A DNA stretch of 64,000 nucleotides. Source: Desulfuribacillus stibiiarsenatis (GTDB lineage: Bacteria; Bacillota; Bacilli; Desulfuribacillales; Desulfuribacillaceae). The position numbers and the translations under genes are program-made. The stretch is from contig NZ_MJAT01000012.1 in assembly GCF_001742305.1 (NCBI RefSeq), forward strand, positions 186,001 to 250,000. Reading direction: 5' to 3'. Positions within the stretch are counted from its first letter, which is position 1. Each line of letters begins with the position of its first letter. This document shows positions 1-64,000 of this stretch, in pieces. The notes beneath the pieces were generated by a model that made no database searches, was not told the DNA's origin, and worked only from the letters and a program-made list of their open reading frames with translations.

Positions 1-2
1 CT

Positions 3-386
3 CTATGCTTCACTGCTGTTTCTATGGGAAACCCACATGCCGTGATATTTGTTGATACAATTGAAAATCACTTTGTGAAAGGTCTAGGACCTATCATTGA
101 GAAACACGAGTATTTCCCACGTAAGACGAATGTCGAATTTGTTGAAATTCTGAACCAATCAGAAGTGAATATGCACGTATGGGAACGTGGGTGCGGCGAA
201 ACCTTAGCCTGTGGTACTGGGGCATGTGCTACTGCTGTTGCGGCTTACTTAACAGGACGGACAGGGCCAAGTGTAACGGTGCGTTTAAAAGGTGGAGACT
301 TATTTATTGAATGGGATCAAGAACAGAATGTTGTTTACATGACTGGACCTTCGACGGTAGTTTTTACAGGAACATGGCTTTTATAG
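3..386 (+). CDS. dapF: Diaminopimelate epimerase, C-terminal part (cut by window start)
   Basis: This enzyme interconverts LL- and meso-diaminopimelate in the lysine and peptidoglycan pathway. Only about 127 C-terminal residues are present, because the reading frame is open to the left window edge. The visible part has the family signature SMGNPHAVIFV near its start and the second catalytic cysteine in CGETLACGTGACA. The stop is followed by a good terminator, so it is the last gene of its unit. The family and frame are clear; the true start lies outside the window. Confidence 0.96.
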   Translation, partial: LCFTAVSMGNPHAVIFVDTIENHFVKGLGPIIEKHEYFPRKTNVEFVEILNQSEVNMHVWERGCGETLACGTGACATAVAAYLTGRTGPSVTVRLKGGDLFIEWDQEQNVVYMTGPSTVVFTGTWLL

Positions 387-419
387 TATTATAATAAGGC
401 GAATTAGCTAGTAATGCGC

Positions 420-456
420 GGAAAACTGGCCAAAAGGTTAGTTTTCCTTGTATTTA
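420..456 (+). terminator. Rho-independent terminator after dapF
   Basis: GGAAAACT and AGTTTTCC form the outer stem. An inner GGCC/GGTT pairing with G-U wobbles extends it to 12 pairs, closed by an AAAA loop. A T-rich run follows. It separates dapF from the yicC operon. Confidence 0.8.
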
Positions 457-476
457 TTATGATATTTAAGTAAAAT
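448..476 (+). promoter_or_regulatory. Probable sigma-A promoter of the yicC operon
   Basis: TTGTAT and TAAAAT are separated by exactly 17 bases, directly behind the dapF terminator and 24 bases before the yicC start. The -35 box matches four of six consensus positions and the -10 box five of six. The placement suits the promoter of the long plus-strand operon. Confidence 0.5.
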
Positions 477-499
477 AAGGTATTGAGAGAAGGATACAT

Positions 500-1381
500 A
501 TGTTAAAAAGTATGACTGGCTACGGGAGATCAACTCAATCTTTTCTTGGCTACAGTGTTACTGTTGAGATGAAGGCTGTGAATCATCGCTACAAAGAGGT
601 TGTGATTCGAATGCCTCGCGATATCATTTCATTAGAAGAGCCAATCAAAAAGCGAATTGGTGATCGTGTAAAACGTGGTAGAGTTGATGTATTTATAACC
701 ATTGAGCAAGACAAAGGTTTACAAGAATCAATTCAAATCAATCCTGATATCATCGCAGCATATATTATAGCAGCCAAGAAAATTGCCGAAGAGCATCCAG
801 ATGTCAAAAATGACTTATCAATACTTGATATCATGAGACTTCCTGACGCCGTTTCAGTGAAAAAGTTCGAAATTTCAGTGGATGAGTTTGCTGAGCCATT
901 AGGATTACTCGTTGAACAAGCCCTTGTCGAACTCTTAGAGTTTCGAAAAAATGAAGGGATAAGTCTTGAGCAGGATTTCCAAAATCGTCTAGCAGTCACA
1001 GAAGAGTATGTATCAAGCATCGAAACTACAATCCTTTCATCAATTACTGAATATACTGATAAATTAAGAAAAAGATTAAATGAATTATTAGTAGACATCA
1101 ACATTGATGAAGATCGTTTAGCACTTGAAGTCGTTATATTTGCCGATCGGACGAACATAGATGAAGAACTTACGAGGTTGAAAAGCCATATATATCAATT
1201 TCGCAAGTTTTTAAAAGAGGAAGACGCTATTGGCAGGAAGTTAGATTTCTTAGTACAAGAAATGAATCGTGAAATCAATACCATTGGTTCAAAAGCAAAT
1301 CATATAGATTTAAGTAATTATGTAATTGAAGTCAAAAGTGAATTGGAAAAAATAAGGGAACAAGTTCAAAATGTTGAGTAA
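500..1381 (+). CDS. yloC: YicC/YloC family endoribonuclease-like protein
   Basis: This 293-residue protein matches the YicC/YloC family in length and layout. It has the N-terminal signature MLKSMTGYGR, a conserved AVNHRYKEV segment, and the C-terminal LDFLVQEMNREINTIGSKA block that defines the family's second domain. E. coli YicC acts as an endoribonuclease; the Bacillus role is less clear. It is the first gene after a terminator/promoter pair and lies upstream of remA and gmk, the order seen in B. subtilis. The ATG follows an AGAAGGA ribosome binding site. Confidence 0.93.
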   Translation: MLKSMTGYGRSTQSFLGYSVTVEMKAVNHRYKEVVIRMPRDIISLEEPIKKRIGDRVKRGRVDVFITIEQDKGLQESIQINPDIIAAYIIAAKKIAEEHPDVKNDLSILDIMRLPDAVSVKKFEISVDEFAEPLGLLVEQALVELLEFRKNEGISLEQDFQNRLAVTEEYVSSIETTILSSITEYTDKLRKRLNELLVDINIDEDRLALEVVIFADRTNIDEELTRLKSHIYQFRKFLKEEDAIGRKLDFLVQEMNREINTIGSKANHIDLSNYVIEVKSELEKIREQVQNVE

Positions 1382-1434
1382 ATAGTGAAAATTAGGTAAA
1401 AATAGAGTTTGTCTATTGATTAGGAGGAGTCATT

Positions 1435-1716
1435 ATGAGTATTAAGCTTATAAATATTGGGTTTGGTAATATCGTATCTGCCCATCGAATTATTTCCATT
1501 GTAAGTCCGGAGTCAGCACCTATTAAACGTATCATACAAGAAGCAAGAGACCGTGGTATGTTAATAGACGCAACTTATGGTCGTAGAACACGAGCTGTCA
1601 TTATAACGGACAGTGATCATGTGATTCTATCGGCAGTTCAACCAGAAACAGTGGCTCATCGCCTGACATCAAAAGATACTTCTTCTTCATCAGCTGCTGA
1701 TGAAAGTGATGAATAG
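1435..1716 (+). CDS. remA: RemA (DUF370) biofilm matrix regulator
   Basis: This small DUF370 protein of 93 residues corresponds to RemA (YlzA), a DNA-binding activator of matrix and osmoprotection genes in B. subtilis that assembles into ring-like oligomers. The sequence shows the family core: INIGFGN, an SPESAPIKR segment and [15 protein letters not shown]. The C-terminal tail is Ser/Asp-rich and variable. A strong AGGAGG site precedes the ATG. It sits between yicC and gmk as in Bacillus. Target genes here cannot be read from the sequence. Confidence 0.93.
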
Positions 1717-1724
1717 AGGTAAGT

Positions 1725-2339
1725 ATGAATAGAGAAGAAGGATTATTAATTGTTTTATCAGGGCCTTCAGGTGTGGGAAAAGGTACTGTTTGCAAGCAAA
1801 TTCGTTGTAGACAGAAATTGCAACATCTAAAATATTCGGTATCTGCGACAACTCGAGCTCCTCGAGAAGGAGAAGCCAATGGGGTCGATTATTTCTTTAA
1901 ACAAAAAGAAGAGTTTGAAGATATGATAAATAATGGCGAGTTGCTTGAATGGGCGAAATATGTAGATAATTATTATGGAACCCCGTATAGTTTCGTACAA
2001 GATCAGTTAAAAGCAGGGTATGATGTAATTCTTGAGATTGAAGTACAAGGTGCTTTACAGGTACGGAAGCGTGTTGGGAAAGAAGGAATCTTTATATTTT
2101 TAGTTCCTCCGAATGTTGAGGAGTTAAAACGTAGAATATTAGAACGTGCTTCTGAAACAGATGAGTCGATGAACAGGCGTTTAAAAGCGATGGAACAAGA
2201 AATGAAACTGATACAGCATTATGATTACTGCGTAGTCAATGATGATATCCAACTCACTTGTGAGTTAGTCGAGTCAATTGTGAATGCAGAACATTGTAAA
2301 GTGGAACGAAACAAAATCAAGTATGAACAATGGTTGTAA
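1725..2339 (+). CDS. gmk: Guanylate kinase
   Basis: The enzyme phosphorylates GMP to GDP with ATP. The 204-residue length is standard. The P-loop is SGPSGVGKGT near residue 12, followed by the GMP-binding YSVSATTRAPREGE segment and GVDYFF. The start lies 8 bases after the remA stop with a GAGGTAAGT site, so the two are probably co-translated. With rpoZ directly downstream this gives the usual gmk-rpoZ pair. Confidence 0.97.
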   Translation: MNREEGLLIVLSGPSGVGKGTVCKQIRCRQKLQHLKYSVSATTRAPREGEANGVDYFFKQKEEFEDMINNGELLEWAKYVDNYYGTPYSFVQDQLKAGYDVILEIEVQGALQVRKRVGKEGIFIFLVPPNVEELKRRILERASETDESMNRRLKAMEQEMKLIQHYDYCVVNDDIQLTCELVESIVNAEHCKVERNKIKYEQWL

Positions 2340-2358
2340 GCGAATAGGGGGTTAAAAT

Positions 2359-2559
2359 ATGTTATATCCATCAATTGATAAATTGTTAACAATGGTAGAC
2401 AGTAAATATACGTTAGTAGTGGCAGCTTCAAAAAGAGCAAGAATTCTTAATGAAGGTGAAGAGTCTCTATTATTATCCACGCATAACAAGAAAAATGTAG
2501 GAATTGGACTTGAAGAAATCTATAACAAAAAAATTAACTGTGTACATGAAAATAAATAA
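2359..2559 (+). CDS. rpoZ: DNA-directed RNA polymerase omega subunit
   Basis: This 66-residue protein matches the omega subunit, which supports RNA polymerase assembly by binding beta-prime. The N-terminal part has the family pattern YPSIDKLL, then KYTLVVAASKRAR, where the Arg-rich helix begins. A GGGGG site lies ahead of the ATG. A terminator follows, so the first segment of the operon may partly end here. Confidence 0.92.
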   Translation: MLYPSIDKLLTMVDSKYTLVVAASKRARILNEGEESLLLSTHNKKNVGIGLEEIYNKKINCVHENK

Positions 2560-2564
2560 TCAGT

Positions 2565-2598
2565 AAAAGGCAGCCACAGGTTGTCTTTTATTTTTATC
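2565..2598 (+). terminator. Terminator after rpoZ
   Basis: AAAAGGCAGCC and GGTTGTCTTTT pair over 11 positions with two G-U wobbles around a three-base loop, followed by a T-rich stretch. It lies between rpoZ and coaBC and may attenuate rather than fully stop transcription. Confidence 0.7.
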
Positions 2599-2658
2599 CT
2601 TATATTAAAAATATGTTACACTAAAGATATATAGTATGTGACGATGGAGGGATACGTT

Positions 2659-3852
2659 GTGAAACGAGTAGTGATTGGAGTTACTGGTGGAATAGCAGCC
2701 TATAAAGTAGCAAATATCTGTAGTAAACTAAAACAAAATGGGAACGATGTGCGAGTCATGATGACGCAGTCAGCAACAGAGTTCATAACCCCTCTAACGT
2801 TTCAATCCTTGACCGGAAATCGGGTAATTAGTGATACATTTGAAACACCTGATGCAGGTGTCAGCCATATTGAATGGGCAGAATGGGCAGATTGCATTCT
2901 AATAGCGCCAGCCACAGCGAATATCATCGGAAAAGTTCGGCACGGAATCGCGGATGATTTCGTCTCTACAATCCTTATGGCTACCAGAAAACCAGTACTT
3001 TTTGCACCGGCAATGAATGTTCATATGTATGAGAACCCAATTGTTCAGAGTAACATTCAAGAGTTAATGCGGTATGGTTACCATTTTATTGAACCTGATG
3101 AAGGTTATCTAGCATGTGGTTACCACGGAAAAGGTCGTCTTGCGGATGAAAACAAAATAATTAATGCTGTAAATCAATTAATCAATATAGATGCACCGAA
3201 CAATCTTTCGTTGCATGGGAAGCACATTCTAATTACGGCAGGTCCAACGCAAGAAGCAATAGACCCTGTACGTTATATATCGAACTATTCTAGTGGCAAG
3301 ATGGGTTATGCTTTAGCAGAAGCCGCCGTCATTCTTGGCGCTAAAGTGATGTTAATATCTGGGCCTACAAATTTGGCAGTGCCAAAGGGGGTCTCCGTAA
3401 TCCAAGTCATTACGGCAGAACAAATGCTAAATGCTGTACTGGAAGAATTGCCGAGACATGATATTGTTATCAAATCAGCGGCTGTCGCAGACTATCGACC
3501 AAAGCAATTTGCATCGCAAAAAATAAAAAAGACCGATGGGTTTATGACGATAGAACTTGAAAAAAACTCTGATATTCTATTGGAAATTAAAAATCATAAA
3601 CTGCCTCATCAGGTGATTGTTGGTTTTGCGGCAGAAAGCGAAAATGTTATAGATAACGCGAAAAGTAAATTATTGCGAAAAGATCTTGATATGATTGTGG
3701 CTAATGACATATCACATGGTGATAGTGGTTTCATGGTCGATAATAATAAAGTAACAATCCTAACGCGAAGTGGACAATCCATAGATTTACCGCTTCAGTC
3801 CAAACAGATAATAGCGAGAAGGATTCTTGAACAAATTCAAAATAAAGAGTGA
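2659..3852 (+). CDS. coaBC: Bifunctional phosphopantothenoylcysteine decarboxylase/synthetase
   Basis: CoaBC joins cysteine to 4-phosphopantothenate and decarboxylates the product on the way to coenzyme A. The N-terminal flavin-dependent CoaC part runs to about residue 180, with GVTGGIAAYK at the start and the catalytic-loop APAMNVHMYENP. The CoaB part follows, with ITAGPTQEAIDPVRYISN and KSAAVADYRP. The GTG at 2659 is preferred over an upstream in-frame GTG because GGAGGG lies 7 bases ahead of it and the protein then begins at the family N-terminus. An extended -10 (TGTTACACT, 2614-2622) may give it a promoter of its own. Confidence 0.95.
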   Translation: MKRVVIGVTGGIAAYKVANICSKLKQNGNDVRVMMTQSATEFITPLTFQSLTGNRVISDTFETPDAGVSHIEWAEWADCILIAPATANIIGKVRHGIADDFVSTILMATRKPVLFAPAMNVHMYENPIVQSNIQELMRYGYHFIEPDEGYLACGYHGKGRLADENKIINAVNQLINIDAPNNLSLHGKHILITAGPTQEAIDPVRYISNYSSGKMGYALAEAAVILGAKVMLISGPTNLAVPKGVSVIQVITAEQMLNAVLEELPRHDIVIKSAAVADYRPKQFASQKIKKTDGFMTIELEKNSDILLEIKNHKLPHQVIVGFAAESENVIDNAKSKLLRKDLDMIVANDISHGDSGFMVDNNKVTILTRSGQSIDLPLQSKQIIARRILEQIQNKE

Positions 3853-3857
3853 TTAGA

Positions 3858-6344
3858 ATGTATGCTAAAGTGATGGTAGACGTGCCTACGAAAGGTGAAG
3901 GCTATTATACGTATAAAGTCCCTAATGAACTACAGAGTTCTCTTATGAAGGGAATGCGCGTAATCGTACCATTTGGTAGGAAAAAGGTTGAAGGTTTTGT
4001 TACGGATATACAAACGGATTTAGTTGATATAGACATATCAAAGATTAAGATGATTGACGAATTATTAGATGATCTTCCTGTTTTAAGTGAAGAAATGTTG
4101 CAATTAGGACAGTGGATGTCGGAACGGTATTTCAATCGGAAAACGACAGTTTGGCAATCCATGCTTCCTGCGGGTATTAAATCTTCTGCTCAATTGGTTA
4201 TCAATAGCACGATCACAGCGGAACAATTACAAGATATTATTATTAGTGAGCTCGAGAGAGAAATCTTAAATTACTTAATATTTCATCCGAATTCTCGATT
4301 GATCCAATTGCAAGAAAAGTTTAAAGACATTGAGCAAACCCTAGAACATCTAAAGAAAATGAATTATATAGAAGAAAAAAAAGCATTCTCGATTCAATCT
4401 AGGCCCCAAGTTCTACAATATGCAAAGTGGAATTTAAAACCGATTGAGTTTCATACGTTAGACGAACTCAATAGTGATCAGGATAAAGTGCTTGATCAAA
4501 TGTTTAAGAAGGCACCCAAACAAAAAGCAATCGCAAAGTTATTATTGATGCCTGAATATGCGAGCGGAATGGCAGTCACTTCGATAATACAAAAGCTTGG
4601 TTCTACTAGGCAAACACTGAAAGCAATGGAGAACGCAGGGTATATCACTATTACTGAAAAAGAGATATTAAGAACCCCAGATTCCCAACCTTTTTTGCCT
4701 CAAACTAACATTTCGCAACTGACGGATGAGCAAAAGCTAAGCTTACAACAAATCAAGGAAAGTATTGACCAGCGCACGAAGGATATCTTTCTCTTACATG
4801 GCGTTACAGGTAGTGGAAAGACAGAAGTTTACATTCAGGCTATTGACAGTGTACTTAAGAAAAAACGACAGGCAATTGTGTTAGTTCCAGAAATATCTTT
4901 AACCCCTATCATTGTCGACAGATTTAAGCAGCGCTTTGGTGACAAAGTAGCCATTATGCACAGTCGATTAAGCGTTGGAGAAAGATATGATGAGTGGAGA
5001 AGAATACGAAGTGGACAAGCAGAAGTAGTGATTGGTGCTCGTTCAGCGATATTTGCTCCATTTCATAATATCGGGATTATAATCATAGACGAAGAACACG
5101 AGGCAAGTTATAAGCAAGAAGAGACACCACGTTATGATGCTAGAGAAATCGCTATTTTTCGGGCGAAATGGCATGAAAGTGTAATTGTATTAGGCAGTGC
5201 TACTCCGTCAGTAGAGTCTTATTTCTGCGCTCAAACTGGTAAATATAAGCTTTTGGAGCTTAAAGAAAGAGTACATCAACAAGAAATGCCTGAAATGCTC
5301 ATTGTTGATATGAGGAAAGAACTTTCTAAAAACAATTACAGCTCCTTTAGTCACTTACTACAAGAAGAATTAATCAGTACCTATGAAAATGGGCACCAAT
5401 CTATTCTATTTCTAAATCGTAGGGGACATTCAAATACCGTAATCTGTCGAGATTGCGGGAAAGTGAGTTATTGCCCGTTTTGTCATGTATCGATGACTTA
5501 TCATCATAAAGCAAGTAAGCTTCAGTGTCATTATTGTAATCATCAAATAGACCACGTGAATCGATGCGAAACCTGTAAGGGTGATAACTTACAACTATTT
5601 GGATTAGGCACTGAAAAAATAGAAGAGCAAATTCGTGAACTATTGCCCACAGCAAAAGTGTTACGAATGGATGTCGATACGACCAAGAAAAAAGGTTCCC
5701 ATCAAGCAATCATTCAACAGTTTCATAGTGGCAAAGCAGATATTTTGATAGGGACACAAATGGTAGCAAAGGGGTTAGATTTTCCTAATGTCGCTACAGT
5801 GGGTATTATTTCTTCTGATGTTGGATTGAATCTTCCTGACTTTAGAGCTGCGGAGAAGACATTTCAACTCATTACTCAAGTCGCTGGAAGAGCGGGGAGG
5901 CACCATGTACAAGGGAAAGTCATTGTGCAGAGCTATAACCATGACCACTATAGTATCCAACACGCCATTCATTACCGATACCAGGAGTTTTATCAAGCGG
6001 AAATTGAAATGAGGAAAAAGTTAGGTTATCCGCCATTTAGTCGATTGGTATATTTCACTGTGACCCATAGTGCAGAACAGACTGCAAGGGATTTCGCTAA
6101 GAAGTTTGTCGATATGTTAGAACAAATCAATCAACAGCATGATTCGAGAATCTTCATTCTTGGTCCAACGCCGTCCCCTATTTCAAAAATTAAAAATCAG
6201 TTCCGATTTAGCATTATTCTTAAATATGCACAATGGAACGAAACAAGTCAAATGATACAAACTGCAGTTGCAGGAATTGCAGATATCATGTATAAAAGTA
6301 ATGTTATACTTAATATTGATGTGAATCCGCAAGTGTTATTATAA
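3858..6344 (+). CDS. priA: Primosomal replication restart helicase PriA
   Basis: PriA reloads the replisome at stalled forks. The roughly 828 residues show an N-terminal DNA-binding region ([10 protein letters not shown]), the superfamily 2 helicase P-loop [11 protein letters not shown], the DEEH box, and a zinc-binding insertion built from repeated CxxC pairs near residues 535-580, starting with [13 protein letters not shown]. The later helicase motifs include [13 protein letters not shown] and QVAGRAGR. It overlaps or abuts the coaBC stop. A GTG at 3849 is an alternative start; I chose the ATG because AAAGAG precedes it at good spacing. Confidence 0.96.
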
Positions 6345-6363
6345 AATTATTGGAGTGATTGTA

Positions 6364-6822
6364 ATGGCAATTCGTATCATACGAAAAAATGAAGATCCAG
6401 TATTGCGAGAAGTATCAATTCCTGTTCAAAATATCAACAAAAATGTCCATAAATTATTAGATGATATGGCGGATACTATGTATGATGCTGATGGTGTTGG
6501 CTTAGCTGCCCCACAGATTGGTATCCTAAAACGTGTAGTTATCATCGATATTGGTGATGGAATAATTGAGTTAATTAATCCAGAAGTTATTGATGCATCG
6601 GGTGAAATGCCTGGACCAGAAGGATGCTTGAGCTTTCCAGGACTTACTGGAGAGGTATGCCGATCAGAGTTTGTTAAAGTGAAGGCATTAGACCGAAATG
6701 GTGAAGAATTTACAGTCGAAGGCACAGGACTATTAGCGAGGGCTTTACAACACGAAATCGATCACTTGAATGGTGTTGTATTTCTCGATATAGCAGAAAA
6801 CATCTATGAGAATAAGAGATAA
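6364..6822 (+). CDS. def: Peptide deformylase
   Basis: The enzyme removes the N-formyl group from new polypeptides. All three metal-site motifs are present: [18 protein letters not shown] (metal-binding Cys) and QHEIDHLNG (the two His and the catalytic Glu). The 152-residue length is usual for the compact type 1 enzyme. The ATG at 6364 is chosen because GGAG lies 8 bases upstream, rather than the in-frame GTG at 6355. It is followed by fmt, whose product adds the formyl group that this enzyme removes. Confidence 0.97.
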
Positions 6823-6860
6823 CGAAATAAGAAATATCGAATTGACAAGGAGGTAATAGA

Positions 6861-7826
6861 ATGCGCATTTTGTTCATGGGTACACCTGACTTTGCGGTTC
6901 CTTGTTTACAAGCATTAATTGACAATCAATATAATGTGATTGGCGTCGTTACACAACCGGACCGTCCAAAAGGAAGAAAATTACAATTAGCTCCACCGCC
7001 AGTAAAGGTTCTGGCTGAACAATATAATATTCCTGTATACCAACCAGAAAAAATCTCTAAAAGAGAAGAAGTGGAACGTTTTCAACAGTTAGATATTGAT
7101 TTAGTGGTTACTGCCGCATTTGGACAAATCTTGTCGAATGATTTTTTGGCAATCCCGAAGCTTGGTTGTATCAATGTGCATGCGTCATTATTGCCTAAGT
7201 ATAGGGGAGGAGCACCCATCCATTGGTCAGTGATTAATGGAGAAACTGAGACTGGTGTTACCATTATGTATATGGTTCAGAAATTAGACGCTGGTCCTAT
7301 GCTTACTCAGAAGAAAGTTGCTATTTTACCTACTGATACCACGGGTATTGTCTATGAGAAAGTAACACAGGCAGGCGCAGAATTGTTAATAGAGACATTA
7401 CCAGATTTGATCGCAGGTCGTCTTAATCCGGTGGAACAGACAGAAAGTGAAGCTACATTTGCATATAACATTTGTCGTGAAGATGAACGAATTGATTGGG
7501 ACAAACCAGCAATTACAATATATAATCAAATTAGAGGGTTAAATCCATGGCCAGGAGCTTACACATACTATCAGAATCAAGTGTTGAAGGTATGGGCTAG
7601 TGAAATTTACCCGATGAATAGAAATCAGAGCATGGAAGAAAATGATACTAAGGAAGATATACCAGGGATGATTGTCAGAATTGATAAAAATGGCATTGTC
7701 GTGGCTACTGGTGCAGGTTATCTATTGTTAACAGAATTACAACCTGCGGGTAAGAAGAAAATCCTTGGGAAAGACTTTGTGAATAGTGGGAAAGTATTGA
7801 TAAAAGATATTTTAGGGAAAGAGTAG
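6861..7826 (+). CDS. fmt: Methionyl-tRNA formyltransferase
   Basis: The enzyme formylates initiator Met-tRNA using 10-formyltetrahydrofolate. The 321 residues start with the MRILFMGTPDFAVP signature. The catalytic region has INVHASLLPKYRGGAPIHW, with the Asn/His/Asp site, and a C-terminal OB-like tRNA-binding domain follows. The ribosome binding site AAGGAGGT is strong. It pairs with def upstream. Confidence 0.97.
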   Translation: MRILFMGTPDFAVPCLQALIDNQYNVIGVVTQPDRPKGRKLQLAPPPVKVLAEQYNIPVYQPEKISKREEVERFQQLDIDLVVTAAFGQILSNDFLAIPKLGCINVHASLLPKYRGGAPIHWSVINGETETGVTIMYMVQKLDAGPMLTQKKVAILPTDTTGIVYEKVTQAGAELLIETLPDLIAGRLNPVEQTESEATFAYNICREDERIDWDKPAITIYNQIRGLNPWPGAYTYYQNQVLKVWASEIYPMNRNQSMEENDTKEDIPGMIVRIDKNGIVVATGAGYLLLTELQPAGKKKILGKDFVNSGKVLIKDILGKE

Positions 7827-7854
7827 AATTAAAGGTTTAGAAAGGAAGTTATTC

Positions 7855-8679
7855 ATGGATTTTAACGCATACGCTCCCAAACGAATTTTCATAGGACTTG
7901 TATTAGGTGCTGTATTACTGTTTAGTGGACTCATTTACTATGTATGGCATGTAGGGATGAATCAGGATACAGAATTATATAGAACTATTTTCACTGCGAT
8001 TATCGTCGCCAGTTTAATTCTTATGGGGTTTATAGGGCTTGTGTTTGGAGGTATGATCATTACCATTGTCCGATCGGAATCTTTTTCAGTGCCATTAGTT
8101 CAAAATCTTATGCGATTTACAATTAGCTATTTCTTTCCTTTGGCACTGCAAATTGGGAAAATATTAAGAATTCAAAAGAAACATATCATGCAATCATTTA
8201 TTCAAGTGAATAATCAAATGGTGTTAGCGAAAAAAATTAAAGTTCCAGCCGAAAGAATCCTTTTACTACTACCACATTGCGTTCAGAACGCAGATTGCAA
8301 ACATAAAATCACTCGAGATATTAACAACTGTGTTATGTGCGGAAGATGCCCCGTCAATCAATTGATGGAAATTCGAGATAAACATCATGTTCATTTACGA
8401 GTTGTAACTGGTGGGACGTTAGCAAGGCAAATAGTAAAATCAGTAAGACCTAAGGCGATAGTAGCAGTAGCTTGCGAAAGGGATTTAGTCAGCGGTATTA
8501 TTGACAGTCTACCTTTACCAGTGTTAGGTGTATTGAATGTTCGACCCAATGGACCATGTTTTAATACGCAAGTAATATTCGAAGAAATCGAAATAGCGAT
8601 TGAACAGCTTAAACAAGACGTAATCTGGAGTGAACAGGATGAATCGGAACAAAAGCACAAACAAAAAGAACACGCGTAA
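7855..8679 (+). CDS. DUF116 family membrane protein with cysteine cluster
   Basis: The 274 residues begin with two clear membrane segments (about 11-32 and 44-72), and a third hydrophobic stretch lies near 88-105. The cytosolic part carries the DUF116 cysteine pattern: HCVQNADCK, then CVMCGRCPVNQ, then VACERD and a late Cys in NGPCFNT. The spacing suggests a metal or iron-sulfur site, which is inference. The gene lies between fmt and rsmB, where B. subtilis has no gene. No function is established for the family to my knowledge. The rsmB start lies inside its 3' end. Confidence 0.8.
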   Translation: MDFNAYAPKRIFIGLVLGAVLLFSGLIYYVWHVGMNQDTELYRTIFTAIIVASLILMGFIGLVFGGMIITIVRSESFSVPLVQNLMRFTISYFFPLALQIGKILRIQKKHIMQSFIQVNNQMVLAKKIKVPAERILLLLPHCVQNADCKHKITRDINNCVMCGRCPVNQLMEIRDKHHVHLRVVTGGTLARQIVKSVRPKAIVAVACERDLVSGIIDSLPLPVLGVLNVRPNGPCFNTQVIFEEIEIAIEQLKQDVIWSEQDESEQKHKQKEHA

Positions 8680-10027
8680 GGTTACCAATGCAAGAGAAAA
8701 AGCTTTAGATATATTGGTAAAAATCGAAGAAAATAGCGGGTTTAGTAATCTAGTGTTACAAAACGAGCTAAAAGATACTCCCTTTGATAAGAGGGATCGT
8801 GGCTTAATAACGGAACTTGTATATGGCACAATCCAAAGAATGAATACAATTGATTTCATAGTGAATCACTTCTTAACTAAGAGAAAAATTGAAACACTTG
8901 ATACTTGGTTAAAACAATTACTTCGCATGGCGGCATATCAAATACGTTTTTTGGAGAAAATTCCAGAACGGGCAGTTGTCAATGAATCAGTAGAAACAGC
9001 AAAACGCTGGGGTCATCAAGGAATATCATCGTTCGTTAACGGGGTATTGCGAAATCTCATTCGATCACCAGAACTGCCTTTGTTGCCAAATAAGGACCGA
9101 AAACCGATTGAGTATTTTTCATTGTCGTACTCCTTTCCAATCTGGATGATCGAGAAGTGGATCGCGCAATATGGATTAGAAAAAACAGAAACAATGCTAG
9201 AAGTGATGGTTCAACCTGCGCCATTCACCATTCGACATAACACATTAAAAACAGAACCAAGTACCTTTGAAGGCCTTCTAAGTGAAACGCAACTTCAGTG
9301 GGAAAAGAGTCCCTATGTGAAAGAAGCATATTATGTAAAGGGAATAGGTGATGTTTCTCAAAACAAACTATTTACCGAAGGGTACTTTACAATACAAGAT
9401 GAAAGTTCCATGCTAGTTGCAACAGTCTTGTCTCCAAAGTCAGATGAGCTAATTCTTGATGCATGTTCAGCACCAGGTGGCAAAACGACTCATATCGCTG
9501 AGATTCAAAGGGATAAAGGTAAAGTTATTGCCAATGAAATACACCCACATAAGATTTCTTTAGTTGAACAATTGGCGAAACGTCTCGGAATCCAAAGCAT
9601 AGAAACACATCTTGGTGACTTTTTGGAGTTTGAGTCTGAACAGCTTTATTCAAGTGTCCTTTTAGATGCACCATGCTCAGGGTTAGGTGTCATTCGCAGA
9701 AAACCAGAGCTAAAATGGAATATAAAAGAGGAATCAATTGCTGATTTAATTCAATTGCAACAACGCCTAATTCGCCATGCTGCAAAATACGTTCGACCTG
9801 GTGGAACTTTAGTCTATTCTACTTGTACTATAAATCGAGACGAGAATATTAATATCATAGAACAATTTCTTGCAGAACACTCTGAGTTTCAACCTGCAAG
9901 AATTCAAGAGTACATACCAGAATCAATTCAATCAAAAATTAACATGAGTCATGAGCATATGGTTCAGATTTTCCCTCAAGACATGAATTCAGATGGATTT
10001 TTTATTGCGAAACTACGTAAGCTTTAA
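8639..10027 (+). CDS. rsmB: 16S rRNA m5C967 methyltransferase RsmB (Sun)
   Basis: RsmB makes 5-methylcytosine in 16S rRNA with S-adenosylmethionine. An N-terminal NusB-like RNA-binding domain covers roughly residues 15-150. The methyltransferase domain shows DACSAPGGKT, DAPCSGLGVIRRKPEL and STCTINRDEN, the last carrying the conserved Cys. The ATG at 8639 follows GGAG by 8 bases and lies 41 bases inside the DUF116 gene, so translation of the two is likely coupled. Length (462) is normal. Confidence 0.95.
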   Translation: MNRNKSTNKKNTRKVTNAREKALDILVKIEENSGFSNLVLQNELKDTPFDKRDRGLITELVYGTIQRMNTIDFIVNHFLTKRKIETLDTWLKQLLRMAAYQIRFLEKIPERAVVNESVETAKRWGHQGISSFVNGVLRNLIRSPELPLLPNKDRKPIEYFSLSYSFPIWMIEKWIAQYGLEKTETMLEVMVQPAPFTIRHNTLKTEPSTFEGLLSETQLQWEKSPYVKEAYYVKGIGDVSQNKLFTEGYFTIQDESSMLVATVLSPKSDELILDACSAPGGKTTHIAEIQRDKGKVIANEIHPHKISLVEQLAKRLGIQSIETHLGDFLEFESEQLYSSVLLDAPCSGLGVIRRKPELKWNIKEESIADLIQLQQRLIRHAAKYVRPGGTLVYSTCTINRDENINIIEQFLAEHSEFQPARIQEYIPESIQSKINMSHEHMVQIFPQDMNSDGFFIAKLRKL

Positions 10028-10051
10028 AAACAAATATACGGAGGTCTAACT

Positions 10052-11092
10052 TTGAAACAACTATTATTTGGAGATTTAACATTTGACGAAATGTCAGATA
10101 AAGTAGTAAAAATGGGACAAGCGAAATTTCGTGCGGCACAAATATATGAATGGATCTATCAGAAACGTGTGAACCAAATTGATTTAATGACGAATTTACC
10201 GAAAGTATTTCAGCAACAGCTGACGGAAGAGTTTATATTCCCTGGCGTAAAACAGGTAATGAAACAAGTATCTAAAGATAAAACAATCAAGTGGCTCTTA
10301 TCAATGCAAGATGACGCAAATATAGAGACCGTATTAATGCCGAGTAATTATGGCAATACGGTTTGTGTGAGTACACAGGTTGGATGCAAGATGGGATGTT
10401 CTTTTTGCGCTTCTACAATTGGTGGAATTGAACGCAATTTATCGTCAGGAGAGATGGTAGAACAAGTTTTGCATGTACAACGTTTTCTTGATTTCCAAAA
10501 AGAACGGGTTAGTAATGTCGTGATTATGGGCTCTGGGGAGCCGTTAGATAATTACAATGATACAATAAAATTTATCCAGGTGATCAATCATGATAAGGGA
10601 TTAAATATTGGGCAGCGTCATATTACCCTTTCTACCTGTGGAGTTGTTCCAAGAATTTATGATCTAATAAAGGATGCACCACAAGTAACTTTATCCGTTT
10701 CCTTACATGCTCCTAATGATGAATTACGATCTGAGATCATGCCGATTAACAAAAAGCACCGATTGGTGGACGTAATACAAGCATGTAGAGATTTTGTAGA
10801 TATGACAAGAAGACGCATAACCTTCGAATATGCTTTAATTGAAGGCAAAAATGACCTACCAAAGCATGCGAGAGAATTGGCTGAGTTACTTAATCACCTT
10901 ATGTGCCATGTGAATTTGATTCCTGTCAATGAAGTTGCTGAGAGAGATAATAAACGCACAAATGATAATGGTGTAGAAAAATTCAAGCAAATTTTAGAAA
11001 AAGGTGGCATTTCAGTCACGGTAAGAAAAGAACGTGGGGCGGATATTGCAGCAGCTTGCGGTCAATTAAGGGCTCAAGCAACGAAACAATAA
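10052..11092 (+). CDS. rlmN: Dual-specificity 23S rRNA/tRNA adenine C2-methyltransferase RlmN
   Basis: RlmN is a radical SAM enzyme that methylates A2503 of 23S rRNA and A37 of some tRNAs. The [4Fe-4S] motif CKMGCSFCAS (CxxxCxxC) is present, followed by the GSGEPL motif. Two further conserved cysteines are expected; one lies in the C-terminal ADIAAACGQLR segment. It begins with TTG at a good distance from ACGGAGGT. At 346 residues it is full length. Confidence 0.96.
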   Translation: MKQLLFGDLTFDEMSDKVVKMGQAKFRAAQIYEWIYQKRVNQIDLMTNLPKVFQQQLTEEFIFPGVKQVMKQVSKDKTIKWLLSMQDDANIETVLMPSNYGNTVCVSTQVGCKMGCSFCASTIGGIERNLSSGEMVEQVLHVQRFLDFQKERVSNVVIMGSGEPLDNYNDTIKFIQVINHDKGLNIGQRHITLSTCGVVPRIYDLIKDAPQVTLSVSLHAPNDELRSEIMPINKKHRLVDVIQACRDFVDMTRRRITFEYALIEGKNDLPKHARELAELLNHLMCHVNLIPVNEVAERDNKRTNDNGVEKFKQILEKGGISVTVRKERGADIAAACGQLRAQATKQ

Positions 11093-11110
11093 CCAAAGGT
11101 GGGAGCAGGA

Positions 11111-11896
11111 ATGGAATGGGCCGCGAAGAGTGATGTAGGATTAGTTCGCAAAACCAATGAAGATAGTTTTCTTGTGAGAATACAAGATGGGAAACAGTCA
11201 ATTGCTATTGTAGCCGATGGTATGGGAGGACACCAAGGAGGAAAGATTGCTAGTAAGATCACAGTAGAGACAATATTAGAAGGTATCGATCAGTTTTATC
11301 CAGAAGATCGTGACCAAATTTATGAGATAGATTCTACTGTAGCGATTAAAAGAGCAGTCAAATTCGCGAATCAACGCGTCTACGATACGGCACAGGAAGA
11401 TAAACAGCTTGCGGGTATGGGAACAACAGTCGTGATCGCATTATTGAACGCTGAACAAGTGGAAATAGCACATGTAGGCGATAGTCGAGCTTATATAATC
11501 TCTAAAAATGGATTAACGCAAATTACCGATGATCATTCGCTAGTCAATGAACTTTTGGCACAAGGTAAGATTACTGAGGAAGAGGCAATCCATCACCCGC
11601 AGAGAAATATGATCACAAGAGCATTAGGAACAAGCGCATCCGTTATTATCGATATTGCCAAGCATGTATGGGAATACGAGGACATCCTACTGCTTTGCTC
11701 CGATGGTTTAAGTGAATCAATATCGTCGGAGGTAATCCTTCAAACATTCTACGAAGGTCATAGCTTAGAAGATGCAGTAAATTCACTATTAGAAAAGAGT
11801 CTACAAGCTGGCGGAAAAGACAATATTACGATTGTAGCGATTAAAAACTTATCAAATCATAACGATGAGAAATTCATAGAGAGGGGGAGTAACTGA
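11111..11896 (+). CDS. prpC: PP2C-type Ser/Thr protein phosphatase PrpC (Stp)
   Basis: This phosphatase reverses phosphorylation by the neighbouring PrkC kinase. Metal-binding motifs are present: SDVGLVRKTNEDS, VADGMGGHQGG, HVGDSRAY and near the end GGKDNITIV. I take the ATG at 11111 rather than an in-frame GTG at 11099 because AAGGTGGGAG precedes it. The stop overlaps the prkC start by one base (TGATG), which indicates translational coupling. The phosphatase-kinase pair is standard in Bacillota. Confidence 0.95.
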   Translation: MEWAAKSDVGLVRKTNEDSFLVRIQDGKQSIAIVADGMGGHQGGKIASKITVETILEGIDQFYPEDRDQIYEIDSTVAIKRAVKFANQRVYDTAQEDKQLAGMGTTVVIALLNAEQVEIAHVGDSRAYIISKNGLTQITDDHSLVNELLAQGKITEEEAIHHPQRNMITRALGTSASVIIDIAKHVWEYEDILLLCSDGLSESISSEVILQTFYEGHSLEDAVNSLLEKSLQAGGKDNITIVAIKNLSNHNDEKFIERGSN

Positions 11897-13851
11897 TGAA
11901 TAACAAAAGGCTTGGGAATCGATATGTTCTTTTGGAGAAAATCGGAAGTGGCGGAATGGCTGTCGTATATAAAGCTACTGACGCGATTCTCAATCGGACT
12001 GTCGCAATCAAATTACTCCGAAGTGAATTCTCTCATGATCCTGAATTTGTTAAAAACTTTGAAAATGAAGCTCAATCAGCTGCAAGTTTGTCCCATCCAA
12101 ATGTCGTCAGTATTTTTGACGTTGGCAAAGAAAAAGATGATCACTACATCGTAATGGAGTACATTGATGGTAAAACATTAAAAGAAGTCATTCAAGAACG
12201 TGCACCTCTTCCCACTGCAGAAGTGATAGAGATTTCTAAACAAATCTCTGAAGCATTAGATCATGCCCATCAACACGGTATTATACATCGTGATATTAAA
12301 CCGCACAATATACTGATTAACAAGTTTGGCAGAATTAAAGTTACTGACTTTGGGATTGCTAGAGCGGTGACAACGTCAACTCTTACGTATCAAACAGAAT
12401 CAGTTCTTGGTTCTGTGCATTATTTCTCTCCGGAACAGGCCCGCGGGGGTGTCTCTACTGAAAAGTCAGATATCTATTCCTTAGGTGTTGTAATGTATGA
12501 AATGCTAACGAACAAACTCCCGTTTTCTGGTGATAGCCCAATCAGTGTAGCATTAAAGCATTTACAAGATGAAATTACAGAACCAAGCATACATAATCAA
12601 AATATACCGGATAATTTAGAAAATCTAGTTCTTAGGACTTTAGCGAAGGACCCTTTACACCGTTATCCTTCAGCTGAGAAATTACTGAAAGATTTAAAAC
12701 ATGTACTCGATCCCAAATACTCGATAGAGAAATTAAGTACGATTGTGGAACAAGGGGAGCCGACTAGAGTAATACCTGTAATTAAAGAGACCACTCCTCG
12801 AAGAAATAGAAATGATATTCAGAATAACACTGCTAATGCAGAAGATGTGTCATCTCAATTACAAGAAGAACATAAAAGCATAATTGATCATACGGGATTT
12901 AGAATAGGTGTAGCAGTTTTCTTTGTTGCTTTGTTAGTGTTCGTGTCGCTCTATGTATATCGATCATTTACCGATATATTGTATGTTCCAGAGGCTCGAG
13001 TACCTGTTGTTGAAGGTGAGTTACTTTCAGAAGCTATACTAAAGTTCGAAGAGTTGGGCTTTGAAGCGAGCAATATCGTCGAGGAATATAGATATGACCA
13101 AGAAGTGCCAGAGGGACATATTATCCGACAAGATCCTGTGGGCAACTCACGCGTAAAGGTAAATTATTCTCCATTGACGCTCTTTATAAGTAAGGGTAAG
13201 GAGAGGACCACAATTCCTAACGTTATCGGGAATACCGCTAGTAGAGCTAAATTTTTATTAGAGCAACAAGGTCTACAAGTCGAAGTGATTGAGGAATTCA
13301 ATGAAAAAGTGAATTCAGGGGAAGTATTTAATCAAGTTCCTTCAGCAGGAGAAGAAGTAATCCCAGGGGATACAGCGGTCACTATTCATGTTAGCAAAGG
13401 GTTAGAATCCTTTAAAATGCCTAATTTAATCACCCTATCTCTAGCAGAAGCAGAGAAACAATTACAAGTGAATGGTTTAGTGCGTGGAACCATATTCCAA
13501 GAACCAAGTTATGTGGTTCAGCGTGGTGAAGTGATACGACAAGCACCAGTGAAAGCTGATGATGCCGTAACAAAAGGACAGATTATCGACCTATGGATTT
13601 CTAGTGGGTATCCAGCGGATGCTAGGTATTATGAGGAAGCGATTTTCGTGCGTCCTACACAGATAGGTACTAAATCTGATGTTGTAATTAAAGTCAGTGA
13701 TGCACGTGGTAAGGCCCAGGTATTCTATCAGAGAACAATCGTTGACGAAGAATTATTTAACGTACAACTGGTGTTAGCGCCGCAAACGATTGGTGTCATT
13801 GAAGTATATTTAAATGGAGTATTCGTTGATTCGAAAGCGGTATCTTATTGA
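11896..13851 (+). CDS. prkC: PASTA-domain Ser/Thr protein kinase PrkC
   Basis: PrkC is a membrane receptor kinase that senses muropeptides and controls germination and cell-wall functions. The kinase domain covers about residues 10-270, with GSGGMAVVYKA, the catalytic HRDIKPHNIL and DFGIARA, followed by a Thr-rich activation loop. One membrane segment lies at about 335-357. The extracellular part holds three PASTA repeats (roughly 362-568) and a C-terminal beta-rich domain. It is co-translated with prpC. A perfect inverted repeat spans its stop codon. Confidence 0.96.
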   Translation: MNNKRLGNRYVLLEKIGSGGMAVVYKATDAILNRTVAIKLLRSEFSHDPEFVKNFENEAQSAASLSHPNVVSIFDVGKEKDDHYIVMEYIDGKTLKEVIQERAPLPTAEVIEISKQISEALDHAHQHGIIHRDIKPHNILINKFGRIKVTDFGIARAVTTSTLTYQTESVLGSVHYFSPEQARGGVSTEKSDIYSLGVVMYEMLTNKLPFSGDSPISVALKHLQDEITEPSIHNQNIPDNLENLVLRTLAKDPLHRYPSAEKLLKDLKHVLDPKYSIEKLSTIVEQGEPTRVIPVIKETTPRRNRNDIQNNTANAEDVSSQLQEEHKSIIDHTGFRIGVAVFFVALLVFVSLYVYRSFTDILYVPEARVPVVEGELLSEAILKFEELGFEASNIVEEYRYDQEVPEGHIIRQDPVGNSRVKVNYSPLTLFISKGKERTTIPNVIGNTASRAKFLLEQQGLQVEVIEEFNEKVNSGEVFNQVPSAGEEVIPGDTAVTIHVSKGLESFKMPNLITLSLAEAEKQLQVNGLVRGTIFQEPSYVVQRGEVIRQAPVKADDAVTKGQIIDLWISSGYPADARYYEEAIFVRPTQIGTKSDVVIKVSDARGKAQVFYQRTIVDEELFNVQLVLAPQTIGVIEVYLNGVFVDSKAVSY

Positions 13852-13861
13852 TACCGCTTTC
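13833..13861 (+). terminator. Perfect hairpin spanning the prkC stop codon
   Basis: GAAAGCGGTATC and GATACCGCTTTC are exact reverse complements of 12 bases separated by 5 bases, and the prkC TGA lies at the loop edge. No clear T-run follows, so it may work as a transcript end stabiliser or weak terminator before rsgA rather than a classical terminator. Confidence 0.5.
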
Positions 13862-13904
13862 CTACAATATCATGGAGACTTTTATTGATTGAAGGGAGAT
13901 AGCT

Positions 13905-14801
13905 ATGGCTATAGGCACTATAGTAAAGGCATTAAGTGGATTTTACTATGTACAAGATCAATCGGCTGGTGATATTTACGAATGTCGAGGGCGAGGTATT
14001 CTGAAGAAGAATAGTGTTTCCCCGTTAGTTGGTGACCGTGTAAACTATACACCAACAAGCCATCAACAAGGAATGATTGAAGAAATTATGCCTAGAACAA
14101 ACGAATTCTTCCGTCCAAAAGTAGCAAATGTAGATCAAACGATTCTCGTTTTTACTCATAAAGAGCCAGCTTGGAATCAGCGACTGCTTGATCGTTTTAT
14201 AGTTATGGCTGAGTCTGTAGGCGTAGATTCTTTAATTGTCATTAACAAAATTGATTTATTGAATGATTCAGAGATTCTAGAGGTTTACTCGAACAAAGAA
14301 CTATATGAATCTATAGGCTACTCTGTCATTTTAGTATCTACGAAAAGTCAAGTAGGTAAAGAAGAACTCGCATTAGCACTTAAAGATAAAATATCGATGT
14401 TTTCTGGTCAATCAGGAGTAGGGAAATCAAGTTTGTTAAATTTCATAGAATCTGGGTTAGAGTTGAAAGTTGGAGATGTAAGTTCAAAATTAGGAAGAGG
14501 TAAACACACCACACGTCATGTGGAGCTTTATGCCCTCTCAAGTGGTGGATTTATCGCAGATACTCCAGGATTTAGTCAAATTGAATTGACGAATATCGAA
14601 GATGTATCGGAGTTAAAGGAATATTTCGTAGAACTATTTAGTCGTGGACAAGGATGTAAATATCGCGGTTGTACGCATATCACAGAAGACGGCTGTCAGG
14701 TTATTTCTGATGTAGAGAAAGGCGAAATTCAAAAATTTCGTTACGAGCATTATGTTGAGCTCTTTCACGAAATTAAAGAACAATTACAAAATAAATATTA
14801 G
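13905..14801 (+). CDS. rsgA: Ribosome small-subunit GTPase RsgA (YloQ/CpgA)
   Basis: RsgA is a circularly permuted GTPase that helps late 30S maturation. It has an N-terminal OB-fold, then the permuted G motifs: NKID (G4) comes before the P-loop GQSGVGKSSLLN, followed by DTPG. A C-terminal zinc site is formed by the Cys/His cluster in CKYRGCTHITEDGCQV. The 298-residue length is usual, and the gene lies between prkC and rpe as in B. subtilis. Confidence 0.96.
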   Translation: MAIGTIVKALSGFYYVQDQSAGDIYECRGRGILKKNSVSPLVGDRVNYTPTSHQQGMIEEIMPRTNEFFRPKVANVDQTILVFTHKEPAWNQRLLDRFIVMAESVGVDSLIVINKIDLLNDSEILEVYSNKELYESIGYSVILVSTKSQVGKEELALALKDKISMFSGQSGVGKSSLLNFIESGLELKVGDVSSKLGRGKHTTRHVELYALSSGGFIADTPGFSQIELTNIEDVSELKEYFVELFSRGQGCKYRGCTHITEDGCQVISDVEKGEIQKFRYEHYVELFHEIKEQLQNKY

Positions 14802-14820
14802 GGTAGTGGAGGTTTTTTAA

Positions 14821-15471
14821 ATGAAAATTCAAATAGCACCATCGATATTATCCGCGGATTTTGCAAAATTAGGACAAGAAATTCAAACAGTTGAACAAGC
14901 TGGAGTCGATATGATTCATGTTGATGTAATGGATGGACATTTCGTTCCGAACATTACGATTGGTCCTTTAGTCGTTCAGTCCATTAAACCAATTACATCG
15001 TTGCCTTTAGATGTGCATTTGATGATTGAAAATGCGGATCGATATATACCAGATTTCTGTAAAGCGGGAGCTGATATTATTTCTGTTCATGCAGAAGCAA
15101 GTCCGCATTTACATCGTACGATTCAACTTATTAAAAGCTTTCAGGTGAAAGCAGCAGTGGCTTTAAATCCAGCAACATCCCTGGACGTTATTGAATATGT
15201 TATAGAAGAACTAGACATGGTGTTAATTATGTCTGTGAACCCAGGTTTTGGTGGACAATCATTTATTCCTAGCTCACTTAGAAAGATTGAAAAATTAAGA
15301 ACAATGATCGAAAACAAAGGTCTGAACGTGGATATTCAAGTTGACGGTGGAGTCAATGAACATACAGTAAGAGATGTTACCCAGGCAGGAGCCAATATTT
15401 TAGTGGCAGGATCTTATTTATTTGGCAAATCTGATTTGAAACAAAGGGTGAACCTGTTACGTGGAGAATAA
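14821..15471 (+). CDS. rpe: Ribulose-phosphate 3-epimerase
   Basis: The enzyme interconverts ribulose-5-phosphate and xylulose-5-phosphate. This TIM-barrel protein has the family motifs [30 protein letters not shown] and the phosphate-binding [12 protein letters not shown]. Its 216 residues are full length. The stop overlaps the thiN start by 11 bases, so translation is probably coupled. Confidence 0.97.
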
Positions 15472-16090
15472 ATTAATACACGTTAAAATGATTACAGGAA
15501 GGTACGAAGGGATTATCGATTGCACGGACAAGGATGTTTTGATTGCTGTAGATGCAGGGATTGGAATTTTAAGGGCACAGAATATTCCGCCTAAGTACTT
15601 AATTGGAGATTTAGATTCAGCTTCTCAAGAAGATGTAAAGTGGGCCAAAGAAAACGGTGTTACGATTGTTCAATTAGAAAGAGAAAAAGATGAAGTAGAT
15701 ACAGAAGTAGCTCTCCGCTATGCAATACAGTATCAGCCAAATTCTATTACTATATATAATGATTTAGATGGTAGGTTTGACCATGCCATGGCATTAGTAT
15801 ATCTATTGCTTATTCCTCTAGAAAAAGGAATTGCTTGTCATATCGAAGGTACCTATAATCATATTTATTTAGTACAAGATAAACTACAATTGTCAGCAAG
15901 TCACTCCTATGTATCGATTTTACCATTTACTCAAACTGCCAAGGCAAGCGCTATCGGATTAAAATATTCTTTGCCAGATTTGTTGCACGTAAGCCGTCCA
16001 ATTGGTATTAGCAATGAATTTATTGAACAAGTTTCGGAAATTACGGTAGAGCAGGGAATAATTTTAGTTATTCTGAGTAAAATTGTATAA
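15461..16090 (+). CDS. thiN: Thiamine pyrophosphokinase
   Basis: The enzyme converts thiamine to thiamine diphosphate with ATP. The catalytic half has GDLDSAS, a [10 protein letters not shown] segment and [13 protein letters not shown], all diagnostic for this family. The smaller C-terminal beta domain binds thiamine. It begins with GTG inside the rpe 3' end. Its 209 residues match the usual length, and the rpe-thiN-spoVM order is that of B. subtilis. Confidence 0.93.
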
Positions 16091-16177
16091 ATAAACAAGT
16101 TCTTGGGCACATTTTTTGTTTATTTCGAATATATTTTATTAAGAGTCATTGTGCCGAAAATCGCAAGGGGTGCTGAC

Positions 16178-16351
16178 ATGACTTTCCGTTATCGAAATAA
16201 AAATAAAGCTCTTAAGAAAAGTATGGGGTTAGTCTCCGTGGTTCTAGGTTTAGCTATAATAATCTACTACATGCCCGTATGGATGTGGCCTATGATTGCA
16301 GGGATTGGACTTATCGGTCTAGGGTGTGTTTTATTTTATAACGCAAAGTAA
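16178..16351 (+). CDS. Small two-helix membrane protein of unknown function
   Basis: I do not recognise a named family. The ATG at 16178 has an AAGGGG site at good distance; the longer frame back to a TTG at 16103 has no ribosome binding site. The 57 residues have a basic N-terminus (RYRNKNKALKK), then two hydrophobic segments at about 17-33 and 37-53, so a membrane hairpin with both ends inside is likely. It lies between thiN and spoVM and may be co-transcribed with them. A link to sporulation is only suggested by position. Confidence 0.6.
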   Translation: MTFRYRNKNKALKKSMGLVSVVLGLAIIIYYMPVWMWPMIAGIGLIGLGCVLFYNAK

Positions 16352-16375
16352 TGTAGACTTTAAGGAGGGGTAGAC

Positions 16376-16459
16376 TTGCGCTTTTATACGATTAAGTTGC
16401 CAAGATTTTTAGGAGGAATCGTAAAATCCTTTATTAGCATGTTTCAAAAAAGTGGCTAA
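16376..16459 (+). CDS. spoVM: Stage V sporulation protein M (SpoVM), 27 residues
   Basis: SpoVM is a tiny amphipathic helix that recognises the convex forespore membrane and anchors the spore coat protein SpoIVA. The peptide reads RFYTIKLPRFLGGIVKSF after the start codon, which matches the B. subtilis SpoVM pattern closely, including the helix-breaking Pro. The start is TTG with a strong AAGGAGGGG site 8 bases ahead. It sits downstream of thiN and directly before rpmB, the conserved location. A bidirectional terminator follows 9 bases later. Confidence 0.95.
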   Translation: MRFYTIKLPRFLGGIVKSFISMFQKSG

Positions 16460-16467
16460 CCTATTGA

Positions 16468-16511
16468 AAAAAGACTTCTGCCTATTCCTTGAAATAGGCA
16501 GAAGTCTTTTT
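16468..16511. terminator. Strong bidirectional terminator between spoVM and rpmB
   Basis: AAAAAGACTTCTGCCTATT and its exact complement form a 19-bp stem around a 6-base loop, with A and T runs on both sides. It can end the long plus-strand operon after spoVM and the minus-strand rpmB transcript. Confidence 0.92.
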
Positions 16512-16526
16512 CTAACTCAGATAAAC

Positions 16527-16573
16527 AAAACTTGGCATACACCAAGTCCTTAAGACGCAGGTGAATGTCTTAG
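16527..16573. repeat. Two small hairpins sharing a 12-mer with 55977-55988
   Basis: The segment contains ACTTGG...CCAAGT and TAAGAC...GTCTTA dyads in series. Its first 12 bases, AAAACTTGGCAT, recur as the reverse complement inside the structured element near 55.9 kb, and both also carry GGTGAA between hairpin arms. With the flanks it fills the gap between the terminator and rpmB. This may be a degenerate repeat family; two copies are thin evidence. Confidence 0.35.
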
Positions 16574-16585
16574 TTGCCGTTACTT

Positions 16586-16614
16586 ATAATCAGAATTTAT
16601 TAAATTCTGATTAT
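16586..16614. repeat. 13-bp perfect inverted repeat downstream of rpmB
   Basis: ATAATCAGAATTT and AAATTCTGATTAT pair exactly around a 3-base loop, about 30 bases past the rpmB stop. Read on the minus strand it has no T-run behind it, so it looks more like a transcript-stabilising hairpin than a terminator. Confidence 0.5.
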
Positions 16615-16642
16615 GTAAAAAACCTTATTCGGCTCGATGGTA

Positions 16643-16834
16643 TTAGATAGCTCGACTAACTTTACCAGATCGAATGCAACGGGTGCAAATGTTCACGCGC
16701 TTTACTGAACCATTCACTACTGCACGAACCTTTTGAATATTAGGTTTCCATTCACGCTTCGTTTTTCTATTTGAGTGACTCACATGATTTCCTGTGCGAG
16801 TTTCTTTTTCACAAATATCACAACGCTTTGCCAT
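16643..16834 (-). CDS. rpmB: 50S ribosomal protein L28
   Basis: This 63-residue protein is L28. It begins MAKRCDICEKETRTGNHVSH and carries the basic block SNRKTKREWKPNIQKVR. Cysteines at 5, 8, 52 and 55 form a CxxC pair arrangement, so this is the zinc-binding (C+) paralogue type. It is alone on the minus strand, divergent from yloU, with its own well-formed promoter. Strand and position relative to spoVM are as in B. subtilis. Confidence 0.96.
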   Translation of the reverse strand: MAKRCDICEKETRTGNHVSHSNRKTKREWKPNIQKVRAVVNGSVKRVNICTRCIRSGKVSRAI

Positions 16835-16890
16835 GTTGTTCGCACCTCCTTACGTTAATACCGTAACCTTGACTTTAAAAACACTTTCCT

Positions 16891-16919
16891 ATCATAGCAC
16901 AATAAAAAAAACAGTGCAA
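16891..16919 (-). promoter_or_regulatory. Sigma-A promoter of rpmB
   Basis: On the minus strand TTGCAC and TATGAT are separated by exactly 17 bases, about 57 bases before the rpmB ATG. An AAGGAGGT ribosome binding site follows. Match to consensus is good (TTGACA/TATAAT). Confidence 0.75.
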
Positions 16920-16999
16920 CAGGAGATAATAAAAATGTTAGACTTTTTCTTGCAAGCAATATGTAGTAAAATGAAGTCAAACTCTTTGGAGGTGTTTGA

Positions 17000-17362
17000 A
17001 TGTCGTATTCTATAAACAATGAAAATGGAGTCGTATATATTGGAGAACAAGTCATTGCGGCAGTTGCTGGTATGGCTGCAATTGATAGTTATGGGATTGT
17101 AGGTATGGCCAGTAGACATCAAATTAAAGATGGTATTGCCGAATTGCTAAAAAAAGATAATTTAGCAAAGGGAATCGAAGTGAAATTTGAAGATGGAAAA
17201 ATACGATTAATTATACATATAGTTGTTAGCTATGGTGTGAAAATTTCAGAAGTAGCACAAAATGTGCAAGAGAAGGTTAAATATGTATTGGAAAATTTAA
17301 CAGGGGTACCGGTAGAAGAAGTAAGTGTTATTGTACAAGGAGTTAAAGTTTCAGCAGAATAA
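17000..17362 (+). CDS. yloU: Asp23/Gls24 family protein YloU
   Basis: This 120-residue Asp23-family protein has the core IGEQVIAAVAGMAAIDSYGIVGM and a second half ending in VPVEEVSVIVQGVKV. Members form abundant membrane-associated assemblies linked to envelope homeostasis; the exact role in this organism is unknown. A TTGGAGGTG site precedes the ATG. It lies immediately upstream of fakA, the usual pairing in Bacillota. Confidence 0.93.
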   Translation: MSYSINNENGVVYIGEQVIAAVAGMAAIDSYGIVGMASRHQIKDGIAELLKKDNLAKGIEVKFEDGKIRLIIHIVVSYGVKISEVAQNVQEKVKYVLENLTGVPVEEVSVIVQGVKVSAE

Positions 17363-17375
17363 GGGGAGAAAGAGA

Positions 17376-19034
17376 ATGCCGATAGTAATACGTGGTGAAC
17401 ATATATATTCAATGTTACTAAGTGGTGGAAAAGCTCTTGGAAACCAAGTGGCTAGTGTAGATGCTTTGAATGTATTCCCTGTACCTGATGGTGATACAGG
17501 AACGAATATGAATCTATCCTTTGTATCTGGAATACAAGAAATACAAGCGCATAGCACCGCTCAAGACTCTTTTGGAGATATTATGAGTCATTTTGCTCGC
17601 GGAATCATGATGGGAGCTAGGGGAAATTCAGGAGTTATTCTATCGCAAATTTTCCGTGGGATTAGTCAACACACGAAAAAAATGACGGAAGTAAATGGTG
17701 AAGATTTTGCCTTAGCGCTAGAAAAGGGTGTTGAGGTAGCTTATAAAGCAGTAATGAAGCCAGTAGAAGGAACAATTCTGACAGTTATTAGGGAATCTGC
17801 GAAAACGGCTGCAAAGTTTTCACGCAGAGCAAATTCTGTCGAAGAAGTACTAAAGGCTGCCATCGAACAGGCAGAATTGACTTTAAGTCAGACTCCTGAG
17901 ATGCTTCCAGTTCTAAAAGAAGTAGGTGTGGTGGATGCTGGAGGGAAAGGTCTAGTTATTATCTTGCAAGGGATGTATGAAGCTTTAACTGGTGAACAAA
18001 TAGAATATCGATTCGAGCAACAATCCAGTACGAGTCTTCCACAGCAATCGAATGCAAACGATGATACTGATGGGTATGGATATTGTACAGAATTTATTAT
18101 CAAGAACTTTACAAGAGATGTTAGTGAATTAGAGATACGGAACACGCTGTCAGAACAAGGAGACTCCCTTTTAGTTGTTAAAGATGATGATTTTGTAAAA
18201 ATTCACATCCACACACTTGATCCAGGTAAAGTATTATCTTATGCAGGGAATGTAGGGAGTTTACATCGTATTAAGATTGATAATATGACGGAGCAGCATA
18301 ATCACCTATCCCTAAAATCCGAAGCGTTGCAAACGCAAGAACAAGCGAAAGAAGCATCAGCTAAACAGAAAAAGAATTATGGGATAGTAACTGTTACCAA
18401 TGGCGAGGGGGTCAGAGATATTTTCCTATCCATTGGCGCTGACGAAATAGTATTTGGTGGTCAGTCCATGAATCCTTCTACTGAAGACTTGGCAAAGGCG
18501 GTTAAAAATATTAATGCAGATACAGTATTTATTTTACCGAACAATAAAAATATCATCTTGGCATCTGAACAAGTGGTTAATGTTATTGAGGATAAACAAG
18601 TAATTGTTATACCAAGTAAGACGATTCCCGAAGGAATCGCAGCTATTCTTGCTTTCCATGAAGACCAAGAGGTAGATGATAACATAGAAGTTATGAAAGA
18701 AGCGATGACTTCTGTTGTTAGCGGACAAGTAACATATGCAGTTAGGGATACTCAAATTAATGGTAATACTATTCAAGAAGGCGATTTTCTAGGGATTGTC
18801 GGTAGTGAAATTGCTGTGAATGGTCAGGACTTAATGGGGACGACACTACAGCTGTTAGACCGCATGATTGACAAGGATGCCCATGAGATTATCACAATTT
18901 TCACTGGTTTTGAAGTAGCTGCTGACCAAACAGAAGTATTGAAATCTCAAGTTGCTGAAGCGTTTCCTGATTTAGAATTAGAAGTTAAAGAGGGTTTACA
19001 GCCGACGTATTACTTTATCATTTCTGTAGAATAG
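17376..19034 (+). CDS. fakA: Fatty acid kinase catalytic subunit FakA (DhaL/DegV-associated, YloV)
   Basis: FakA phosphorylates fatty acids that are held by a FakB (DegV-family) partner, feeding exogenous fatty acids into phospholipid synthesis. The N-terminal DhaL-like kinase domain has the Mg-binding PDGDTGTNMN and the GARGNSGVILSQI and DAGGKGL motifs. A middle and C-terminal domain follows to 552 residues. The ATG at 17376 is chosen because AAGGGGAG precedes it; a longer frame from 17325 runs into yloU. A DegV protein lies 10 bases downstream. Confidence 0.93.
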   Translation: MPIVIRGEHIYSMLLSGGKALGNQVASVDALNVFPVPDGDTGTNMNLSFVSGIQEIQAHSTAQDSFGDIMSHFARGIMMGARGNSGVILSQIFRGISQHTKKMTEVNGEDFALALEKGVEVAYKAVMKPVEGTILTVIRESAKTAAKFSRRANSVEEVLKAAIEQAELTLSQTPEMLPVLKEVGVVDAGGKGLVIILQGMYEALTGEQIEYRFEQQSSTSLPQQSNANDDTDGYGYCTEFIIKNFTRDVSELEIRNTLSEQGDSLLVVKDDDFVKIHIHTLDPGKVLSYAGNVGSLHRIKIDNMTEQHNHLSLKSEALQTQEQAKEASAKQKKNYGIVTVTNGEGVRDIFLSIGADEIVFGGQSMNPSTEDLAKAVKNINADTVFILPNNKNIILASEQVVNVIEDKQVIVIPSKTIPEGIAAILAFHEDQEVDDNIEVMKEAMTSVVSGQVTYAVRDTQINGNTIQEGDFLGIVGSEIAVNGQDLMGTTLQLLDRMIDKDAHEIITIFTGFEVAADQTEVLKSQVAEAFPDLELEVKEGLQPTYYFIISVE

Positions 19035-19044
19035 GGGGAGCTTG

Positions 19045-19908
19045 ATGAGTATTAAGATAGTAATTGATAGTACGGCTGACCTTACGGATGAAGTGCTTCA
19101 AGAGTATGGAATTGAACGAGTTTCTCTAAAGGTTCATTTCAAAGAGCAAACGTATAGAGACTGGGTAGATATTCAACCCAAACAGTTCTATCACTTACTT
19201 AGTGAAGCGAAGGACTTACCAACGACTTCCCAACCGTCACCTGGAGAATTTATTGAAATTTATAAACGTCTTGCAGAAACAGAACAAGACATTACGATTA
19301 TTTCCTTACATATCGGTGCGAAATTGAGTGGTACATTTCAATCTGCTATCTTAGCGAAGTCGATGTTGCCGGAAATTGATATTAATGTGATTGATACAAA
19401 ACAAGCCACATGCGGAATTGGTCTTTTAGCAATTACTGCAGCTAAAGCAGCAAAGGCTGGCAAAACAAAAGAAGAAATATTAGCAATTATAGATAATATT
19501 ATTGGAAACCAACGTACACTATTTATGGTTGACACTTTGGATTATCTTCATAAAGGCGGAAGAATTGGAAAAGCAAGTGCACTCATTGGATCCTTATTAA
19601 ATATTAAACCAATTCTTTCATTAGATGAAGAAGGCGGAGTTATGCCTGTCGATAAAGCTAGAGGTAAGAAAAAAGCGGAAAAGACAATTTTACAAATCCT
19701 TAAAAATAATTATGGAGATGTACCATTAACAGTCGCATTATGCCATGCCAATTGTTTGGAGACGATTGAAGAATTTGCACAACAAATGCGCTCGGAATTC
19801 TCAATATCTGATATTATTTACTGCGATATTGGCCCTGTTATAGGAACACATGTAGGTGCTGGAACCTGGGGCGTAATTGTTCATGAAACACATTTTTCGG
19901 AATTATAA
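19045..19908 (+). CDS. DegV family protein, probable fatty-acid-binding FakB partner
   Basis: DegV proteins bind a fatty acid and present it to FakA. The family signature IVIDSTADLT is at the start, with TTSQPSPGEF at about residue 60 and the ligand-covering HIGAKLSGTFQSA segment; YLHKGGRIGKASALIG and DIGPVIGTHVGAGTWGV follow. Its 287 residues are normal. Direct location after fakA makes a FakA-FakB pair likely, although DegV proteins usually occur in several copies per genome and this one's ligand cannot be told. Confidence 0.9.
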   Translation: MSIKIVIDSTADLTDEVLQEYGIERVSLKVHFKEQTYRDWVDIQPKQFYHLLSEAKDLPTTSQPSPGEFIEIYKRLAETEQDITIISLHIGAKLSGTFQSAILAKSMLPEIDINVIDTKQATCGIGLLAITAAKAAKAGKTKEEILAIIDNIIGNQRTLFMVDTLDYLHKGGRIGKASALIGSLLNIKPILSLDEEGGVMPVDKARGKKKAEKTILQILKNNYGDVPLTVALCHANCLETIEEFAQQMRSEFSISDIIYCDIGPVIGTHVGAGTWGVIVHETHFSEL

Positions 19909-19924
19909 ATTTTATCATTAGATT

Positions 19925-19950
19925 AGGGCCGTCACTTTTTGACGGCCTTT
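19925..19950 (+). terminator. Terminator between the DegV gene and recG
   Basis: GGCCGTCA and TGACGGCC pair around a 5-base T-rich loop, extended by a G-U and an A-T pair, and end in a short T run. It sits 20 bases before the recG start. Confidence 0.72.
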
Positions 19951-19969
19951 ATGCATCGAGGTGATTATA

Positions 19970-22018
19970 ATGGATGTACACTTAGATCATCCTATAACAG
20001 TAATCAAAGGGATTGGTCCAAAAACATCTCAACAATTTGCGAGCTTAGGTATTTATACAATCAAAGATTTAATCGAGTACTTTCCTTTTCGATATGATGA
20101 CCGCAAGCTTTCCTCAATAGAAAACTGGGAAGATGGCAGTAAAATTACCATCATTGGCACAATCAATTCTTCCCCGCATATAGTGAAGATGGGCAGGAAA
20201 TCTAAAATTACAGTGTCTGTTAGTTTAGATAACGATACGAGTATTCGAGCAACATGGTTTAATCAAATATTCGCACAGCACAAATTACTGCCAGATACGA
20301 CTCTATGGATTACTGGAAAATACTCCTTGAAATATCATCAAATTACTGTCAGTCATTATGAAATATTAGATGCACACAATGCACCAAAAGCAACGGGGAA
20401 ATTGGTATCTATTTATCCGGCAACTAAGTACCTAAAGACGGAAGAAATTAGAAGGTGGATTCAGAAAGCTTTAGAATACTCGTGCGATACTATTATTGAC
20501 GACTTACCGCAATATTTAATAGATAAATATCGCTTAGTAAATCTAAACATTGCTTATCAATGGATTCATCATCCGTCAAATCTAGAAGAATACCGTCAAG
20601 CAAAAAGAAGGCTAGTGTTTGAGGAGTTTTTTCAATATCAAGTACAAATACAGCTGTTCCGAGAAAAATATAGAAACGAACATCAAGGCATCTCCCATCT
20701 GTATAATGAAAAGTTTATTAAGTCATTTACTTATGAGTTACCTTTTCAATTAACAAAACCTCAAACAATTGTGATGCATGAAATATTAAATGACATGAAA
20801 AGTAATAAACCTATGTTACGATTGTTACACGGTGATGTCGGGTCAGGAAAGACGATAGTAGGCATCATAGCATTATTAGCAAACTGGACAAGTGGTTGTC
20901 AAGGCGTACTAATGGTACCGACAGAGATACTAGCGGACCAGCATTTTCAGTCAATAATTGATACTTTGAAGCATATCGAAGTCCGAATTGGTTTGTTAAT
21001 TGGAAGGCAGACTAAAAAAGAAAAACAAATAATTTTAGAAAAAATAGCAAACGGAAGTTTAGATATTATCATTGGAACCCATGCTTTAATCCAGGATAGA
21101 GTTGTATTTAAAAAGTTAGGATTAATTATTATTGATGAACAACATCGTTTTGGTGTACAGCAAAGGACTCTTCTGCAGAAAAAAGGTGAATATCCTGACA
21201 TATTACTAATGACTGCTACACCAATTCCACGAACAATGGCAATGACAATATTTGGTGACATTGATGTTTCTGTAATTGATCAATTACCTGCGGGACGGAA
21301 GAAGGTTGTTACAACTTATTATTCTGATAGTGATCAAGAAAAGGTTTGGAATAAAGTGCAGGAGTTATTATCGGCGAAACAACAAGTTTATATTGTATGT
21401 CCATTGATTGAAGAATCGGATGTGCTAGAGATTGAAGATGTGGAATCTATCTATATAAAAATAACGGACCAATTCAAAAACGAGATGGTTGGTTTATTGC
21501 ATGGCAGAATGAGCGATGCAGAGAAACAAGCGATAATGAAGGGTTTTATCGAAGGCTCGATTGCTATATTAGTTGCCACTACCGTAATAGAAGTAGGGGT
21601 CAATGTACCCAATGCTTCTGCAATTGTGATTTATAATGCTGAGCGGTTTGGCCTTGCGCAACTTCACCAGCTACGTGGGAGAGTTGGAAGGAGTAATCTG
21701 CCAGCATTTTGTTTTTTGCTAGCGAACACTAAAGGTGATTTAGCAAAACAGAGAATGGAGATTATGGTCTCCTCGAATGATGGTTTTTACATTGCAGAAA
21801 AGGACTTGCAACTGCGAGGGCCTGGTGAAATTTTAGGGTTCAAGCAAAGTGGGCTCCCTCGCTTTAGAATTGGAGATATAATAGATGACTATAAAATCAT
21901 GGAAGTAGCCCATTTAGAAGCAAAAAAGTTCATACAACAGTATGGTGCATCAGCAGAAAATCACCCTTTCATAAAGTATCATCGCAAAGGACAAAAAGGA
22001 AGTAACTTCCTGTTATAA
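19970..22018 (+). CDS. recG: ATP-dependent DNA helicase RecG
   Basis: RecG drives branch migration and regresses stalled forks. The N-terminal wedge/OB region (about 1-200) begins with a helix-hairpin-helix-like IKGIGPKTSQQFASLGI. The helicase core has the P-loop GDVGSGKT, the DEQH box, TATPIPRTMA and the late LRGRVGRS motif. The ATG at 19970 follows GAGGTG; an in-frame GTG at 19961 lies within that site. Its 682 residues match the family. Confidence 0.96.
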   Translation: MDVHLDHPITVIKGIGPKTSQQFASLGIYTIKDLIEYFPFRYDDRKLSSIENWEDGSKITIIGTINSSPHIVKMGRKSKITVSVSLDNDTSIRATWFNQIFAQHKLLPDTTLWITGKYSLKYHQITVSHYEILDAHNAPKATGKLVSIYPATKYLKTEEIRRWIQKALEYSCDTIIDDLPQYLIDKYRLVNLNIAYQWIHHPSNLEEYRQAKRRLVFEEFFQYQVQIQLFREKYRNEHQGISHLYNEKFIKSFTYELPFQLTKPQTIVMHEILNDMKSNKPMLRLLHGDVGSGKTIVGIIALLANWTSGCQGVLMVPTEILADQHFQSIIDTLKHIEVRIGLLIGRQTKKEKQIILEKIANGSLDIIIGTHALIQDRVVFKKLGLIIIDEQHRFGVQQRTLLQKKGEYPDILLMTATPIPRTMAMTIFGDIDVSVIDQLPAGRKKVVTTYYSDSDQEKVWNKVQELLSAKQQVYIVCPLIEESDVLEIEDVESIYIKITDQFKNEMVGLLHGRMSDAEKQAIMKGFIEGSIAILVATTVIEVGVNVPNASAIVIYNAERFGLAQLHQLRGRVGRSNLPAFCFLLANTKGDLAKQRMEIMVSSNDGFYIAEKDLQLRGPGEILGFKQSGLPRFRIGDIIDDYKIMEVAHLEAKKFIQQYGASAENHPFIKYHRKGQKGSNFLL

Positions 22019-22060
22019 CTTTTAGGCTATGGGTTAACCTATGCTTAAGGAGGTGATAAC

Positions 22061-22297
22061 ATGGGAGTTGGACAAGAGCGTTCAAGTAACTGGTTAGTAG
22101 TACCTGAATCTTATCAAGCAATGGATAAGTTCAAGTATGAAGTTGCTAGCGAATTAGGTATCCAAACACCGTCAAACGGTTACTGGGGTAACATGACATC
22201 TCGTGATTGTGGAGCTGTTGGAGGACATATGACTCGTAAGCTTGTACAAATGGGTGAGCAACAACTTATGAACTCTAAAGGCGGTTCTTCATTCTAA
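22061..22297 (+). CDS. Alpha/beta-type small acid-soluble spore protein
   Basis: These proteins coat and protect DNA in the dormant spore. The 78 residues carry the two conserved alpha/beta SASP blocks: KFKYEVASELGI near residues 26-37, where the germination protease would cut, and GYWGNMTSRDCGAVGGHMTR. The first 20 residues (VGQERSSNWLVVP) are less usual for the major SspA/B type and closer to minor forms. A perfect AAGGAGGTGATA site precedes the ATG, and a terminator follows, so it is a single-gene unit. Forespore expression is expected from the family. Confidence 0.92.
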   Translation: MGVGQERSSNWLVVPESYQAMDKFKYEVASELGIQTPSNGYWGNMTSRDCGAVGGHMTRKLVQMGEQQLMNSKGGSSF

Positions 22298-22322
22298 GTT
22301 TAATAGTAAAATGGAAATTTAG

Positions 22323-22352
22323 AAAAGCGAGTTCGTTTATGAACTCGCTTTT
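22323..22352 (+). terminator. Terminator after the SASP gene
   Basis: AAAAGCGAGTTC and GAACTCGCTTTT are exact complements of 12 bases around a 6-base loop, ending in a T run. Confidence 0.88.
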
Positions 22353-22399
22353 AAATTTGCAAATTTAAGCTTTTATAATTCCTAGATACAAAAAAAATA

Positions 22400-22544
22400 A
22401 ATAAAAAAAGCCCCTAGATATATCATCTAGGGTAAATTGACAAATGATTTCCATTTGTCTAATGGGAGAGGAGAAACCGGAGGAAGAACTTATGGGGAAA
22501 AGTCTTCTCCGCGGTTGTCCGACAGCAACCAAATTGCTACTGTC
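22400..22544 (-). ncRNA. csfG: Probable sporulation sRNA CsfG
   Basis: Read on the minus strand, this non-coding stretch folds into four hairpins in a row: 22544-22521 (GACAG...CTGTC), 22516-22475 (AACCG...CGGTT extended inward to AAGT/ACTT), 22459-22439 (GACAAATG/CATTTGTC, perfect) and a terminator at 22432-22412 followed by seven T. Between hairpins two and three lies an unpaired pyrimidine stretch TCTCCTCTCCC, and the loop of hairpin two reads TTCCCC; both resemble anti-ribosome-binding-site contacts. A sigma-G-like promoter ends 6 bases upstream. In B. subtilis, as I recall, the forespore sRNA CsfG lies next to ylbH (rsmD), which is the neighbour here. The identification rests on location, promoter and architecture, not on an alignment. 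Confidence 0.7.
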
Positions 22545-22549
22545 TTTTC

Positions 22550-22580
22550 TATTATGAACGAAATCCCTTTTTATTATACA
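22550..22580 (-). promoter_or_regulatory. Sigma-G/sigma-F type promoter for the csfG sRNA
   Basis: On the minus strand TGTATA and CATAATA are separated by 18 bases, fitting the forespore sigma-G pattern GHATR / CATWHTA. The predicted start falls at about 22543-22544, the foot of the first hairpin. Confidence 0.6.
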
Positions 22581-22682
22581 TTTGGCAAAATAAATTTCTA
22601 ATTTTACCATTATATTATTTTTATGTTATCATTAATTGTTGTTTTTAAGTTAAAACTAATTTCGGATGACGGATGTGATTAT

Positions 22683-23249
22683 ATGAGGATTATTTCTGGC
22701 GAAAAGAAAGGACTACGCTTAAAGGCTGTGCCTGGAATGAATACTAGACCTACTACAGATCGAGTAAAGGAATCTGTTTTTAATATTATAGGGCCGTATT
22801 TTGCTGATTGCTATGTACTTGATTTATTTGCTGGATCGGGGGCGTTAGGGATTGAAGCAGTAAGTAGAGGGGCGGCACGGAGCGTTTTTGTCGATAATGC
22901 AACAGTAGCTATTAACACTATCCAAGAAAATTTACGGCTTGCCAATGTTATTGATAGAGCAGAGGTATTGAAATCGGATTGGAAAAGTGCATGTGATAAG
23001 CTTGCGTCTAAAGGGTACTCGTTTGATTTAGTATTTCTCGACCCTCCGTATCAACAGTTTGAAAATCAGATAGAGACGATACTACAGACATTATTAGACA
23101 AAGAACTATTGAATCGTCATGCTAAGATCATATGTGAACAAGATAGTAAATCCAATCTACCGCTGCAATTCATGAATTTGAGCGGCAAATATTATAAATA
23201 TGGTAATACTGGTATCACTGTATTTTACAAAGAGGAGAATGAGGAATGA
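22683..23249 (+). CDS. rsmD: 16S rRNA m2G966 methyltransferase RsmD
   Basis: RsmD methylates guanine 966 of 16S rRNA. The start is the [18 protein letters not shown] segment that is conserved in the family; the open frame continues upstream to 22623 but without a ribosome binding site. The S-adenosylmethionine motif is [17 protein letters not shown] and the catalytic motif is FLDPPY. At 188 residues it is full length. It overlaps coaD by 4 bases (ATGA), the common rsmD-coaD pair. Confidence 0.95.
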
Positions 23250-23740
23250 AAATAGCTGTTTACCCAGGGAGCTTTGATCCTGTTACCTACGGTCATTTAG
23301 ATATTATTGAAAGAGGAACTAAGATTTTTGATAAGGTTGTTGTAGCGATCCTTGAAAACCCTAGCAAAAATCCACTTTTTACAATTGAACAAAGAAAAGA
23401 GCTTTTACGGCGGGTAACGGAAGGGCTTGGGAACGTATACGTAGATAGCTTCACTGGTTTACTTGCTGACTATATGATTGCACATAAGGCAAATGTGATT
23501 GTGAAAGGATTACGTGCAGTTTCAGATTTCGAATATGAATTACAGATGGCTTCGATTAACAAGAAATTGGCCCCAGAAATAGAAACGTTTTTCATGATGA
23601 CCAATAATAAATACTCGTATTTAAGCTCTAGCGCGGTAAAAGAATTAGCTAAATATGGTGGGGATATTAATGACCTTGTACCTCCTCAAGTGATTGATGC
23701 ATTCGCAAAACTATTTACTACTTCGAACATTCTTAAATAA
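23246..23740 (+). CDS. coaD: Phosphopantetheine adenylyltransferase
   Basis: CoaD forms dephospho-CoA from phosphopantetheine and ATP. The nucleotidyltransferase motif [17 protein letters not shown] holds the TxGH site, and [13 protein letters not shown] is the second signature. Its 164 residues are standard. The gene shares an ATGA overlap with rsmD. Its 3' end overlaps the convergent ylbJ by 30 bases with no separate terminator. Confidence 0.97.
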
Positions 23741-24940
23741 ATGAATCAGCATGCTCACCAAAAACAAAAATACTAACATTCCGAAAATAAGCATCCCCAT
23801 GTAAATCCAATAATCTATTACTCGATAAGCTTGCATAGGATAATGGAATAATGCGGTCGGTATGACATGAGTGCTGATGATTTTGCCCATCGGCTCCCAT
23901 AATAATAGGGTTGTAATCGCAGCTAACGAAGCATGTATGATTCTTGAAATTACATATGGTTTATATCTTATATCAGAAGTACTTAACAAGGCAGCTACTT
24001 GAGCATGTACGCTTAGTCCATTCCACGCTAACAGAATACTTACTACCACAATTTTTTGTATAAATAATGTGTTCGTGAGACTAGCCTCTTGACTGCCAAG
24101 TGTTACTTCAAAGAAACCAGTGATTAATGAAGTTGATAATTCTGGGGATATTCCCACAAATATGATAATACCTTGTAACATGGTAGATAGTAAGGAAGTA
24201 ACATGAACTTCCTTAAGAATTGATATTAGCACAGACATTACAATCATGAAGCCGCCTATCAAACCCAGTGTATGTAGAGAACTTGTAACTGCATCTCCTA
24301 AGAGTCTTCCGAGCGGACGACGATCAACCATCCTTGCCCGATGCATCGATTGTAAGGCGCGAAAAAGCAGTGCGTCATTCGTGCTAGACCCCTTGCTCGA
24401 AGGAATTTGCTCGCGATCGTGAAAGCGCATAATGATACCAACGAGGATAGCGGAAATGTAATGTGCCGTAACGATAATTATGCCGATTGAAGGATTATAG
24501 AAAAATCCAACAGAGATGGCTCCGAACATAAAAAGTGGATCAGAGGTCGTTGTGAATGACACTAAACGTTCACCTTCTGCTCTCGAGAGTAATCCTTGTT
24601 CGCGTAAACGGGTTGTTAACTTTGCACCTATTGGATAACCAGATGAAAAGCCCATTGTCATGACAAACGCGCCGGCCCCTGGGACATTAAAGATAGGACG
24701 CATAAATGGTTCTAAGAGAACACTCATGAAATGAACAACTCCAAGCCCCATCAATATCTCGGAAACAATAAAAAAAGGTAGTAATGCAGGGAACACGACT
24801 TCCCACCAGGTTGATAAACCTCGTAGTGAGGCTTGGAAAGCAACATCGGAGAAGATAATTAATGATATTCCGAAACAGAACGCGAGTAGGCCTAAGATTG
24901 CTGTTTTCCAATAAGATTTATTCGAAATGTAATAATGCAT
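23711..24940 (-). CDS. ylbJ: Sporulation integral membrane protein YlbJ
   Basis: YlbJ is a polytopic membrane protein needed for normal spore formation in B. subtilis. The 409 residues contain about eight to ten hydrophobic segments, with family motifs [19 protein letters not shown] near the N-terminus and [14 protein letters not shown], followed by a polar [19 protein letters not shown] segment. I start it at the second Met, where GGAGGA lies 6 bases upstream. It is divergent from ylbK and convergent with coaD. The Bacillus ylbH-ylbI-ylbJ order is kept. Confidence 0.92.
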
Positions 24941-25026
24941 AATATTTCCTCCAATGTACATGTTATAGAGAATATATTTTTGAATATAAAACTTTATACA
25001 TGTCTAATGAACAAAGAGGTGAGAGT

Positions 25027-25818
25027 TTGGGGAAAGCGAAAATTGGTCTTGCGTTAGGTTCAGGCGGTGGCAGGGGGCTCGCTCATATAGGCGTCCTAAA
25101 TGCGCTCAAGGAAATGGCAGTACCCATCCATTGTATCGCTGGAAGTAGTGTAGGTAGTATGATAGCGGCTTTTTATGCAAATAACATGGATCTGCATATG
25201 GTGGCTAGATTCTTAGCTACTTTAAAGAAGAAGCACTGGTTAGATTTATCTGTCCCAGGTCTTGGAATGATATCAGGAGAAAAATTTAAAGAAATAGCTA
25301 AACTACTGACTCATAATAAAAATATTGAAGACTTATGTATTCCTATCGCAATCGTAGCAACAGATCTAGAAAAGGGAGAAAGGGTCGTTTTTCAAACAGG
25401 ACCTATATATCGGGCTGTGCGAGCAAGTTGCTCAATACCGGGAATATTTGCACCTGAATGTTACGAAGGCCGTCTTTTAGTGGACGGCGGTGTAATTGAT
25501 CGTGTTCCCATCAATGCTGCTAAAGATTTGGGTGCAGATTTTATCATAGCCGTAGATGTGGGCCCTGACAAGAATGCTACGAAGATTGACAATATGTTTG
25601 ATGTAATTGCGCAGACCATCGATATTATGGAAAAAGAAATATTGTCTATACGTTTATTAGACGCCGACGTAATTTTACGCCCACAGGTTGGGCATATTGG
25701 AATCATAGACTTTGATCATGTAGAGGAATGTATACAAGCTGGGTACGAGGAAGCATACAAACACCAAGAACAGATTATGCAATTCGTTCAGATGGAAATA
25801 GAGGGGGAAAATCTTTGA
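25027..25818 (+). CDS. ylbK: Patatin-like phospholipase YlbK/RssA family
   Basis: This serine hydrolase of the patatin family is predicted to act on lipids; substrates are not known. It has the oxyanion-hole motif GSGGGRGLAHIG, the nucleophile GSSVGSM (GxSxG) and the catalytic DGG in LLVDGGVIDRVP. The TTG at 25027 has AGAGGTGAG ahead of it; an ATG at 25000 has no ribosome binding site, so the start is uncertain by nine codons. It is co-oriented and overlapping with ylbL. Confidence 0.9.
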   Translation: MGKAKIGLALGSGGGRGLAHIGVLNALKEMAVPIHCIAGSSVGSMIAAFYANNMDLHMVARFLATLKKKHWLDLSVPGLGMISGEKFKEIAKLLTHNKNIEDLCIPIAIVATDLEKGERVVFQTGPIYRAVRASCSIPGIFAPECYEGRLLVDGGVIDRVPINAAKDLGADFIIAVDVGPDKNATKIDNMFDVIAQTIDIMEKEILSIRLLDADVILRPQVGHIGIIDFDHVEECIQAGYEEAYKHQEQIMQFVQMEIEGENL

Positions 25819-26870
25819 AATCTTTGAAATCATTTCTGCCAAAAGGTAATGTCAAAAATTATTTAGGAATTCTGATTGTAGTCTTAGCTATTATTGGTTA
25901 TCAAGTGAAAATAGATTATTATATTATGCGGCCGGGAAGTGCGGAACATTTAAGACCTATTATTCAGGTCGAAGGAGCCACCGGCACAGAATCAGGTAAA
26001 CTAATGTTAACGACGGTATCCTCAATCCCTGGTAATGTATTATTCTATCTTGTTTCAATGCTTGATCAGAATACAGAGCTAGTAGAGAAAGAAGAGATTG
26101 TCGGACATTACGATATGGATGATGAGCTATATCGCCAAATCATGTTGTTATATATGAGTCAATCACAACAAGAAGCAATTTATAATGCTTTTTTACTAGC
26201 TGGAGAGCCAGTAGAATTTATAGAGAAGGCTGTATTAGTTCGGGATATATCCGTGGAATCAAAAGCATACCAGATATTAAGGCCAGGGGATAAAATTGTA
26301 AGCGTAGATGGTATTGAAGTGAGGAATGCTGAACAGATTATTGAATATGTAAAAACAAAAAAACCTGGAACAACAGTCCAAGTTAACTTTATGCGAAACA
26401 ATGAAGCTCGTGAAGAGATGATCGAACTTATTAGTCACCCTGAATTCGAAGAAGCTAGAATTGGAATTATGATAATGACAGATCGAGAACTTGTTACCGA
26501 TAAGAAAGTTGACATTGATACGGGGAGAATCGGCGGTTCCTCTGCTGGCATGATGTTTACCTTAGAAATTTTTAATCAGTTGACACCTGAAGACATTACA
26601 AGAGGGTATAACGTAGCTGGTACAGGTACAATTAATGCAGACGGGCTGGTAGGACAAATTGGAGGAGTGAAACATAAAGTAAAGGCTGCGCATAAAGCAA
26701 AAGCAGACATTTTCTTTGTACCAAAGGACATCCAGCCTTATGATACCAATGAAAAAGATGCAATTGCCACGAATGAAGAAATTGGCAGCCCATTAACTGT
26801 TGTACCTGTTAAACATGTGAGTGAAGTCATAGAATATTTACAAGAAATAGATGCAAAAGTAAAAAAATAA
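25815..26870 (+). CDS. ylbL: PDZ-Lon type serine protease YlbL
   Basis: YlbL in B. subtilis is a membrane protease that degrades the SOS division inhibitor YneA during checkpoint recovery. The 351 residues have a basic start and a signal anchor (about 13-31), a PDZ domain around residues 140-205 (LRPGDKIVSVDGIEV), and a Lon-like catalytic domain with the nucleophile in GGSSAGMMFTLE and the lysine in QIGGVKHKVKAAH. The TTG at 25815 follows GAGGGGG at 7 bases and overlaps the ylbK stop. A longer frame upstream lies inside ylbK. Confidence 0.92.
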   Translation: MKSLKSFLPKGNVKNYLGILIVVLAIIGYQVKIDYYIMRPGSAEHLRPIIQVEGATGTESGKLMLTTVSSIPGNVLFYLVSMLDQNTELVEKEEIVGHYDMDDELYRQIMLLYMSQSQQEAIYNAFLLAGEPVEFIEKAVLVRDISVESKAYQILRPGDKIVSVDGIEVRNAEQIIEYVKTKKPGTTVQVNFMRNNEAREEMIELISHPEFEEARIGIMIMTDRELVTDKKVDIDTGRIGGSSAGMMFTLEIFNQLTPEDITRGYNVAGTGTINADGLVGQIGGVKHKVKAAHKAKADIFFVPKDIQPYDTNEKDAIATNEEIGSPLTVVPVKHVSEVIEYLQEIDAKVKK

Positions 26871-26911
26871 TATGAGATTCGTGAATGATAATATTAAACA
26901 TGTAAAGTTTT

Positions 26912-28126
26912 TTACTGTTGAATCGGTGGTTTGGAAAACTCTCGATGGATTAGCTGAGATAGTGACCAATCGTCCCTTCGATGCTGTTGTTCAATTAAAC
27001 TATATATGCGATTCGCAACATGATCGTAATCTGCGTAAAGGAGCTGCTGTTTCCCCCATTTAGTAACTAAGGGAATGGCGCTCTTTTTTTTGGCAATCTG
27101 TAGGAGCTGCCGACCTTGATCCGTAAAGCCTAAAATTCTGGCGTAAGGTGTAACTTGTAAGGATGCAAGTTTTGACTTCTTCATATCTAACAAAATATGT
27201 ACTAACATTCGCTGAATCCTTGTCCAAGTAAATCGTTTCACCTTAAGCATTTCTATAAGCTCGTTTACACTGTTTGCATTGCCGACTATTTTTTTTAACC
27301 GATACTCCATTCCTTCATCTACATCAATAATATCCCTTAATTCTTCTATATTCATTGAATAAATCTTGTAGAAAAGCAAATCTTGAAAGTGGTCCCAATG
27401 TAACATCGTACGATATGTATTAGAAAATAGAGCTGTTATAGCGTCAGGGACATATTCTTTAATTTGTTCTGAAGAACCAGTATTGGCCAATTTTCGGATT
27501 GCAGTTGCGCTTGCTATCGAATCACTTGTAATTGTTTCTTGATGGTACTCTGCCGCAATACGTTGAATCGTAACTGGGGTAATACTGCTTTTAAGTTTAT
27601 GCAAGGCCAATAGATACATTAAACCGAGAGTATTGTTTGGTTGAGCAGTCGAATTTCTTTGATATAGTGGAATACCAATCATTGCAAGGGCTTCATGCAT
27701 TGCTTTAGGGTATGATAATCCAGCGCTAAGAAATTTTTGCAAATAACCTTTGAACTCTTCTGGTTCATCTGCTAATATAGAGCTTACACTCTGAAGTTCT
27801 TGAATACTTCCTGACTCACTGCCAAAACATAATGAATGAACACATTGTAATTGGTCCAGAAGACTTACAGCACCAAAAGCAAAGGTTTGAGCATTTTGAG
27901 TGGCGTAAACGGTAGGTAACTCGAAAACTATATCTGCACCGTGCTTTAAAGCAACAGCGGCCCTAGACCATTTATCGGCGACTGCAGGTTCTCCGCGTTG
28001 CAAAAAGTTACCGCTCATGACGGCGACAATGACATCAGCGCCTGTTACGCGTTTGCTTTCGTTGATATGATAAAGATGGCCATTATGAAATGGGTTATAT
28101 TCAACAACAATCCCTGTAACGTTCAT
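26912..28126 (-). CDS. tmcAL: tRNA(Met) cytidine acetate ligase TmcAL (YlbM)
   Basis: TmcAL activates acetate with ATP and acetylates the wobble cytidine of elongator tRNA-Met. The N-terminal nucleotidyltransferase fold shows GIVVEYNPFHNGHLYH with the HxGH motif, then VAVMSGNFLQRGEPA and the KHGADIVFELP segment. The C-terminal half contains the RNA-binding part. Its 404 residues are normal. An AGGAGA site precedes the ATG. It is convergent with ylbL and divergent from yceD. Confidence 0.93.
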   Translation of the reverse strand: MNVTGIVVEYNPFHNGHLYHINESKRVTGADVIVAVMSGNFLQRGEPAVADKWSRAAVALKHGADIVFELPTVYATQNAQTFAFGAVSLLDQLQCVHSLCFGSESGSIQELQSVSSILADEPEEFKGYLQKFLSAGLSYPKAMHEALAMIGIPLYQRNSTAQPNNTLGLMYLLALHKLKSSITPVTIQRIAAEYHQETITSDSIASATAIRKLANTGSSEQIKEYVPDAITALFSNTYRTMLHWDHFQDLLFYKIYSMNIEELRDIIDVDEGMEYRLKKIVGNANSVNELIEMLKVKRFTWTRIQRMLVHILLDMKKSKLASLQVTPYARILGFTDQGRQLLQIAKKKSAIPLVTKWGKQQLLYADYDHVANRIYSLIEQQHRRDDWSLSQLIHREFSKPPIQQ

Positions 28127-28228
28127 GGGAATCTCCTAAGGATAGTATTTTTTTTCATTTTAACTTTAACTGTAATACAATAGCAGGAAAAAGCAAGTCA
28201 AAATAAATTATAACAACAAAAGATACGG

Positions 28229-28257
28229 TTGACAATTTATTGCCAGACCGTTATAAT
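28229..28257 (+). promoter_or_regulatory. Consensus sigma-A promoter for yceD-rpmF
   Basis: TTGACA and TATAAT are both perfect and separated by exactly 17 bases, 30 bases before the yceD start. It is the strongest promoter match in the window. An imperfect inverted repeat flanks it (28213-28223 and 28261-28269). Confidence 0.92.
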
Positions 28258-28286
28258 TACTCTTGTTGTCTTATGAGGTGAGACGA

Positions 28287-28817
28287 TTGAAGATTCGAAT
28301 TGATGAGGCTTATGAAGTAACGCGAGAGCATGAGCATATTGAAACAACGATTGAATTAGGAGAATTATCAGGGTACCCAAATATTGTGAAAATCTCTCCA
28401 GTACATGTTGTTATAGATGTAATGAATCCTAAGTCTGGGAACTACCGTGTTACTGGTGAAATTAATACCGAAGTGAGTTTGACTTGTAGCAAATGCTTAG
28501 ATCAAATCACGGTTGCAATGAATCCAAAGCTAAATGAATTGTTTGTCCAAAATGAGCAAGTGATCTCTGAGTTTGAAGAGGACTCTAAAGATGACTATAA
28601 CTACATAGTTGGACAAGAGATTGATTTAATACCGTTTATTACACAGGAAATTTTGTTGAGTTTACCTATGAAGCCAGTTTGTAAATCGAATTGCCAAGGG
28701 CTATGTCCTGTTTGTGGGATTAACAAAAACGAATTTACATGTAGTTGCAAAACGGAACGTATTGATCCTCGGTTAGCGGGTCTAGCTGATTTGCTAAAGA
28801 ATCAGTCTAGTGACTAA
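28287..28817 (+). CDS. yceD: DUF177 protein YceD/YlbN (23S rRNA accumulation factor)
   Basis: The DUF177 family is linked to 23S rRNA accumulation and is typically encoded upstream of rpmF. The 176 residues have a CSKCLDQ zinc-like pair in the middle and the C-terminal CKSNCQGLCPVCGINKNEFTCSC cysteine cluster, quoted here as its separate parts: CKSNCQGLCPVCG, then TCSC. The start is TTG at 28287 behind GAGGTGAG; an upstream frame from 28263 starts within the promoter region. A consensus promoter drives it together with rpmF. Confidence 0.88.
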   Translation: MKIRIDEAYEVTREHEHIETTIELGELSGYPNIVKISPVHVVIDVMNPKSGNYRVTGEINTEVSLTCSKCLDQITVAMNPKLNELFVQNEQVISEFEEDSKDDYNYIVGQEIDLIPFITQEILLSLPMKPVCKSNCQGLCPVCGINKNEFTCSCKTERIDPRLAGLADLLKNQSSD

Positions 28818-28861
28818 TTAGATTTTAAAAATTGACTTCGTATTTTAAGGAGGTGGAAAGT

Positions 28862-29035
28862 ATGGCAGTACCTTTTAGAAGAACGTCGAAAACGCGTAAA
28901 AATAAGCGTCGTACTCATTTTAAACTTTCTGTACCTGGTATGGTAGAGTGCCCACAGTGCCACGAAATGAAACTATCACATCGTGTATGCAAAAGCTGTG
29001 GCTTTTATAAAGAACGCGAAGTTGTTAGTAAGTAA
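28862..29035 (+). CDS. rpmF: 50S ribosomal protein L32
   Basis: This 57-residue protein is L32. It begins [20 protein letters not shown] and carries a zinc ribbon with CPQCH and CKSCG pairs, so it is the C+ zinc-binding form. An AAGGAGGTG site precedes the ATG at 28862. It is the second gene of the yceD-rpmF unit, closed by a terminator. Confidence 0.96.
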
Positions 29036-29062
29036 AGCAAAGGACATTCCTTTGCTTTTTTT
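29034..29062 (+). terminator. Terminator after rpmF
   Basis: AAAGCAAAGG and CCTTTGCTTT pair exactly around a 5-base loop and end in a long T run. It overlaps the rpmF stop codon. Confidence 0.9.
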
Positions 29063-29063
29063 C

Positions 29064-29092
29064 TTGCTTTTTTTTTAGATTTTCATTATACT
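29064..29092 (+). promoter_or_regulatory. Probable promoter of the fapR-fab operon
   Basis: TTGCTT and TATACT are separated by 17 bases. The FapR operator begins 4 bases after the -10 box, so a bound repressor would cover the start site. Confidence 0.55.
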
Positions 29093-29095
29093 GAA

Positions 29096-29112
29096 TTATG
29101 ACCTAGTAATAA
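29096..29112 (+). promoter_or_regulatory. FapR operator
   Basis: TTATGACCTAGTAATAA agrees at 14 of 17 positions with the FapR box as I recall it (TTAGTACCTAGTACTAA) and is nearly palindromic. It lies between a promoter and fapR, as expected for malonyl-CoA-relieved autoregulation of fatty acid synthesis genes. Confidence 0.72.
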
Positions 29113-29149
29113 AACGTAGCTCATAATAATATAGGGAAGATGGGGTAGT

Positions 29150-29719
29150 ATGAAAAAACTCTCCAAACAAGAAAGGCATATACTATTATGTCGGAAAATT
29201 GAAGAAATTCCGTTCTTAACAGATGAAGCGTTAGCTGAAGAATTTGATGTAAGCGTTCCCACGATACGCCTGGACCGATTGACGTTGGGTATCCCTGAAT
29301 TACGGGAAAGAATGAAGCACATGGCGGAAGAAAACCTCAATAAAGTGAAATCCCTACATATAAACGAAGTAATTGGTGACGTATTAGACTTGCAGCTAAA
29401 TAGTAGTGCCATTTCGATTTTAGAAATACAAAAGTCTCATGTTTTGCAAAAAAATAAAATTGCGCGAGGCCATTATTTGTTTGCGCAAGCAAATTCTTTG
29501 GCTGTAGCTGTGATTGATGCAGATGTAGTAGTAACTGCTTCTGCAAATATTAGATTCCTACGCCCAGTGTACCTTGGGGAGAAATGTGTCGCTAAGGCAG
29601 CTGTGGTTTCGGAAAACTCGTTAAAAGGTAGTTTCACGGTGAAGGTAACAATATTTGTAAATAATGAACAGGTATTTGAAGGAGATTTTAAAGTGGCCAA
29701 ATATTTAGATGGTAAATAA
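29150..29719 (+). CDS. fapR: Fatty acid/phospholipid synthesis repressor FapR
   Basis: FapR represses lipid synthesis genes until malonyl-CoA accumulates. The 189 residues have an N-terminal DeoR-like helix-turn-helix (LTDEALAEEFDVSVPTIRLD), a linker helix, and a hot-dog effector domain from about residue 75 (NKIARGHYLFAQANSLAVAV). A matching operator sits just upstream, and plsX and the fab genes follow directly, so it regulates its own operon. Confidence 0.95.
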   Translation: MKKLSKQERHILLCRKIEEIPFLTDEALAEEFDVSVPTIRLDRLTLGIPELRERMKHMAEENLNKVKSLHINEVIGDVLDLQLNSSAISILEIQKSHVLQKNKIARGHYLFAQANSLAVAVIDADVVVTASANIRFLRPVYLGEKCVAKAAVVSENSLKGSFTVKVTIFVNNEQVFEGDFKVAKYLDGK

Positions 29720-29734
29720 TAGGAGGTCAATGAA

Positions 29735-30739
29735 ATGCGAATTGCAATTGATGCAATGGGTGGCGACCACGCCCCGAAAGAAATAGTTTATGGAACTATT
29801 GAATCAGCCCAGAAGAATCCGCATATAACTTTTATAGTAGTGGGACAAGAAAACAAAATACGAGAATATATTGATAAAGACCTCAAAAATGTAGAAATTA
29901 TACATGCCACGGAAGTAATTGAAGTAGATGAGGAACCTGTGAAAGCGTTGAAGAAAAAGAAAGATGCTTCCATGGTTGTAGCTGCAAAGCTTGTCAAAGA
30001 AAAACGAGCGGATGCAATGATCACCGCAGGGAATACAGGTGCTTTTATGGCTTCAGGACTGTTGACGATTGGGAGGCTACCAGGTGTTGTACGACCTGCT
30101 TTAGCTCCGGTATTTCCATCGACAAAGGGTTCAGGTACGTTAGTATTAGATGTCGGTGCCAATATGGATGCGAAACCTGAATACTTAGTGCAACATGCAA
30201 TGCTTGGTAGTATCTATATGAGCAAGATGCTTGGCATTACGACACCCCGCGTCGGTCTTCTGAATATAGGCAGTGAACCTAGTAAAGGGAATGAGTTGCT
30301 TAAGGCCGTATATAAAATGCTAGAAGAGTCTAATTTGAACTTTATTGGCAATATTGAAGCTAGGGACATCATGGAAGGATCTTGTGATGTGTTAGTATGT
30401 GATGGATTTACAGGAAACATTTTATTGAAAACAGCAGAGGGTGTCGCTTCTACAATTTTTAATAGCTTGAAGCGAGAAATTAAAGGTTCTGTTTTCAGTA
30501 AACTCGGTGGTTTATTGCTACTACCGGCGTTTAAACGTTTGAAAAAAGGCTTAGATTATCGCGAATACGGTGGCGCACCTTTGTTGGGAGTGAAAGGCGC
30601 TTGTATTAAGAGTCATGGTTCGTCAGATCGAATGGCAATTATGAATGCGATTAATCAGGCCAAAATGTTTATAGAAAAAGGTACTTTAGATGAAATGGCT
30701 AGGGAGTTAACGAACAGGAGTGACACGATTGAAGAATAG
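29735..30739 (+). CDS. plsX: Phosphate acyltransferase PlsX
   Basis: PlsX makes acyl-phosphate from acyl-ACP for phospholipid synthesis. The start MRIAIDAMGGDHAPKE is diagnostic, with ITAGNTGAFMASGL and LDVGANMDAKPE further on. The 334 residues are full length. It is the second gene of the FapR operon, and its 3' end overlaps the fabH start by 11 bases. Confidence 0.97.
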   Translation: MRIAIDAMGGDHAPKEIVYGTIESAQKNPHITFIVVGQENKIREYIDKDLKNVEIIHATEVIEVDEEPVKALKKKKDASMVVAAKLVKEKRADAMITAGNTGAFMASGLLTIGRLPGVVRPALAPVFPSTKGSGTLVLDVGANMDAKPEYLVQHAMLGSIYMSKMLGITTPRVGLLNIGSEPSKGNELLKAVYKMLEESNLNFIGNIEARDIMEGSCDVLVCDGFTGNILLKTAEGVASTIFNSLKREIKGSVFSKLGGLLLLPAFKRLKKGLDYREYGGAPLLGVKGACIKSHGSSDRMAIMNAINQAKMFIEKGTLDEMARELTNRSDTIEE

Positions 30740-31715
30740 AAATGTGGGTATCATTGGCACTGGATCATTCCTGCCTGCCAAAACGATAACTAACAAAGAC
30801 TTAGAAACATTGGTGGATACAACAGACGAATGGATACGCTCTAGAACAGGTATAGAAGAAAGACGCATGGTAGAAGAGTCTGTGGCAGCATCAGATTTAG
30901 GTGTAGAGGCAGCTAAAAAAGCCTTAGAAGATGCGAATATATCCGCTGAAGAAATCGATCTTATCATTGTAGCGACTTTAACTCCAGACTATACATTCCC
31001 AAGTACGGCTTGTATCGTGCAAGAGAAATTAGGCGCGAAGAAAGCAGCCGCATTTGACTTATCTGCTGCTTGTTCAGGTTTCATATATGGACTTGCAACA
31101 GGTGCTCAATTTATTGCAACAGGACTTTATAAATACGTCTTAGTCATTGGTAGTGAGACTATTTCTAAAATTCTGAATTGGGAAGACCGTGGTACTTGTG
31201 TGTTGTTTGGTGATGGGGCAGGAGCATGTGTATTAGGGCCTGTAGAAGATGGTAAAGGATTTCAGTCGTTTGTTTTGGGTTCTGATGGAAGTGGAGCTGA
31301 GTTACTAAGTCAACCATCTAGTGGCTCGAAACTTCCGATAACCAGTGAAACGATTGCAAACAAAGAGAATACGTTGAAAATGGTTGGAAGTGAAGTGTTT
31401 AAGTTCGCAGTGCGTGTAATGGGCCAAGTGTCAGAAGAAGCAGTTGAGAAAGCTGGACTCAATAAAGAGGATATAGATTTTTTTGTACCACATCAGGCAA
31501 ACATTCGAATCATTGAACCAGCAATGAAACGCTTAGGCTTAGGTATGGATAAAGCGTATATTAATCTACACAAATATGGAAACATGTCTTCGGCATCAAT
31601 ACCTGTGGCTTTAGATGAAGCTTTACAATCAGGTAGTATTAAAAAAGGCGATAATGTACTTTTAGTAGGATTCGGTGCCGGCTTAACATGGGGTGCCACA
31701 GTTGTAAAAATGTAA
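30729..31715 (+). CDS. fabH: 3-oxoacyl-ACP synthase III (FabH)
   Basis: FabH condenses an acyl-CoA primer with malonyl-ACP to start fatty acid synthesis. The catalytic triad is visible in DLSAACSGF (Cys), VPHQANIRI (His) and HKYGNMSSASIP (Asn). The TTG at 30729 is favoured because AGGAG lies about 9 bases upstream, while a GTG at 30720 abuts that site. At 328 residues it is standard. In B. subtilis the fabH genes are elsewhere; here one is inside the FapR operon. Confidence 0.96.
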   Translation: MKNRNVGIIGTGSFLPAKTITNKDLETLVDTTDEWIRSRTGIEERRMVEESVAASDLGVEAAKKALEDANISAEEIDLIIVATLTPDYTFPSTACIVQEKLGAKKAAAFDLSAACSGFIYGLATGAQFIATGLYKYVLVIGSETISKILNWEDRGTCVLFGDGAGACVLGPVEDGKGFQSFVLGSDGSGAELLSQPSSGSKLPITSETIANKENTLKMVGSEVFKFAVRVMGQVSEEAVEKAGLNKEDIDFFVPHQANIRIIEPAMKRLGLGMDKAYINLHKYGNMSSASIPVALDEALQSGSIKKGDNVLLVGFGAGLTWGATVVKM

Positions 31716-31741
31716 TGATTCGTTATTATGGAGGGTGCTAA

Positions 31742-32692
31742 ATGAAAACTAGAATTACGGAATTATTAGGAATTCAATATCCAATTATTCAAGGTGGTAT
31801 GGCTTGGATTGCAAATGGTGACCTTGCTGCTGCAGTATCAAAGGCTGGTGGACTTGGAACAATCGGTGCTGGTAGTGCTCCGGCAGAATGGGTACGTGGC
31901 GAAATTCGCAAAATTAAACAATTAACAGATCGTCCATTTGCAGTTAATATTATGCTACTATCACCGCATGCTAAAGATGTAGTAGATGTTGTCATTGAAG
32001 AGAAAGTACCTATCGTTACTACAGGTGCAGGTAATCCAGGAATTTATATGAAACAATTGCAGGAATCTGGTACGAAGGTAATTCCGGTTGTTCCATCAGT
32101 AGCATTAGCGAAAAGACTCGAAAAGCTTGGCGTAGATGCAATTATCGTGGAAGGAATGGAAGCAGGAGGACATATCGGCGAATTAACAACAATGGTTTTA
32201 GTTCCTCAGGTTGTAGATGCTGTTCAGATTCCCGTGATAGCAGCAGGAGGAATTGCTGACGGTAGAGGTGTTGTGGCTGCCCTTGCATTAGGAGCAGAAG
32301 GGGTTCAAATCGGAACACGTTTTATTGTAGCAAAGGAGTGTACGGCTCCTCATATTAATTATAAACAAGCAATAATTAGAGCGAATGATCGCGATACAGT
32401 AGTTACAGGTCGACCTACAGGACACCCAGTACGTGTAATTCGTAATAAATTATCAAGAGAGTTTATGGAACTAGAAAGAAGCGGTGCATCTGCTGAAGAA
32501 CTAGAGAAATTTGGCATTGGCAAATATCGAATTGCTGTTGAAGGCGACATTGATAAAGGTTCAATCCTTGCAGGACAAATTGCAGGCATGGTCACCAAAG
32601 AAGAAACAGTGGCAGAAATCATTCAAGATATTATGGCGACGACAGAAACTACATTAAATCGTGTCCGTAATGCAGGTATGGAGGCACGCTAG
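31742..32692 (+). CDS. fabK: Enoyl-ACP reductase II (FabK)
   Basis: FabK is the FMN-dependent, triclosan-insensitive enoyl-ACP reductase that finishes each elongation cycle. The 316-residue TIM-barrel protein has IIQGGMAWIANGDLAAAVS, AGNPGIYM, the VEGMEAGGHIGE segment with the His typical of FabK, and AAGGIADGRGVVAALALGA. Location between fabH and fabD supports FabK over nitronate monooxygenase, its relative. No FabI or FabL is visible here. Confidence 0.93.
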   Translation: MKTRITELLGIQYPIIQGGMAWIANGDLAAAVSKAGGLGTIGAGSAPAEWVRGEIRKIKQLTDRPFAVNIMLLSPHAKDVVDVVIEEKVPIVTTGAGNPGIYMKQLQESGTKVIPVVPSVALAKRLEKLGVDAIIVEGMEAGGHIGELTTMVLVPQVVDAVQIPVIAAGGIADGRGVVAALALGAEGVQIGTRFIVAKECTAPHINYKQAIIRANDRDTVVTGRPTGHPVRVIRNKLSREFMELERSGASAEELEKFGIGKYRIAVEGDIDKGSILAGQIAGMVTKEETVAEIIQDIMATTETTLNRVRNAGMEAR

Positions 32693-32695
32693 TAT

Positions 32696-33640
32696 ATGGG
32701 TAAAGTAGCATTTGTTTTTCCAGGTCAAGGGTCACAAACGATTGGCATGGGAAAAGAATTCATCGAAAATATTTCTATTGCACAGGAGTTGTTCGAGAAA
32801 GCTGATGAGGTATTAGGTTTTTCTTTAACACAATTATGTTTGGAAGGTCCAGAAGAAGACCTGAAGAAGACATATAATACACAACCAGCCTTATTGACAG
32901 CTAGCATTGCTGCTTTATATGCGATGGAAGCCATGGGCTTACATGTAAAGCCAGATTATGTCGCGGGACACAGTTTAGGTGAGTACTCTGCACTTGTTGC
33001 AGCGAAAGGACTTAAATTTGAGGATGCTGTTCAATTGGTGCGAAAGCGTGGGCAAGCAATGGAAGAGGCAGTCCCTCAAGGGCAAGGTGCGATGAGTGCT
33101 ATTATGGGTATGGATCGAGAGTTGTTACACCAGATATGTGAAGAAGTTTCTAATGACGGTCATTTTGTCCAATTAGCGAATATTAATTGTCCAGGACAAA
33201 TTGTTATCTCAGGACATGTTGATGCAGTGCAAGAAGCTGGTGAAAAAGCGAAAGCACAAGGTGCAAGAAAAGTGATTCCATTAGTAGTAAGCGGCCCTTT
33301 CCATTCTAAATTAATGGTTCCTGCGCAATTGAAATTGAAGGAAGAAATCGCACAACTAACAGTAGAAGATTTGCAAACGCCTTTAGTAGCAAATGTGACT
33401 GCTAATGCAGTCACAAAATCAGAACAAGTTAGGGAATTATTAGTGGAGCAAGTGACATCTTCTGTCCTTTGGGAAGACTCAATCCTATATCTAATTCAAC
33501 AAGGGGTCGATACATTTATAGAAATTGGTCCTGGTAAAGTTTTGTCCGGACTGATTAAGAAAATTGATCGCTCTGTGCAAGTGTTTAACATTGAAGACAT
33601 GGCTTCATTACAGGTTACGAAACAAGGGTTAGGACTCTAA
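32696..33640 (+). CDS. fabD: Malonyl-CoA:ACP transacylase
   Basis: FabD loads malonate onto ACP. The N-terminal VFPGQGSQTIGMGKE, the nucleophile GHSLGEYSALVAA, and GPFHSKLM with the catalytic His are all present in 314 residues. The ATG at 32696 is 3 bases after the fabK stop, with GGAGG about 11 bases upstream inside fabK. Confidence 0.97.
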   Translation: MGKVAFVFPGQGSQTIGMGKEFIENISIAQELFEKADEVLGFSLTQLCLEGPEEDLKKTYNTQPALLTASIAALYAMEAMGLHVKPDYVAGHSLGEYSALVAAKGLKFEDAVQLVRKRGQAMEEAVPQGQGAMSAIMGMDRELLHQICEEVSNDGHFVQLANINCPGQIVISGHVDAVQEAGEKAKAQGARKVIPLVVSGPFHSKLMVPAQLKLKEEIAQLTVEDLQTPLVANVTANAVTKSEQVRELLVEQVTSSVLWEDSILYLIQQGVDTFIEIGPGKVLSGLIKKIDRSVQVFNIEDMASLQVTKQGLGL

Positions 33641-33689
33641 TCAGAGATACACTCAAATTTGAGAGAGTAGTGAATTGAGGAGGGATTAT

Positions 33690-34430
33690 ATGCTAACAAA
33701 TAAAGTAGCACTTGTCACGGGAGGATCTCGTGGTATTGGTCGTGCCGTAGCTCTGGAATTAGCTAAAGAAGGTGCAAAGGTAGTCGTCAATTACGCGGGG
33801 AACGAAGCTAAGGCAGCAGAATTACTAGAAGAAATCAAAGCATTAGGCGGCGAAGGCGCAATTTATAAAGCTGACGTATCAAAGGCAGAAGAAGTCAATA
33901 ATATGGTTGATTTCACATTAGAGACATTCGGTTCTATTGATATTTTAGTGAATAATGCAGGGGTTACTAGAGATAATCTCTTAATGAGAATGAAAGACTC
34001 TGAATGGGATGAGGTCATTGACATCAACTTAAAGGGAGTGTTCTATTGCTTAAAAGCAGTAACACGACCGATGATGAAACAGAAATCAGGCTGCATTATT
34101 AACATTGCATCGGTTGTGGGGATATCTGGTAATGCGGGTCAGGCGAATTATGTAGCAGCAAAAGCAGGTGTTATTGGTCTTACAAAAACCGCAGCTAAGG
34201 AATTAGCTCCAAGAGGAATTACTGTGAATGCTATTGCGCCAGGCTTTATAGAAACAGATATGACTGACAAATTAAATGAAGAAATTAAGTCACTAATCGC
34301 AAAACAGATTCCACTTGGGACGATGGGAAAGCCGGAAGATATAGCGCATGCAGTAGCGTTTTTAAGCTCTGATAAAGCAAGATATATTACTGGCCAAGTA
34401 CTAGTAGTTGACGGCGGAATGGTGATGTAA
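33690..34430 (+). CDS. fabG: 3-oxoacyl-ACP reductase FabG
   Basis: FabG reduces 3-oxoacyl-ACP with NADPH. It is a short-chain dehydrogenase with the cofactor motif [22 protein letters not shown], the catalytic Ser in [13 protein letters not shown] and YVAAKAG. The C-terminus ends VVDGGMVM as usual. The ATG at 33690 follows GAGGAGGG. Its 246 residues are full length. Confidence 0.97.
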
Positions 34431-34457
34431 TTATAATACTTGAGAGGAGGTGAACTC

Positions 34458-34691
34458 ATGTCTGATGTATTTGGTCGAGTAAAGCAAATTATCGTTGATC
34501 GTTTAGGGGCTGACGATGCAGAAATAACTTTAGAAGCTTCTTTTAAAGACGACTTAAACGCAGATTCTTTAGATGTTGTTGAACTAGTTATGGAACTAGA
34601 AGACGAGTTTGATATGGAGATTTCTGACGAAGATGCTGAAAAGATTACAACTGTTGGGGAAGCTGTAAGGTACATTGAAGCAAAAATCTAG
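34458..34691 (+). CDS. acpP: Acyl carrier protein
   Basis: ACP carries acyl intermediates on a phosphopantetheine arm. The attachment serine is in [20 protein letters not shown], a near-exact family motif. The 77-residue acidic protein starts at the ATG at 34458 behind GAGGAGGTG. A terminator follows, which separates acpP from fabF. Confidence 0.97.
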
Positions 34692-34702
34692 TTATTACAT
34701 AT

Positions 34703-34729
34703 GTCCCGTAATCTAATTGCGGGACTTTT
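34703..34729 (+). terminator. Terminator after acpP
   Basis: GTCCCGTAAT and ATTGCGGGAC form a 10-bp stem (one G-U) with a 3-base loop, followed by TTTT. It may lower fabF expression relative to acpP unless fabF has its own promoter in the following 85 bases. Confidence 0.75.
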
Positions 34730-34816
34730 GTATAATCAATCAAGAATATATCTCTCAAAAGAGTACTCATATATGTTTATATTTCTACTATTGACTTGAG
34801 AAGAAGAGGTGAATCA

Positions 34817-36058
34817 ATGAAAAAGCGCGTAGTAGTAACTGGGTTAGGTGCGTTAACGCCGATTGGCAATGATGTAGAAAGTTTTTGGGAAGGACTAAAA
34901 ACTGGAAGGTCTGGTGTTGGTCTAATCGAGAAATTTGATACGACAGAATATCCGACTAAGATTGGAGCTGAAATTAAAGGCTTTAATCCGGAGGATTTTA
35001 TCGACAAAAAAGAAGTAAAGCGTATGGACCGTTTCGTTCAATTTGCTGTAGCAGCTGCTAAAATGGCAATACAAGATGCGAATTTAACGATTTCTGATGA
35101 AAATAACGAGCGCATTGGAGTATATATTGGTTCTGGAATTGGTGGTCTAGAAACCTGGGAAAACCAATATAACGTACTTCTAGAAAAAGGGCCGAAGAGA
35201 GTCAGTCCATTCTTAATCCCAATGATGATTGCAAACATGGCTTCTGGAGTTGTGTCGATACAGGTTGGCGCGAAGGGACCGAATAGTGCAGCTATATCTG
35301 CTTGCGCAACGGGTACACATTCGATTGGTGATGCGTTTAAAATTATTCAACGTGGCGAAGCTGATGTAATGATTACAGGTGGTACAGAAGCAAGTATTAC
35401 ACCGCTAGGCTATGCGGGTTTCTGTGCAGCTCGTGCAATGTCTACTCGTAATGATGAGCCACAAAAGGCAAGTCGTCCATTCGATAAAGATCGTGATGGT
35501 TTTGTCATGGGTGAAGGTGCTGGAGTAATCGTTCTTGAAAGCTTAGAGCATGCTTTACAACGTGGTGCAACAATCTATGCGGAAATGGCAGGATACGGAC
35601 TTAGTGGCGACGCATATCATTTAACTGCTCCCGCTCCAAATGGTGAAGGCGCAGCTCGTTCGATGAAAATTGCGATTGCTGATGCAGGAATTACTCCTAA
35701 TGAAGTAAGCTACATCAACGCACATGGAACTTCAACAGAATTCAACGATAAGTTCGAAACGATGGCAATCAAGACAGTGTTTGGCGATTATGCGTATGAA
35801 ATTCCAGTAAGTTCCACGAAGTCTATGACTGGCCACTTATTAGGGGCTGCAGGTGGAATCGAAGCAATTGCTTGTGTAAAAGCAATTATGGAGGATATCG
35901 TACCACCAACTATTAATTATGATACACCAGATTCTGAATGTGATTTAGACTATGTACCAAATCAAGTGAGAAAGCATACTGTAGAAGTTGCTATGTCAAA
36001 TTCATTAGGATTTGGTGGTCATAACGCTACGATATGTTTGAAAAAATATAAGCCATAG
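34817..36058 (+). CDS. fabF: 3-oxoacyl-ACP synthase II (FabF)
   Basis: FabF elongates acyl chains with malonyl-ACP. The active-site Cys is in [14 protein letters not shown], and the two His in [11 protein letters not shown] and [15 protein letters not shown]. The ATG at 34817 follows AGAGGTGA. Its 413 residues match the family. Its start lies behind a terminator, so it may be read from a promoter of its own or by read-through. Confidence 0.97.
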
Positions 36059-36102
36059 TTTAAAATGGATATAGTTGTCAATCAATTGAATAAACTCGAG
36101 TT

Positions 36103-36133
36103 AAGGAAGTACAGAAATGTGCTTCCTTATTTC
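36103..36133 (+). terminator. Terminator after fabF
   Basis: An 11-bp stem (AAGGAAGTACA with its complement, one G-U pair) is closed by a GAAA tetraloop and followed by ATTTC. It ends the lipid synthesis cluster before rnc. Confidence 0.75.
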
Positions 36134-36188
36134 AATCAAGTTAGCATAATTTAGATGGCATAGAGTTAGAAAGTAAGGGTGTGTTTTT

Positions 36189-36878
36189 ATGAAAAGATTT
36201 GAACTATTACAACATGAGCTTGGAATTCAATTCATTAACAAAAAATTGTTGTATCAAGCATTTACTCACGCATCATATATTAATGAGCACCGTAAAGAAT
36301 TGAAACATGACAATGAGCGGTTAGAGTTTCTAGGGGATGCTGTATTAGAGTTGACAATCAGTGAGCATTTATTTAAATCGTATCCGAAAATGAAGGAAGG
36401 GGATTTAACAAAGCTTAGGGCTGCGATAGTTTGTGAATCTTCTTTAGTCTCTTACGCAATGCAATTAAATTTCGGAGCGTATATTTTATTAGGACGTGGC
36501 GAAGAGAATACAGGCGGACGTAAGCGACCAGCATTATTAGCAGACGTCTTTGAAGCTTTTATAGGAGCGCTCTATCTAGATCAAGGTTTAGGGAGTGTTA
36601 GTCAGTTCTTAGAAAAACACGTGTTTCCATCAATATCACAGGGCCAGTTTAAAGAAGTCCGAGATTATAAGAGTGCATTACAAGAATATGTACAAGAAAA
36701 GGGCATCGGGTTAATAGAATATCGTATTATCAATGAGAAAGGTCCTGCGCATCAAAAGACATTTGTCTCTAGGGTTTTTCTAGATGGACAACCTATTGGT
36801 GAAGGGATGGGTAAAACAAAGAAGGAAGCTGAACAAGAAGCGGCAAATGTAACTTTGAAAATTATCATCAAATCATAA
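36189..36878 (+). CDS. rnc: Ribonuclease III
   Basis: RNase III cuts double-stranded RNA in rRNA and mRNA processing. The signature [13 protein letters not shown] with acidic metal ligands lies at about residue 42, and the second acidic site in [18 protein letters not shown] double-stranded RNA-binding domain fills the C-terminal 70 residues ([11 protein letters not shown]). Its 229 residues are standard. The stop overlaps an ATG of the next frame (TAATG). Confidence 0.97.
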
Positions 36879-36892
36879 TGTCAGGTGAATAT

Positions 36893-37930
36893 ATGAGCGA
36901 TAACAAAAAAGAAAAGAAAGTTTCAATATTTGTTCCTCATTTAGGCTGTCCACATGATTGTGCTTACTGTAATCAAGAGAAAATTACAGGCTTAAAGAAA
37001 TCAGTTGTTCGTTCCATCGCCGAAATTGAACAAGAGATTAAAAAGCAGTTGGAATCGATTGATTGTAATCAGAATCATGTAGGTATAGCTTTTTTCGGGG
37101 GCAGCTTTACAGGGCTGCCACATGACTATCAAATACAATTATTAGAGCTCGGGACGAAATACGTTAATCATTATTCTTTACAGGGAATTCGCTTTTCTAC
37201 TAGACCGGATTATATTAATGCAGACGTACTTAAAAACTTACAAGGTTATCCAATTGAGGCAATTGAACTAGGGGTACAATCTTTAGATTCCCAAGTATTA
37301 CAATGCTCAAATCGAGGTCATAGTGTTCAAGATGTGTATCAGGCTGTATCACTGATACGAGAAACTCCGTATTTATTAGGCATTCAATTAATGGTAGGAT
37401 TACCATTTGACTCATTAGAGATCTCAATTAAGACGGCCCAGGAAGTAATTCGTCTTGCGCCAGATTTTGTGAGAATTTATCCGACACTTGTTCTACAGGG
37501 CACAGAGCTAGAGCAATTATATCAAAAGGGTTTATATACACCATGGTCATTACAAGACACTATCGAAAACACAGCAAAAATGGTACGATTATTTTATCAG
37601 TCGAATATCCCGATTATTCGGTTAGGACTACAAGCATCGGAAGAGTTGCAAGAAACAGGTGCTGTCATTGCAGGTCCATATCATCCGAACATCCGACAAT
37701 TGATTGAATCTCAGTATTTCCTTGACCTATTATTAGAGTTATCTACGGATAGTTTTTCCGGTAATGATGACCTCATCTATATATCCATTCATCCATCGGA
37801 TGAGACTGCATTTCGCGGACAAGGAAACCAAAACCTACAATCGTTCATGGATAAGTTTCGTAAGAAGATTATTCTTGTCAAAGATTCTACACAACGGAAG
37901 AAAACATTTTCAATCATTGAATCATTATAA
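36893..37930 (+). CDS. Radical SAM protein, Elp3-like without acetyltransferase domain
   Basis: The [4Fe-4S] motif CPHDCAYC (CxxxCxxC) lies at about residue 23, and the following IAFFGGSFTGLP and LGVQSLDSQVL segments match the Elp3-type radical SAM core. The C-terminal GNAT domain of true Elp3 is absent in these 345 residues. Such proteins are found between rnc and smc in some Bacillota; the substrate is unknown to me. The ATG at 36893 follows AGGTGA; an ATG at 36878 overlapping rnc is an alternative. Confidence 0.82.
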   Translation: MSDNKKEKKVSIFVPHLGCPHDCAYCNQEKITGLKKSVVRSIAEIEQEIKKQLESIDCNQNHVGIAFFGGSFTGLPHDYQIQLLELGTKYVNHYSLQGIRFSTRPDYINADVLKNLQGYPIEAIELGVQSLDSQVLQCSNRGHSVQDVYQAVSLIRETPYLLGIQLMVGLPFDSLEISIKTAQEVIRLAPDFVRIYPTLVLQGTELEQLYQKGLYTPWSLQDTIENTAKMVRLFYQSNIPIIRLGLQASEELQETGAVIAGPYHPNIRQLIESQYFLDLLLELSTDSFSGNDDLIYISIHPSDETAFRGQGNQNLQSFMDKFRKKIILVKDSTQRKKTFSIIESL

Positions 37931-37986
37931 GAGCACTAGAACAGGGCTTTACTATAGTAGATAGCGAGAAAAGTGGGGGAACAGAG

Positions 37987-40900
37987 TTGTTCTTAAAAAG
38001 ATTAGAAATCCGTGGTTTTAAATCTTTCGCTGATAAAACTGAACTTGAATTTCCGCAAGGAATTACTGCTGTTGTTGGGCCAAATGGAAGTGGAAAAAGT
38101 AATATTTCAGATGCAGTGCGTTGGGTTTTAGGTGAGCAAAGTGCAAAGTCGTTACGTGGGCAAAAGATGGAGGACATTATTTTTGCTGGTAGTGACAGTC
38201 GTAAGCCAATCAACTTTGCCGAGGTAACATTAGTACTAGACAACGAGCAACAAGCTCTGCCAATTGACTATAGTGAAGTAGCAGTTACTAGAAAGGTGTA
38301 TCGCTCAGGGGAAAGTGAGTATCTATTAAACAACCAAACCTGCCGTCTGAAGGATATCCATGAGCTTTTTATGGATACAGGGCTTGGTAAAGAAGCTTAT
38401 TCTATTATTGGACAAGGTAGAATTGAAGAGGTCTTAAGCAGTAAATCCGAGGAACGTCGAGGGATATTCGAAGAAGCGGCCGGTATAGTAAAGTTCAAGT
38501 CTCGAAAAAGAGAAGCAGAGAAAAAGTTAGAAGAAACGGAATTGAATCTAGTTCGTGTACATGATGTGATGATGGAATTAGAAGATCAAATTGAACCATT
38601 AAAGGAAGCATCTGAGAAAGCGGAGAAATTTCTACAGTTGCGTGCAGAGTTAAAGCAACTGGATATTGCCCTACATGCCCATCAAATAGAAGTATTTGAT
38701 CAGGAATGGAAACAATTCACAAAAGAAAAAGAAATCCTAGAGGAACAGCTTTCTTCAATTTCAATCAGTAGCCAATCGAGAGAAGCAGAATGCACACAAT
38801 TGAAGTGGAATTTATCTAAGTGCGAACAGCTATTAGACCAATATCAGTCGACATACACAGACATTTCCACACAATTAGAAAAGACGATTGGTGACAAAAA
38901 AGTATTGATAGAGCGTAAGCAAAATATTGATACGAATATTCAACAATTTACGAGTGAAAGTGAACAATTGCAATTTTCTTATGATATTAAATTACAACAA
39001 ATTCAAGAAAATGAGGCTTATATAGCCCAGACTAAACAGCAATACAAACAGAAGAAGAGCGAATTAGAACTTCAATTACATGTATTGAAGAATCAGGAAA
39101 ATGACGTAATCAGTAAAGACGCTTTATTAGAGAAAATGAAAAGCGATATTATTGATAACCTACAAAAACAAGCAACTAATCGAAATGAATCTAAGTATGC
39201 TGAACAAGCAAATGAAAAGATACGTGTAAAAGTAGAACAATTACAACAGCAAAGCAGGCACCTTAAGCAGCAAATTGAAGAACTAAATAAGCAACAAAAG
39301 TCTTTTCAAGAGCAGTTACATAACGTAACAGCATCGATGGCTACTGCAAAGGAACAATATTCGAAACAAAAGAGTACTCTAGAAACAGCACAGGCGGCCT
39401 ATCAAGTTTCCCTAGATGAATATCAACAAAACGTACAACTATTTCATAGGAAAAAAGACAGACAAAAATTACTGAATGAGATGGAAAATGAATATGCAGG
39501 GTATTTTCAAGGGACGAAGGAAATTTTACAGACGAAGGATCGGGACAAAGCATTACAGCGCGATATTAAGGGTGCTGTCGTAGATTTAATTAAGGTTCCT
39601 CAACCATATGAAACAGCCATAGAAACTGCCCTGGGGAATGCGTTACAACATATCGTAGTGTCAGACGAAGTAACAGCGCAAAAGTGTATACAACTGTTAA
39701 AGTCTAAAGCTCGTGGAAGGGCGACTTTTCTACCGTTAACGATTATTAAAGGAACCCAGAGAACGTATCCAGAGTGCCATGGATTGGATGGATTTGTTGG
39801 CTATGCTGCAGAGTTAATTTCATATGATAGCATGTTTCAGGGAATTATTCACAATCTATTAGGTAATGTTATGATTACCAAAGATATAAAAGCAGCTACT
39901 GAGATTGCCAAAAAAATCGGTTTTAAATGCAGAGTTGTGACTTTAGATGGAGACTATATTAACCCTGGTGGTGCAATGACAGGTGGAGCTCAGCAAAAAG
40001 GTACAAGCTCTTTAATGAGTAGAAAAAATGAGATCACGCAGCTACAAACGGAGCTATCTGATCTGAAGATTCGTTTAACTGAGGCTGAACTAGAGAATAA
40101 TAGTAAAAAAACGCATATTGAAAATCAGCAACGTGAGTTGGCAACGCTACTAAATCAAATTGATGAGTTACGTCATCAAGAAATAGGCTTTCATGCAGAG
40201 GCTCAAAAACTTACGCAAGAAATACAACATCGTACAGAAAATCTTTCGATCTGTATGGAAGAAAACCAGCTACATCAAGCAGATGTCATAACCAATGAGA
40301 ATAAGATTGCAGAAATTGATCAACTATTATCGCAATTGATTCAGGAACATCAAACACTTGAATTAGATTTACAACAGCACCAAAAAAAGTTAATGGTAGA
40401 GCTTTCCCAAAAGGAAACAATGTCAACATCAATCACAGAGCTAAGGATTGATTTAGCAAAATTTGAAGAACAACTAAACACTCTACAAGATAATCACAAA
40501 AGAAATCAAGAAGAACTACAAGAACTCTTCATTAGAAAAAGTAAAATTGCAAATAGCCATAGTGATTTAGTGCATCAATTTGGAACAATTGACACAGAAA
40601 TGGATCGGCTCGATCAAATGACAGAACACCTATTAAGAGAAAAGACACGACTAGAGCAAATGATTCAAGACGAAAGAGTCGGTCGAAAACGTTTACAGGA
40701 TCATGTCAATGAACTTGAGGCTACAATTGCCAATCTGTTAGAACAAAGCAAAGCATACGATAAACAAATCCATCAATTAGATTTAAAGGCGAATCGTTGC
40801 GATGTAGAGCTAAATAATGCGTTACGACAATTGGAAGAAGAATACGAAATTAGTTACGAGAAAGCTAAAAAGGATTACCCTCTACAAGAGGAGTTATCCG

Positions 40901-41583
40901 TGATGAAACCTAAGATTAAAGGGTTAAAGGATAAGATTCATGCGCTAGGCGAAGTCAACACAGGTGCAATCGAAGAATACCAAAGAGTATATGAACGATA
41001 TCACTTTTTGAAATATCAAAAAGAAGATTTACAAGAAGCAATTAATAAAATTTATGATGTAATTCAAGAAATGAATGTTGAAATGGAAAGACGATTCATA
41101 GAAAGCTTCAAGCTTATTAAAGATAATTTCTCAGATGTATTCCAGAAAATGTTCGGTGGGGGAAGAGCAAGTTTGCAATTATCGGATCCATCCAACATAT
41201 TGAATACGGGCATTGAGATATTTGCAGAACCTCCAGGCAAAAAACTCCAACATTTATCACTGCTATCGGGTGGAGAAAGGGCATTGACTGCGATTGCGCT
41301 ATTATTTGCAATCTTACGCGTGAGTCCAGTTCCGTTTTGCATTCTTGATGAGGTGGAAGCAGCACTTGATGAAGCAAACGTCTCAAGATTTGCCAACTAT
41401 TTACGTAAGTTTAGTGAACATACACAGTTTATTGTTGTAACTCACCGAAAGGGAACTATGGAGGCAGCAGATATCTTATACGGAGTGACAATGGAAGGTT
41501 CCGGGGTATCGAAAATGATTTCTGTTAAGTTAGAAGATGCAGTCAAAATGAATTTAACTGGAGAACAGGTGGAAGCGTCATAG
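37987..41583 (+). CDS. smc: Chromosome partition protein SMC
   Basis: SMC is the core ATPase of the bacterial condensin, with ScpA and ScpB. The 1198 residues have the Walker A GPNGSGKSNISDAVRW near residue 32, two long Gln/Glu-rich coiled coils, a hinge domain around residues 515-665 (with its GYAAELI and GGAMTGGA segments), the signature LSGGERALTAIALL and Walker B FCILDEVEAALDEANV. It starts with TTG behind GTGGGGGAA. ftsY follows 15 bases downstream as in Bacillus. Confidence 0.97.
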   Translation: MFLKRLEIRGFKSFADKTELEFPQGITAVVGPNGSGKSNISDAVRWVLGEQSAKSLRGQKMEDIIFAGSDSRKPINFAEVTLVLDNEQQALPIDYSEVAVTRKVYRSGESEYLLNNQTCRLKDIHELFMDTGLGKEAYSIIGQGRIEEVLSSKSEERRGIFEEAAGIVKFKSRKREAEKKLEETELNLVRVHDVMMELEDQIEPLKEASEKAEKFLQLRAELKQLDIALHAHQIEVFDQEWKQFTKEKEILEEQLSSISISSQSREAECTQLKWNLSKCEQLLDQYQSTYTDISTQLEKTIGDKKVLIERKQNIDTNIQQFTSESEQLQFSYDIKLQQIQENEAYIAQTKQQYKQKKSELELQLHVLKNQENDVISKDALLEKMKSDIIDNLQKQATNRNESKYAEQANEKIRVKVEQLQQQSRHLKQQIEELNKQQKSFQEQLHNVTASMATAKEQYSKQKSTLETAQAAYQVSLDEYQQNVQLFHRKKDRQKLLNEMENEYAGYFQGTKEILQTKDRDKALQRDIKGAVVDLIKVPQPYETAIETALGNALQHIVVSDEVTAQKCIQLLKSKARGRATFLPLTIIKGTQRTYPECHGLDGFVGYAAELISYDSMFQGIIHNLLGNVMITKDIKAATEIAKKIGFKCRVVTLDGDYINPGGAMTGGAQQKGTSSLMSRKNEITQLQTELSDLKIRLTEAELENNSKKTHIENQQRELATLLNQIDELRHQEIGFHAEAQKLTQEIQHRTENLSICMEENQLHQADVITNENKIAEIDQLLSQLIQEHQTLELDLQQHQKKLMVELSQKETMSTSITELRIDLAKFEEQLNTLQDNHKRNQEELQELFIRKSKIANSHSDLVHQFGTIDTEMDRLDQMTEHLLREKTRLEQMIQDERVGRKRLQDHVNELEATIANLLEQSKAYDKQIHQLDLKANRCDVELNNALRQLEEEYEISYEKAKKDYPLQEELSVMKPKIKGLKDKIHALGEVNTGAIEEYQRVYERYHFLKYQKEDLQEAINKIYDVIQEMNVEMERRFIESFKLIKDNFSDVFQKMFGGGRASLQLSDPSNILNTGIEIFAEPPGKKLQHLSLLSGGERALTAIALLFAILRVSPVPFCILDEVEAALDEANVSRFANYLRKFSEHTQFIVVTHRKGTMEAADILYGVTMEGSGVSKMISVKLEDAVKMNLTGEQVEAS

Positions 41584-41598
41584 GAAGGGGATCATATT

Positions 41599-42654
41599 GT
41601 GGGATTATTTCAAAAACTTAAAGAAAAGCTTTTAGATACAAAGCAAGATATTGAGGAAGTAAGTTTAAAGTTTAAAGAGGGGCTTTCGAAGACCCGTGAT
41701 TCTTTTGTTGGTAAAATGGAAGACTTATTGAGAAGAAGTAAAAAGATTGATGAAGAGTTCTATGAGGAATTGGAAGAGATTTTGATTGGTTCAGATATTG
41801 GTGTTAACACGGTATTAGAATTGATGGATGAACTTCGTGATGAAGTCAAAGAAAAGAGAATCAGTGACGCCACTGAGCTTCAACCTATCTTGTCCAACAA
41901 ACTTAAATCGATTTTAAAGGATCACGATAATGCATTAAATTTTCAACAAAACGAGATGACTGTAATTGTAATCGTTGGCGTGAATGGCGTAGGTAAGACA
42001 ACAACGATTGGCAAGCTAGCACATAAGTTTAAACAGCAAAATCTAAAGGTAGTATTAGCTGCGGGAGATACATTCCGTGCTGCAGCCATTGACCAATTAA
42101 AGGTTTGGGGTGGCCGAGTAGGCGTTGATGTCATTGCTCAGCAGGAAGGTTCTGATCCAGCAGCAGTGATGTATGACGCAATTCATGCAGCAAGAGCACG
42201 CAAAGCTGACGTCCTAATTTGTGATACTGCTGGACGCTTGCATAATAAAGCGAATCTAATGAATGAATTGAATAAAGTGTATCGAGTGATTGGGAAAGAA
42301 GTGCCTGGAGCACCTCATGAAGTACTTCTAGTTTTAGATGCTACTACAGGACAGAATGCACTCCAACAAGCGAAAACTTTTGGTGAGACTGCAGGTGTAA
42401 CAGGAATCGTCTTAACAAAACTAGACGGTACTGCTAAAGGTGGAATTGTAATTGCTATTAGTAAGGAACTAAGCATACCAGTAAAGCTAGTCGGCCTTGG
42501 CGAGAAGATGGAAGATTTACAAGAATTCGACCAACAAAAGTTTGTCGATGCCTTATTCCCAACTCAAGTCTTTGAAGAACCATTGATAGATGAGAACGAC
42601 GACCTATATACAGAATTAGAGTTGCAAGATGAATCAGAAGAAAAAAATCAGTAA
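41599..42654 (+). CDS. ftsY: Signal recognition particle receptor FtsY
   Basis: FtsY docks SRP-ribosome complexes at the membrane translocon. The N-terminal helical N domain is followed by the G domain with [32 protein letters not shown] and [10 protein letters not shown]. The 351 residues start with GTG. The acidic A domain of E. coli is short here, as in other Gram-positives. A C-terminal acidic tail is present. Confidence 0.97.
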
Positions 42655-42671
42655 GGTGTAAAGATTTTTAC

Positions 42672-42700
42672 TTGACACTAATTTCTTTATTGTGTATGAT
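42672..42700 (+). promoter_or_regulatory. Sigma-A promoter for ylxM-ffh
   Basis: TTGACA is perfect, TATGAT matches five of six positions, and the spacer is 17 bases. It lies between ftsY and ylxM, 32 bases before the ylxM start. Confidence 0.85.
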
Positions 42701-42732
42701 ACTTGAGGAGCTTAAAGTGAGGAGGGACTTCC

Positions 42733-43074
42733 TTGTTAGAAAAGACAACAAGGGTTAACTTGCTTTATGATTTTTATGGATCACTTCTATCAGATAAGCA
42801 ACGTGATTTCTTTGAACTTTATTATCATGACGATTGGTCGTTAGGAGAAATTTCAGAGAAATATGAGATTTCTAGACAAGGCGTTTATGATAATCTTAGA
42901 AGATCCGTGAGATCCTTAGAAGAATATGAAGAGAAGCTGGGCCTGTATCAAGAAGATTTACGTAAAACAGCAATACTTGAAACTATAGAAGATTGCATTA
43001 ATCAAACGGGATTAGACCCAAGTGATAAAGATAAATTGATTGTGTTGATGAAAAGTCTGCAAATGAATGACTGA
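42733..43074 (+). CDS. ylxM: YlxM/p13 family SRP-associated helix-turn-helix protein
   Basis: YlxM is a UPF0122 protein that in streptococci stimulates SRP GTPase activity. The 113 residues show a sigma-region-4-like helix-turn-helix: [19 protein letters not shown], then [15 protein letters not shown]. The start is TTG behind GAGGAGGG. It precedes ffh by 12 bases, which is the normal location. Confidence 0.93.
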
Positions 43075-43086
43075 GGAGGGCGGCAT

Positions 43087-44427
43087 ATGGTTTTTCAGGG
43101 ACTAGCCGACCGGTTACAACAAACCTTTAATAAATTAAAGAAAAAAGGTAAGATTACCGAAGCTGATGTTAAAGAAGCATTGCGCGAGGTTCGTTTAGCG
43201 CTGTTAGAAGCGGATGTAAACTTTAAGATTGTTAAACAATTTATAGATAAAGTAAAAGACCGCGCTGTTGGACAAGAGATTTTAGGCAGTCTAACGCCTG
43301 GTCAACAAGTGATAAAACTTGTGAACGAAGAACTTACTGAGCTAATGGGTGGAACCCAAAGCAAACTGACAATTAGTTCAAGTCCACCAACTGTAGTCAT
43401 GATGGTAGGCTTACAAGGTGCTGGAAAGACTACATCCAGTGGTAAGCTAGCAAATTATCTTAAAAAGCAAAACCGTCGCCCGTTATTAGTTGCTTGTGAT
43501 ATTTATCGTCCAGCGGCTATTAAACAAATCCAAGTGTTAGGTCAACAATTAGATATCCCTGTATTCAGTATGGGAGATAAGAATAGTCCAGTTAATATTG
43601 CAAATGCAGCAATTGAGCATGCAAAACGTCATGGTAACGACTATGTCATTATCGATACAGCTGGTCGCTTGCATATTGATGAAGCTTTAATGGATGAACT
43701 AATCGCTGTTAAAGGTCAAGTATCGCCTGATGAAATACTTTTAGTAGTAGATGCAATGACAGGTCAAGATGCGGTAAATGTAGCAGAATCCTTTCATAAG
43801 CAACTTACACTATCAGGTGTAGTATTAACAAAACTTGATGGTGACACTCGTGGTGGTGCTGCCTTATCTGTTAAAGCAGTTACAGGATGCCCTATTAAGT
43901 TTGCGGGTATGGGTGAAAAGTTAGATGCACTTGAGCCTTTCCATCCAGATCGTATGGCATCTAGGATTCTTGGTATGGGCGATGTGTTATCTCTCATTGA
44001 AAAAGCCCAAGAAGGTATGGACCAAGATAAGGCTAAAGAGCTTGAAAAGAAAATGCGTAATGCAGAATTTACTTTTGATGACTTTTTGGATCAAATGGAA
44101 CAAGTAAGAAAAATGGGTCCATTAGACCAAGTTCTTGGTATGTTACCTGGAGCTAATAAGATTAAAGGTATTCAAAACATGCAAGTAGATGAGAAACAAT
44201 TAGCGAGAGTAGAAGCGATTGTAAAGTCTATGACTAAGCATGAAAAGCAGAATCCCGAAGTCATTAACGCTAGCCGACGTAAACGTATTGCGGCAGGTAG
44301 TGGTACCCAGGTTTCTGATGTAAATCGCTTGTTAAAGCAATTTACAGATATGAAGAAAATGATGAAGCAATTTACATCCGTTCAAAAAGGAAAAGGGAAA
44401 AAGAAATTTAAGCTTCCGTTTTTCTAA
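43087..44427 (+). CDS. ffh: Signal recognition particle protein Ffh
   Basis: Ffh binds signal sequences and 4.5S/6S-type SRP RNA. The NG domain has GLQGAGKTTSSGKLA, DIYRPAAIKQ, DTAGRLHID and TKLDGDTRGGAALS. The Met-rich M domain covers the last 130 residues (GPLDQVLGMLPG, then GSGTQVSDVNRLLKQF). The 446 residues are standard. It lies in one unit with ylxM and rpsP. Confidence 0.98.
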   Translation: MVFQGLADRLQQTFNKLKKKGKITEADVKEALREVRLALLEADVNFKIVKQFIDKVKDRAVGQEILGSLTPGQQVIKLVNEELTELMGGTQSKLTISSSPPTVVMMVGLQGAGKTTSSGKLANYLKKQNRRPLLVACDIYRPAAIKQIQVLGQQLDIPVFSMGDKNSPVNIANAAIEHAKRHGNDYVIIDTAGRLHIDEALMDELIAVKGQVSPDEILLVVDAMTGQDAVNVAESFHKQLTLSGVVLTKLDGDTRGGAALSVKAVTGCPIKFAGMGEKLDALEPFHPDRMASRILGMGDVLSLIEKAQEGMDQDKAKELEKKMRNAEFTFDDFLDQMEQVRKMGPLDQVLGMLPGANKIKGIQNMQVDEKQLARVEAIVKSMTKHEKQNPEVINASRRKRIAAGSGTQVSDVNRLLKQFTDMKKMMKQFTSVQKGKGKKKFKLPFF

Positions 44428-44466
44428 AATATAATGAAGTGATTCTAAAGAGGAGGTGAAATAATA

Positions 44467-44736
44467 GTGGCAGTTCGTATTCGTTTAAAGCGTATGGGTG
44501 CAAAAAAAGCTCCGTTCTATCGCGTAGTAGTATCTGATTCTCGTTCTCCTCGTGATGGACGTTTCATTGAAGAAATCGGCACATACAACCCTGTAACTCA
44601 ACCAGCACAAATCAACATCAGTGAAGATCGTGCTTTACATTGGTTACAAACAGGTGCTCAACCTTCAGATACAGTTCGTAACTTGTTCAGTAAGTTAGGA
44701 ATTCTACAAAAGAACCATGAAATGAAACAAAAATAG
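44467..44736 (+). CDS. rpsP: 30S ribosomal protein S16
   Basis: This 89-residue protein is S16. It begins [20 protein letters not shown] and continues with [20 protein letters not shown], the family signature. The start codon is GTG behind GAGGAGGTGA. It begins the rpsP-khpA-ylqD-rimM-trmD-rplS series. Confidence 0.98.
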
Positions 44737-44757
44737 TTTGCCAGAGGGGGTATTCCC

Positions 44758-44985
44758 GTGCAAAAATTAGTAGAAGTAATTGCTAAGTCTCTGGTTGATT
44801 ACCCTGATGAAGTCCGTGTTAAGGAAGTTGTCGACGGAGATTCTATCGTTTTTGAACTCAGTGTTGCTCAAAGTGACATGGGGAAAATTATCGGGAAACA
44901 GGGTAAGACAGTTAAAGCTTTGCGCACTGTTGTAAATGCAGCTGCAGTCAAAGATAACAAAAAAATTTCTGTTGAAATTATTTAG
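44758..44985 (+). CDS. khpA: KH-domain RNA-binding protein KhpA (YlqC)
   Basis: KhpA is a small RNA chaperone that partners with KhpB and affects cell division and elongation in Gram-positives. The 75 residues make one KH domain with the GxxG loop in IIGKQGKTVKALRTVV. The start is GTG behind AGAGGGGG. A terminator follows, so rpsP-khpA may form a frequent short transcript. Confidence 0.93.
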   Translation: MQKLVEVIAKSLVDYPDEVRVKEVVDGDSIVFELSVAQSDMGKIIGKQGKTVKALRTVVNAAAVKDNKKISVEII

Positions 44986-44995
44986 TCATTCTTAC

Positions 44996-45024
44996 AAAGG
45001 GTTGGGTTAATTCTCAACCCTTTT
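44996..45024 (+). terminator. Terminator after khpA
   Basis: AAAGGGTTG and CAACCCTTT pair exactly around a 10-base loop, followed by a T. The T run is short, so partial read-through to ylqD-rimM-trmD is plausible. Confidence 0.7.
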
Positions 45025-45054
45025 AAGTTATTTTAAACATATATAGGTGATAAT

Positions 45055-45456
45055 ATGTTAGTGAAAAGATCTGTAAGGGTTAAAATGATTATGACAGACG
45101 AAACTCGTAAAGAGATCGAAGAGAAATATTTAGGAGAATTACATCAGATTCGAATAGAGTTAGAACAATTAGAATTTCAAAATAAAAAATTAGTAGCTGA
45201 AGCAAGGCGGAAATCGATTGATGCTAAAGATATTATCTATAAATTTGACCAAGAAAAGAAAAAACGTGCCCTTCGATTAGAGCAATTAGAAATTAAAATT
45301 AAGGAAATCCTAAAGATTGAGAATGGCGTTGAATTAGCATACAGTACAGTGGACAGTTATGTCACTGTTGAAATAGGTAGTAAGTGGGAAACATTAATAG
45401 AGAGTCCCGAAATTATACTTAAGGATGGAATTGTAGTAGAAATTAGAAATCCATAA
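45055..45456 (+). CDS. ylqD: YlqD family protein
   Basis: The 133-residue protein corresponds by position and pattern to B. subtilis YlqD, whose function is unknown. The N-terminal VKRSVRVKMIMTDETRKEIEE resembles the family start. A charged coiled-coil helix covers about residues 25-85. A short beta-rich C-terminal part (VTVEIGSKWETLI) follows. It lies between khpA and rimM, the conserved location. Confidence 0.8.
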   Translation: MLVKRSVRVKMIMTDETRKEIEEKYLGELHQIRIELEQLEFQNKKLVAEARRKSIDAKDIIYKFDQEKKKRALRLEQLEIKIKEILKIENGVELAYSTVDSYVTVEIGSKWETLIESPEIILKDGIVVEIRNP

Positions 45457-45475
45457 CATATAAAAGGTGATAAAC

Positions 45476-46003
45476 ATGATGAAAACATACCAAGGTAATA
45501 AAATATTTAGAGTCGGTAAAATTGTAAACACTCAGGGAATTAAAGGTGAACTAAGGATTGTTCCGGTCACGGATTTCCCAGATCGATTTCAACGTGGTGA
45601 AGAATTTATTGTAGAAGATGCAAAAGGCCAGCAATTTGTAACAATCGTTGAAAGCGCTCGTCCACATAAAAACTTCATCCTCCTCAAATTTAAAGATATG
45701 AACTCTATCAATGATGTGGAGAAATGGAAGGGTGGAGAGCTCTTTGTAACGGAAGAGAATTTAGCGCCACTGGAAGAAGGAGAATATTACTTTCACCAAC
45801 TAATTGGCCTACAAGTCTATACAGAAGATCAGGTTCATGTTGGAACATTAGATGACATTTTGCAAACAGGTGCTAATGATGTGTACGTGGTGAAACGTCC
45901 AGGTCAGAAGGATTTACTCTTACCTGTAATCGATGAATGTATTCGTGAGGTTAACTTAGATAAAAACCAAATCATCGTATATATTATGCCAGGGCTAGAA
46001 TAA
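45476..46003 (+). CDS. rimM: 16S rRNA processing protein RimM
   Basis: RimM helps mature the 30S head and binds S19. The N-terminal RimM domain has VGKIVNTQGIKGELRI, and the C-terminal PRC-barrel has GTLDDILQTGANDVYVV and LLPVIDECI. The ATG at 45476 follows AAGGTG by 6 bases; another ATG lies one codon later. Its 175 residues are standard. trmD follows. Confidence 0.96.
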   Translation: MMKTYQGNKIFRVGKIVNTQGIKGELRIVPVTDFPDRFQRGEEFIVEDAKGQQFVTIVESARPHKNFILLKFKDMNSINDVEKWKGGELFVTEENLAPLEEGEYYFHQLIGLQVYTEDQVHVGTLDDILQTGANDVYVVKRPGQKDLLLPVIDECIREVNLDKNQIIVYIMPGLE

Positions 46004-46033
46004 ATCATTACGTAAGAAAAAGATGGTGATTCT

Positions 46034-46765
46034 ATGAAAATCGATATATTAACAATATTTCCAGAGATGTTTACTGGAGTTTTGCAGTCTAGCATCTTAA
46101 AACGAGCCCAAGAAAGCCAGGCTGTTTCTATACATACAATTAATTTTCGTGATTATGCTACGGACAAGCATAAAACAGTCGATGACTATCCTTATGGTGG
46201 GGGGGGGGGAATGGTTTTAAAACCAGAGCCTATTTTCCGAGCGATTGAATCCCTCAATCATGCAGCGGATACTCGAGTAATTTTAATGTGTCCCCAAGGG
46301 GCAACCTTTACTCAGGAGAAGGCTGTAGAGTTTAGCAAAGCAGAACATCTGATTTTCATTTGTGGTCACTATGAAGGATACGATGAGCGTATCCGTGAAC
46401 ACATAGTGACTGATGAGATATCGATTGGTGATTATGTACTTACAGGTGGGGAATTGCCAGCAATGGTTATTATCGATAGTGTTGTTCGCCTCCTACCTGG
46501 TGTTCTAGGCAATGACACCTCAGCTGTATATGATTCATTTAGTACTGGCCTCCTTGAACATCCACATTACACTAGACCATGTGATTTTAGAGATATGAAG
46601 GTTCCTGAAGTGCTTACTGGTGGGAATCATCGTTTGATTGATGAATGGAGAAGACAACAGTCCCTCATTCGTACTTTAAAAAGAAGACCAGAATTATTAG
46701 AAAAAATGGAATTATCCCCAAAAGATAAGGAATTTATAGAAAAACACCTTGTATCTGAATTGTAA
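46034..46765 (+). CDS. trmD: tRNA (guanine37-N1)-methyltransferase TrmD
   Basis: TrmD methylates G37 of several tRNAs and prevents frameshifting; it is essential in many bacteria. The trefoil-knot SPOUT motifs are present: [36 protein letters not shown] and [14 protein letters not shown]. The 243 residues are normal. The glycine run is encoded with 11 consecutive G bases (46199-46209), a potential slippage site. The promoter of rplS lies in its 3' end. Confidence 0.97.
46199..46209 (+). repeat. Poly-G tract of 11 bases inside trmD
   Basis: Eleven consecutive G encode four of the five glycines in the conserved PYGGGGGMV segment. Slippage by one base would truncate TrmD. The frame is intact as given. 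Confidence 0.9.
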
Positions 46766-46777
46766 TTATGATACAAT
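46749..46777 (+). promoter_or_regulatory. Promoter of rplS inside the end of trmD
   Basis: TTGTAT and TACAAT are separated by 17 bases and lie across the trmD stop. Together with the leader that follows they give rplS its own transcription start at about 46784. Confidence 0.6.
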
Positions 46778-46786
46778 ACTCTTTGT

Positions 46787-46856
46787 GATTACGATGGTCC
46801 TCTGCTCTAGATACGATTTGTGGCATGAACATCTGTTGAAGGAAGGAGTGTTTAGA
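46787..46856 (+). promoter_or_regulatory. Probable L19 (rplS) autoregulatory leader
   Basis: A roughly 70-base leader separates the promoter from rplS. It holds the dyad GATG...CATC with GGTCCTCTG and GAACATCTG blocks, which resembles the Bacillota L19 leader as I remember it. The family is thought to bind L19 and reduce its own synthesis. No alignment was possible here. Confidence 0.5.
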
Positions 46857-47198
46857 ATGAACGTACTTAGCCAAATAACTAAAGAACAAGTTAAGAGTGA
46901 AATTCCATCTTTTAAGCCAGGGGATACGGTTAAAATTCACGTAAAAGTTATTGAAGGAACTCGTGAACGTATTCAGGTTTTTGAAGGAGTAGTAATTAAG
47001 CGTCGTGGTGCAGATATTAGCGAAACTTTCACAGTTCGCAAGATCTCCTACGGAGTAGGTGTGGAGCGTACTTTCCCAATCCATTCACCAAAGATCGAAA
47101 AGATTGAAGTTCTTCGCCGCGGACGTGTTCGTCGTGCGAAACTTTACTACTTACGTAATCTTACAGGTAAAGCTGCTCGTATTAGAGAAATATTATAA
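46857..47198 (+). CDS. rplS: 50S ribosomal protein L19
   Basis: This 113-residue protein is L19. It contains [30 protein letters not shown] and [18 protein letters not shown], all family blocks. The ATG at 46857 lies behind GGAAGGAG; an in-frame extension to 46749 runs through the leader and is not coding. A strong terminator follows. Confidence 0.98.
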
Positions 47199-47202
47199 GT
47201 TG

Positions 47203-47229
47203 AAAGGGAGCTCGTTAGAGCTCCTTTTT
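47203..47229 (+). terminator. Terminator after rplS
   Basis: AGGGAGCTC and GAGCTCCTT pair around a GTTA loop and end in five T. Confidence 0.9.
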
Positions 47230-47301
47230 CATTGTGAAATATAAAGATATTTGTTAATATATATAGATGAAATATTTATAGCATTTAGGAGGAAACCACA
47301 C

Positions 47302-47901
47302 ATGCATGAATCAGATTCCAACCGACCAGATGAAATACAGGACACAATCAATCCACATGATGGGAATAATGATTCTATCGCGAAAAGCATTGGGAAAGAG
47401 TTTGTCGATTGGGCTGTAACCCTTGGAGTAGCAGTTGTGTTAGCACTTCTTATTAGACACTTTTTATTTGCTATTTTTATCGTTGATGGAGAATCCATGT
47501 ACCCAACGTTAAAAGACTCTGAATGGTTGATTGTCAATAAAGCGATTTACGTGGTAGGTGAGCCACGAAAGAATGATATTGTAGTTTTCCACGCAACGGC
47601 AACAAGGGACTATATAAAGAGAGTCATAGCTGTCGAGGGTGATGAATTGGAGATGGTAAATGGGGAAGTCTATGTAAATGGTAATTTATTAGACGAACCT
47701 TATATAAATGAACCAATGTCTTACCATAATAATTATGATAAAATAGTAATTCCTGAGAATAAAATTTTTGTAATGGGTGACAATCGAAATAAAAGTGCAG
47801 ATAGTCGCATGCATGATATCGGGTTTATTGATGTAGATCAAGTGGTCGGAAGAGCAGAATTAGCCTTTTGGCCAATCAATGACATCAGAAGAGTGAAGTA
47901 A
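47302..47901 (+). CDS. lepB: Type I signal peptidase
   Basis: The enzyme cleaves signal peptides at the outer membrane face. The 199 residues have a cytosolic N-terminal part, one membrane anchor (about 39-55), the catalytic Ser in DGESMYPTL and the Lys in DYIKRVIAVEGD, then GDNRNKSADSR. The ATG at 47302 follows AGGAGG by 8 bases. This Bacillus-like SipS type precedes rbgA. Confidence 0.95.
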   Translation: MHESDSNRPDEIQDTINPHDGNNDSIAKSIGKEFVDWAVTLGVAVVLALLIRHFLFAIFIVDGESMYPTLKDSEWLIVNKAIYVVGEPRKNDIVVFHATATRDYIKRVIAVEGDELEMVNGEVYVNGNLLDEPYINEPMSYHNNYDKIVIPENKIFVMGDNRNKSADSRMHDIGFIDVDQVVGRAELAFWPINDIRRVK

Positions 47902-47937
47902 GGATATCGCATGGTCTGTCGATAAAGGATGGTTTGT

Positions 47938-48792
47938 TTGACAATACAATGGTTTCCCGGCCATATGGCCAAGGCAAGAAGAGAAATATCAGAAAAACTT
48001 AATGTTATAGATGTCGTCATAGAGCTTTTGGATGCAAGATTACCATTATCCAGTCAGAATCCAATGATTCAAGATATTATTAAAGAAAAACCGAAAATCG
48101 TTCTTTTGAATAAAGCGGATATTGCGGATCAGTCTGTAACGAATCGTTGGGTGTCTTATTTTGCTGCACAGGATATTACCGCAATACCTGTGAACTCACA
48201 AACGGGCGATGGACTTCAAAGGGTGCCAAAAGAAGCTATGAAGACCGTTGAGCAAAAGGCGCAAAAGCTACTAGATAAAGGATTTAATCCAAGGGCAGTG
48301 CGCGCAATCATTATTGGTATTCCAAACGTCGGAAAGTCGACCTTAATTAATAAATTAGCGAATAAAACAATTGCTAAGACAAGTGATAAGCCAGGTGTAA
48401 CCAAGAAGCAGCAATGGATTAAAGTAGGTACGGAGATGGAGCTATTAGATACTCCTGGAATTCTATGGCCTAAATTTGAGGATGAAGCGATTGGGTATCG
48501 ATTAGCAATTAGTGGTGCAATTAAAGAAGAGGTATTTGACTTTGAGACTGCAGGTTACTATTTAGCGCAATTCTTATCTGAAAACTACAAAGATTTAGTA
48601 AAAGACCGATATAACCTAAAAGAAGTACCAGAGGCCCCGATGGAAGTTTTAGAGGAAATCGGGCGAAAACGTGGTTGTCTACGTAGTGGCGGTATTGTCG
48701 ATACATCTTTAGCGGGTGAAATACTGCTACGTGATTATCGAAGCCAAAAATTAGGTCACATATCCCTTGAATTTCCACCAAACCCTCAGTAG
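47938..48792 (+). CDS. rbgA: Ribosome biogenesis GTPase RbgA (YlqF)
   Basis: RbgA is a circularly permuted GTPase required for late 50S assembly. It begins TIQWFPGHMAKARREI, the family start; G4 NKAD precedes the P-loop GIPNVGKSTLIN and DTPG. The C-terminal helical domain binds 23S rRNA. The TTG at 47938 is chosen because it gives this start and an AAAGGA site lies upstream, not the ATG at 47929. Its 284 residues are standard. Confidence 0.96.
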   Translation: MTIQWFPGHMAKARREISEKLNVIDVVIELLDARLPLSSQNPMIQDIIKEKPKIVLLNKADIADQSVTNRWVSYFAAQDITAIPVNSQTGDGLQRVPKEAMKTVEQKAQKLLDKGFNPRAVRAIIIGIPNVGKSTLINKLANKTIAKTSDKPGVTKKQQWIKVGTEMELLDTPGILWPKFEDEAIGYRLAISGAIKEEVFDFETAGYYLAQFLSENYKDLVKDRYNLKEVPEAPMEVLEEIGRKRGCLRSGGIVDTSLAGEILLRDYRSQKLGHISLEFPPNPQ

Positions 48793-48805
48793 ATGAGGGT
48801 TTTTC
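48780..48805 (+). terminator. Terminator overlapping the rbgA stop
   Basis: AAACCCTCA and TGAGGGTTT pair around a 5-base loop that contains the rbgA stop codon, and a T run follows. Confidence 0.87.
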
Positions 48806-48877
48806 TATAATACATTACTAATAACAGAAACTAATAGAAAAAATATAAAAAGAAGTAATAGTAAATGAGGTGTTATT

Positions 48878-49696
48878 TTGACAGAACCGAATAACTCTTT
48901 AATTATCGAACAACAATTGACGATAAAAGAAGTAGAGAATCGCATACGATCATTCTCTTATGATAAAGAAAACCTTGACCAAGAGAGTGTCGAGTTTTTG
49001 CAGAGATGCCATCTTGATGAAAGAAAAGGTATACAGTCAATTATTCGTTCGTATCTAAAACAGCAACAAAAACATCAGCAAGAACTGTTGCGTTCGCATA
49101 ATATGTATAATTTCGAGATGGAATTATGGCATAAAGGTATCGTAACCATAGCGGGAACTGATGAGGTTGGTAGAGGTTGTGTGGCAGGGCCTGTTGTTGC
49201 AGCTGCAGTCATTTTGCCTTTGGAGCCGATGATTCTTGGATTAAATGATTCTAAGAAACTTACGCCTATACAAAGGGAAGAGTTAAATGTGCAAATTCGA
49301 TTGCAAGCGATTGATATAGCGATTGGCGAGGTAGATGCCCAGACAATCGACAAAATAGGCATTGTTGCTGCTACTTTTGCTGCTATGAAGCAAGCAATCC
49401 ATCAATTAATGTTCAAACCAGATTATATATTAGTGGATGCATTTGCAATTCCAGGACTTGATATCCCTCAATCGAACATAATTGGAGGAGATGGTAAAGC
49501 AGCATCCATTGCTGCTGCATCGATTGTCGCTAAAGTCTATCGTGACCAAAAGATGGTCGAATACCATGCTCAATTCTCTGACTACGGGCTTAATCAGCAT
49601 AAAGGTTATGGGACCAGAGAACATATGGAAGCAATTAGAACCTATGGATTCACACCACTTCATAGAAAATCTTTTTTGAAAGAAATTACTTTTTAA
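48878..49696 (+). CDS. rnhB: Ribonuclease HII
   Basis: RNase HII removes ribonucleotides from DNA. The catalytic motif GTDEVGRGCVAGPVVAAA is at about residue 90, LNDSKKLT and DGKAASIAAASIVAKVYRD follow, and the C-terminal NQHKGYGTREH closes the family domain. About 87 N-terminal residues form a helical extension, as in B. subtilis RnhB. It starts with TTG behind GAGGTG. Confidence 0.96.
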   Translation: MTEPNNSLIIEQQLTIKEVENRIRSFSYDKENLDQESVEFLQRCHLDERKGIQSIIRSYLKQQQKHQQELLRSHNMYNFEMELWHKGIVTIAGTDEVGRGCVAGPVVAAAVILPLEPMILGLNDSKKLTPIQREELNVQIRLQAIDIAIGEVDAQTIDKIGIVAATFAAMKQAIHQLMFKPDYILVDAFAIPGLDIPQSNIIGGDGKAASIAAASIVAKVYRDQKMVEYHAQFSDYGLNQHKGYGTREHMEAIRTYGFTPLHRKSFLKEITF

Positions 49697-49738
49697 GTTT
49701 CAGTGATTCTAGAAGCAACCTATAGTGAGGGATTATGT

Positions 49739-51484
49739 ATGAATGTATTCCAAGTATTTCAATCACTAACACCTTCCCACTTTCAGAAGGAACAATTGAT
49801 ATTACATAACGGACAAATTGTGAATGCGACATTGATGGACATGTTTGCGAACGGGGACGCGAAGATTTCAATTCATGGGCATCTTATTCGGGCTAAACTC
49901 GAATCCCCTTTGGTTAAAGGGGAACATATTTTCATGCAGGTACAAAGCTTTCAAGACGGTGTAGTCCATATGAAACTATTGAATGATCCAAAGCAGGCAA
50001 CGCAACTACCTGGTAACAACGTCAACGAATTGTTAAAGAGTACACAGTTACCCCAGAATTCTGAATGGCGTAATATAGTTCAAGAGATGATGAATCGACA
50101 GCTTCCTCTTTTGCCAGAAATATTGAATAATGGGGTAGAAATCTTAGGGAAAAAACCGACTGTCCCTCAACAACAAGCATGGTTTACTATGCTTGAACGA
50201 GGACTCCCTATTTCGAAGGAAACTTTCCAATCCATTCATCAATTATTAAATGGCCCTAAAGTCGATGGACTAGTCTCTGATATGCTTTCTAAACTACAAC
50301 AAATGCAAACACAATTCAATAATCAATCACAAACTCAATCACAAACTCAGCTGCAACAAGCACCAATATCTCAGTCAACACAGCAGGCACCAAACACGAC
50401 ACATGCTCAAAGTGCAGCCCAAGGAACTCTATTAGTACAAACTAGTCAACAATTACAACAACTCTTAAGTCTAACGAATATAGAGAATATCACAAAGGTG
50501 ACACAACCAGAGACTCATGTGAATCAAAAACCTCCGAATCATGTGCTTTTGGATATATTGCGTTTAGTTGGATATCAGCATGAAAAAGAAATATTAACCA
50601 ATCGTACAGTTGCACCCCAAGGCCAAACTGAAACGTCCCAACAAACAAACAATCAAGCATTACAACCAATAAACCAACAAGCAAATGTACAAGTCAATCA
50701 ACAGAGTGCGTTGCCATTAAACACAAAATTGCAATCAAATCAACTGGGAATAACATTATCATATACAAATCAAAACATTCATAATAATCAACCAATCACT
50801 CAAACAAATGAGCCAGTAAATACACAAACAAATAATCCAGCCAGCACACAACAACCAGGACTAAACCTAAGTCAATCTGTAATAACTAACCAAAATGCTG
50901 CAGCTTCTATAGCGAATCAAAATCAAGATCTGGTACAAAAAAATACCATTGAAACGTTGAAGAGTTTATTAATCCAAATCGTAAACCAACCGACAATCCC
51001 TGAACCCATTAGGGAGAGTGCAACCCAACTGCTAAATCATATTACAGGGCAACAACTGATGTCGTCTCCGAGAGATAACCTTAACGTGTATCAGAATTTA
51101 TTCGTACAGATCCCTATTAGTTGGGGAGAGCAGAAACAAGATACTTTGTCGTTACAAATTCAAGGCCGTAAAGATAGACGTACTATTGATCCGGAAAACT
51201 GTTCTATTTATTTGGATTTAACACCTCCTAATATAGGGGCTCTAGGCGTCTATGTCCACGTCGTGAATAAAGTTGTATCAGTCAAGCTCTTTACGGAGAA
51301 CACAGCGTTAGAAAAATTGATAGATATTGCAACCCCTTCATTAAAAGAAGGTCTGAAAAACATAGGATTCCTATTATCATATATTAAACTCGAGGATACT
51401 ACGAGAAACCCTGATGCAAAACCAAATGTAGCCAAATCAAAGTATAATCAGCCGCCGAAGTCTGGGTTCGATATCCGTGTATAA
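49739..51484 (+). CDS. ylqG: YlqG-like protein, Gln/Asn-rich with FliK-type C-terminus
   Basis: By position it corresponds to B. subtilis YlqG. Of 581 residues, an ordered N-terminal region (1-180) is followed by a long Gln/Asn/Thr-rich low-complexity stretch (about 185-415), then a C-terminal domain near 460-565 with LTPPNIGALGVYVHVVN and a late LKEGLKNIGFLLSYIK. That layout resembles the flagellar hook-length control domain of FliK. The ATG at 49739 follows a GAGGG site. With ylqH it forms an orphan pair of flagellum-like genes; no flagellar operon lies in this window. Function is unknown. Confidence 0.72.
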   Translation: MNVFQVFQSLTPSHFQKEQLILHNGQIVNATLMDMFANGDAKISIHGHLIRAKLESPLVKGEHIFMQVQSFQDGVVHMKLLNDPKQATQLPGNNVNELLKSTQLPQNSEWRNIVQEMMNRQLPLLPEILNNGVEILGKKPTVPQQQAWFTMLERGLPISKETFQSIHQLLNGPKVDGLVSDMLSKLQQMQTQFNNQSQTQSQTQLQQAPISQSTQQAPNTTHAQSAAQGTLLVQTSQQLQQLLSLTNIENITKVTQPETHVNQKPPNHVLLDILRLVGYQHEKEILTNRTVAPQGQTETSQQTNNQALQPINQQANVQVNQQSALPLNTKLQSNQLGITLSYTNQNIHNNQPITQTNEPVNTQTNNPASTQQPGLNLSQSVITNQNAAASIANQNQDLVQKNTIETLKSLLIQIVNQPTIPEPIRESATQLLNHITGQQLMSSPRDNLNVYQNLFVQIPISWGEQKQDTLSLQIQGRKDRRTIDPENCSIYLDLTPPNIGALGVYVHVVNKVVSVKLFTENTALEKLIDIATPSLKEGLKNIGFLLSYIKLEDTTRNPDAKPNVAKSKYNQPPKSGFDIRV

Positions 51485-51541
51485 ATCTGCAAACCGTATG
51501 CAATAAGAAATCACCTATGAAATCATGGAAGGGGTTATACG

Positions 51542-51814
51542 ATGAAAGAAACAAGAATGAAAAAGGCAGCAGCTATTCAATATGACCCTGATAAGCATAA
51601 TGCACCTGTGATTATTGCAAGCGGAGAAGGAAAACAAGCGGAGCGTATTTTAGCGTTAGCGAAAGAAAAAAATATTCCTTTTCAAGAAGATGCTATTTTA
51701 ATAGAAGCGCTAGTAAAGTTAGATATTGGGCAAGAAATACCACCCGAGCTATATCAAATCGTAGCGGAAGTCTTAGTATTCGTAAAAAATCTGAATCATC
51801 AAGCTACGAAATAA
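51542..51814 (+). CDS. ylqH: YlqH, FlhB C-terminal-domain-like protein
   Basis: The 90 residues match the cytosolic C-terminal domain of the type III export switch protein FlhB: AAIQYDPDKHNAPVIIASGEGKQAERI and the end IPPELYQIVAEVLVFV. The membrane part of FlhB and the NPTH self-cleavage motif are absent. It follows ylqG, a FliK-like protein; FliK and FlhB are natural partners in hook-length control. An AAGGGG site precedes the ATG. Its 3' end overlaps the convergent crcB gene by 16 bases. Confidence 0.88.
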   Translation: MKETRMKKAAAIQYDPDKHNAPVIIASGEGKQAERILALAKEKNIPFQEDAILIEALVKLDIGQEIPPELYQIVAEVLVFVKNLNHQATK

Positions 51815-52179
51815 CCGAACAAAAATCCAAAAATACTCATCAGAATTGTTATTATAAGATAAGCAATCATTTTGCGATAAGCCTTTTGTTCCCATAGCTG
51901 AATTGCTTCTACACTAAATGTTGAAAAAGTTGTAAACGATCCTAAAAAACCGATGGCTAAGCCGATATATACAGTTTGCGATAGGAAATCAGGATTATGT
52001 TCATGATAACTAGCTAGTAGGCCTAACAGAAAACTACCGAGAACGTTTATTAGTATTATAGCTATCGGGATTCTAGGTGTGGGATATCGATTCATAATGA
52101 ATAACCCGAGTTGATATCGCGATAATGCACCAAAGGCACCAGCAATACTTACGATGATGAAATGCTCGATATTAAACAT
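51799..52179 (-). CDS. crcB: Fluoride exporter CrcB/Fluc, second subunit
   Basis: CrcB forms a dual-topology dimeric fluoride channel. This 126-residue copy has four membrane segments and the channel motif GSFTTFSTFSVEA. The start is set at the Met of MFNIEHFI, behind an AGGGGC site, rather than further upstream inside the partner gene. It overlaps the preceding copy by 8 bases, so the two are made together and likely act as a heterodimer with opposite orientation. Confidence 0.93.
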   Translation of the reverse strand: MFNIEHFIIVSIAGAFGALSRYQLGLFIMNRYPTPRIPIAIILINVLGSFLLGLLASYHEHNPDFLSQTVYIGLAIGFLGSFTTFSTFSVEAIQLWEQKAYRKMIAYLIITILMSIFGFLFGYFVA

Positions 52180-52570
52180 AGTTGGTAGCCCCTTTTGGTT
52201 GTTGGCTTGCCATGCGCTTTCCAAGGGCCATACCGATAAAAGCAAATATTAAACCTCCGAACAAACTGGTAAACAAATAAATCATTATTAGAAATAATGT
52301 TTGTTGTTGAAATAGATGAACTACATCCAATACAAATGTAGACATCGTAGTAAAACCACCACACACTCCTACTCCGAGACCTCTTTGCCAGTGTAGTGGA
52401 ATACTCTTGATAAGAACATACCCTGTTAAAATCCCTAAAAGTAGGCTACCAATCAAATTTTCTGATATAGTCCAGATAGGGAATTCTGTGAACGACAATG
52501 CATGATTCATCAGGTAACGGCAGCTGGCTCCTATAGCTCCACCTATGAGAATAAAAATAGAAGATTTCAT
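52172..52570 (-). CDS. crcB: Fluoride exporter CrcB/Fluc, first subunit
   Basis: This 132-residue copy also has four membrane segments, with IGGAIGASCRYL at the start, a NLIGSLLLG helix containing the conserved Asn, and CGGFTTMSTFVLD as channel motif. It is the first gene of the pair on the minus strand. No fluoride riboswitch is seen between it and yraN. The ribosome binding site AAAAGG is rather far from the ATG. Confidence 0.93.
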   Translation of the reverse strand: MKSSIFILIGGAIGASCRYLMNHALSFTEFPIWTISENLIGSLLLGILTGYVLIKSIPLHWQRGLGVGVCGGFTTMSTFVLDVVHLFQQQTLFLIMIYLFTSLFGGLIFAFIGMALGKRMASQQPKGATNYV

Positions 52571-52631
52571 AATGTTTTAAACCAACCTTTTCAAAATACT
52601 ATTTAATATAATAAGAAAGCTAGGGAATCTA

Positions 52632-52994
52632 ATGAATCATAAAGCACTAGGTACACTAGGAGAATCTATTGCAAAAACATATCTTGAACAAGAATCGTAT
52701 CAGACTGTAGCTATGAACTGGAGACACCGTTTCGGTGAAATCGATTTAATTATGCTAGATCCTAAAGGGGTTTTAGTCTTAGTAGAAGTAAAACTGCGTA
52801 CCACGGCATTCAAAGGAACTGGACTTGATTCCATTGATTATCGGAAACAACAGAAACTTTATCAATTGTTTCAATTATTTTTAATGAAACATCCTAGATA
52901 TCAGAAATTACCTGTCCGAATGGATGCAATAAGTATCACATATAACCGTAAATTACAAAAGGTAGAAGATGTTATTCATTTGCAAGGGATTTAA
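52632..52994 (+). CDS. yraN: YraN family (UPF0102) putative endonuclease
   Basis: The family is a PD-(D/E)XK-like fold of unproven function. The 120 residues show GTLGESIAKTYLEQ, then NWRHRFGEIDLIMLD and LVLVEVKLR, which contains the predicted D-ExK catalytic residues. An AGGGAA site precedes the ATG. It is convergent with the next gene, overlapping by 23 bases. YraN is often near rnhB in Bacillota, as here. Confidence 0.92.
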   Translation: MNHKALGTLGESIAKTYLEQESYQTVAMNWRHRFGEIDLIMLDPKGVLVLVEVKLRTTAFKGTGLDSIDYRKQQKLYQLFQLFLMKHPRYQKLPVRMDAISITYNRKLQKVEDVIHLQGI

Positions 52995-54060
52995 ATAAGC
53001 GATATTGCTCCCTCGCAATTAAACGAATCTCATATAATAATATACTAATCTCCATTAGTGCCTGCATATAGAAAGGATCCCCAGCATGTTCATTATGCCA
53101 TGCTTCTAATTGAAGTTCTAGTGAGTCATCGAATACACTTACTTTCTCCCAATTTCCCTCTAATTTCTGCTGTAAAACTTGCCTGTGAATCAGCCCAGAA
53201 TTTCTAAAAATTTGTTCGTTAGCATTCTGAATTCTATCGATTACTCTTTGAAACTCGTTGCTATACGGAAGTTTTTTTCGAGTAGCAATTCGTTTGGTTC
53301 GCTCTTGTTCCATATCGGATAATAAAATGATTTTATGTAATAATTGTGTATTGAATTGCTGTAAATCCTCAAGACATTGTGAACTTACATGGAATTCATT
53401 TGCTTGCGTTGAATATGGAAGTACCCGGATTTCTTGTTTGAATAGATTTAGGGAATCCCTTAGCGGATCTATTTGCTTTTGTAACTCTAAAATATTATGG
53501 TTTTGAGCTTCATCAGGATCCATTCTTTGCAGTATATTCGTTATTTTATGATATAAAATGCCTGTGACGTCATCGTGAAATTTCATGATATTATCCACTA
53601 TCGATTTTCTATGATCTGGGGGAGCTAGGAACACATTGACAAAGAGTGCTACGATAAGACCAATAAAGATTACGGAAATACGCGAAAAGGCATGTTCGTA
53701 AAAATAATCATTTTGTGTATCGATAATAAAGATGACAGTAACAATTCCGATTAGAATTACAGAATTCCATCGCAATCGTAGAGCGATGATGATAATTAAG
53801 ATGCTTGATATTCCCATAGCCACAGCAGAATTTCCTAAAGTCATGGCGAGAATTAAGCCAATAATAATTCCAGTAAAAGTAATGCCTATTTGTTGTAGGG
53901 CATTAATATAGGATTGGTAAACTGTAGGTTGCAGATTGACTACAGCAGACACAGCAGCAAAAATAGCAGGTTCAATGCCAAATAGATGGCAAATACCCAC
54001 AGCAATCGTAATGGCTAATCCTGTTTTTAAAGTTCTCCCGCCCAACTTTATTTGATTCAA
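52972..54060 (-). CDS. Aromatic acid exporter family (ArAE, DUF939-like) membrane protein
   Basis: The 362 residues have an N-terminal block of six hydrophobic segments (about 1-145), with GICHLFGIEPAIFAAVSAVV and LQPTVYQSY near the start, then a long charged helical cytosolic domain to the C-terminus. That is the layout of the Bacillus YqjA/YgaE type of the aromatic acid exporter family. The substrate is unknown. It begins with TTG behind GGGGGGAA. It is divergent from comM. Confidence 0.82.
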   Translation of the reverse strand: MNQIKLGGRTLKTGLAITIAVGICHLFGIEPAIFAAVSAVVNLQPTVYQSYINALQQIGITFTGIIIGLILAMTLGNSAVAMGISSILIIIIALRLRWNSVILIGIVTVIFIIDTQNDYFYEHAFSRISVIFIGLIVALFVNVFLAPPDHRKSIVDNIMKFHDDVTGILYHKITNILQRMDPDEAQNHNILELQKQIDPLRDSLNLFKQEIRVLPYSTQANEFHVSSQCLEDLQQFNTQLLHKIILLSDMEQERTKRIATRKKLPYSNEFQRVIDRIQNANEQIFRNSGLIHRQVLQQKLEGNWEKVSVFDDSLELQLEAWHNEHAGDPFYMQALMEISILLYEIRLIAREQYRLFKSLANE

Positions 54061-54139
54061 AGTAAATTTCCCCCCGTTTCACGTATCTCACATTAGTCAA
54101 TTATACCATGATTTTAGTGCAAGGAAAAATAATGAAAGA

Positions 54140-54171
54140 TGCTTGGAAATATAATGAATATTTCCTAAGCA
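54140..54171. repeat. Inverted repeat in the exporter/comM divergent region
   Basis: TGCTTGGAAATAT pairs with ATATTTCCTAAGCA with one bulged base, over about 13 pairs. It lies 80 bases upstream of the exporter start and 119 bases upstream of comM. It could be an operator or a leader hairpin; no T run suits a terminator. Confidence 0.4.
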
Positions 54172-54181
54172 ATAACAGGAA

Positions 54182-54209
54182 TTGACAAACTTCGAGGCGA
54201 ATATATGAA
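54182..54209 (+). promoter_or_regulatory. Possible promoter of comM
   Basis: TTGACA is perfect and TATGAA follows after 16 bases, 80 bases before the ATG. The -10 box is weak, so this is tentative. GGCGAATA occurs twice nearby (54196 and 54224). Confidence 0.4.
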
Positions 54210-54289
54210 ATATAAGTTTTTTTGGCGAATAGGCGAGTAAGGTTGACAAGAAATAATAGAACAGAGCTGACACAGTTGGAGGACTTGTA

Positions 54290-55828
54290 ATGGCACACCA
54301 AAAAAATCAATATGTTAAACTTTATTCTGCAACCACAATGGGTGTAGACGGCTTTATTGTAGAAGTAGAGGTAGATATTCAAAATGGTCTTCCGAAATTT
54401 GATATTTCCGGATTGGCAGATTCCACGATTCGTGAAGCCAAAGAGCGTGTGCGCTCAGCAATTGTTAACTCAGGATATGATTTCCCACTTGGTCGTATTG
54501 TTGTGAATCTAGCACCAGCAGATTTACCGAAGGAAGGCACTCACTTTGATATTGTGATAGCACTAGGGATATTATTAAGCTCTGGGCAAATACCAATATT
54601 GGAAGACTTGTGCGACATTACATCATTTGTCATGGCTGGGGAACTTGCATTAGACGGGAGTGTACGTAAAGTAAAAGGAATTCTCCCGATGGCCGAAAAA
54701 GCAGTTAAAGAAGGATTTCAGCACATTGTGATTCCAGATGGCAATTTACCTGAAGCACAATTAGTTCAAAGTATAATGCAATTTCCTGTTCAATCGTTAC
54801 AACAATTGATTGAATTCGTTCAAAACAAAGACAAAGTAGACTTTAGTTCCATGAATATCGCAATTGATAGTTTGAGCGATTATGAATACTGTTTCAGCGA
54901 AGTGATAGGTCAGCACCATACTAAAAAAGGGATTGTCATTGCATGCTCGGGTGGACATAATGTAATCATGGTTGGCTCACCAGGCACTGGCAAGTCAATG
55001 CTTGCAAAGCGAGCCTCAACTATTCTACCACCACTTTCTTATGATGAATTGTTAGAAGTGCGGAAAATTCGGAGCGTAGCTGGACAATTTCAAGAACTAG
55101 AAATTTTGCATAGTACACGACCGTTTCGATCGCCTCATCATACGATTACGGTGTCAGGGCTCGTAGGAGGGCAAAGTCCACCCAAGCCAGGGGAAATTAC
55201 GTTAGCTCACAATGGCATTCTATTCTTAGACGAGCTGACGGAATTTTCCCGTAAGACGCTTGAAGTTCTTCGGCAGCCTTTAGAAGATGGAAAAGTTGTA
55301 ATTGTCCGTGGGAAATATTCGATTCAGTTTCCGGCACAGTTTATGCTCATAAGCGCAATGAACCCATGCCCATGTGGCTATTACGGATCGAAGAAGAAAC
55401 AATGCGGTTGTAAAGAATGGGAGAGAAAGAGATATATCAATAAGATATCAGGACCGTTACTCGATCGATTCGACTTACAATTAGAAGTTAGCGAAGTAGA
55501 TGTGGAGGAATTTAATACTACTCAACAAGAACAAACATCCGATGAGCTGAAACAACAAGTGATTCGCGCTAGGGAATACCAGCTTAACAGGCAAGGGAAG
55601 CTGAATCACTCTTTAAATAGTAAAGAGTTAGAAAAACACCTGAGAATGGATTTTCAGACAGAAGCTTTCATAAAACATGTGTATAATCAAATGGGCTTAA
55701 GCATGAGAGGGTATCATAAACTATTGAGAGTAGCCAGGACGATAGCGGATTTAGAAGGAAATGATGCAGTTCTGACAAAGCATATTGCGGAGGCACTGAC
55801 ATACAGGGCAGTAGAGAAATATATGTAG
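54290..55828 (+). CDS. comM: YifB/ComM family Mg-chelatase-like AAA+ ATPase
   Basis: ComM is a hexameric helicase that promotes branch migration in natural transformation in Gram-negatives; the Bacillota role is less studied. The 512 residues have an N-terminal Lon-like domain (VEVDIQNGLPKFDISGL), the AAA+ P-loop GSPGTGKSMLAKRA, Walker B GILFLDELTEF, and a cysteine cluster (CPCGYYG, then CGC). The C-terminal Mg-chelatase segment follows. A GGAGGA site precedes the ATG. A dprA gene lies 8 kb downstream. Confidence 0.95.
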   Translation: MAHQKNQYVKLYSATTMGVDGFIVEVEVDIQNGLPKFDISGLADSTIREAKERVRSAIVNSGYDFPLGRIVVNLAPADLPKEGTHFDIVIALGILLSSGQIPILEDLCDITSFVMAGELALDGSVRKVKGILPMAEKAVKEGFQHIVIPDGNLPEAQLVQSIMQFPVQSLQQLIEFVQNKDKVDFSSMNIAIDSLSDYEYCFSEVIGQHHTKKGIVIACSGGHNVIMVGSPGTGKSMLAKRASTILPPLSYDELLEVRKIRSVAGQFQELEILHSTRPFRSPHHTITVSGLVGGQSPPKPGEITLAHNGILFLDELTEFSRKTLEVLRQPLEDGKVVIVRGKYSIQFPAQFMLISAMNPCPCGYYGSKKKQCGCKEWERKRYINKISGPLLDRFDLQLEVSEVDVEEFNTTQQEQTSDELKQQVIRAREYQLNRQGKLNHSLNSKELEKHLRMDFQTEAFIKHVYNQMGLSMRGYHKLLRVARTIADLEGNDAVLTKHIAEALTYRAVEKYM

Positions 55829-55863
55829 AAAAAAAGAGTTAGCTGTAAGCTGACTCTTTTTTT
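55829..55863 (+). terminator. Terminator after comM
   Basis: AAAAAGAGTTAGCT and AGCTGACTCTTTTT pair with one G-U wobble around a GTA loop, ending in seven T. Confidence 0.9.
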
Positions 55864-55864
55864 A

Positions 55865-55895
55865 TGAGATAAGAAAGTATAACTTTCTTATCTCA
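55865..55895. repeat. 14-bp perfect inverted repeat after the comM terminator
   Basis: TGAGATAAGAAAGT and ACTTTCTTATCTCA are exact complements around an ATA loop. No T run follows. It starts 2 bases after the terminator's T run. Confidence 0.6.
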
Positions 55896-55910
55896 AATAA
55901 GTGCAAATAA

Positions 55911-55980
55911 GGCATTCTTAGAGCGAGACTTATGCAAGGCATATAGCGAAACTTAGCTTCACCAAAGCTAGGCGAATGCC
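55911..55980. repeat. Structured intergenic element, possible three-way junction
   Basis: The ends GGCATTC (55911) and GAATGCC (55974) are complementary. Inside, TATGC/GCATA (55931-55943) and TAGCTT/AAGCTA (55954-55970) form two perfect arms. An 11-mer AGCGARACTTA occurs twice, at 55922 and 55945. The right flank shares AAAACTTGGCAT (reverse complement) with 16527. The region has no open reading frame worth noting. From 55981 to about 56180 the sequence is AT-rich and I see nothing else in it. The nature of the element, RNA gene or extragenic repeat, is not known. Confidence 0.4.
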
Positions 55981-56181
55981 AAGTTTTCTTTAAGTTCTCC
56001 TTGTTTACTTTCACTTTTTATCAAGTTCAAACTATTTCAACAAGAATCTATTTCAAGTTCAGCTTTTTAATAGTAAATTATTCTGGAGTTTATTATTATT
56101 TTTTTAATGTTTATTTGTTATAATACAAGAAATAACAAGGAACATTTATGCTCAGATAAAGTTTGAATAAAGTATGAAGAT

Positions 56182-56202
56182 TGAAACGTTTCATGATATA
56201 AT
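56182..56202 (+). promoter_or_regulatory. Promoter -10 and palindromic operator before cheX
   Basis: A perfect palindrome TGAAACGTTTCA (56182-56193) directly precedes an extended -10 box TGATATAAT (56194-56202). The palindrome has the central CG of LacI-family operators but is two bases shorter than a CcpA cre site. A repressor there would block the promoter. Confidence 0.45.
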
Positions 56203-56243
56203 CAATGATATGTAATTGAATGATTCAGGTCAGGAGTGTTCTT

Positions 56244-56720
56244 ATGAAAGCTGAATTTATTAATCCGTTTATCAAGTCGTTTAAACGAATCTTTAATACA
56301 CAATTTAACCAAGAGGTTGAGATTGGGGATATCTCAGTTACGAAACAACCCATCATATCGAAGGATTTATGTGTCATAATTGGCATTACAACAGATTTGT
56401 CTGGACAAATCGTATTTGCTATGTCTGAAAGTACAGCTAAATATATTTGCAGTACGATGATGATGGGAATGGAAGTTGCAGAAATCGACGAGATGGCGCG
56501 CAGTGCAATTCAGGAATTCTATAATTGGGTGTGTGGTCATTCGGCAGAAGATTTCTTAACAATTGACCCACCACATACAATTGATATAACACCTCCTATG
56601 TTTAGCATAGGACAAACTCAAATGTACGCTGCTGCAGGTCTTATTTTGCTTGTACCACTAAAGCTTCAAAATGATGGAGTCGTGGAATTGTACGTATCTC
56701 TTAAATCGCGTGTGATTTAA
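56244..56720 (+). CDS. cheX: CheX-type chemotaxis phosphatase-like protein
   Basis: CheX dephosphorylates CheY-P. The 158 residues show the family motif in EIDEMARSAIQEFYNWVCG, with the catalytic Glu and Asn at about 91 and 94 (ExxN). The ATG at 56244 follows AGGAG. No other chemotaxis gene is nearby, so its CheY-like partner must be elsewhere. The frame extends upstream to 56220 without a ribosome binding site. Confidence 0.85.
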   Translation: MKAEFINPFIKSFKRIFNTQFNQEVEIGDISVTKQPIISKDLCVIIGITTDLSGQIVFAMSESTAKYICSTMMMGMEVAEIDEMARSAIQEFYNWVCGHSAEDFLTIDPPHTIDITPPMFSIGQTQMYAAAGLILLVPLKLQNDGVVELYVSLKSRVI

Positions 56721-56778
56721 TTAAAGTAACTCTTTATTATCGATGTCAATTTATTTAATCGATGGAGGTGAGTGTACT

Positions 56779-58167
56779 TTGCATGAAAATCAAAGGATGA
56801 TTGATACTGAAATTGCAGTAATCGGTGCTGGACCTGGTGGCTACATAGCAGCAATCCGAGCGGCGCAATTAGGGAAGTCTGTCACATTAGTAGAAAAACA
56901 TCATATTGGTGGGATTTGTTTGCACCATGGATGTATTCCATCAAAAGCGCTTGTAACAATAGCAGAAAAGTACAATCAGACAAAAGATTTACAGTATCTA
57001 GGGATACATTGTGAAAACGTGCGTATTGATTTCGCTGAATCTCAAAAGTGGAAACTGTCTGTTATTCATCAGTTAACAGAAGGTATCCAATTCCTATTGA
57101 AAAAATACAAAGTAAAGACCATTTACGGTCATGCATCTTTTGTGAATAGGAATACGATCTTAGTCGAATCAGACGGCCATTCCGCTCATATACATTTTCA
57201 AGATTGTATCATATCAACTGGCTCCGTCCCAATTGAGATACCGAGCATTCCATTTGGAGGAAATATTTTATCATCTTCAGAAGCGCTTGCACTAGAAGAG
57301 ATTCCAATGAGCATGGTCGTTATCGGTGGTGGTTACATAGGAATCGAGCTTAGTCAAGTGTTTGCAAGGCTAGGGACTAAAGTAACGATTTTAGAAGGTT
57401 CACCTTCGATATTAACTGGCTTCGAATCTCGAATAACAAGCTACTTGAAGAGGAATTTAAAGAAATATTGCGTGGATGTGGTTACGAATGTAAAGGCAAC
57501 AAGCAGTTATACCAGTGAGAATTCTGTAACGGTAGAATATATTGATGGAGATTCGGGCAAGGCCATTACTGCAGAGAAGGTTCTTGTGACTGTAGGGCGC
57601 AAACCGAATACTGAAGATTTGCACTTAGCAAATGCACAGATTAATGTTGACGATAAGGGATATATTATCGTAGATTCGTTACATAGAACAAGTTCCTCGA
57701 ATGTGTATGCGATTGGCGATGTCACACAAGGCATTGCATTAGCACATCGAGCTTCCTATGAAGGGAAATTAGTCTCCGATTATATAGCAGGTGTCAAACG
57801 CAAGAAGTCATGTAGTGTTTTACCGACAGTCGTTTTTTCAGATCCGGAAATCGCTTCTGTGGGGTTTTCAGAACAACAGGCGAAAGAGAAAGGTTATCCT
57901 GTAAAAGTGGTTCGCTACTCTTATGGTGCTAATGGACGGGCGCTCGTATTAAATGCAGCAGAAGGTTTTGTAGCGATTGTTGTCAATCAGGAGAATCAAA
58001 AAATTCTAGGTGCACAAATCGTTGGGATTGAGGCATCGAATTTAATTGGTGAAATCAGTTTGGCCATCGAATTAGGGGCATCGATACAAGATATAGCATT
58101 GACAATCCATGCTCACCCTACATTATCTGAACTACTTATGGATGCTGCAGAACAATTTAACGAATAA
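56779..58167 (+). CDS. lpdA: Dihydrolipoyl dehydrogenase
   Basis: The flavoenzyme re-oxidises dihydrolipoamide in 2-oxoacid dehydrogenase or glycine cleavage complexes. It has the FAD motif VIGAGPGGYIAAIRAAQLG, the redox disulfide in GGICLHHGCIPSKAL, the NAD motif VVIGGGYIGIELSQV, and the His-Glu dyad region HAHPTLSELLMDAAE at the C-terminus. The TTG at 56779 follows GGAGGTGAG. Its 462 residues are usual. No E1, E2 or glycine cleavage genes lie next to it; the partner complex is unknown. Confidence 0.92.
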   Translation: MHENQRMIDTEIAVIGAGPGGYIAAIRAAQLGKSVTLVEKHHIGGICLHHGCIPSKALVTIAEKYNQTKDLQYLGIHCENVRIDFAESQKWKLSVIHQLTEGIQFLLKKYKVKTIYGHASFVNRNTILVESDGHSAHIHFQDCIISTGSVPIEIPSIPFGGNILSSSEALALEEIPMSMVVIGGGYIGIELSQVFARLGTKVTILEGSPSILTGFESRITSYLKRNLKKYCVDVVTNVKATSSYTSENSVTVEYIDGDSGKAITAEKVLVTVGRKPNTEDLHLANAQINVDDKGYIIVDSLHRTSSSNVYAIGDVTQGIALAHRASYEGKLVSDYIAGVKRKKSCSVLPTVVFSDPEIASVGFSEQQAKEKGYPVKVVRYSYGANGRALVLNAAEGFVAIVVNQENQKILGAQIVGIEASNLIGEISLAIELGASIQDIALTIHAHPTLSELLMDAAEQFNE

Positions 58168-58172
58168 GCGAT

Positions 58173-58203
58173 AAACACTAATTCCTTGGATTAGTGTTTT
58201 TTT
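58173..58203 (+). terminator. Terminator after lpdA
   Basis: AAACACTAAT and ATTAGTGTTT pair exactly around a 7-base loop, followed by a long T run. Confidence 0.9.
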
Positions 58204-58257
58204 TATTTGTTTTTGCAAACAATAAGTAAAAGAAATTGCAAAAATGGTGGTGTATCG

Positions 58258-59106
58258 ATGCAGACGATGTGGAAAGGTTCAATTAGCTTTGGTTTAGTGA
58301 ATATACCAGTGAAGATGTTTACGGCAACAGAAGATAAAGATGTCCGTTTTCGGCAACTACATAAAGAAGATCATTCTCCGATTAAATATATTCGCTCGTG
58401 TCCCAATTGTGGCAAAGAGTTAGCAAATGATGAAATAGTCAAAGGTTATGAATATCAGCCTGGGGAATTTGTAATTATGAATGAGGATGACTTTAAGGCA
58501 ATCGCTCCTGAAGCTTCAAAATCAATTGAGATTATCGATTTTGTAGACCTGAAAGAAATTGATCCGATTTTTTATGATAAAACATATTATCTTGCTCCAA
58601 ATGAAACTGGTGATAAGGCGTATACACTTTTAAGGAATGCTATGAAAGATATGGACAAGATAGCAATTGCTAAGATTATCATTCGTGATAAAGAAAGCCT
58701 TGCAGTCGTACGTATTTATAAACAATGTATTGTTTTGGAAACAATTTTTTACCCGGATGAAATACGGAGCGTAGAATATGTCCCAGGTGTTCCTAAAGAT
58801 TCTGCATTAATTAACGATAACGAATTAAAAATGGCGAAACAAATCATTGAAAATTTATCTACGAACTTTGAGCCTGAGAAATACACGAACGAATACCGAC
58901 AAAAGCTGTTAGATTTGATTGAATCAAAGGTAGAAGGAAAAAACATTACGAAAGCTCCTGTCGCTGCTAAGAACAACGTTGTAGACTTAATGAGCGCATT
59001 ACAGGCGAGCTTAGAAGAAACCCAAAAGCGATCATCACCGAAAGAACAGAAGTCTGCAAAGAAAAGAGCAACAAAAAAAGAAAAAGATGCTATTGCAAGC
59101 TCATAA
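58258..59106 (+). CDS. ku: Non-homologous end-joining protein Ku
   Basis: Bacterial Ku binds DNA ends as a homodimer and recruits LigD. The 282 residues begin MQTMWKGSISFGLVNIPVK, the family start, with RQLHKEDHSPI and the YEYQPGEFV segment of the Ku core. The C-terminal tail is Lys/Ala-rich (KKRATKKEKDA), as in Ku proteins that also bind DNA in that way. The ATG at 58258 is used; an upstream frame enters the terminator. It heads the operon with both LigD-type genes. Confidence 0.96.
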   Translation: MQTMWKGSISFGLVNIPVKMFTATEDKDVRFRQLHKEDHSPIKYIRSCPNCGKELANDEIVKGYEYQPGEFVIMNEDDFKAIAPEASKSIEIIDFVDLKEIDPIFYDKTYYLAPNETGDKAYTLLRNAMKDMDKIAIAKIIIRDKESLAVVRIYKQCIVLETIFYPDEIRSVEYVPGVPKDSALINDNELKMAKQIIENLSTNFEPEKYTNEYRQKLLDLIESKVEGKNITKAPVAAKNNVVDLMSALQASLEETQKRSSPKEQKSAKKRATKKEKDAIASS

Positions 59107-59117
59107 GGATGATCGAT

Positions 59118-60068
59118 ATGTTTCCTAAAATTATATATCCAATGGAGCCACAAAGCTCTGAAGTAGTTCCGACAGATGCTAATTATTTGCATAGTGTAAA
59201 ATGGGATGGTGTGCGTCAGTTAGTATTTGTGAGTCAAGAAGGAGTACGGATTCAAAATCGTCAAACTCATGACCGCACGAGTACATACCCGGAGCTTCAC
59301 CAGTTAAAGCAAATATCAAATGGGAAAGAAATGGTTTTTGATGGAGAAGTAATTTCTTTAAAAGACGGTAAACCTAATTTTTCAAAAGTTATGAAAAGAG
59401 ATTTTGTGCGATCGGAAGCAGTTGCAAAAAAATTAAATAAAACGTATCCGATTACATATATGATTTTTGATTTGCTTTACATTGATGGTAAAAATTTGAT
59501 GCAAAGAACCCTCGGGGAAAGGTTGGAATTATTGCAACAGGTCATTCAGGAACAAAACGAGAATATTCAAATTGTGTCTCATATTAATAATGGTGAAGCG
59601 TTATATCAGACGACCCAATCAATAGGACTTGAGGGAATCGTGTCTAAGCATAAAGAAAGTTTTTATCATCAAGGAGAAAAACGAAAAGATTGGTTGAAAA
59701 TAAAGCATATTAAGGATATTAACGTTGTAATCGGTGGCTACACAGTTAAGAATGAGCTTCTAAATTCATTAGCTGTTGGAGTTTACCATCAAGTAGAAGG
59801 AATCAATCATAGGAAATTCATTTATATAGGAAATGTCTCTACAGGCTTAAATATGCAAGAAATACGGCTACTCAATCAAGAGTTGAAAAAAGTACATGTT
59901 TTGACATCGCCGTTTGTTAATTATAAAAAAGATAAACTAAATCAATACTGGGTAGAGCCAATGTTTACTTTAAAAGTAAATTACTTAGAATTTACAGATG
60001 AAGGTAGGTTGCGTCATCCTACAATTCAGGGTTTTCTTACAATACCAGCACAAGATTGTATACTTTAG
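59118..60068 (+). CDS. ligD: ATP-dependent DNA ligase, LigD ligase domain
   Basis: This ligase seals broken ends in end-joining. The adenylated lysine is in SVKWDGVRQL (about residue 28), motif III-like YMIFDLLYIDG, and motif IV GLEGIVSKHKES; an OB-fold follows to residue 316. The nuclease and polymerase domains found fused in many LigD proteins are missing; the polymerase is the next gene. ATG at 59118 with AAGGATGA ahead. Confidence 0.92.
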   Translation: MFPKIIYPMEPQSSEVVPTDANYLHSVKWDGVRQLVFVSQEGVRIQNRQTHDRTSTYPELHQLKQISNGKEMVFDGEVISLKDGKPNFSKVMKRDFVRSEAVAKKLNKTYPITYMIFDLLYIDGKNLMQRTLGERLELLQQVIQEQNENIQIVSHINNGEALYQTTQSIGLEGIVSKHKESFYHQGEKRKDWLKIKHIKDINVVIGGYTVKNELLNSLAVGVYHQVEGINHRKFIYIGNVSTGLNMQEIRLLNQELKKVHVLTSPFVNYKKDKLNQYWVEPMFTLKVNYLEFTDEGRLRHPTIQGFLTIPAQDCIL

Positions 60069-60082
60069 AAAGGGGTGAGTAT

Positions 60083-60979
60083 GTGGATTATCAATTAACA
60101 ATCAATAACAAAATTATTAAAATTACAAATCCGAATAAAGTATTGTGGCCTAAAGATCAAGTTACAAAGTTACAATACGTATCATATATCATGAAGATGG
60201 CTGATTATATTCTCACATACTCTAAACATCGCTATTTAACAACGATTCGATATCCAGACGGAGTAGAAGGCAAAAACTTTTATCAAAAAAACATTCCAAC
60301 TCACGCTCCAGAATGGATTGAGAGTAAGGTTTGGAATGGCACCAATTATATATTACCCAATGAAAAAGAAACGTTAGTTTGGTTGGCGAATCTAGCATGT
60401 TTAGAATTGCATGTTTCCTTCAATACCTGGAAAAAAGATGATTTCCCCACTGAGTTAGTATTCGATCTTGACCCGACGGATGTCACGAGGTTTGAGCATG
60501 TATTAGAATTGGCTTTACACTTGAGAGATATTCTATTGCAACTAGGACTCACATCTTACCCTAAAACGTCAGGTGCGTCTGGATTGCAAGTGTATGTACC
60601 CATCCAACCCAAATACCCTTATGAGCTGACCAGACAAATTGGTAAATTTATAGCGGAATACATGCAACATATGTACCCTAAGGATATTACGGTAGAAAGG
60701 CTAGTAAAAATGCGTGGGAACAAGCTGTATGTTGATTATCTACAACACTGGAGAGGGAAAACATTGCCCGCTCCCTATAGCGTGAGGGCAAAAGAGACAC
60801 CAAATGTATCAACTCCAGTCACGTGGAAAGAGGTAGAAAAAGGCTTTATACCATCTGATTTTACAATTTTTAATGTTCCTAATCGATGTGAAAAATATGG
60901 GGACTTATTCCATTGGAAAGAGCGACAGTCATTAGATATTATTCTTGATTTTTTAAATAAAGAGCGAATTGATACATAA
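60083..60979 (+). CDS. ligD: LigD-type polymerase/primase
   Basis: This is the archaeo-eukaryotic-primase-type polymerase domain of LigD, which fills ends during repair. The 298 residues show the metal-binding motif ELVFDLDPTD, then KTSGASGLQVYVPI and a RPGxxV-like KMRGNKLYVDYLQH segment. GTG start behind AGGGGTGA. Stand-alone, it follows the ligase gene by 14 bases. A strong terminator closes the ku-lig-pol unit. Confidence 0.92.
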   Translation: MDYQLTINNKIIKITNPNKVLWPKDQVTKLQYVSYIMKMADYILTYSKHRYLTTIRYPDGVEGKNFYQKNIPTHAPEWIESKVWNGTNYILPNEKETLVWLANLACLELHVSFNTWKKDDFPTELVFDLDPTDVTRFEHVLELALHLRDILLQLGLTSYPKTSGASGLQVYVPIQPKYPYELTRQIGKFIAEYMQHMYPKDITVERLVKMRGNKLYVDYLQHWRGKTLPAPYSVRAKETPNVSTPVTWKEVEKGFIPSDFTIFNVPNRCEKYGDLFHWKERQSLDIILDFLNKERIDT

Positions 60980-61012
60980 GATTAATTTGTATTGAAGTAA
61001 ATTTGTATAAAG

Positions 61013-61052
61013 GAAAGGAAGGCCTCCATTGAAGCCTTCCTTTCTTTTTTTT
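61013..61052 (+). terminator. Terminator after the end-joining operon
   Basis: GAAAGGAAGGC and GCCTTCCTTTC pair exactly around a 10-base loop and end in eight T. It also lies just past the stop of the minus-strand channel gene. Confidence 0.9.
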
Positions 61053-61887
61053 AAGAATTTGATGTATCACGATTCCCTTGACTGTTTATGAGTAATTGCT
61101 TAATTTCACTAACTTCTTTTCTTAAAGAAACAACTTCTTTTTCTAATGAGACTGGTTCATTATTTTCTAAATCATCACTGTCCTCGGCATCTTCTTTGTG
61201 GGAAATAACAGCCACCTCCTGCACATTATTTACGATTACACCTATAAACAAGTTAATGATAATAAATGTACCAACTAATATAAATGCAACGAAATACCAC
61301 CATGCCCATGGAGCATCCACTAAAATTGGCCGCATTACGCCGCTTGCCCAAGACTCAAGAGTAACAACCTGGAACAACGTAAGTAGAGTGGAGTGTAAAG
61401 ATCCAAAATACTCTGGTGCAATATCCTTGAACAACGAGGTTCCTATGACGGCAAATATATAGAATATAATACCCATAAGTATCATGATATTACCGATAGC
61501 TGGTATGGTTCGGAAGAGAGCTGCAACGAGTTTTTGTAAGGACGGGATTACGGTAATCGCACGCAATACCCTTAATACTCTCAAAACACGAAGAACTGAA
61601 ATTAAGTGCCCCCCAACAAATAAATGACCACTGGCTACGATGATAAAGTCAAAGACATTCCAACCACTGCGGAAAAAACCAGAAGGCTTAAGTGCAGTCA
61701 TACGTAGGACTATTTCTAATGTAAAAGCCCATAGAAAAACGACTTCCATCCAATGGAAAAATTGCTGATTCGGATCTAAAATGTTTGGATAAGTTTCAAA
61801 ACCAATCACAACGGCATTTAGAATAATAAGACTAATGACAGAACTATTAAATAATCGATGACTTACGATGTATTGAATTGATGTCAT
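61051..61887 (-). CDS. NaChBac-type voltage-gated sodium channel
   Basis: The 278 residues form one six-helix voltage-gated channel subunit that acts as a tetramer. Segment S4 has arginines at 100, 103, 106 and 109 in VLRVLRVLRVLRA. The selectivity filter is TLESWAS at 176-182, followed by GVMRP, the same as in NaChBac of alkaliphilic bacilli. S6 is rich in Ile/Phe with an Asn (IINLFIGVIV). The C-terminal tail has an acidic linker (EDAEDSDDLE) and a heptad-like coiled coil (LEKEVVSLRKEVSEIKQLL). In bacilli such channels serve sodium re-entry for pH homeostasis and motility; here that is inference. An AAAGGGG site precedes the ATG. Confidence 0.93.
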   Translation of the reverse strand: MTSIQYIVSHRLFNSSVISLIILNAVVIGFETYPNILDPNQQFFHWMEVVFLWAFTLEIVLRMTALKPSGFFRSGWNVFDFIIVASGHLFVGGHLISVLRVLRVLRVLRAITVIPSLQKLVAALFRTIPAIGNIMILMGIIFYIFAVIGTSLFKDIAPEYFGSLHSTLLTLFQVVTLESWASGVMRPILVDAPWAWWYFVAFILVGTFIIINLFIGVIVNNVQEVAVISHKEDAEDSDDLENNEPVSLEKEVVSLRKEVSEIKQLLINSQGNRDTSNS

Positions 61888-62066
61888 AATGTACCCCTTT
61901 CTCTTGCTACATAAGAGTTTATCAAAACTTCAATCGGGATGGTAGCGTAATATTTTCGTCAGATTGTAAAAAATCAGTTAAATTTTATGAATTTAGGAGG
62001 AATTCCATAGTAACGATGTTGAATGATAACATTATGGTTCTTTTGACTAAAGGAGATTTTATATAA

Positions 62067-63549
62067 ATGAAATTGTTAATAATCATAACCGATAATAAAC
62101 AAAAAAACGATTATAAAGCTTTATTTCCTAATGAAATGCTATATACTTTACAATTTTATATAGCAACAGATCTGGAAAGATCCGAGGTGATTCATCAATG
62201 TATCAGTGAATCAGATGCAGCAATCGTTGACGTCAGTACTTCCGAAGAAAGCCAGTGGCATATGTTTTTCGAATCGATAGTAACTAGAGATTACTTTGCT
62301 CCGTATCCAGTGCTGTTTGTGCTAAAAGATGTCGAAAATTTTGATTATAATTGTACTCAACATGCAATGATTGATTTTATCAAGCCACCATTAATGCAAA
62401 AAGAATTAGAATTGAAATTGCGCCTATTCAATCAAAATCGTAACACGTTACAACAATGTCTAGATTTGAATAGTACTGCATTACAGGCTGTCGCTAATGC
62501 AGTAGCAATTACGAATCCAAATGGAAAGATTATTTGGGTAAATCATGCTTTTACTAAGCTTACAGGTTATGAGAAAGAAGAAGTAATTGGCAACTTTCCA
62601 AGAATATTAAAATCAGATAAACAAAATTCTATGGAATATGAACGATTATGGAAAACGATTAAAAATGGTGAGGTATGGCAGGGTGAGCTAATCAACAGAA
62701 GAAAAAATGGAACCGAATATATTGATGAAATGACAATAACACCACTCTTGCACGATGATTCGAATACGATTAGTCACTTTGTTGCGATAAAAAAAGATAT
62801 TACAGCAAGAAAGATGCATGAAAAACAATATAATGCCGATATAGAACTTGCCAAAGCAGGTGCAAAAGGGCGCCTTAAGTAGAGCGATATATGACCATTT
62901 AATCGATATCGACGGATTACATATTAACTCAGAGCAACTAGCGGGAGATATGTACGCATGGTATAAGATCGATAAATATAGATATGGGATTATTCTATAT
63001 GATGTTATGGGCCATGGATTATCAGCAGCATTAGTATCTATGTCCATTCGCTCACTTCTTCGTGGAATTATCTCGAAGTATCAAGAACCTACACAAGTGA
63101 TTCGTGAATTGAATTATCACATTTACAACTTATTCCAGGACAATGAAAGGTTTTCTAGCTTCTTCTTCACTACATTATACATATTAGTAGATAGTTACAA
63201 AAAAGAAATCCAATATGCTAATGCTGGCCATCCGCCAGGGCTCTTGCTATCGAATGATGGTACTTTGCAAATACTAGATAAAGGATGTATTCCATGTGGT
63301 ATTTATTCGAAAATCTCTATTGATAAAGGAGTCTTTCATTATCAGCCAAAAGCGAAGATTCTAATATATACAGATGGTCTTATTGATAGTGTAGACAGCT
63401 TAGGAGTAAAACCAACATCAGTAGTAGAGCAATGCTTTTCACAACAAAGAGGCACTAACAGTCGTAATACAATACAAAATATTAGACAACTAATTAAAGA
63501 GAATAAAAGAAACGACGATATATGCATTGTGTGTGCGACTTTAGCATAA
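62067..63549 (+). pseudogene. Receiver-like/PAS/PP2C (SpoIIE-type) phosphatase, frameshifted
   Basis: Two frames encode successive parts of one protein. The first (62067-62882) has a degenerate receiver-like domain (AAIVDVS, then DFIKPPLMQKEL) and a PAS domain near residues 140-250 (WVNHAFTKLTGYEKEEV) with a PAC tail ending ITARK. The second (from 62848 to 63549) is a SpoIIE/RsbU-type PP2C domain with AGDMYAWYKID, YDVMGHGLSAALVSMS, ANAGHPPGLLL and TDGLIDS. Joining ELAK to QVQKGAL at 62853-62856 by removal of one base restores the normal linker. The second part has no ribosome binding site. This is a real mutation, a sequencing error or, less likely, programmed frameshifting. It would act on an anti-sigma antagonist system. 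Confidence 0.8.
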
Positions 63550-63569
63550 TGTCATTTTAAAGGGTGGTC

Positions 63570-64000
63570 ATGGTGAAGGAACGAGAGTGGCTTCTATTTT
63601 TTCAACAATTGAATGGTATTGGGTCTATTACGATGAAGAAAATCTATGATTATTTCGGCAGCTTTTCCTCTGCAGCATTGGCAAAGCACGAGCAATTTCG
63701 AAACGTAGGATTATCTAGTCGCGTCATTGATGAAATTGTATCAAAGGTGGATGGTGGCCTAGATGGTATTGAGTCATTTACATTAGAATGCCGAAAACGG
63801 GAAATCCATATCTTAACGGTATTGGATGATGATTATCCGACTTTACTTAAAGAATTATACGATCCACCATGGGCATTATTCGTTAAAGGAAATCGTCACA
63901 TTCTTAATGAACATTCTATTAGTGTAGTAGGAACAAGGGAGCCGAGTTTCTACGGAAAATATGTGTGTAACGAACTTGGAAAAACACTTGCCTTGCATGA
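63570..64000 (+). CDS. dprA: DNA processing protein DprA, N-terminal part (cut by window end)
   Basis: DprA protects incoming single-stranded DNA and loads RecA in natural transformation. The visible 143 residues include a helix-hairpin-helix-like N-terminus (LNGIGSITMKK), the DYPTLLKELYDPPWALFVKG block and the start of the Rossmann-like fold, SVVGTREPSFYGKY. AAAGGGTGG precedes the ATG. The frame is open to the window edge. In B. subtilis dprA also follows this cluster. Confidence 0.95.
   Translation, partial: MVKEREWLLFFQQLNGIGSITMKKIYDYFGSFSSAALAKHEQFRNVGLSSRVIDEIVSKVDGGLDGIESFTLECRKREIHILTVLDDDYPTLLKELYDPPWALFVKGNRHILNEHSISVVGTREPSFYGKYVCNELGKTLALH

Follow-up and report, generated by a model that had tools for sequence, protein, structure and literature searches.

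A CsfG homologue beside rsmD in Desulfuribacillus stibiiarsenatis and the near-invariant core of its RNA family

The minus strand at positions 22403-22545 of the window, by which we mean the whole 64,000-nucleotide stretch of Desulfuribacillus stibiiarsenatis DNA analysed here, almost certainly encodes a homologue of CsfG. The CsfG of the window is a further member of an already known RNA family: as described in papers that cite Marchais 2011 (PMC3574147, PMC8216469), CsfG is a B. subtilis sRNA encoded between ylbG and ylbH, and its forespore control by sigma-F/sigma-G is likewise reported by papers citing that study. The window contributes a CsfG of a family that only two genera represent in the sample. 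As to function, the best explanation overall, to which we give a probability of about 0.6, is that CsfG acts in trans and that its C-rich regions pair with sites in mRNAs, whose translation or stability is thereby reduced.

Locus, transcript and coding strand

The locus comprises the following features, in order of position:

22061 to 22297, plus strand: alpha/beta-type small acid-soluble spore protein (SASP) gene, convergent neighbour (PF00269, E 3.8e-28)
22401 to 22514, plus strand: match to Rfam RF00516 'ylbH leader', complementary to csfG
22403 to 22545, minus strand: csfG, predicted transcript of about 141 nt placed from promoter and terminator
22403 to 22432, minus strand: intrinsic terminator, CCCTAGATG-ATA-TATCTAGGG followed by seven T
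22439 to 22459, minus strand: hairpin 3, GACAAATG / CATTTGTC, not universal in homologues
22464 to 22487, minus strand: invariant core TCTTCCTCCGGTTTCTCCTCTCCC, a 24-nt degenerate pattern across the phylum
22476 to 22464, minus strand: linker UUUCUCCUCUCCC, the 3' end of the invariant core
22475 to 22516, minus strand: hairpin 2, with UUCCCC in its loop (22499-22494)
22521 to 22544, minus strand: hairpin 1, GACAGTAGC / GTTGCTGTC
22550 to 22579, minus strand: sigma-F/sigma-G-type promoter, -35 GTATA (22579-22575), N18, -10 CATAATA (22556-22550)
22683 to 23249, plus strand: rsmD (B. subtilis ylbH), divergent neighbour (TIGR00095, 156.9 bits)

The gap between the SASP stop (22297) and the rsmD start (22683) measures 385 bases, and the minus-strand signals that the preliminary description had placed in it were found again, namely the promoter, a structured stretch and the terminator. 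That description had also named the element as a probable CsfG, and RF00516, which is Rfam's model of the same element on the opposite strand, matches here at 65.8 bits (gathering cut-off 50; E 1.7e-11), the only match in this genome. The identification draws on the agreement of this match with the promoter, the terminator, the G-U pairs, the covariation, the synteny with rsmD and the restriction to genomes with sigG. In the window csfG is divergent from the adjoining rsmD, and the RNA strand is opposite to rsmD and has its own terminator. The likeness to B. subtilis CsfG takes in the core sequence, the position on the opposite strand beside rsmD, the sigma-F/G promoter, the C-rich single-stranded regions and the terminator; the window RNA, predicted from sequence alone, differs in having a 4-nt gap in a loop, and the far-side neighbour is a SASP gene in place of the ylbG found in B. 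subtilis. Anti-hemB RNA (RF02837) was rejected as an identity for the element, at 25.1 bits against a gathering cut-off of 49.5.

Against the sigma-G consensus, GHATR-N18-CATNHTA, the window promoter scores 11/11, and against the sigma-F consensus (N15) it scores 10/12; on this match it can be classed as of sigma-F/sigma-G type. Exact matches to the sigma-G consensus number three in the 64 kb, where 1.21 would be expected by chance, and about 0.007 would be expected in the gap. The position of the promoter is kept over 101 homologous loci of the class, with a score of at least 9/11 in 97 of them compared with 24% of shuffles, and the earlier claim of a minus-strand promoter of sigma-G type is thereby upheld. 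Transcription would start some 7 nt past the -10 box, at about 22545-22543, and the 3' end probably falls inside the U-tract at 22409-22403; for comparison, the B. subtilis CsfG peak measures 136 nt (PMC3574147). What had been called a classic terminator is the sole terminator-like site in the gap, on the minus strand at 22432-22412 with seven T's. Across the class loci such a site lies 3' of the core on the csfG strand in 81/101, compared with 7/101 after shuffling and 5/101 on the other strand.

The folding energy of the minus strand is -51.8 kcal/mol, where shuffles give -30.3 +/- 3.9 (z -5.6, 0/200), and the plus-strand fold is weaker (z -3.3). Four hairpins and a terminator had been described; the fold has three hairpins and a terminator hairpin, such that the count of four holds only if the terminator is taken as the fourth. 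In 61 homologues the consensus helix of hairpin 1 has changes on both sides in 7/7 pairs, and the covariation score of the whole structure is 0.231, compared with 0.148 for shuffles, a value that 0/500 shuffles reach and that all slid versions also fall below. Some homologues (several, judged by eye) have a single hairpin 3' of the linker. Of the two stretches described as unpaired, TTCCCC (22499-22494) is placed in a loop by the fold, and the final part of TCTCCTCTCCC is free, but in the window fold a GGA upstream pairs with its UCC (22472-22470).

Two variants of the hairpin-2 loop were seen. At window positions 22500-22490 the window (L001) and its sister genus (L023) have in common a gap of 4 nt (ACGT) relative to nearly all other class members. 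In locus L026 (genome G035) the loop UUUCCCC is replaced by AUCGAUU with the remaining core intact, which provides a natural variant for probing the role of the loop.

Rfam RF00516 covers the same locus and sequence family, and its entry describes a plus-strand, cis-regulatory leader of rsmD, complementary to csfG. The 65.8-bit plus-strand match itself and the position of the element, mostly upstream of rsmD, would suit such a leader. However, of the 101 class loci 90 have csfG divergent from rsmD and 10 have it on the same strand, where the leader would be reversed, and in seven it lies at least 1 kb from rsmD. In addition, 12 Paenibacillus genomes in which a first search had placed no csfG near rsmD all carry csfG, mostly farther away (in one of them, L088, this search had overlooked a slightly divergent copy close to rsmD). 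The strand and proximity to rsmD that a cis-acting ylbH leader would keep are thus not kept across the homologous loci, and the movement or inversion of csfG relative to rsmD in some genomes fits a free RNA. The consensus helices of the 61 diverse homologues, when read as the minus strand, hold 53 G-U and 11 A-C cells, which favours that strand, as does the bias of the terminator-like sites described above, and in B. subtilis a northern blot detected the CsfG strand alone and not the 'ylbH leader' strand (Dambach 2013, PMC3574147). A small plus-strand ORF, GGAGG..ATGGGGAAACGTAAG (MGKRKSSP...), was also considered, as the complement of the core resembles a Shine-Dalgarno (SD) sequence plus ATG and MGKRKSSP can be read in 77 loci. 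In the window's family the 4-nt gap interrupts its frame, and 1-nt gaps do so in L047/L048 and L095; the frame-broken loci read MGKSLLRG or MGNVSLLR. Loci outside the class have a different frame (MGEG...), and the sequence beyond the core has no conservation. A plus-strand protein gene was rejected on account of these frameshifting gaps in several lineages, the window's included. Because of the G-U bias, the terminator direction, the frameshifts in the plus-strand frame and the relocation and inversion relative to rsmD, we take the RNA to be the minus strand. The RF00516 orientation and the cis-regulatory leader function are not supported, a plus-strand leader being highly improbable and the small ORF even more so.

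Distribution and the link to sporulation

The class sample consisted of 300 genomes, with sigG called by TIGR02850 and RF00516 counted over the Rfam cut-off. Matches were present in 154/207 sigG-positive and 0/93 sigG-negative genomes, counts that are not independent by descent, and the earlier statement that CsfG is conserved in spore formers agrees with this restriction to genomes carrying sigG. The genome of the window has sigG (E 1.7e-147). One sigG-negative genome (G216) has an RF00516 match at E 2e-4, which is far under the cut-off and in the range of the chance matches inspected; weak matches of 28-34 bits in G012, G102, G160, G180, G317 and G319 were rejected as chance hairpins, terminators or tRNA. 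Genomes of f4/g37 (G045, G247, G265), f61 (G486, G629), f99 (G677) and f130 (G700) are without sigG and without the core, and their relatives have both. The named lactic-acid-type controls (Facklamia, Aerococcaceae) have no RF00516 match.

Among the sigG-positive class genomes, 53/207 gave no RF00516 match over the cut-off. There is no RF00516 match in Psychrobacillus (L099, L100) or Jeotgalibacillus (L067, L069), nor in class family f3, where many genomes have a divergent sigG, and on these searches csfG seems to be absent from these groups.

A phylum-wide scan outside the class gave many RF00516 matches under the cut-off. In 20 that were inspected the core is almost unchanged in 20/20, and rsmD lies on the strand opposite csfG in 19/20, in 17 of these within about 310 bases. 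We searched 398 genomes of the phylum with a 24-nt degenerate core pattern, allowing up to two mismatches, and found it in 167/398 (reversed control, 0); by sigG status, the counts are 167/340 sigG-positive and 0/58 sigG-negative genomes. Of some 380 genomes of other classes, about 150 carry the core, mostly under the Rfam cut-off and usually divergent from rsmD; by inference these core-bearing genomes are Clostridia and relatives. A promoter score of at least 10/11 was found in 27/36 distinct outside-class loci, compared with 5.6% of shuffles, and at some loci the best-scoring promoter site is 70-90 nt upstream of the core. Outside the class there is no conservation of the 5' half of csfG, and some loci have a short GAAG/CUUC stem. 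CsfG has been called conserved in Bacillaceae (PMC3574147) and ten ylbH motifs have been listed (PMC3766115), and we make no claim to novelty for the wider distribution. The core is nevertheless conserved far past the reach of the Rfam cut-off, and its wide occurrence, together with the sigma-G-type promoter and the joint loss with sigG, points to a basic forespore task, which is now open to genetic attack in many lineages.

Two further observations concern outside-class loci and copy number. In family f76 (L171, L192-L200) the CCCCAU segment can itself pair, as judged by eye: a stem formed by the 5' part CATGGGGAGGG and CCCTCCCCCATG could bury the C-rich segment, and its pairs seem to show compensatory changes. 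Three genomes have two copies of the CsfG core, namely G366 (C4, C18), G421 (C122, C147) and G638 (C242, C42).

The core and its possible partners

The part that is constant across the phylum is a primary sequence of 25 bases, CUCUUCCUCCRGUUUCUCCUCUCCC, that is almost unchanged. The preliminary description had called for an alignment of its pyrimidine-rich stretch with other spore formers, and in that alignment the window core is identical to the class consensus. Both within the class and beyond it, linker positions are 97-100% identical and mostly unpaired.

In the proposed mechanism CsfG would act in trans in the forespore, where the UUCCCC loop and the core and linker segment CUUCCUCCGGUUUCUCCUCUCCC would pair with SD or other purine-rich mRNA sites and so would lower translation or stability of a defined set of mRNAs during the onset of forespore dormancy. 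We rate the pairing mechanism as such slightly better than even. We infer that CsfG is expressed here, that it pairs with and represses mRNAs and that specific targets exist; the block on translation of several mRNAs in the preliminary description has the same standing. Over the 52 gene starts of the window, which were picked by an anti-SD criterion, the core (linker) pairs with SD regions at -9.2 kcal/mol, where coding controls give -4.0 and the true anti-SD gives -9.9, but against shuffled pyrimidine linkers its SD affinity is no better (z -0.5). The complementarity to ribosome binding sites described earlier is therefore real, but at the level of composition, as shuffles equal it. Because shuffled pyrimidines do as well, SD pairing leaves the near-invariant order of the core unexplained and a more specific partner is implied. 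This suggests that selection keeps the order of the core and not merely its C-richness, and argues for seeking a specific partner of CsfG. The core is best accounted for by a partner specific to it or by a defined group of targets that pair through short seeds.

Such a partner could be a protein, with the core mainly a binding site for Hfq or another RNA-binding protein and CsfG a sponge or carrier RNA of the forespore. A near-invariant, mostly unpaired pyrimidine tract that generic SD pairing does not explain would suit this, and in B. subtilis CsfG co-purifies with Hfq and its level is modestly lower in an hfq mutant (PMC3574147). On the other hand, no dedicated protein is known. Hfq has a broad sequence preference, which would not demand 24 near-invariant bases, and we regard a protein site as unlikely, if the least unlikely of the alternatives to mRNA pairing. 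Another candidate is the 16S rRNA segment AAACCGGAGGAAG, which is near-universal and precedes GTGGGGATGACGTC; by pairing with it the core would act on forespore ribosomes or their assembly. In most genomes checked there is a 13-nt perfect complement to the core, a length that shuffles reach in 27-33/20000; the invariance of the RNA would follow from an invariant partner; and csfG adjoins rsmD, a 16S methylase gene, across the phylum. However, the idea is post hoc, and UUUCUCCUCUCCC, where invariance is highest, falls for the most part outside the 13-nt match. Furthermore, f4 (GTCC) and f76 (CAG) alter CsfG without a matching 16S change, the reverse is seen in G355, G583 and G621, and f111 has changes on both sides that do not match; no compensatory CsfG-16S changes were found in the genomes checked, a set that excludes the window's own and most of family f76. 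We therefore consider 16S pairing very unlikely. Scarcely more credit is due to the broader proposal that the ancient, phylum-wide core pairs with one near-invariant partner, possibly AAACCGGAGGAAG, and helps to silence or store the ribosomes of dormant spores; if true, CsfG would serve dormant-spore ribosomes instead of regulating a few mRNAs.

Pairing with mRNAs, the reading that we favour, has parallels in RoxS/RsaE and FsrA. RoxS and FsrA pair with SD sequences through C-rich loops, and CsfG has been compared with both (PMC8216469, PMC4409812). The likeness lies in C-rich unpaired stretches and a similar layout; the comparison is one of function, and the promoters and the sequences are different. 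After more than a decade the literature holds no CsfG target (PMC8216469, PMC9147052) and no phenotype (PMC9147052). Full complements of the linker with up to one mismatch are not enriched in the window's own and sister genomes, with seven matches, two of them csfG itself, compared with five for the control. coaD, which has a 9-nt linker complement, AGAGGAGAA, at its ribosome binding site (window 23218-23246), was rejected as a target as this is not kept in the sister genus. A one-mismatch linker complement, TGGAGAGGAGAAA, lies at G000:C34:60076-60088 (L129), immediately upstream of a KefB/KhtU-type antiporter-like gene.
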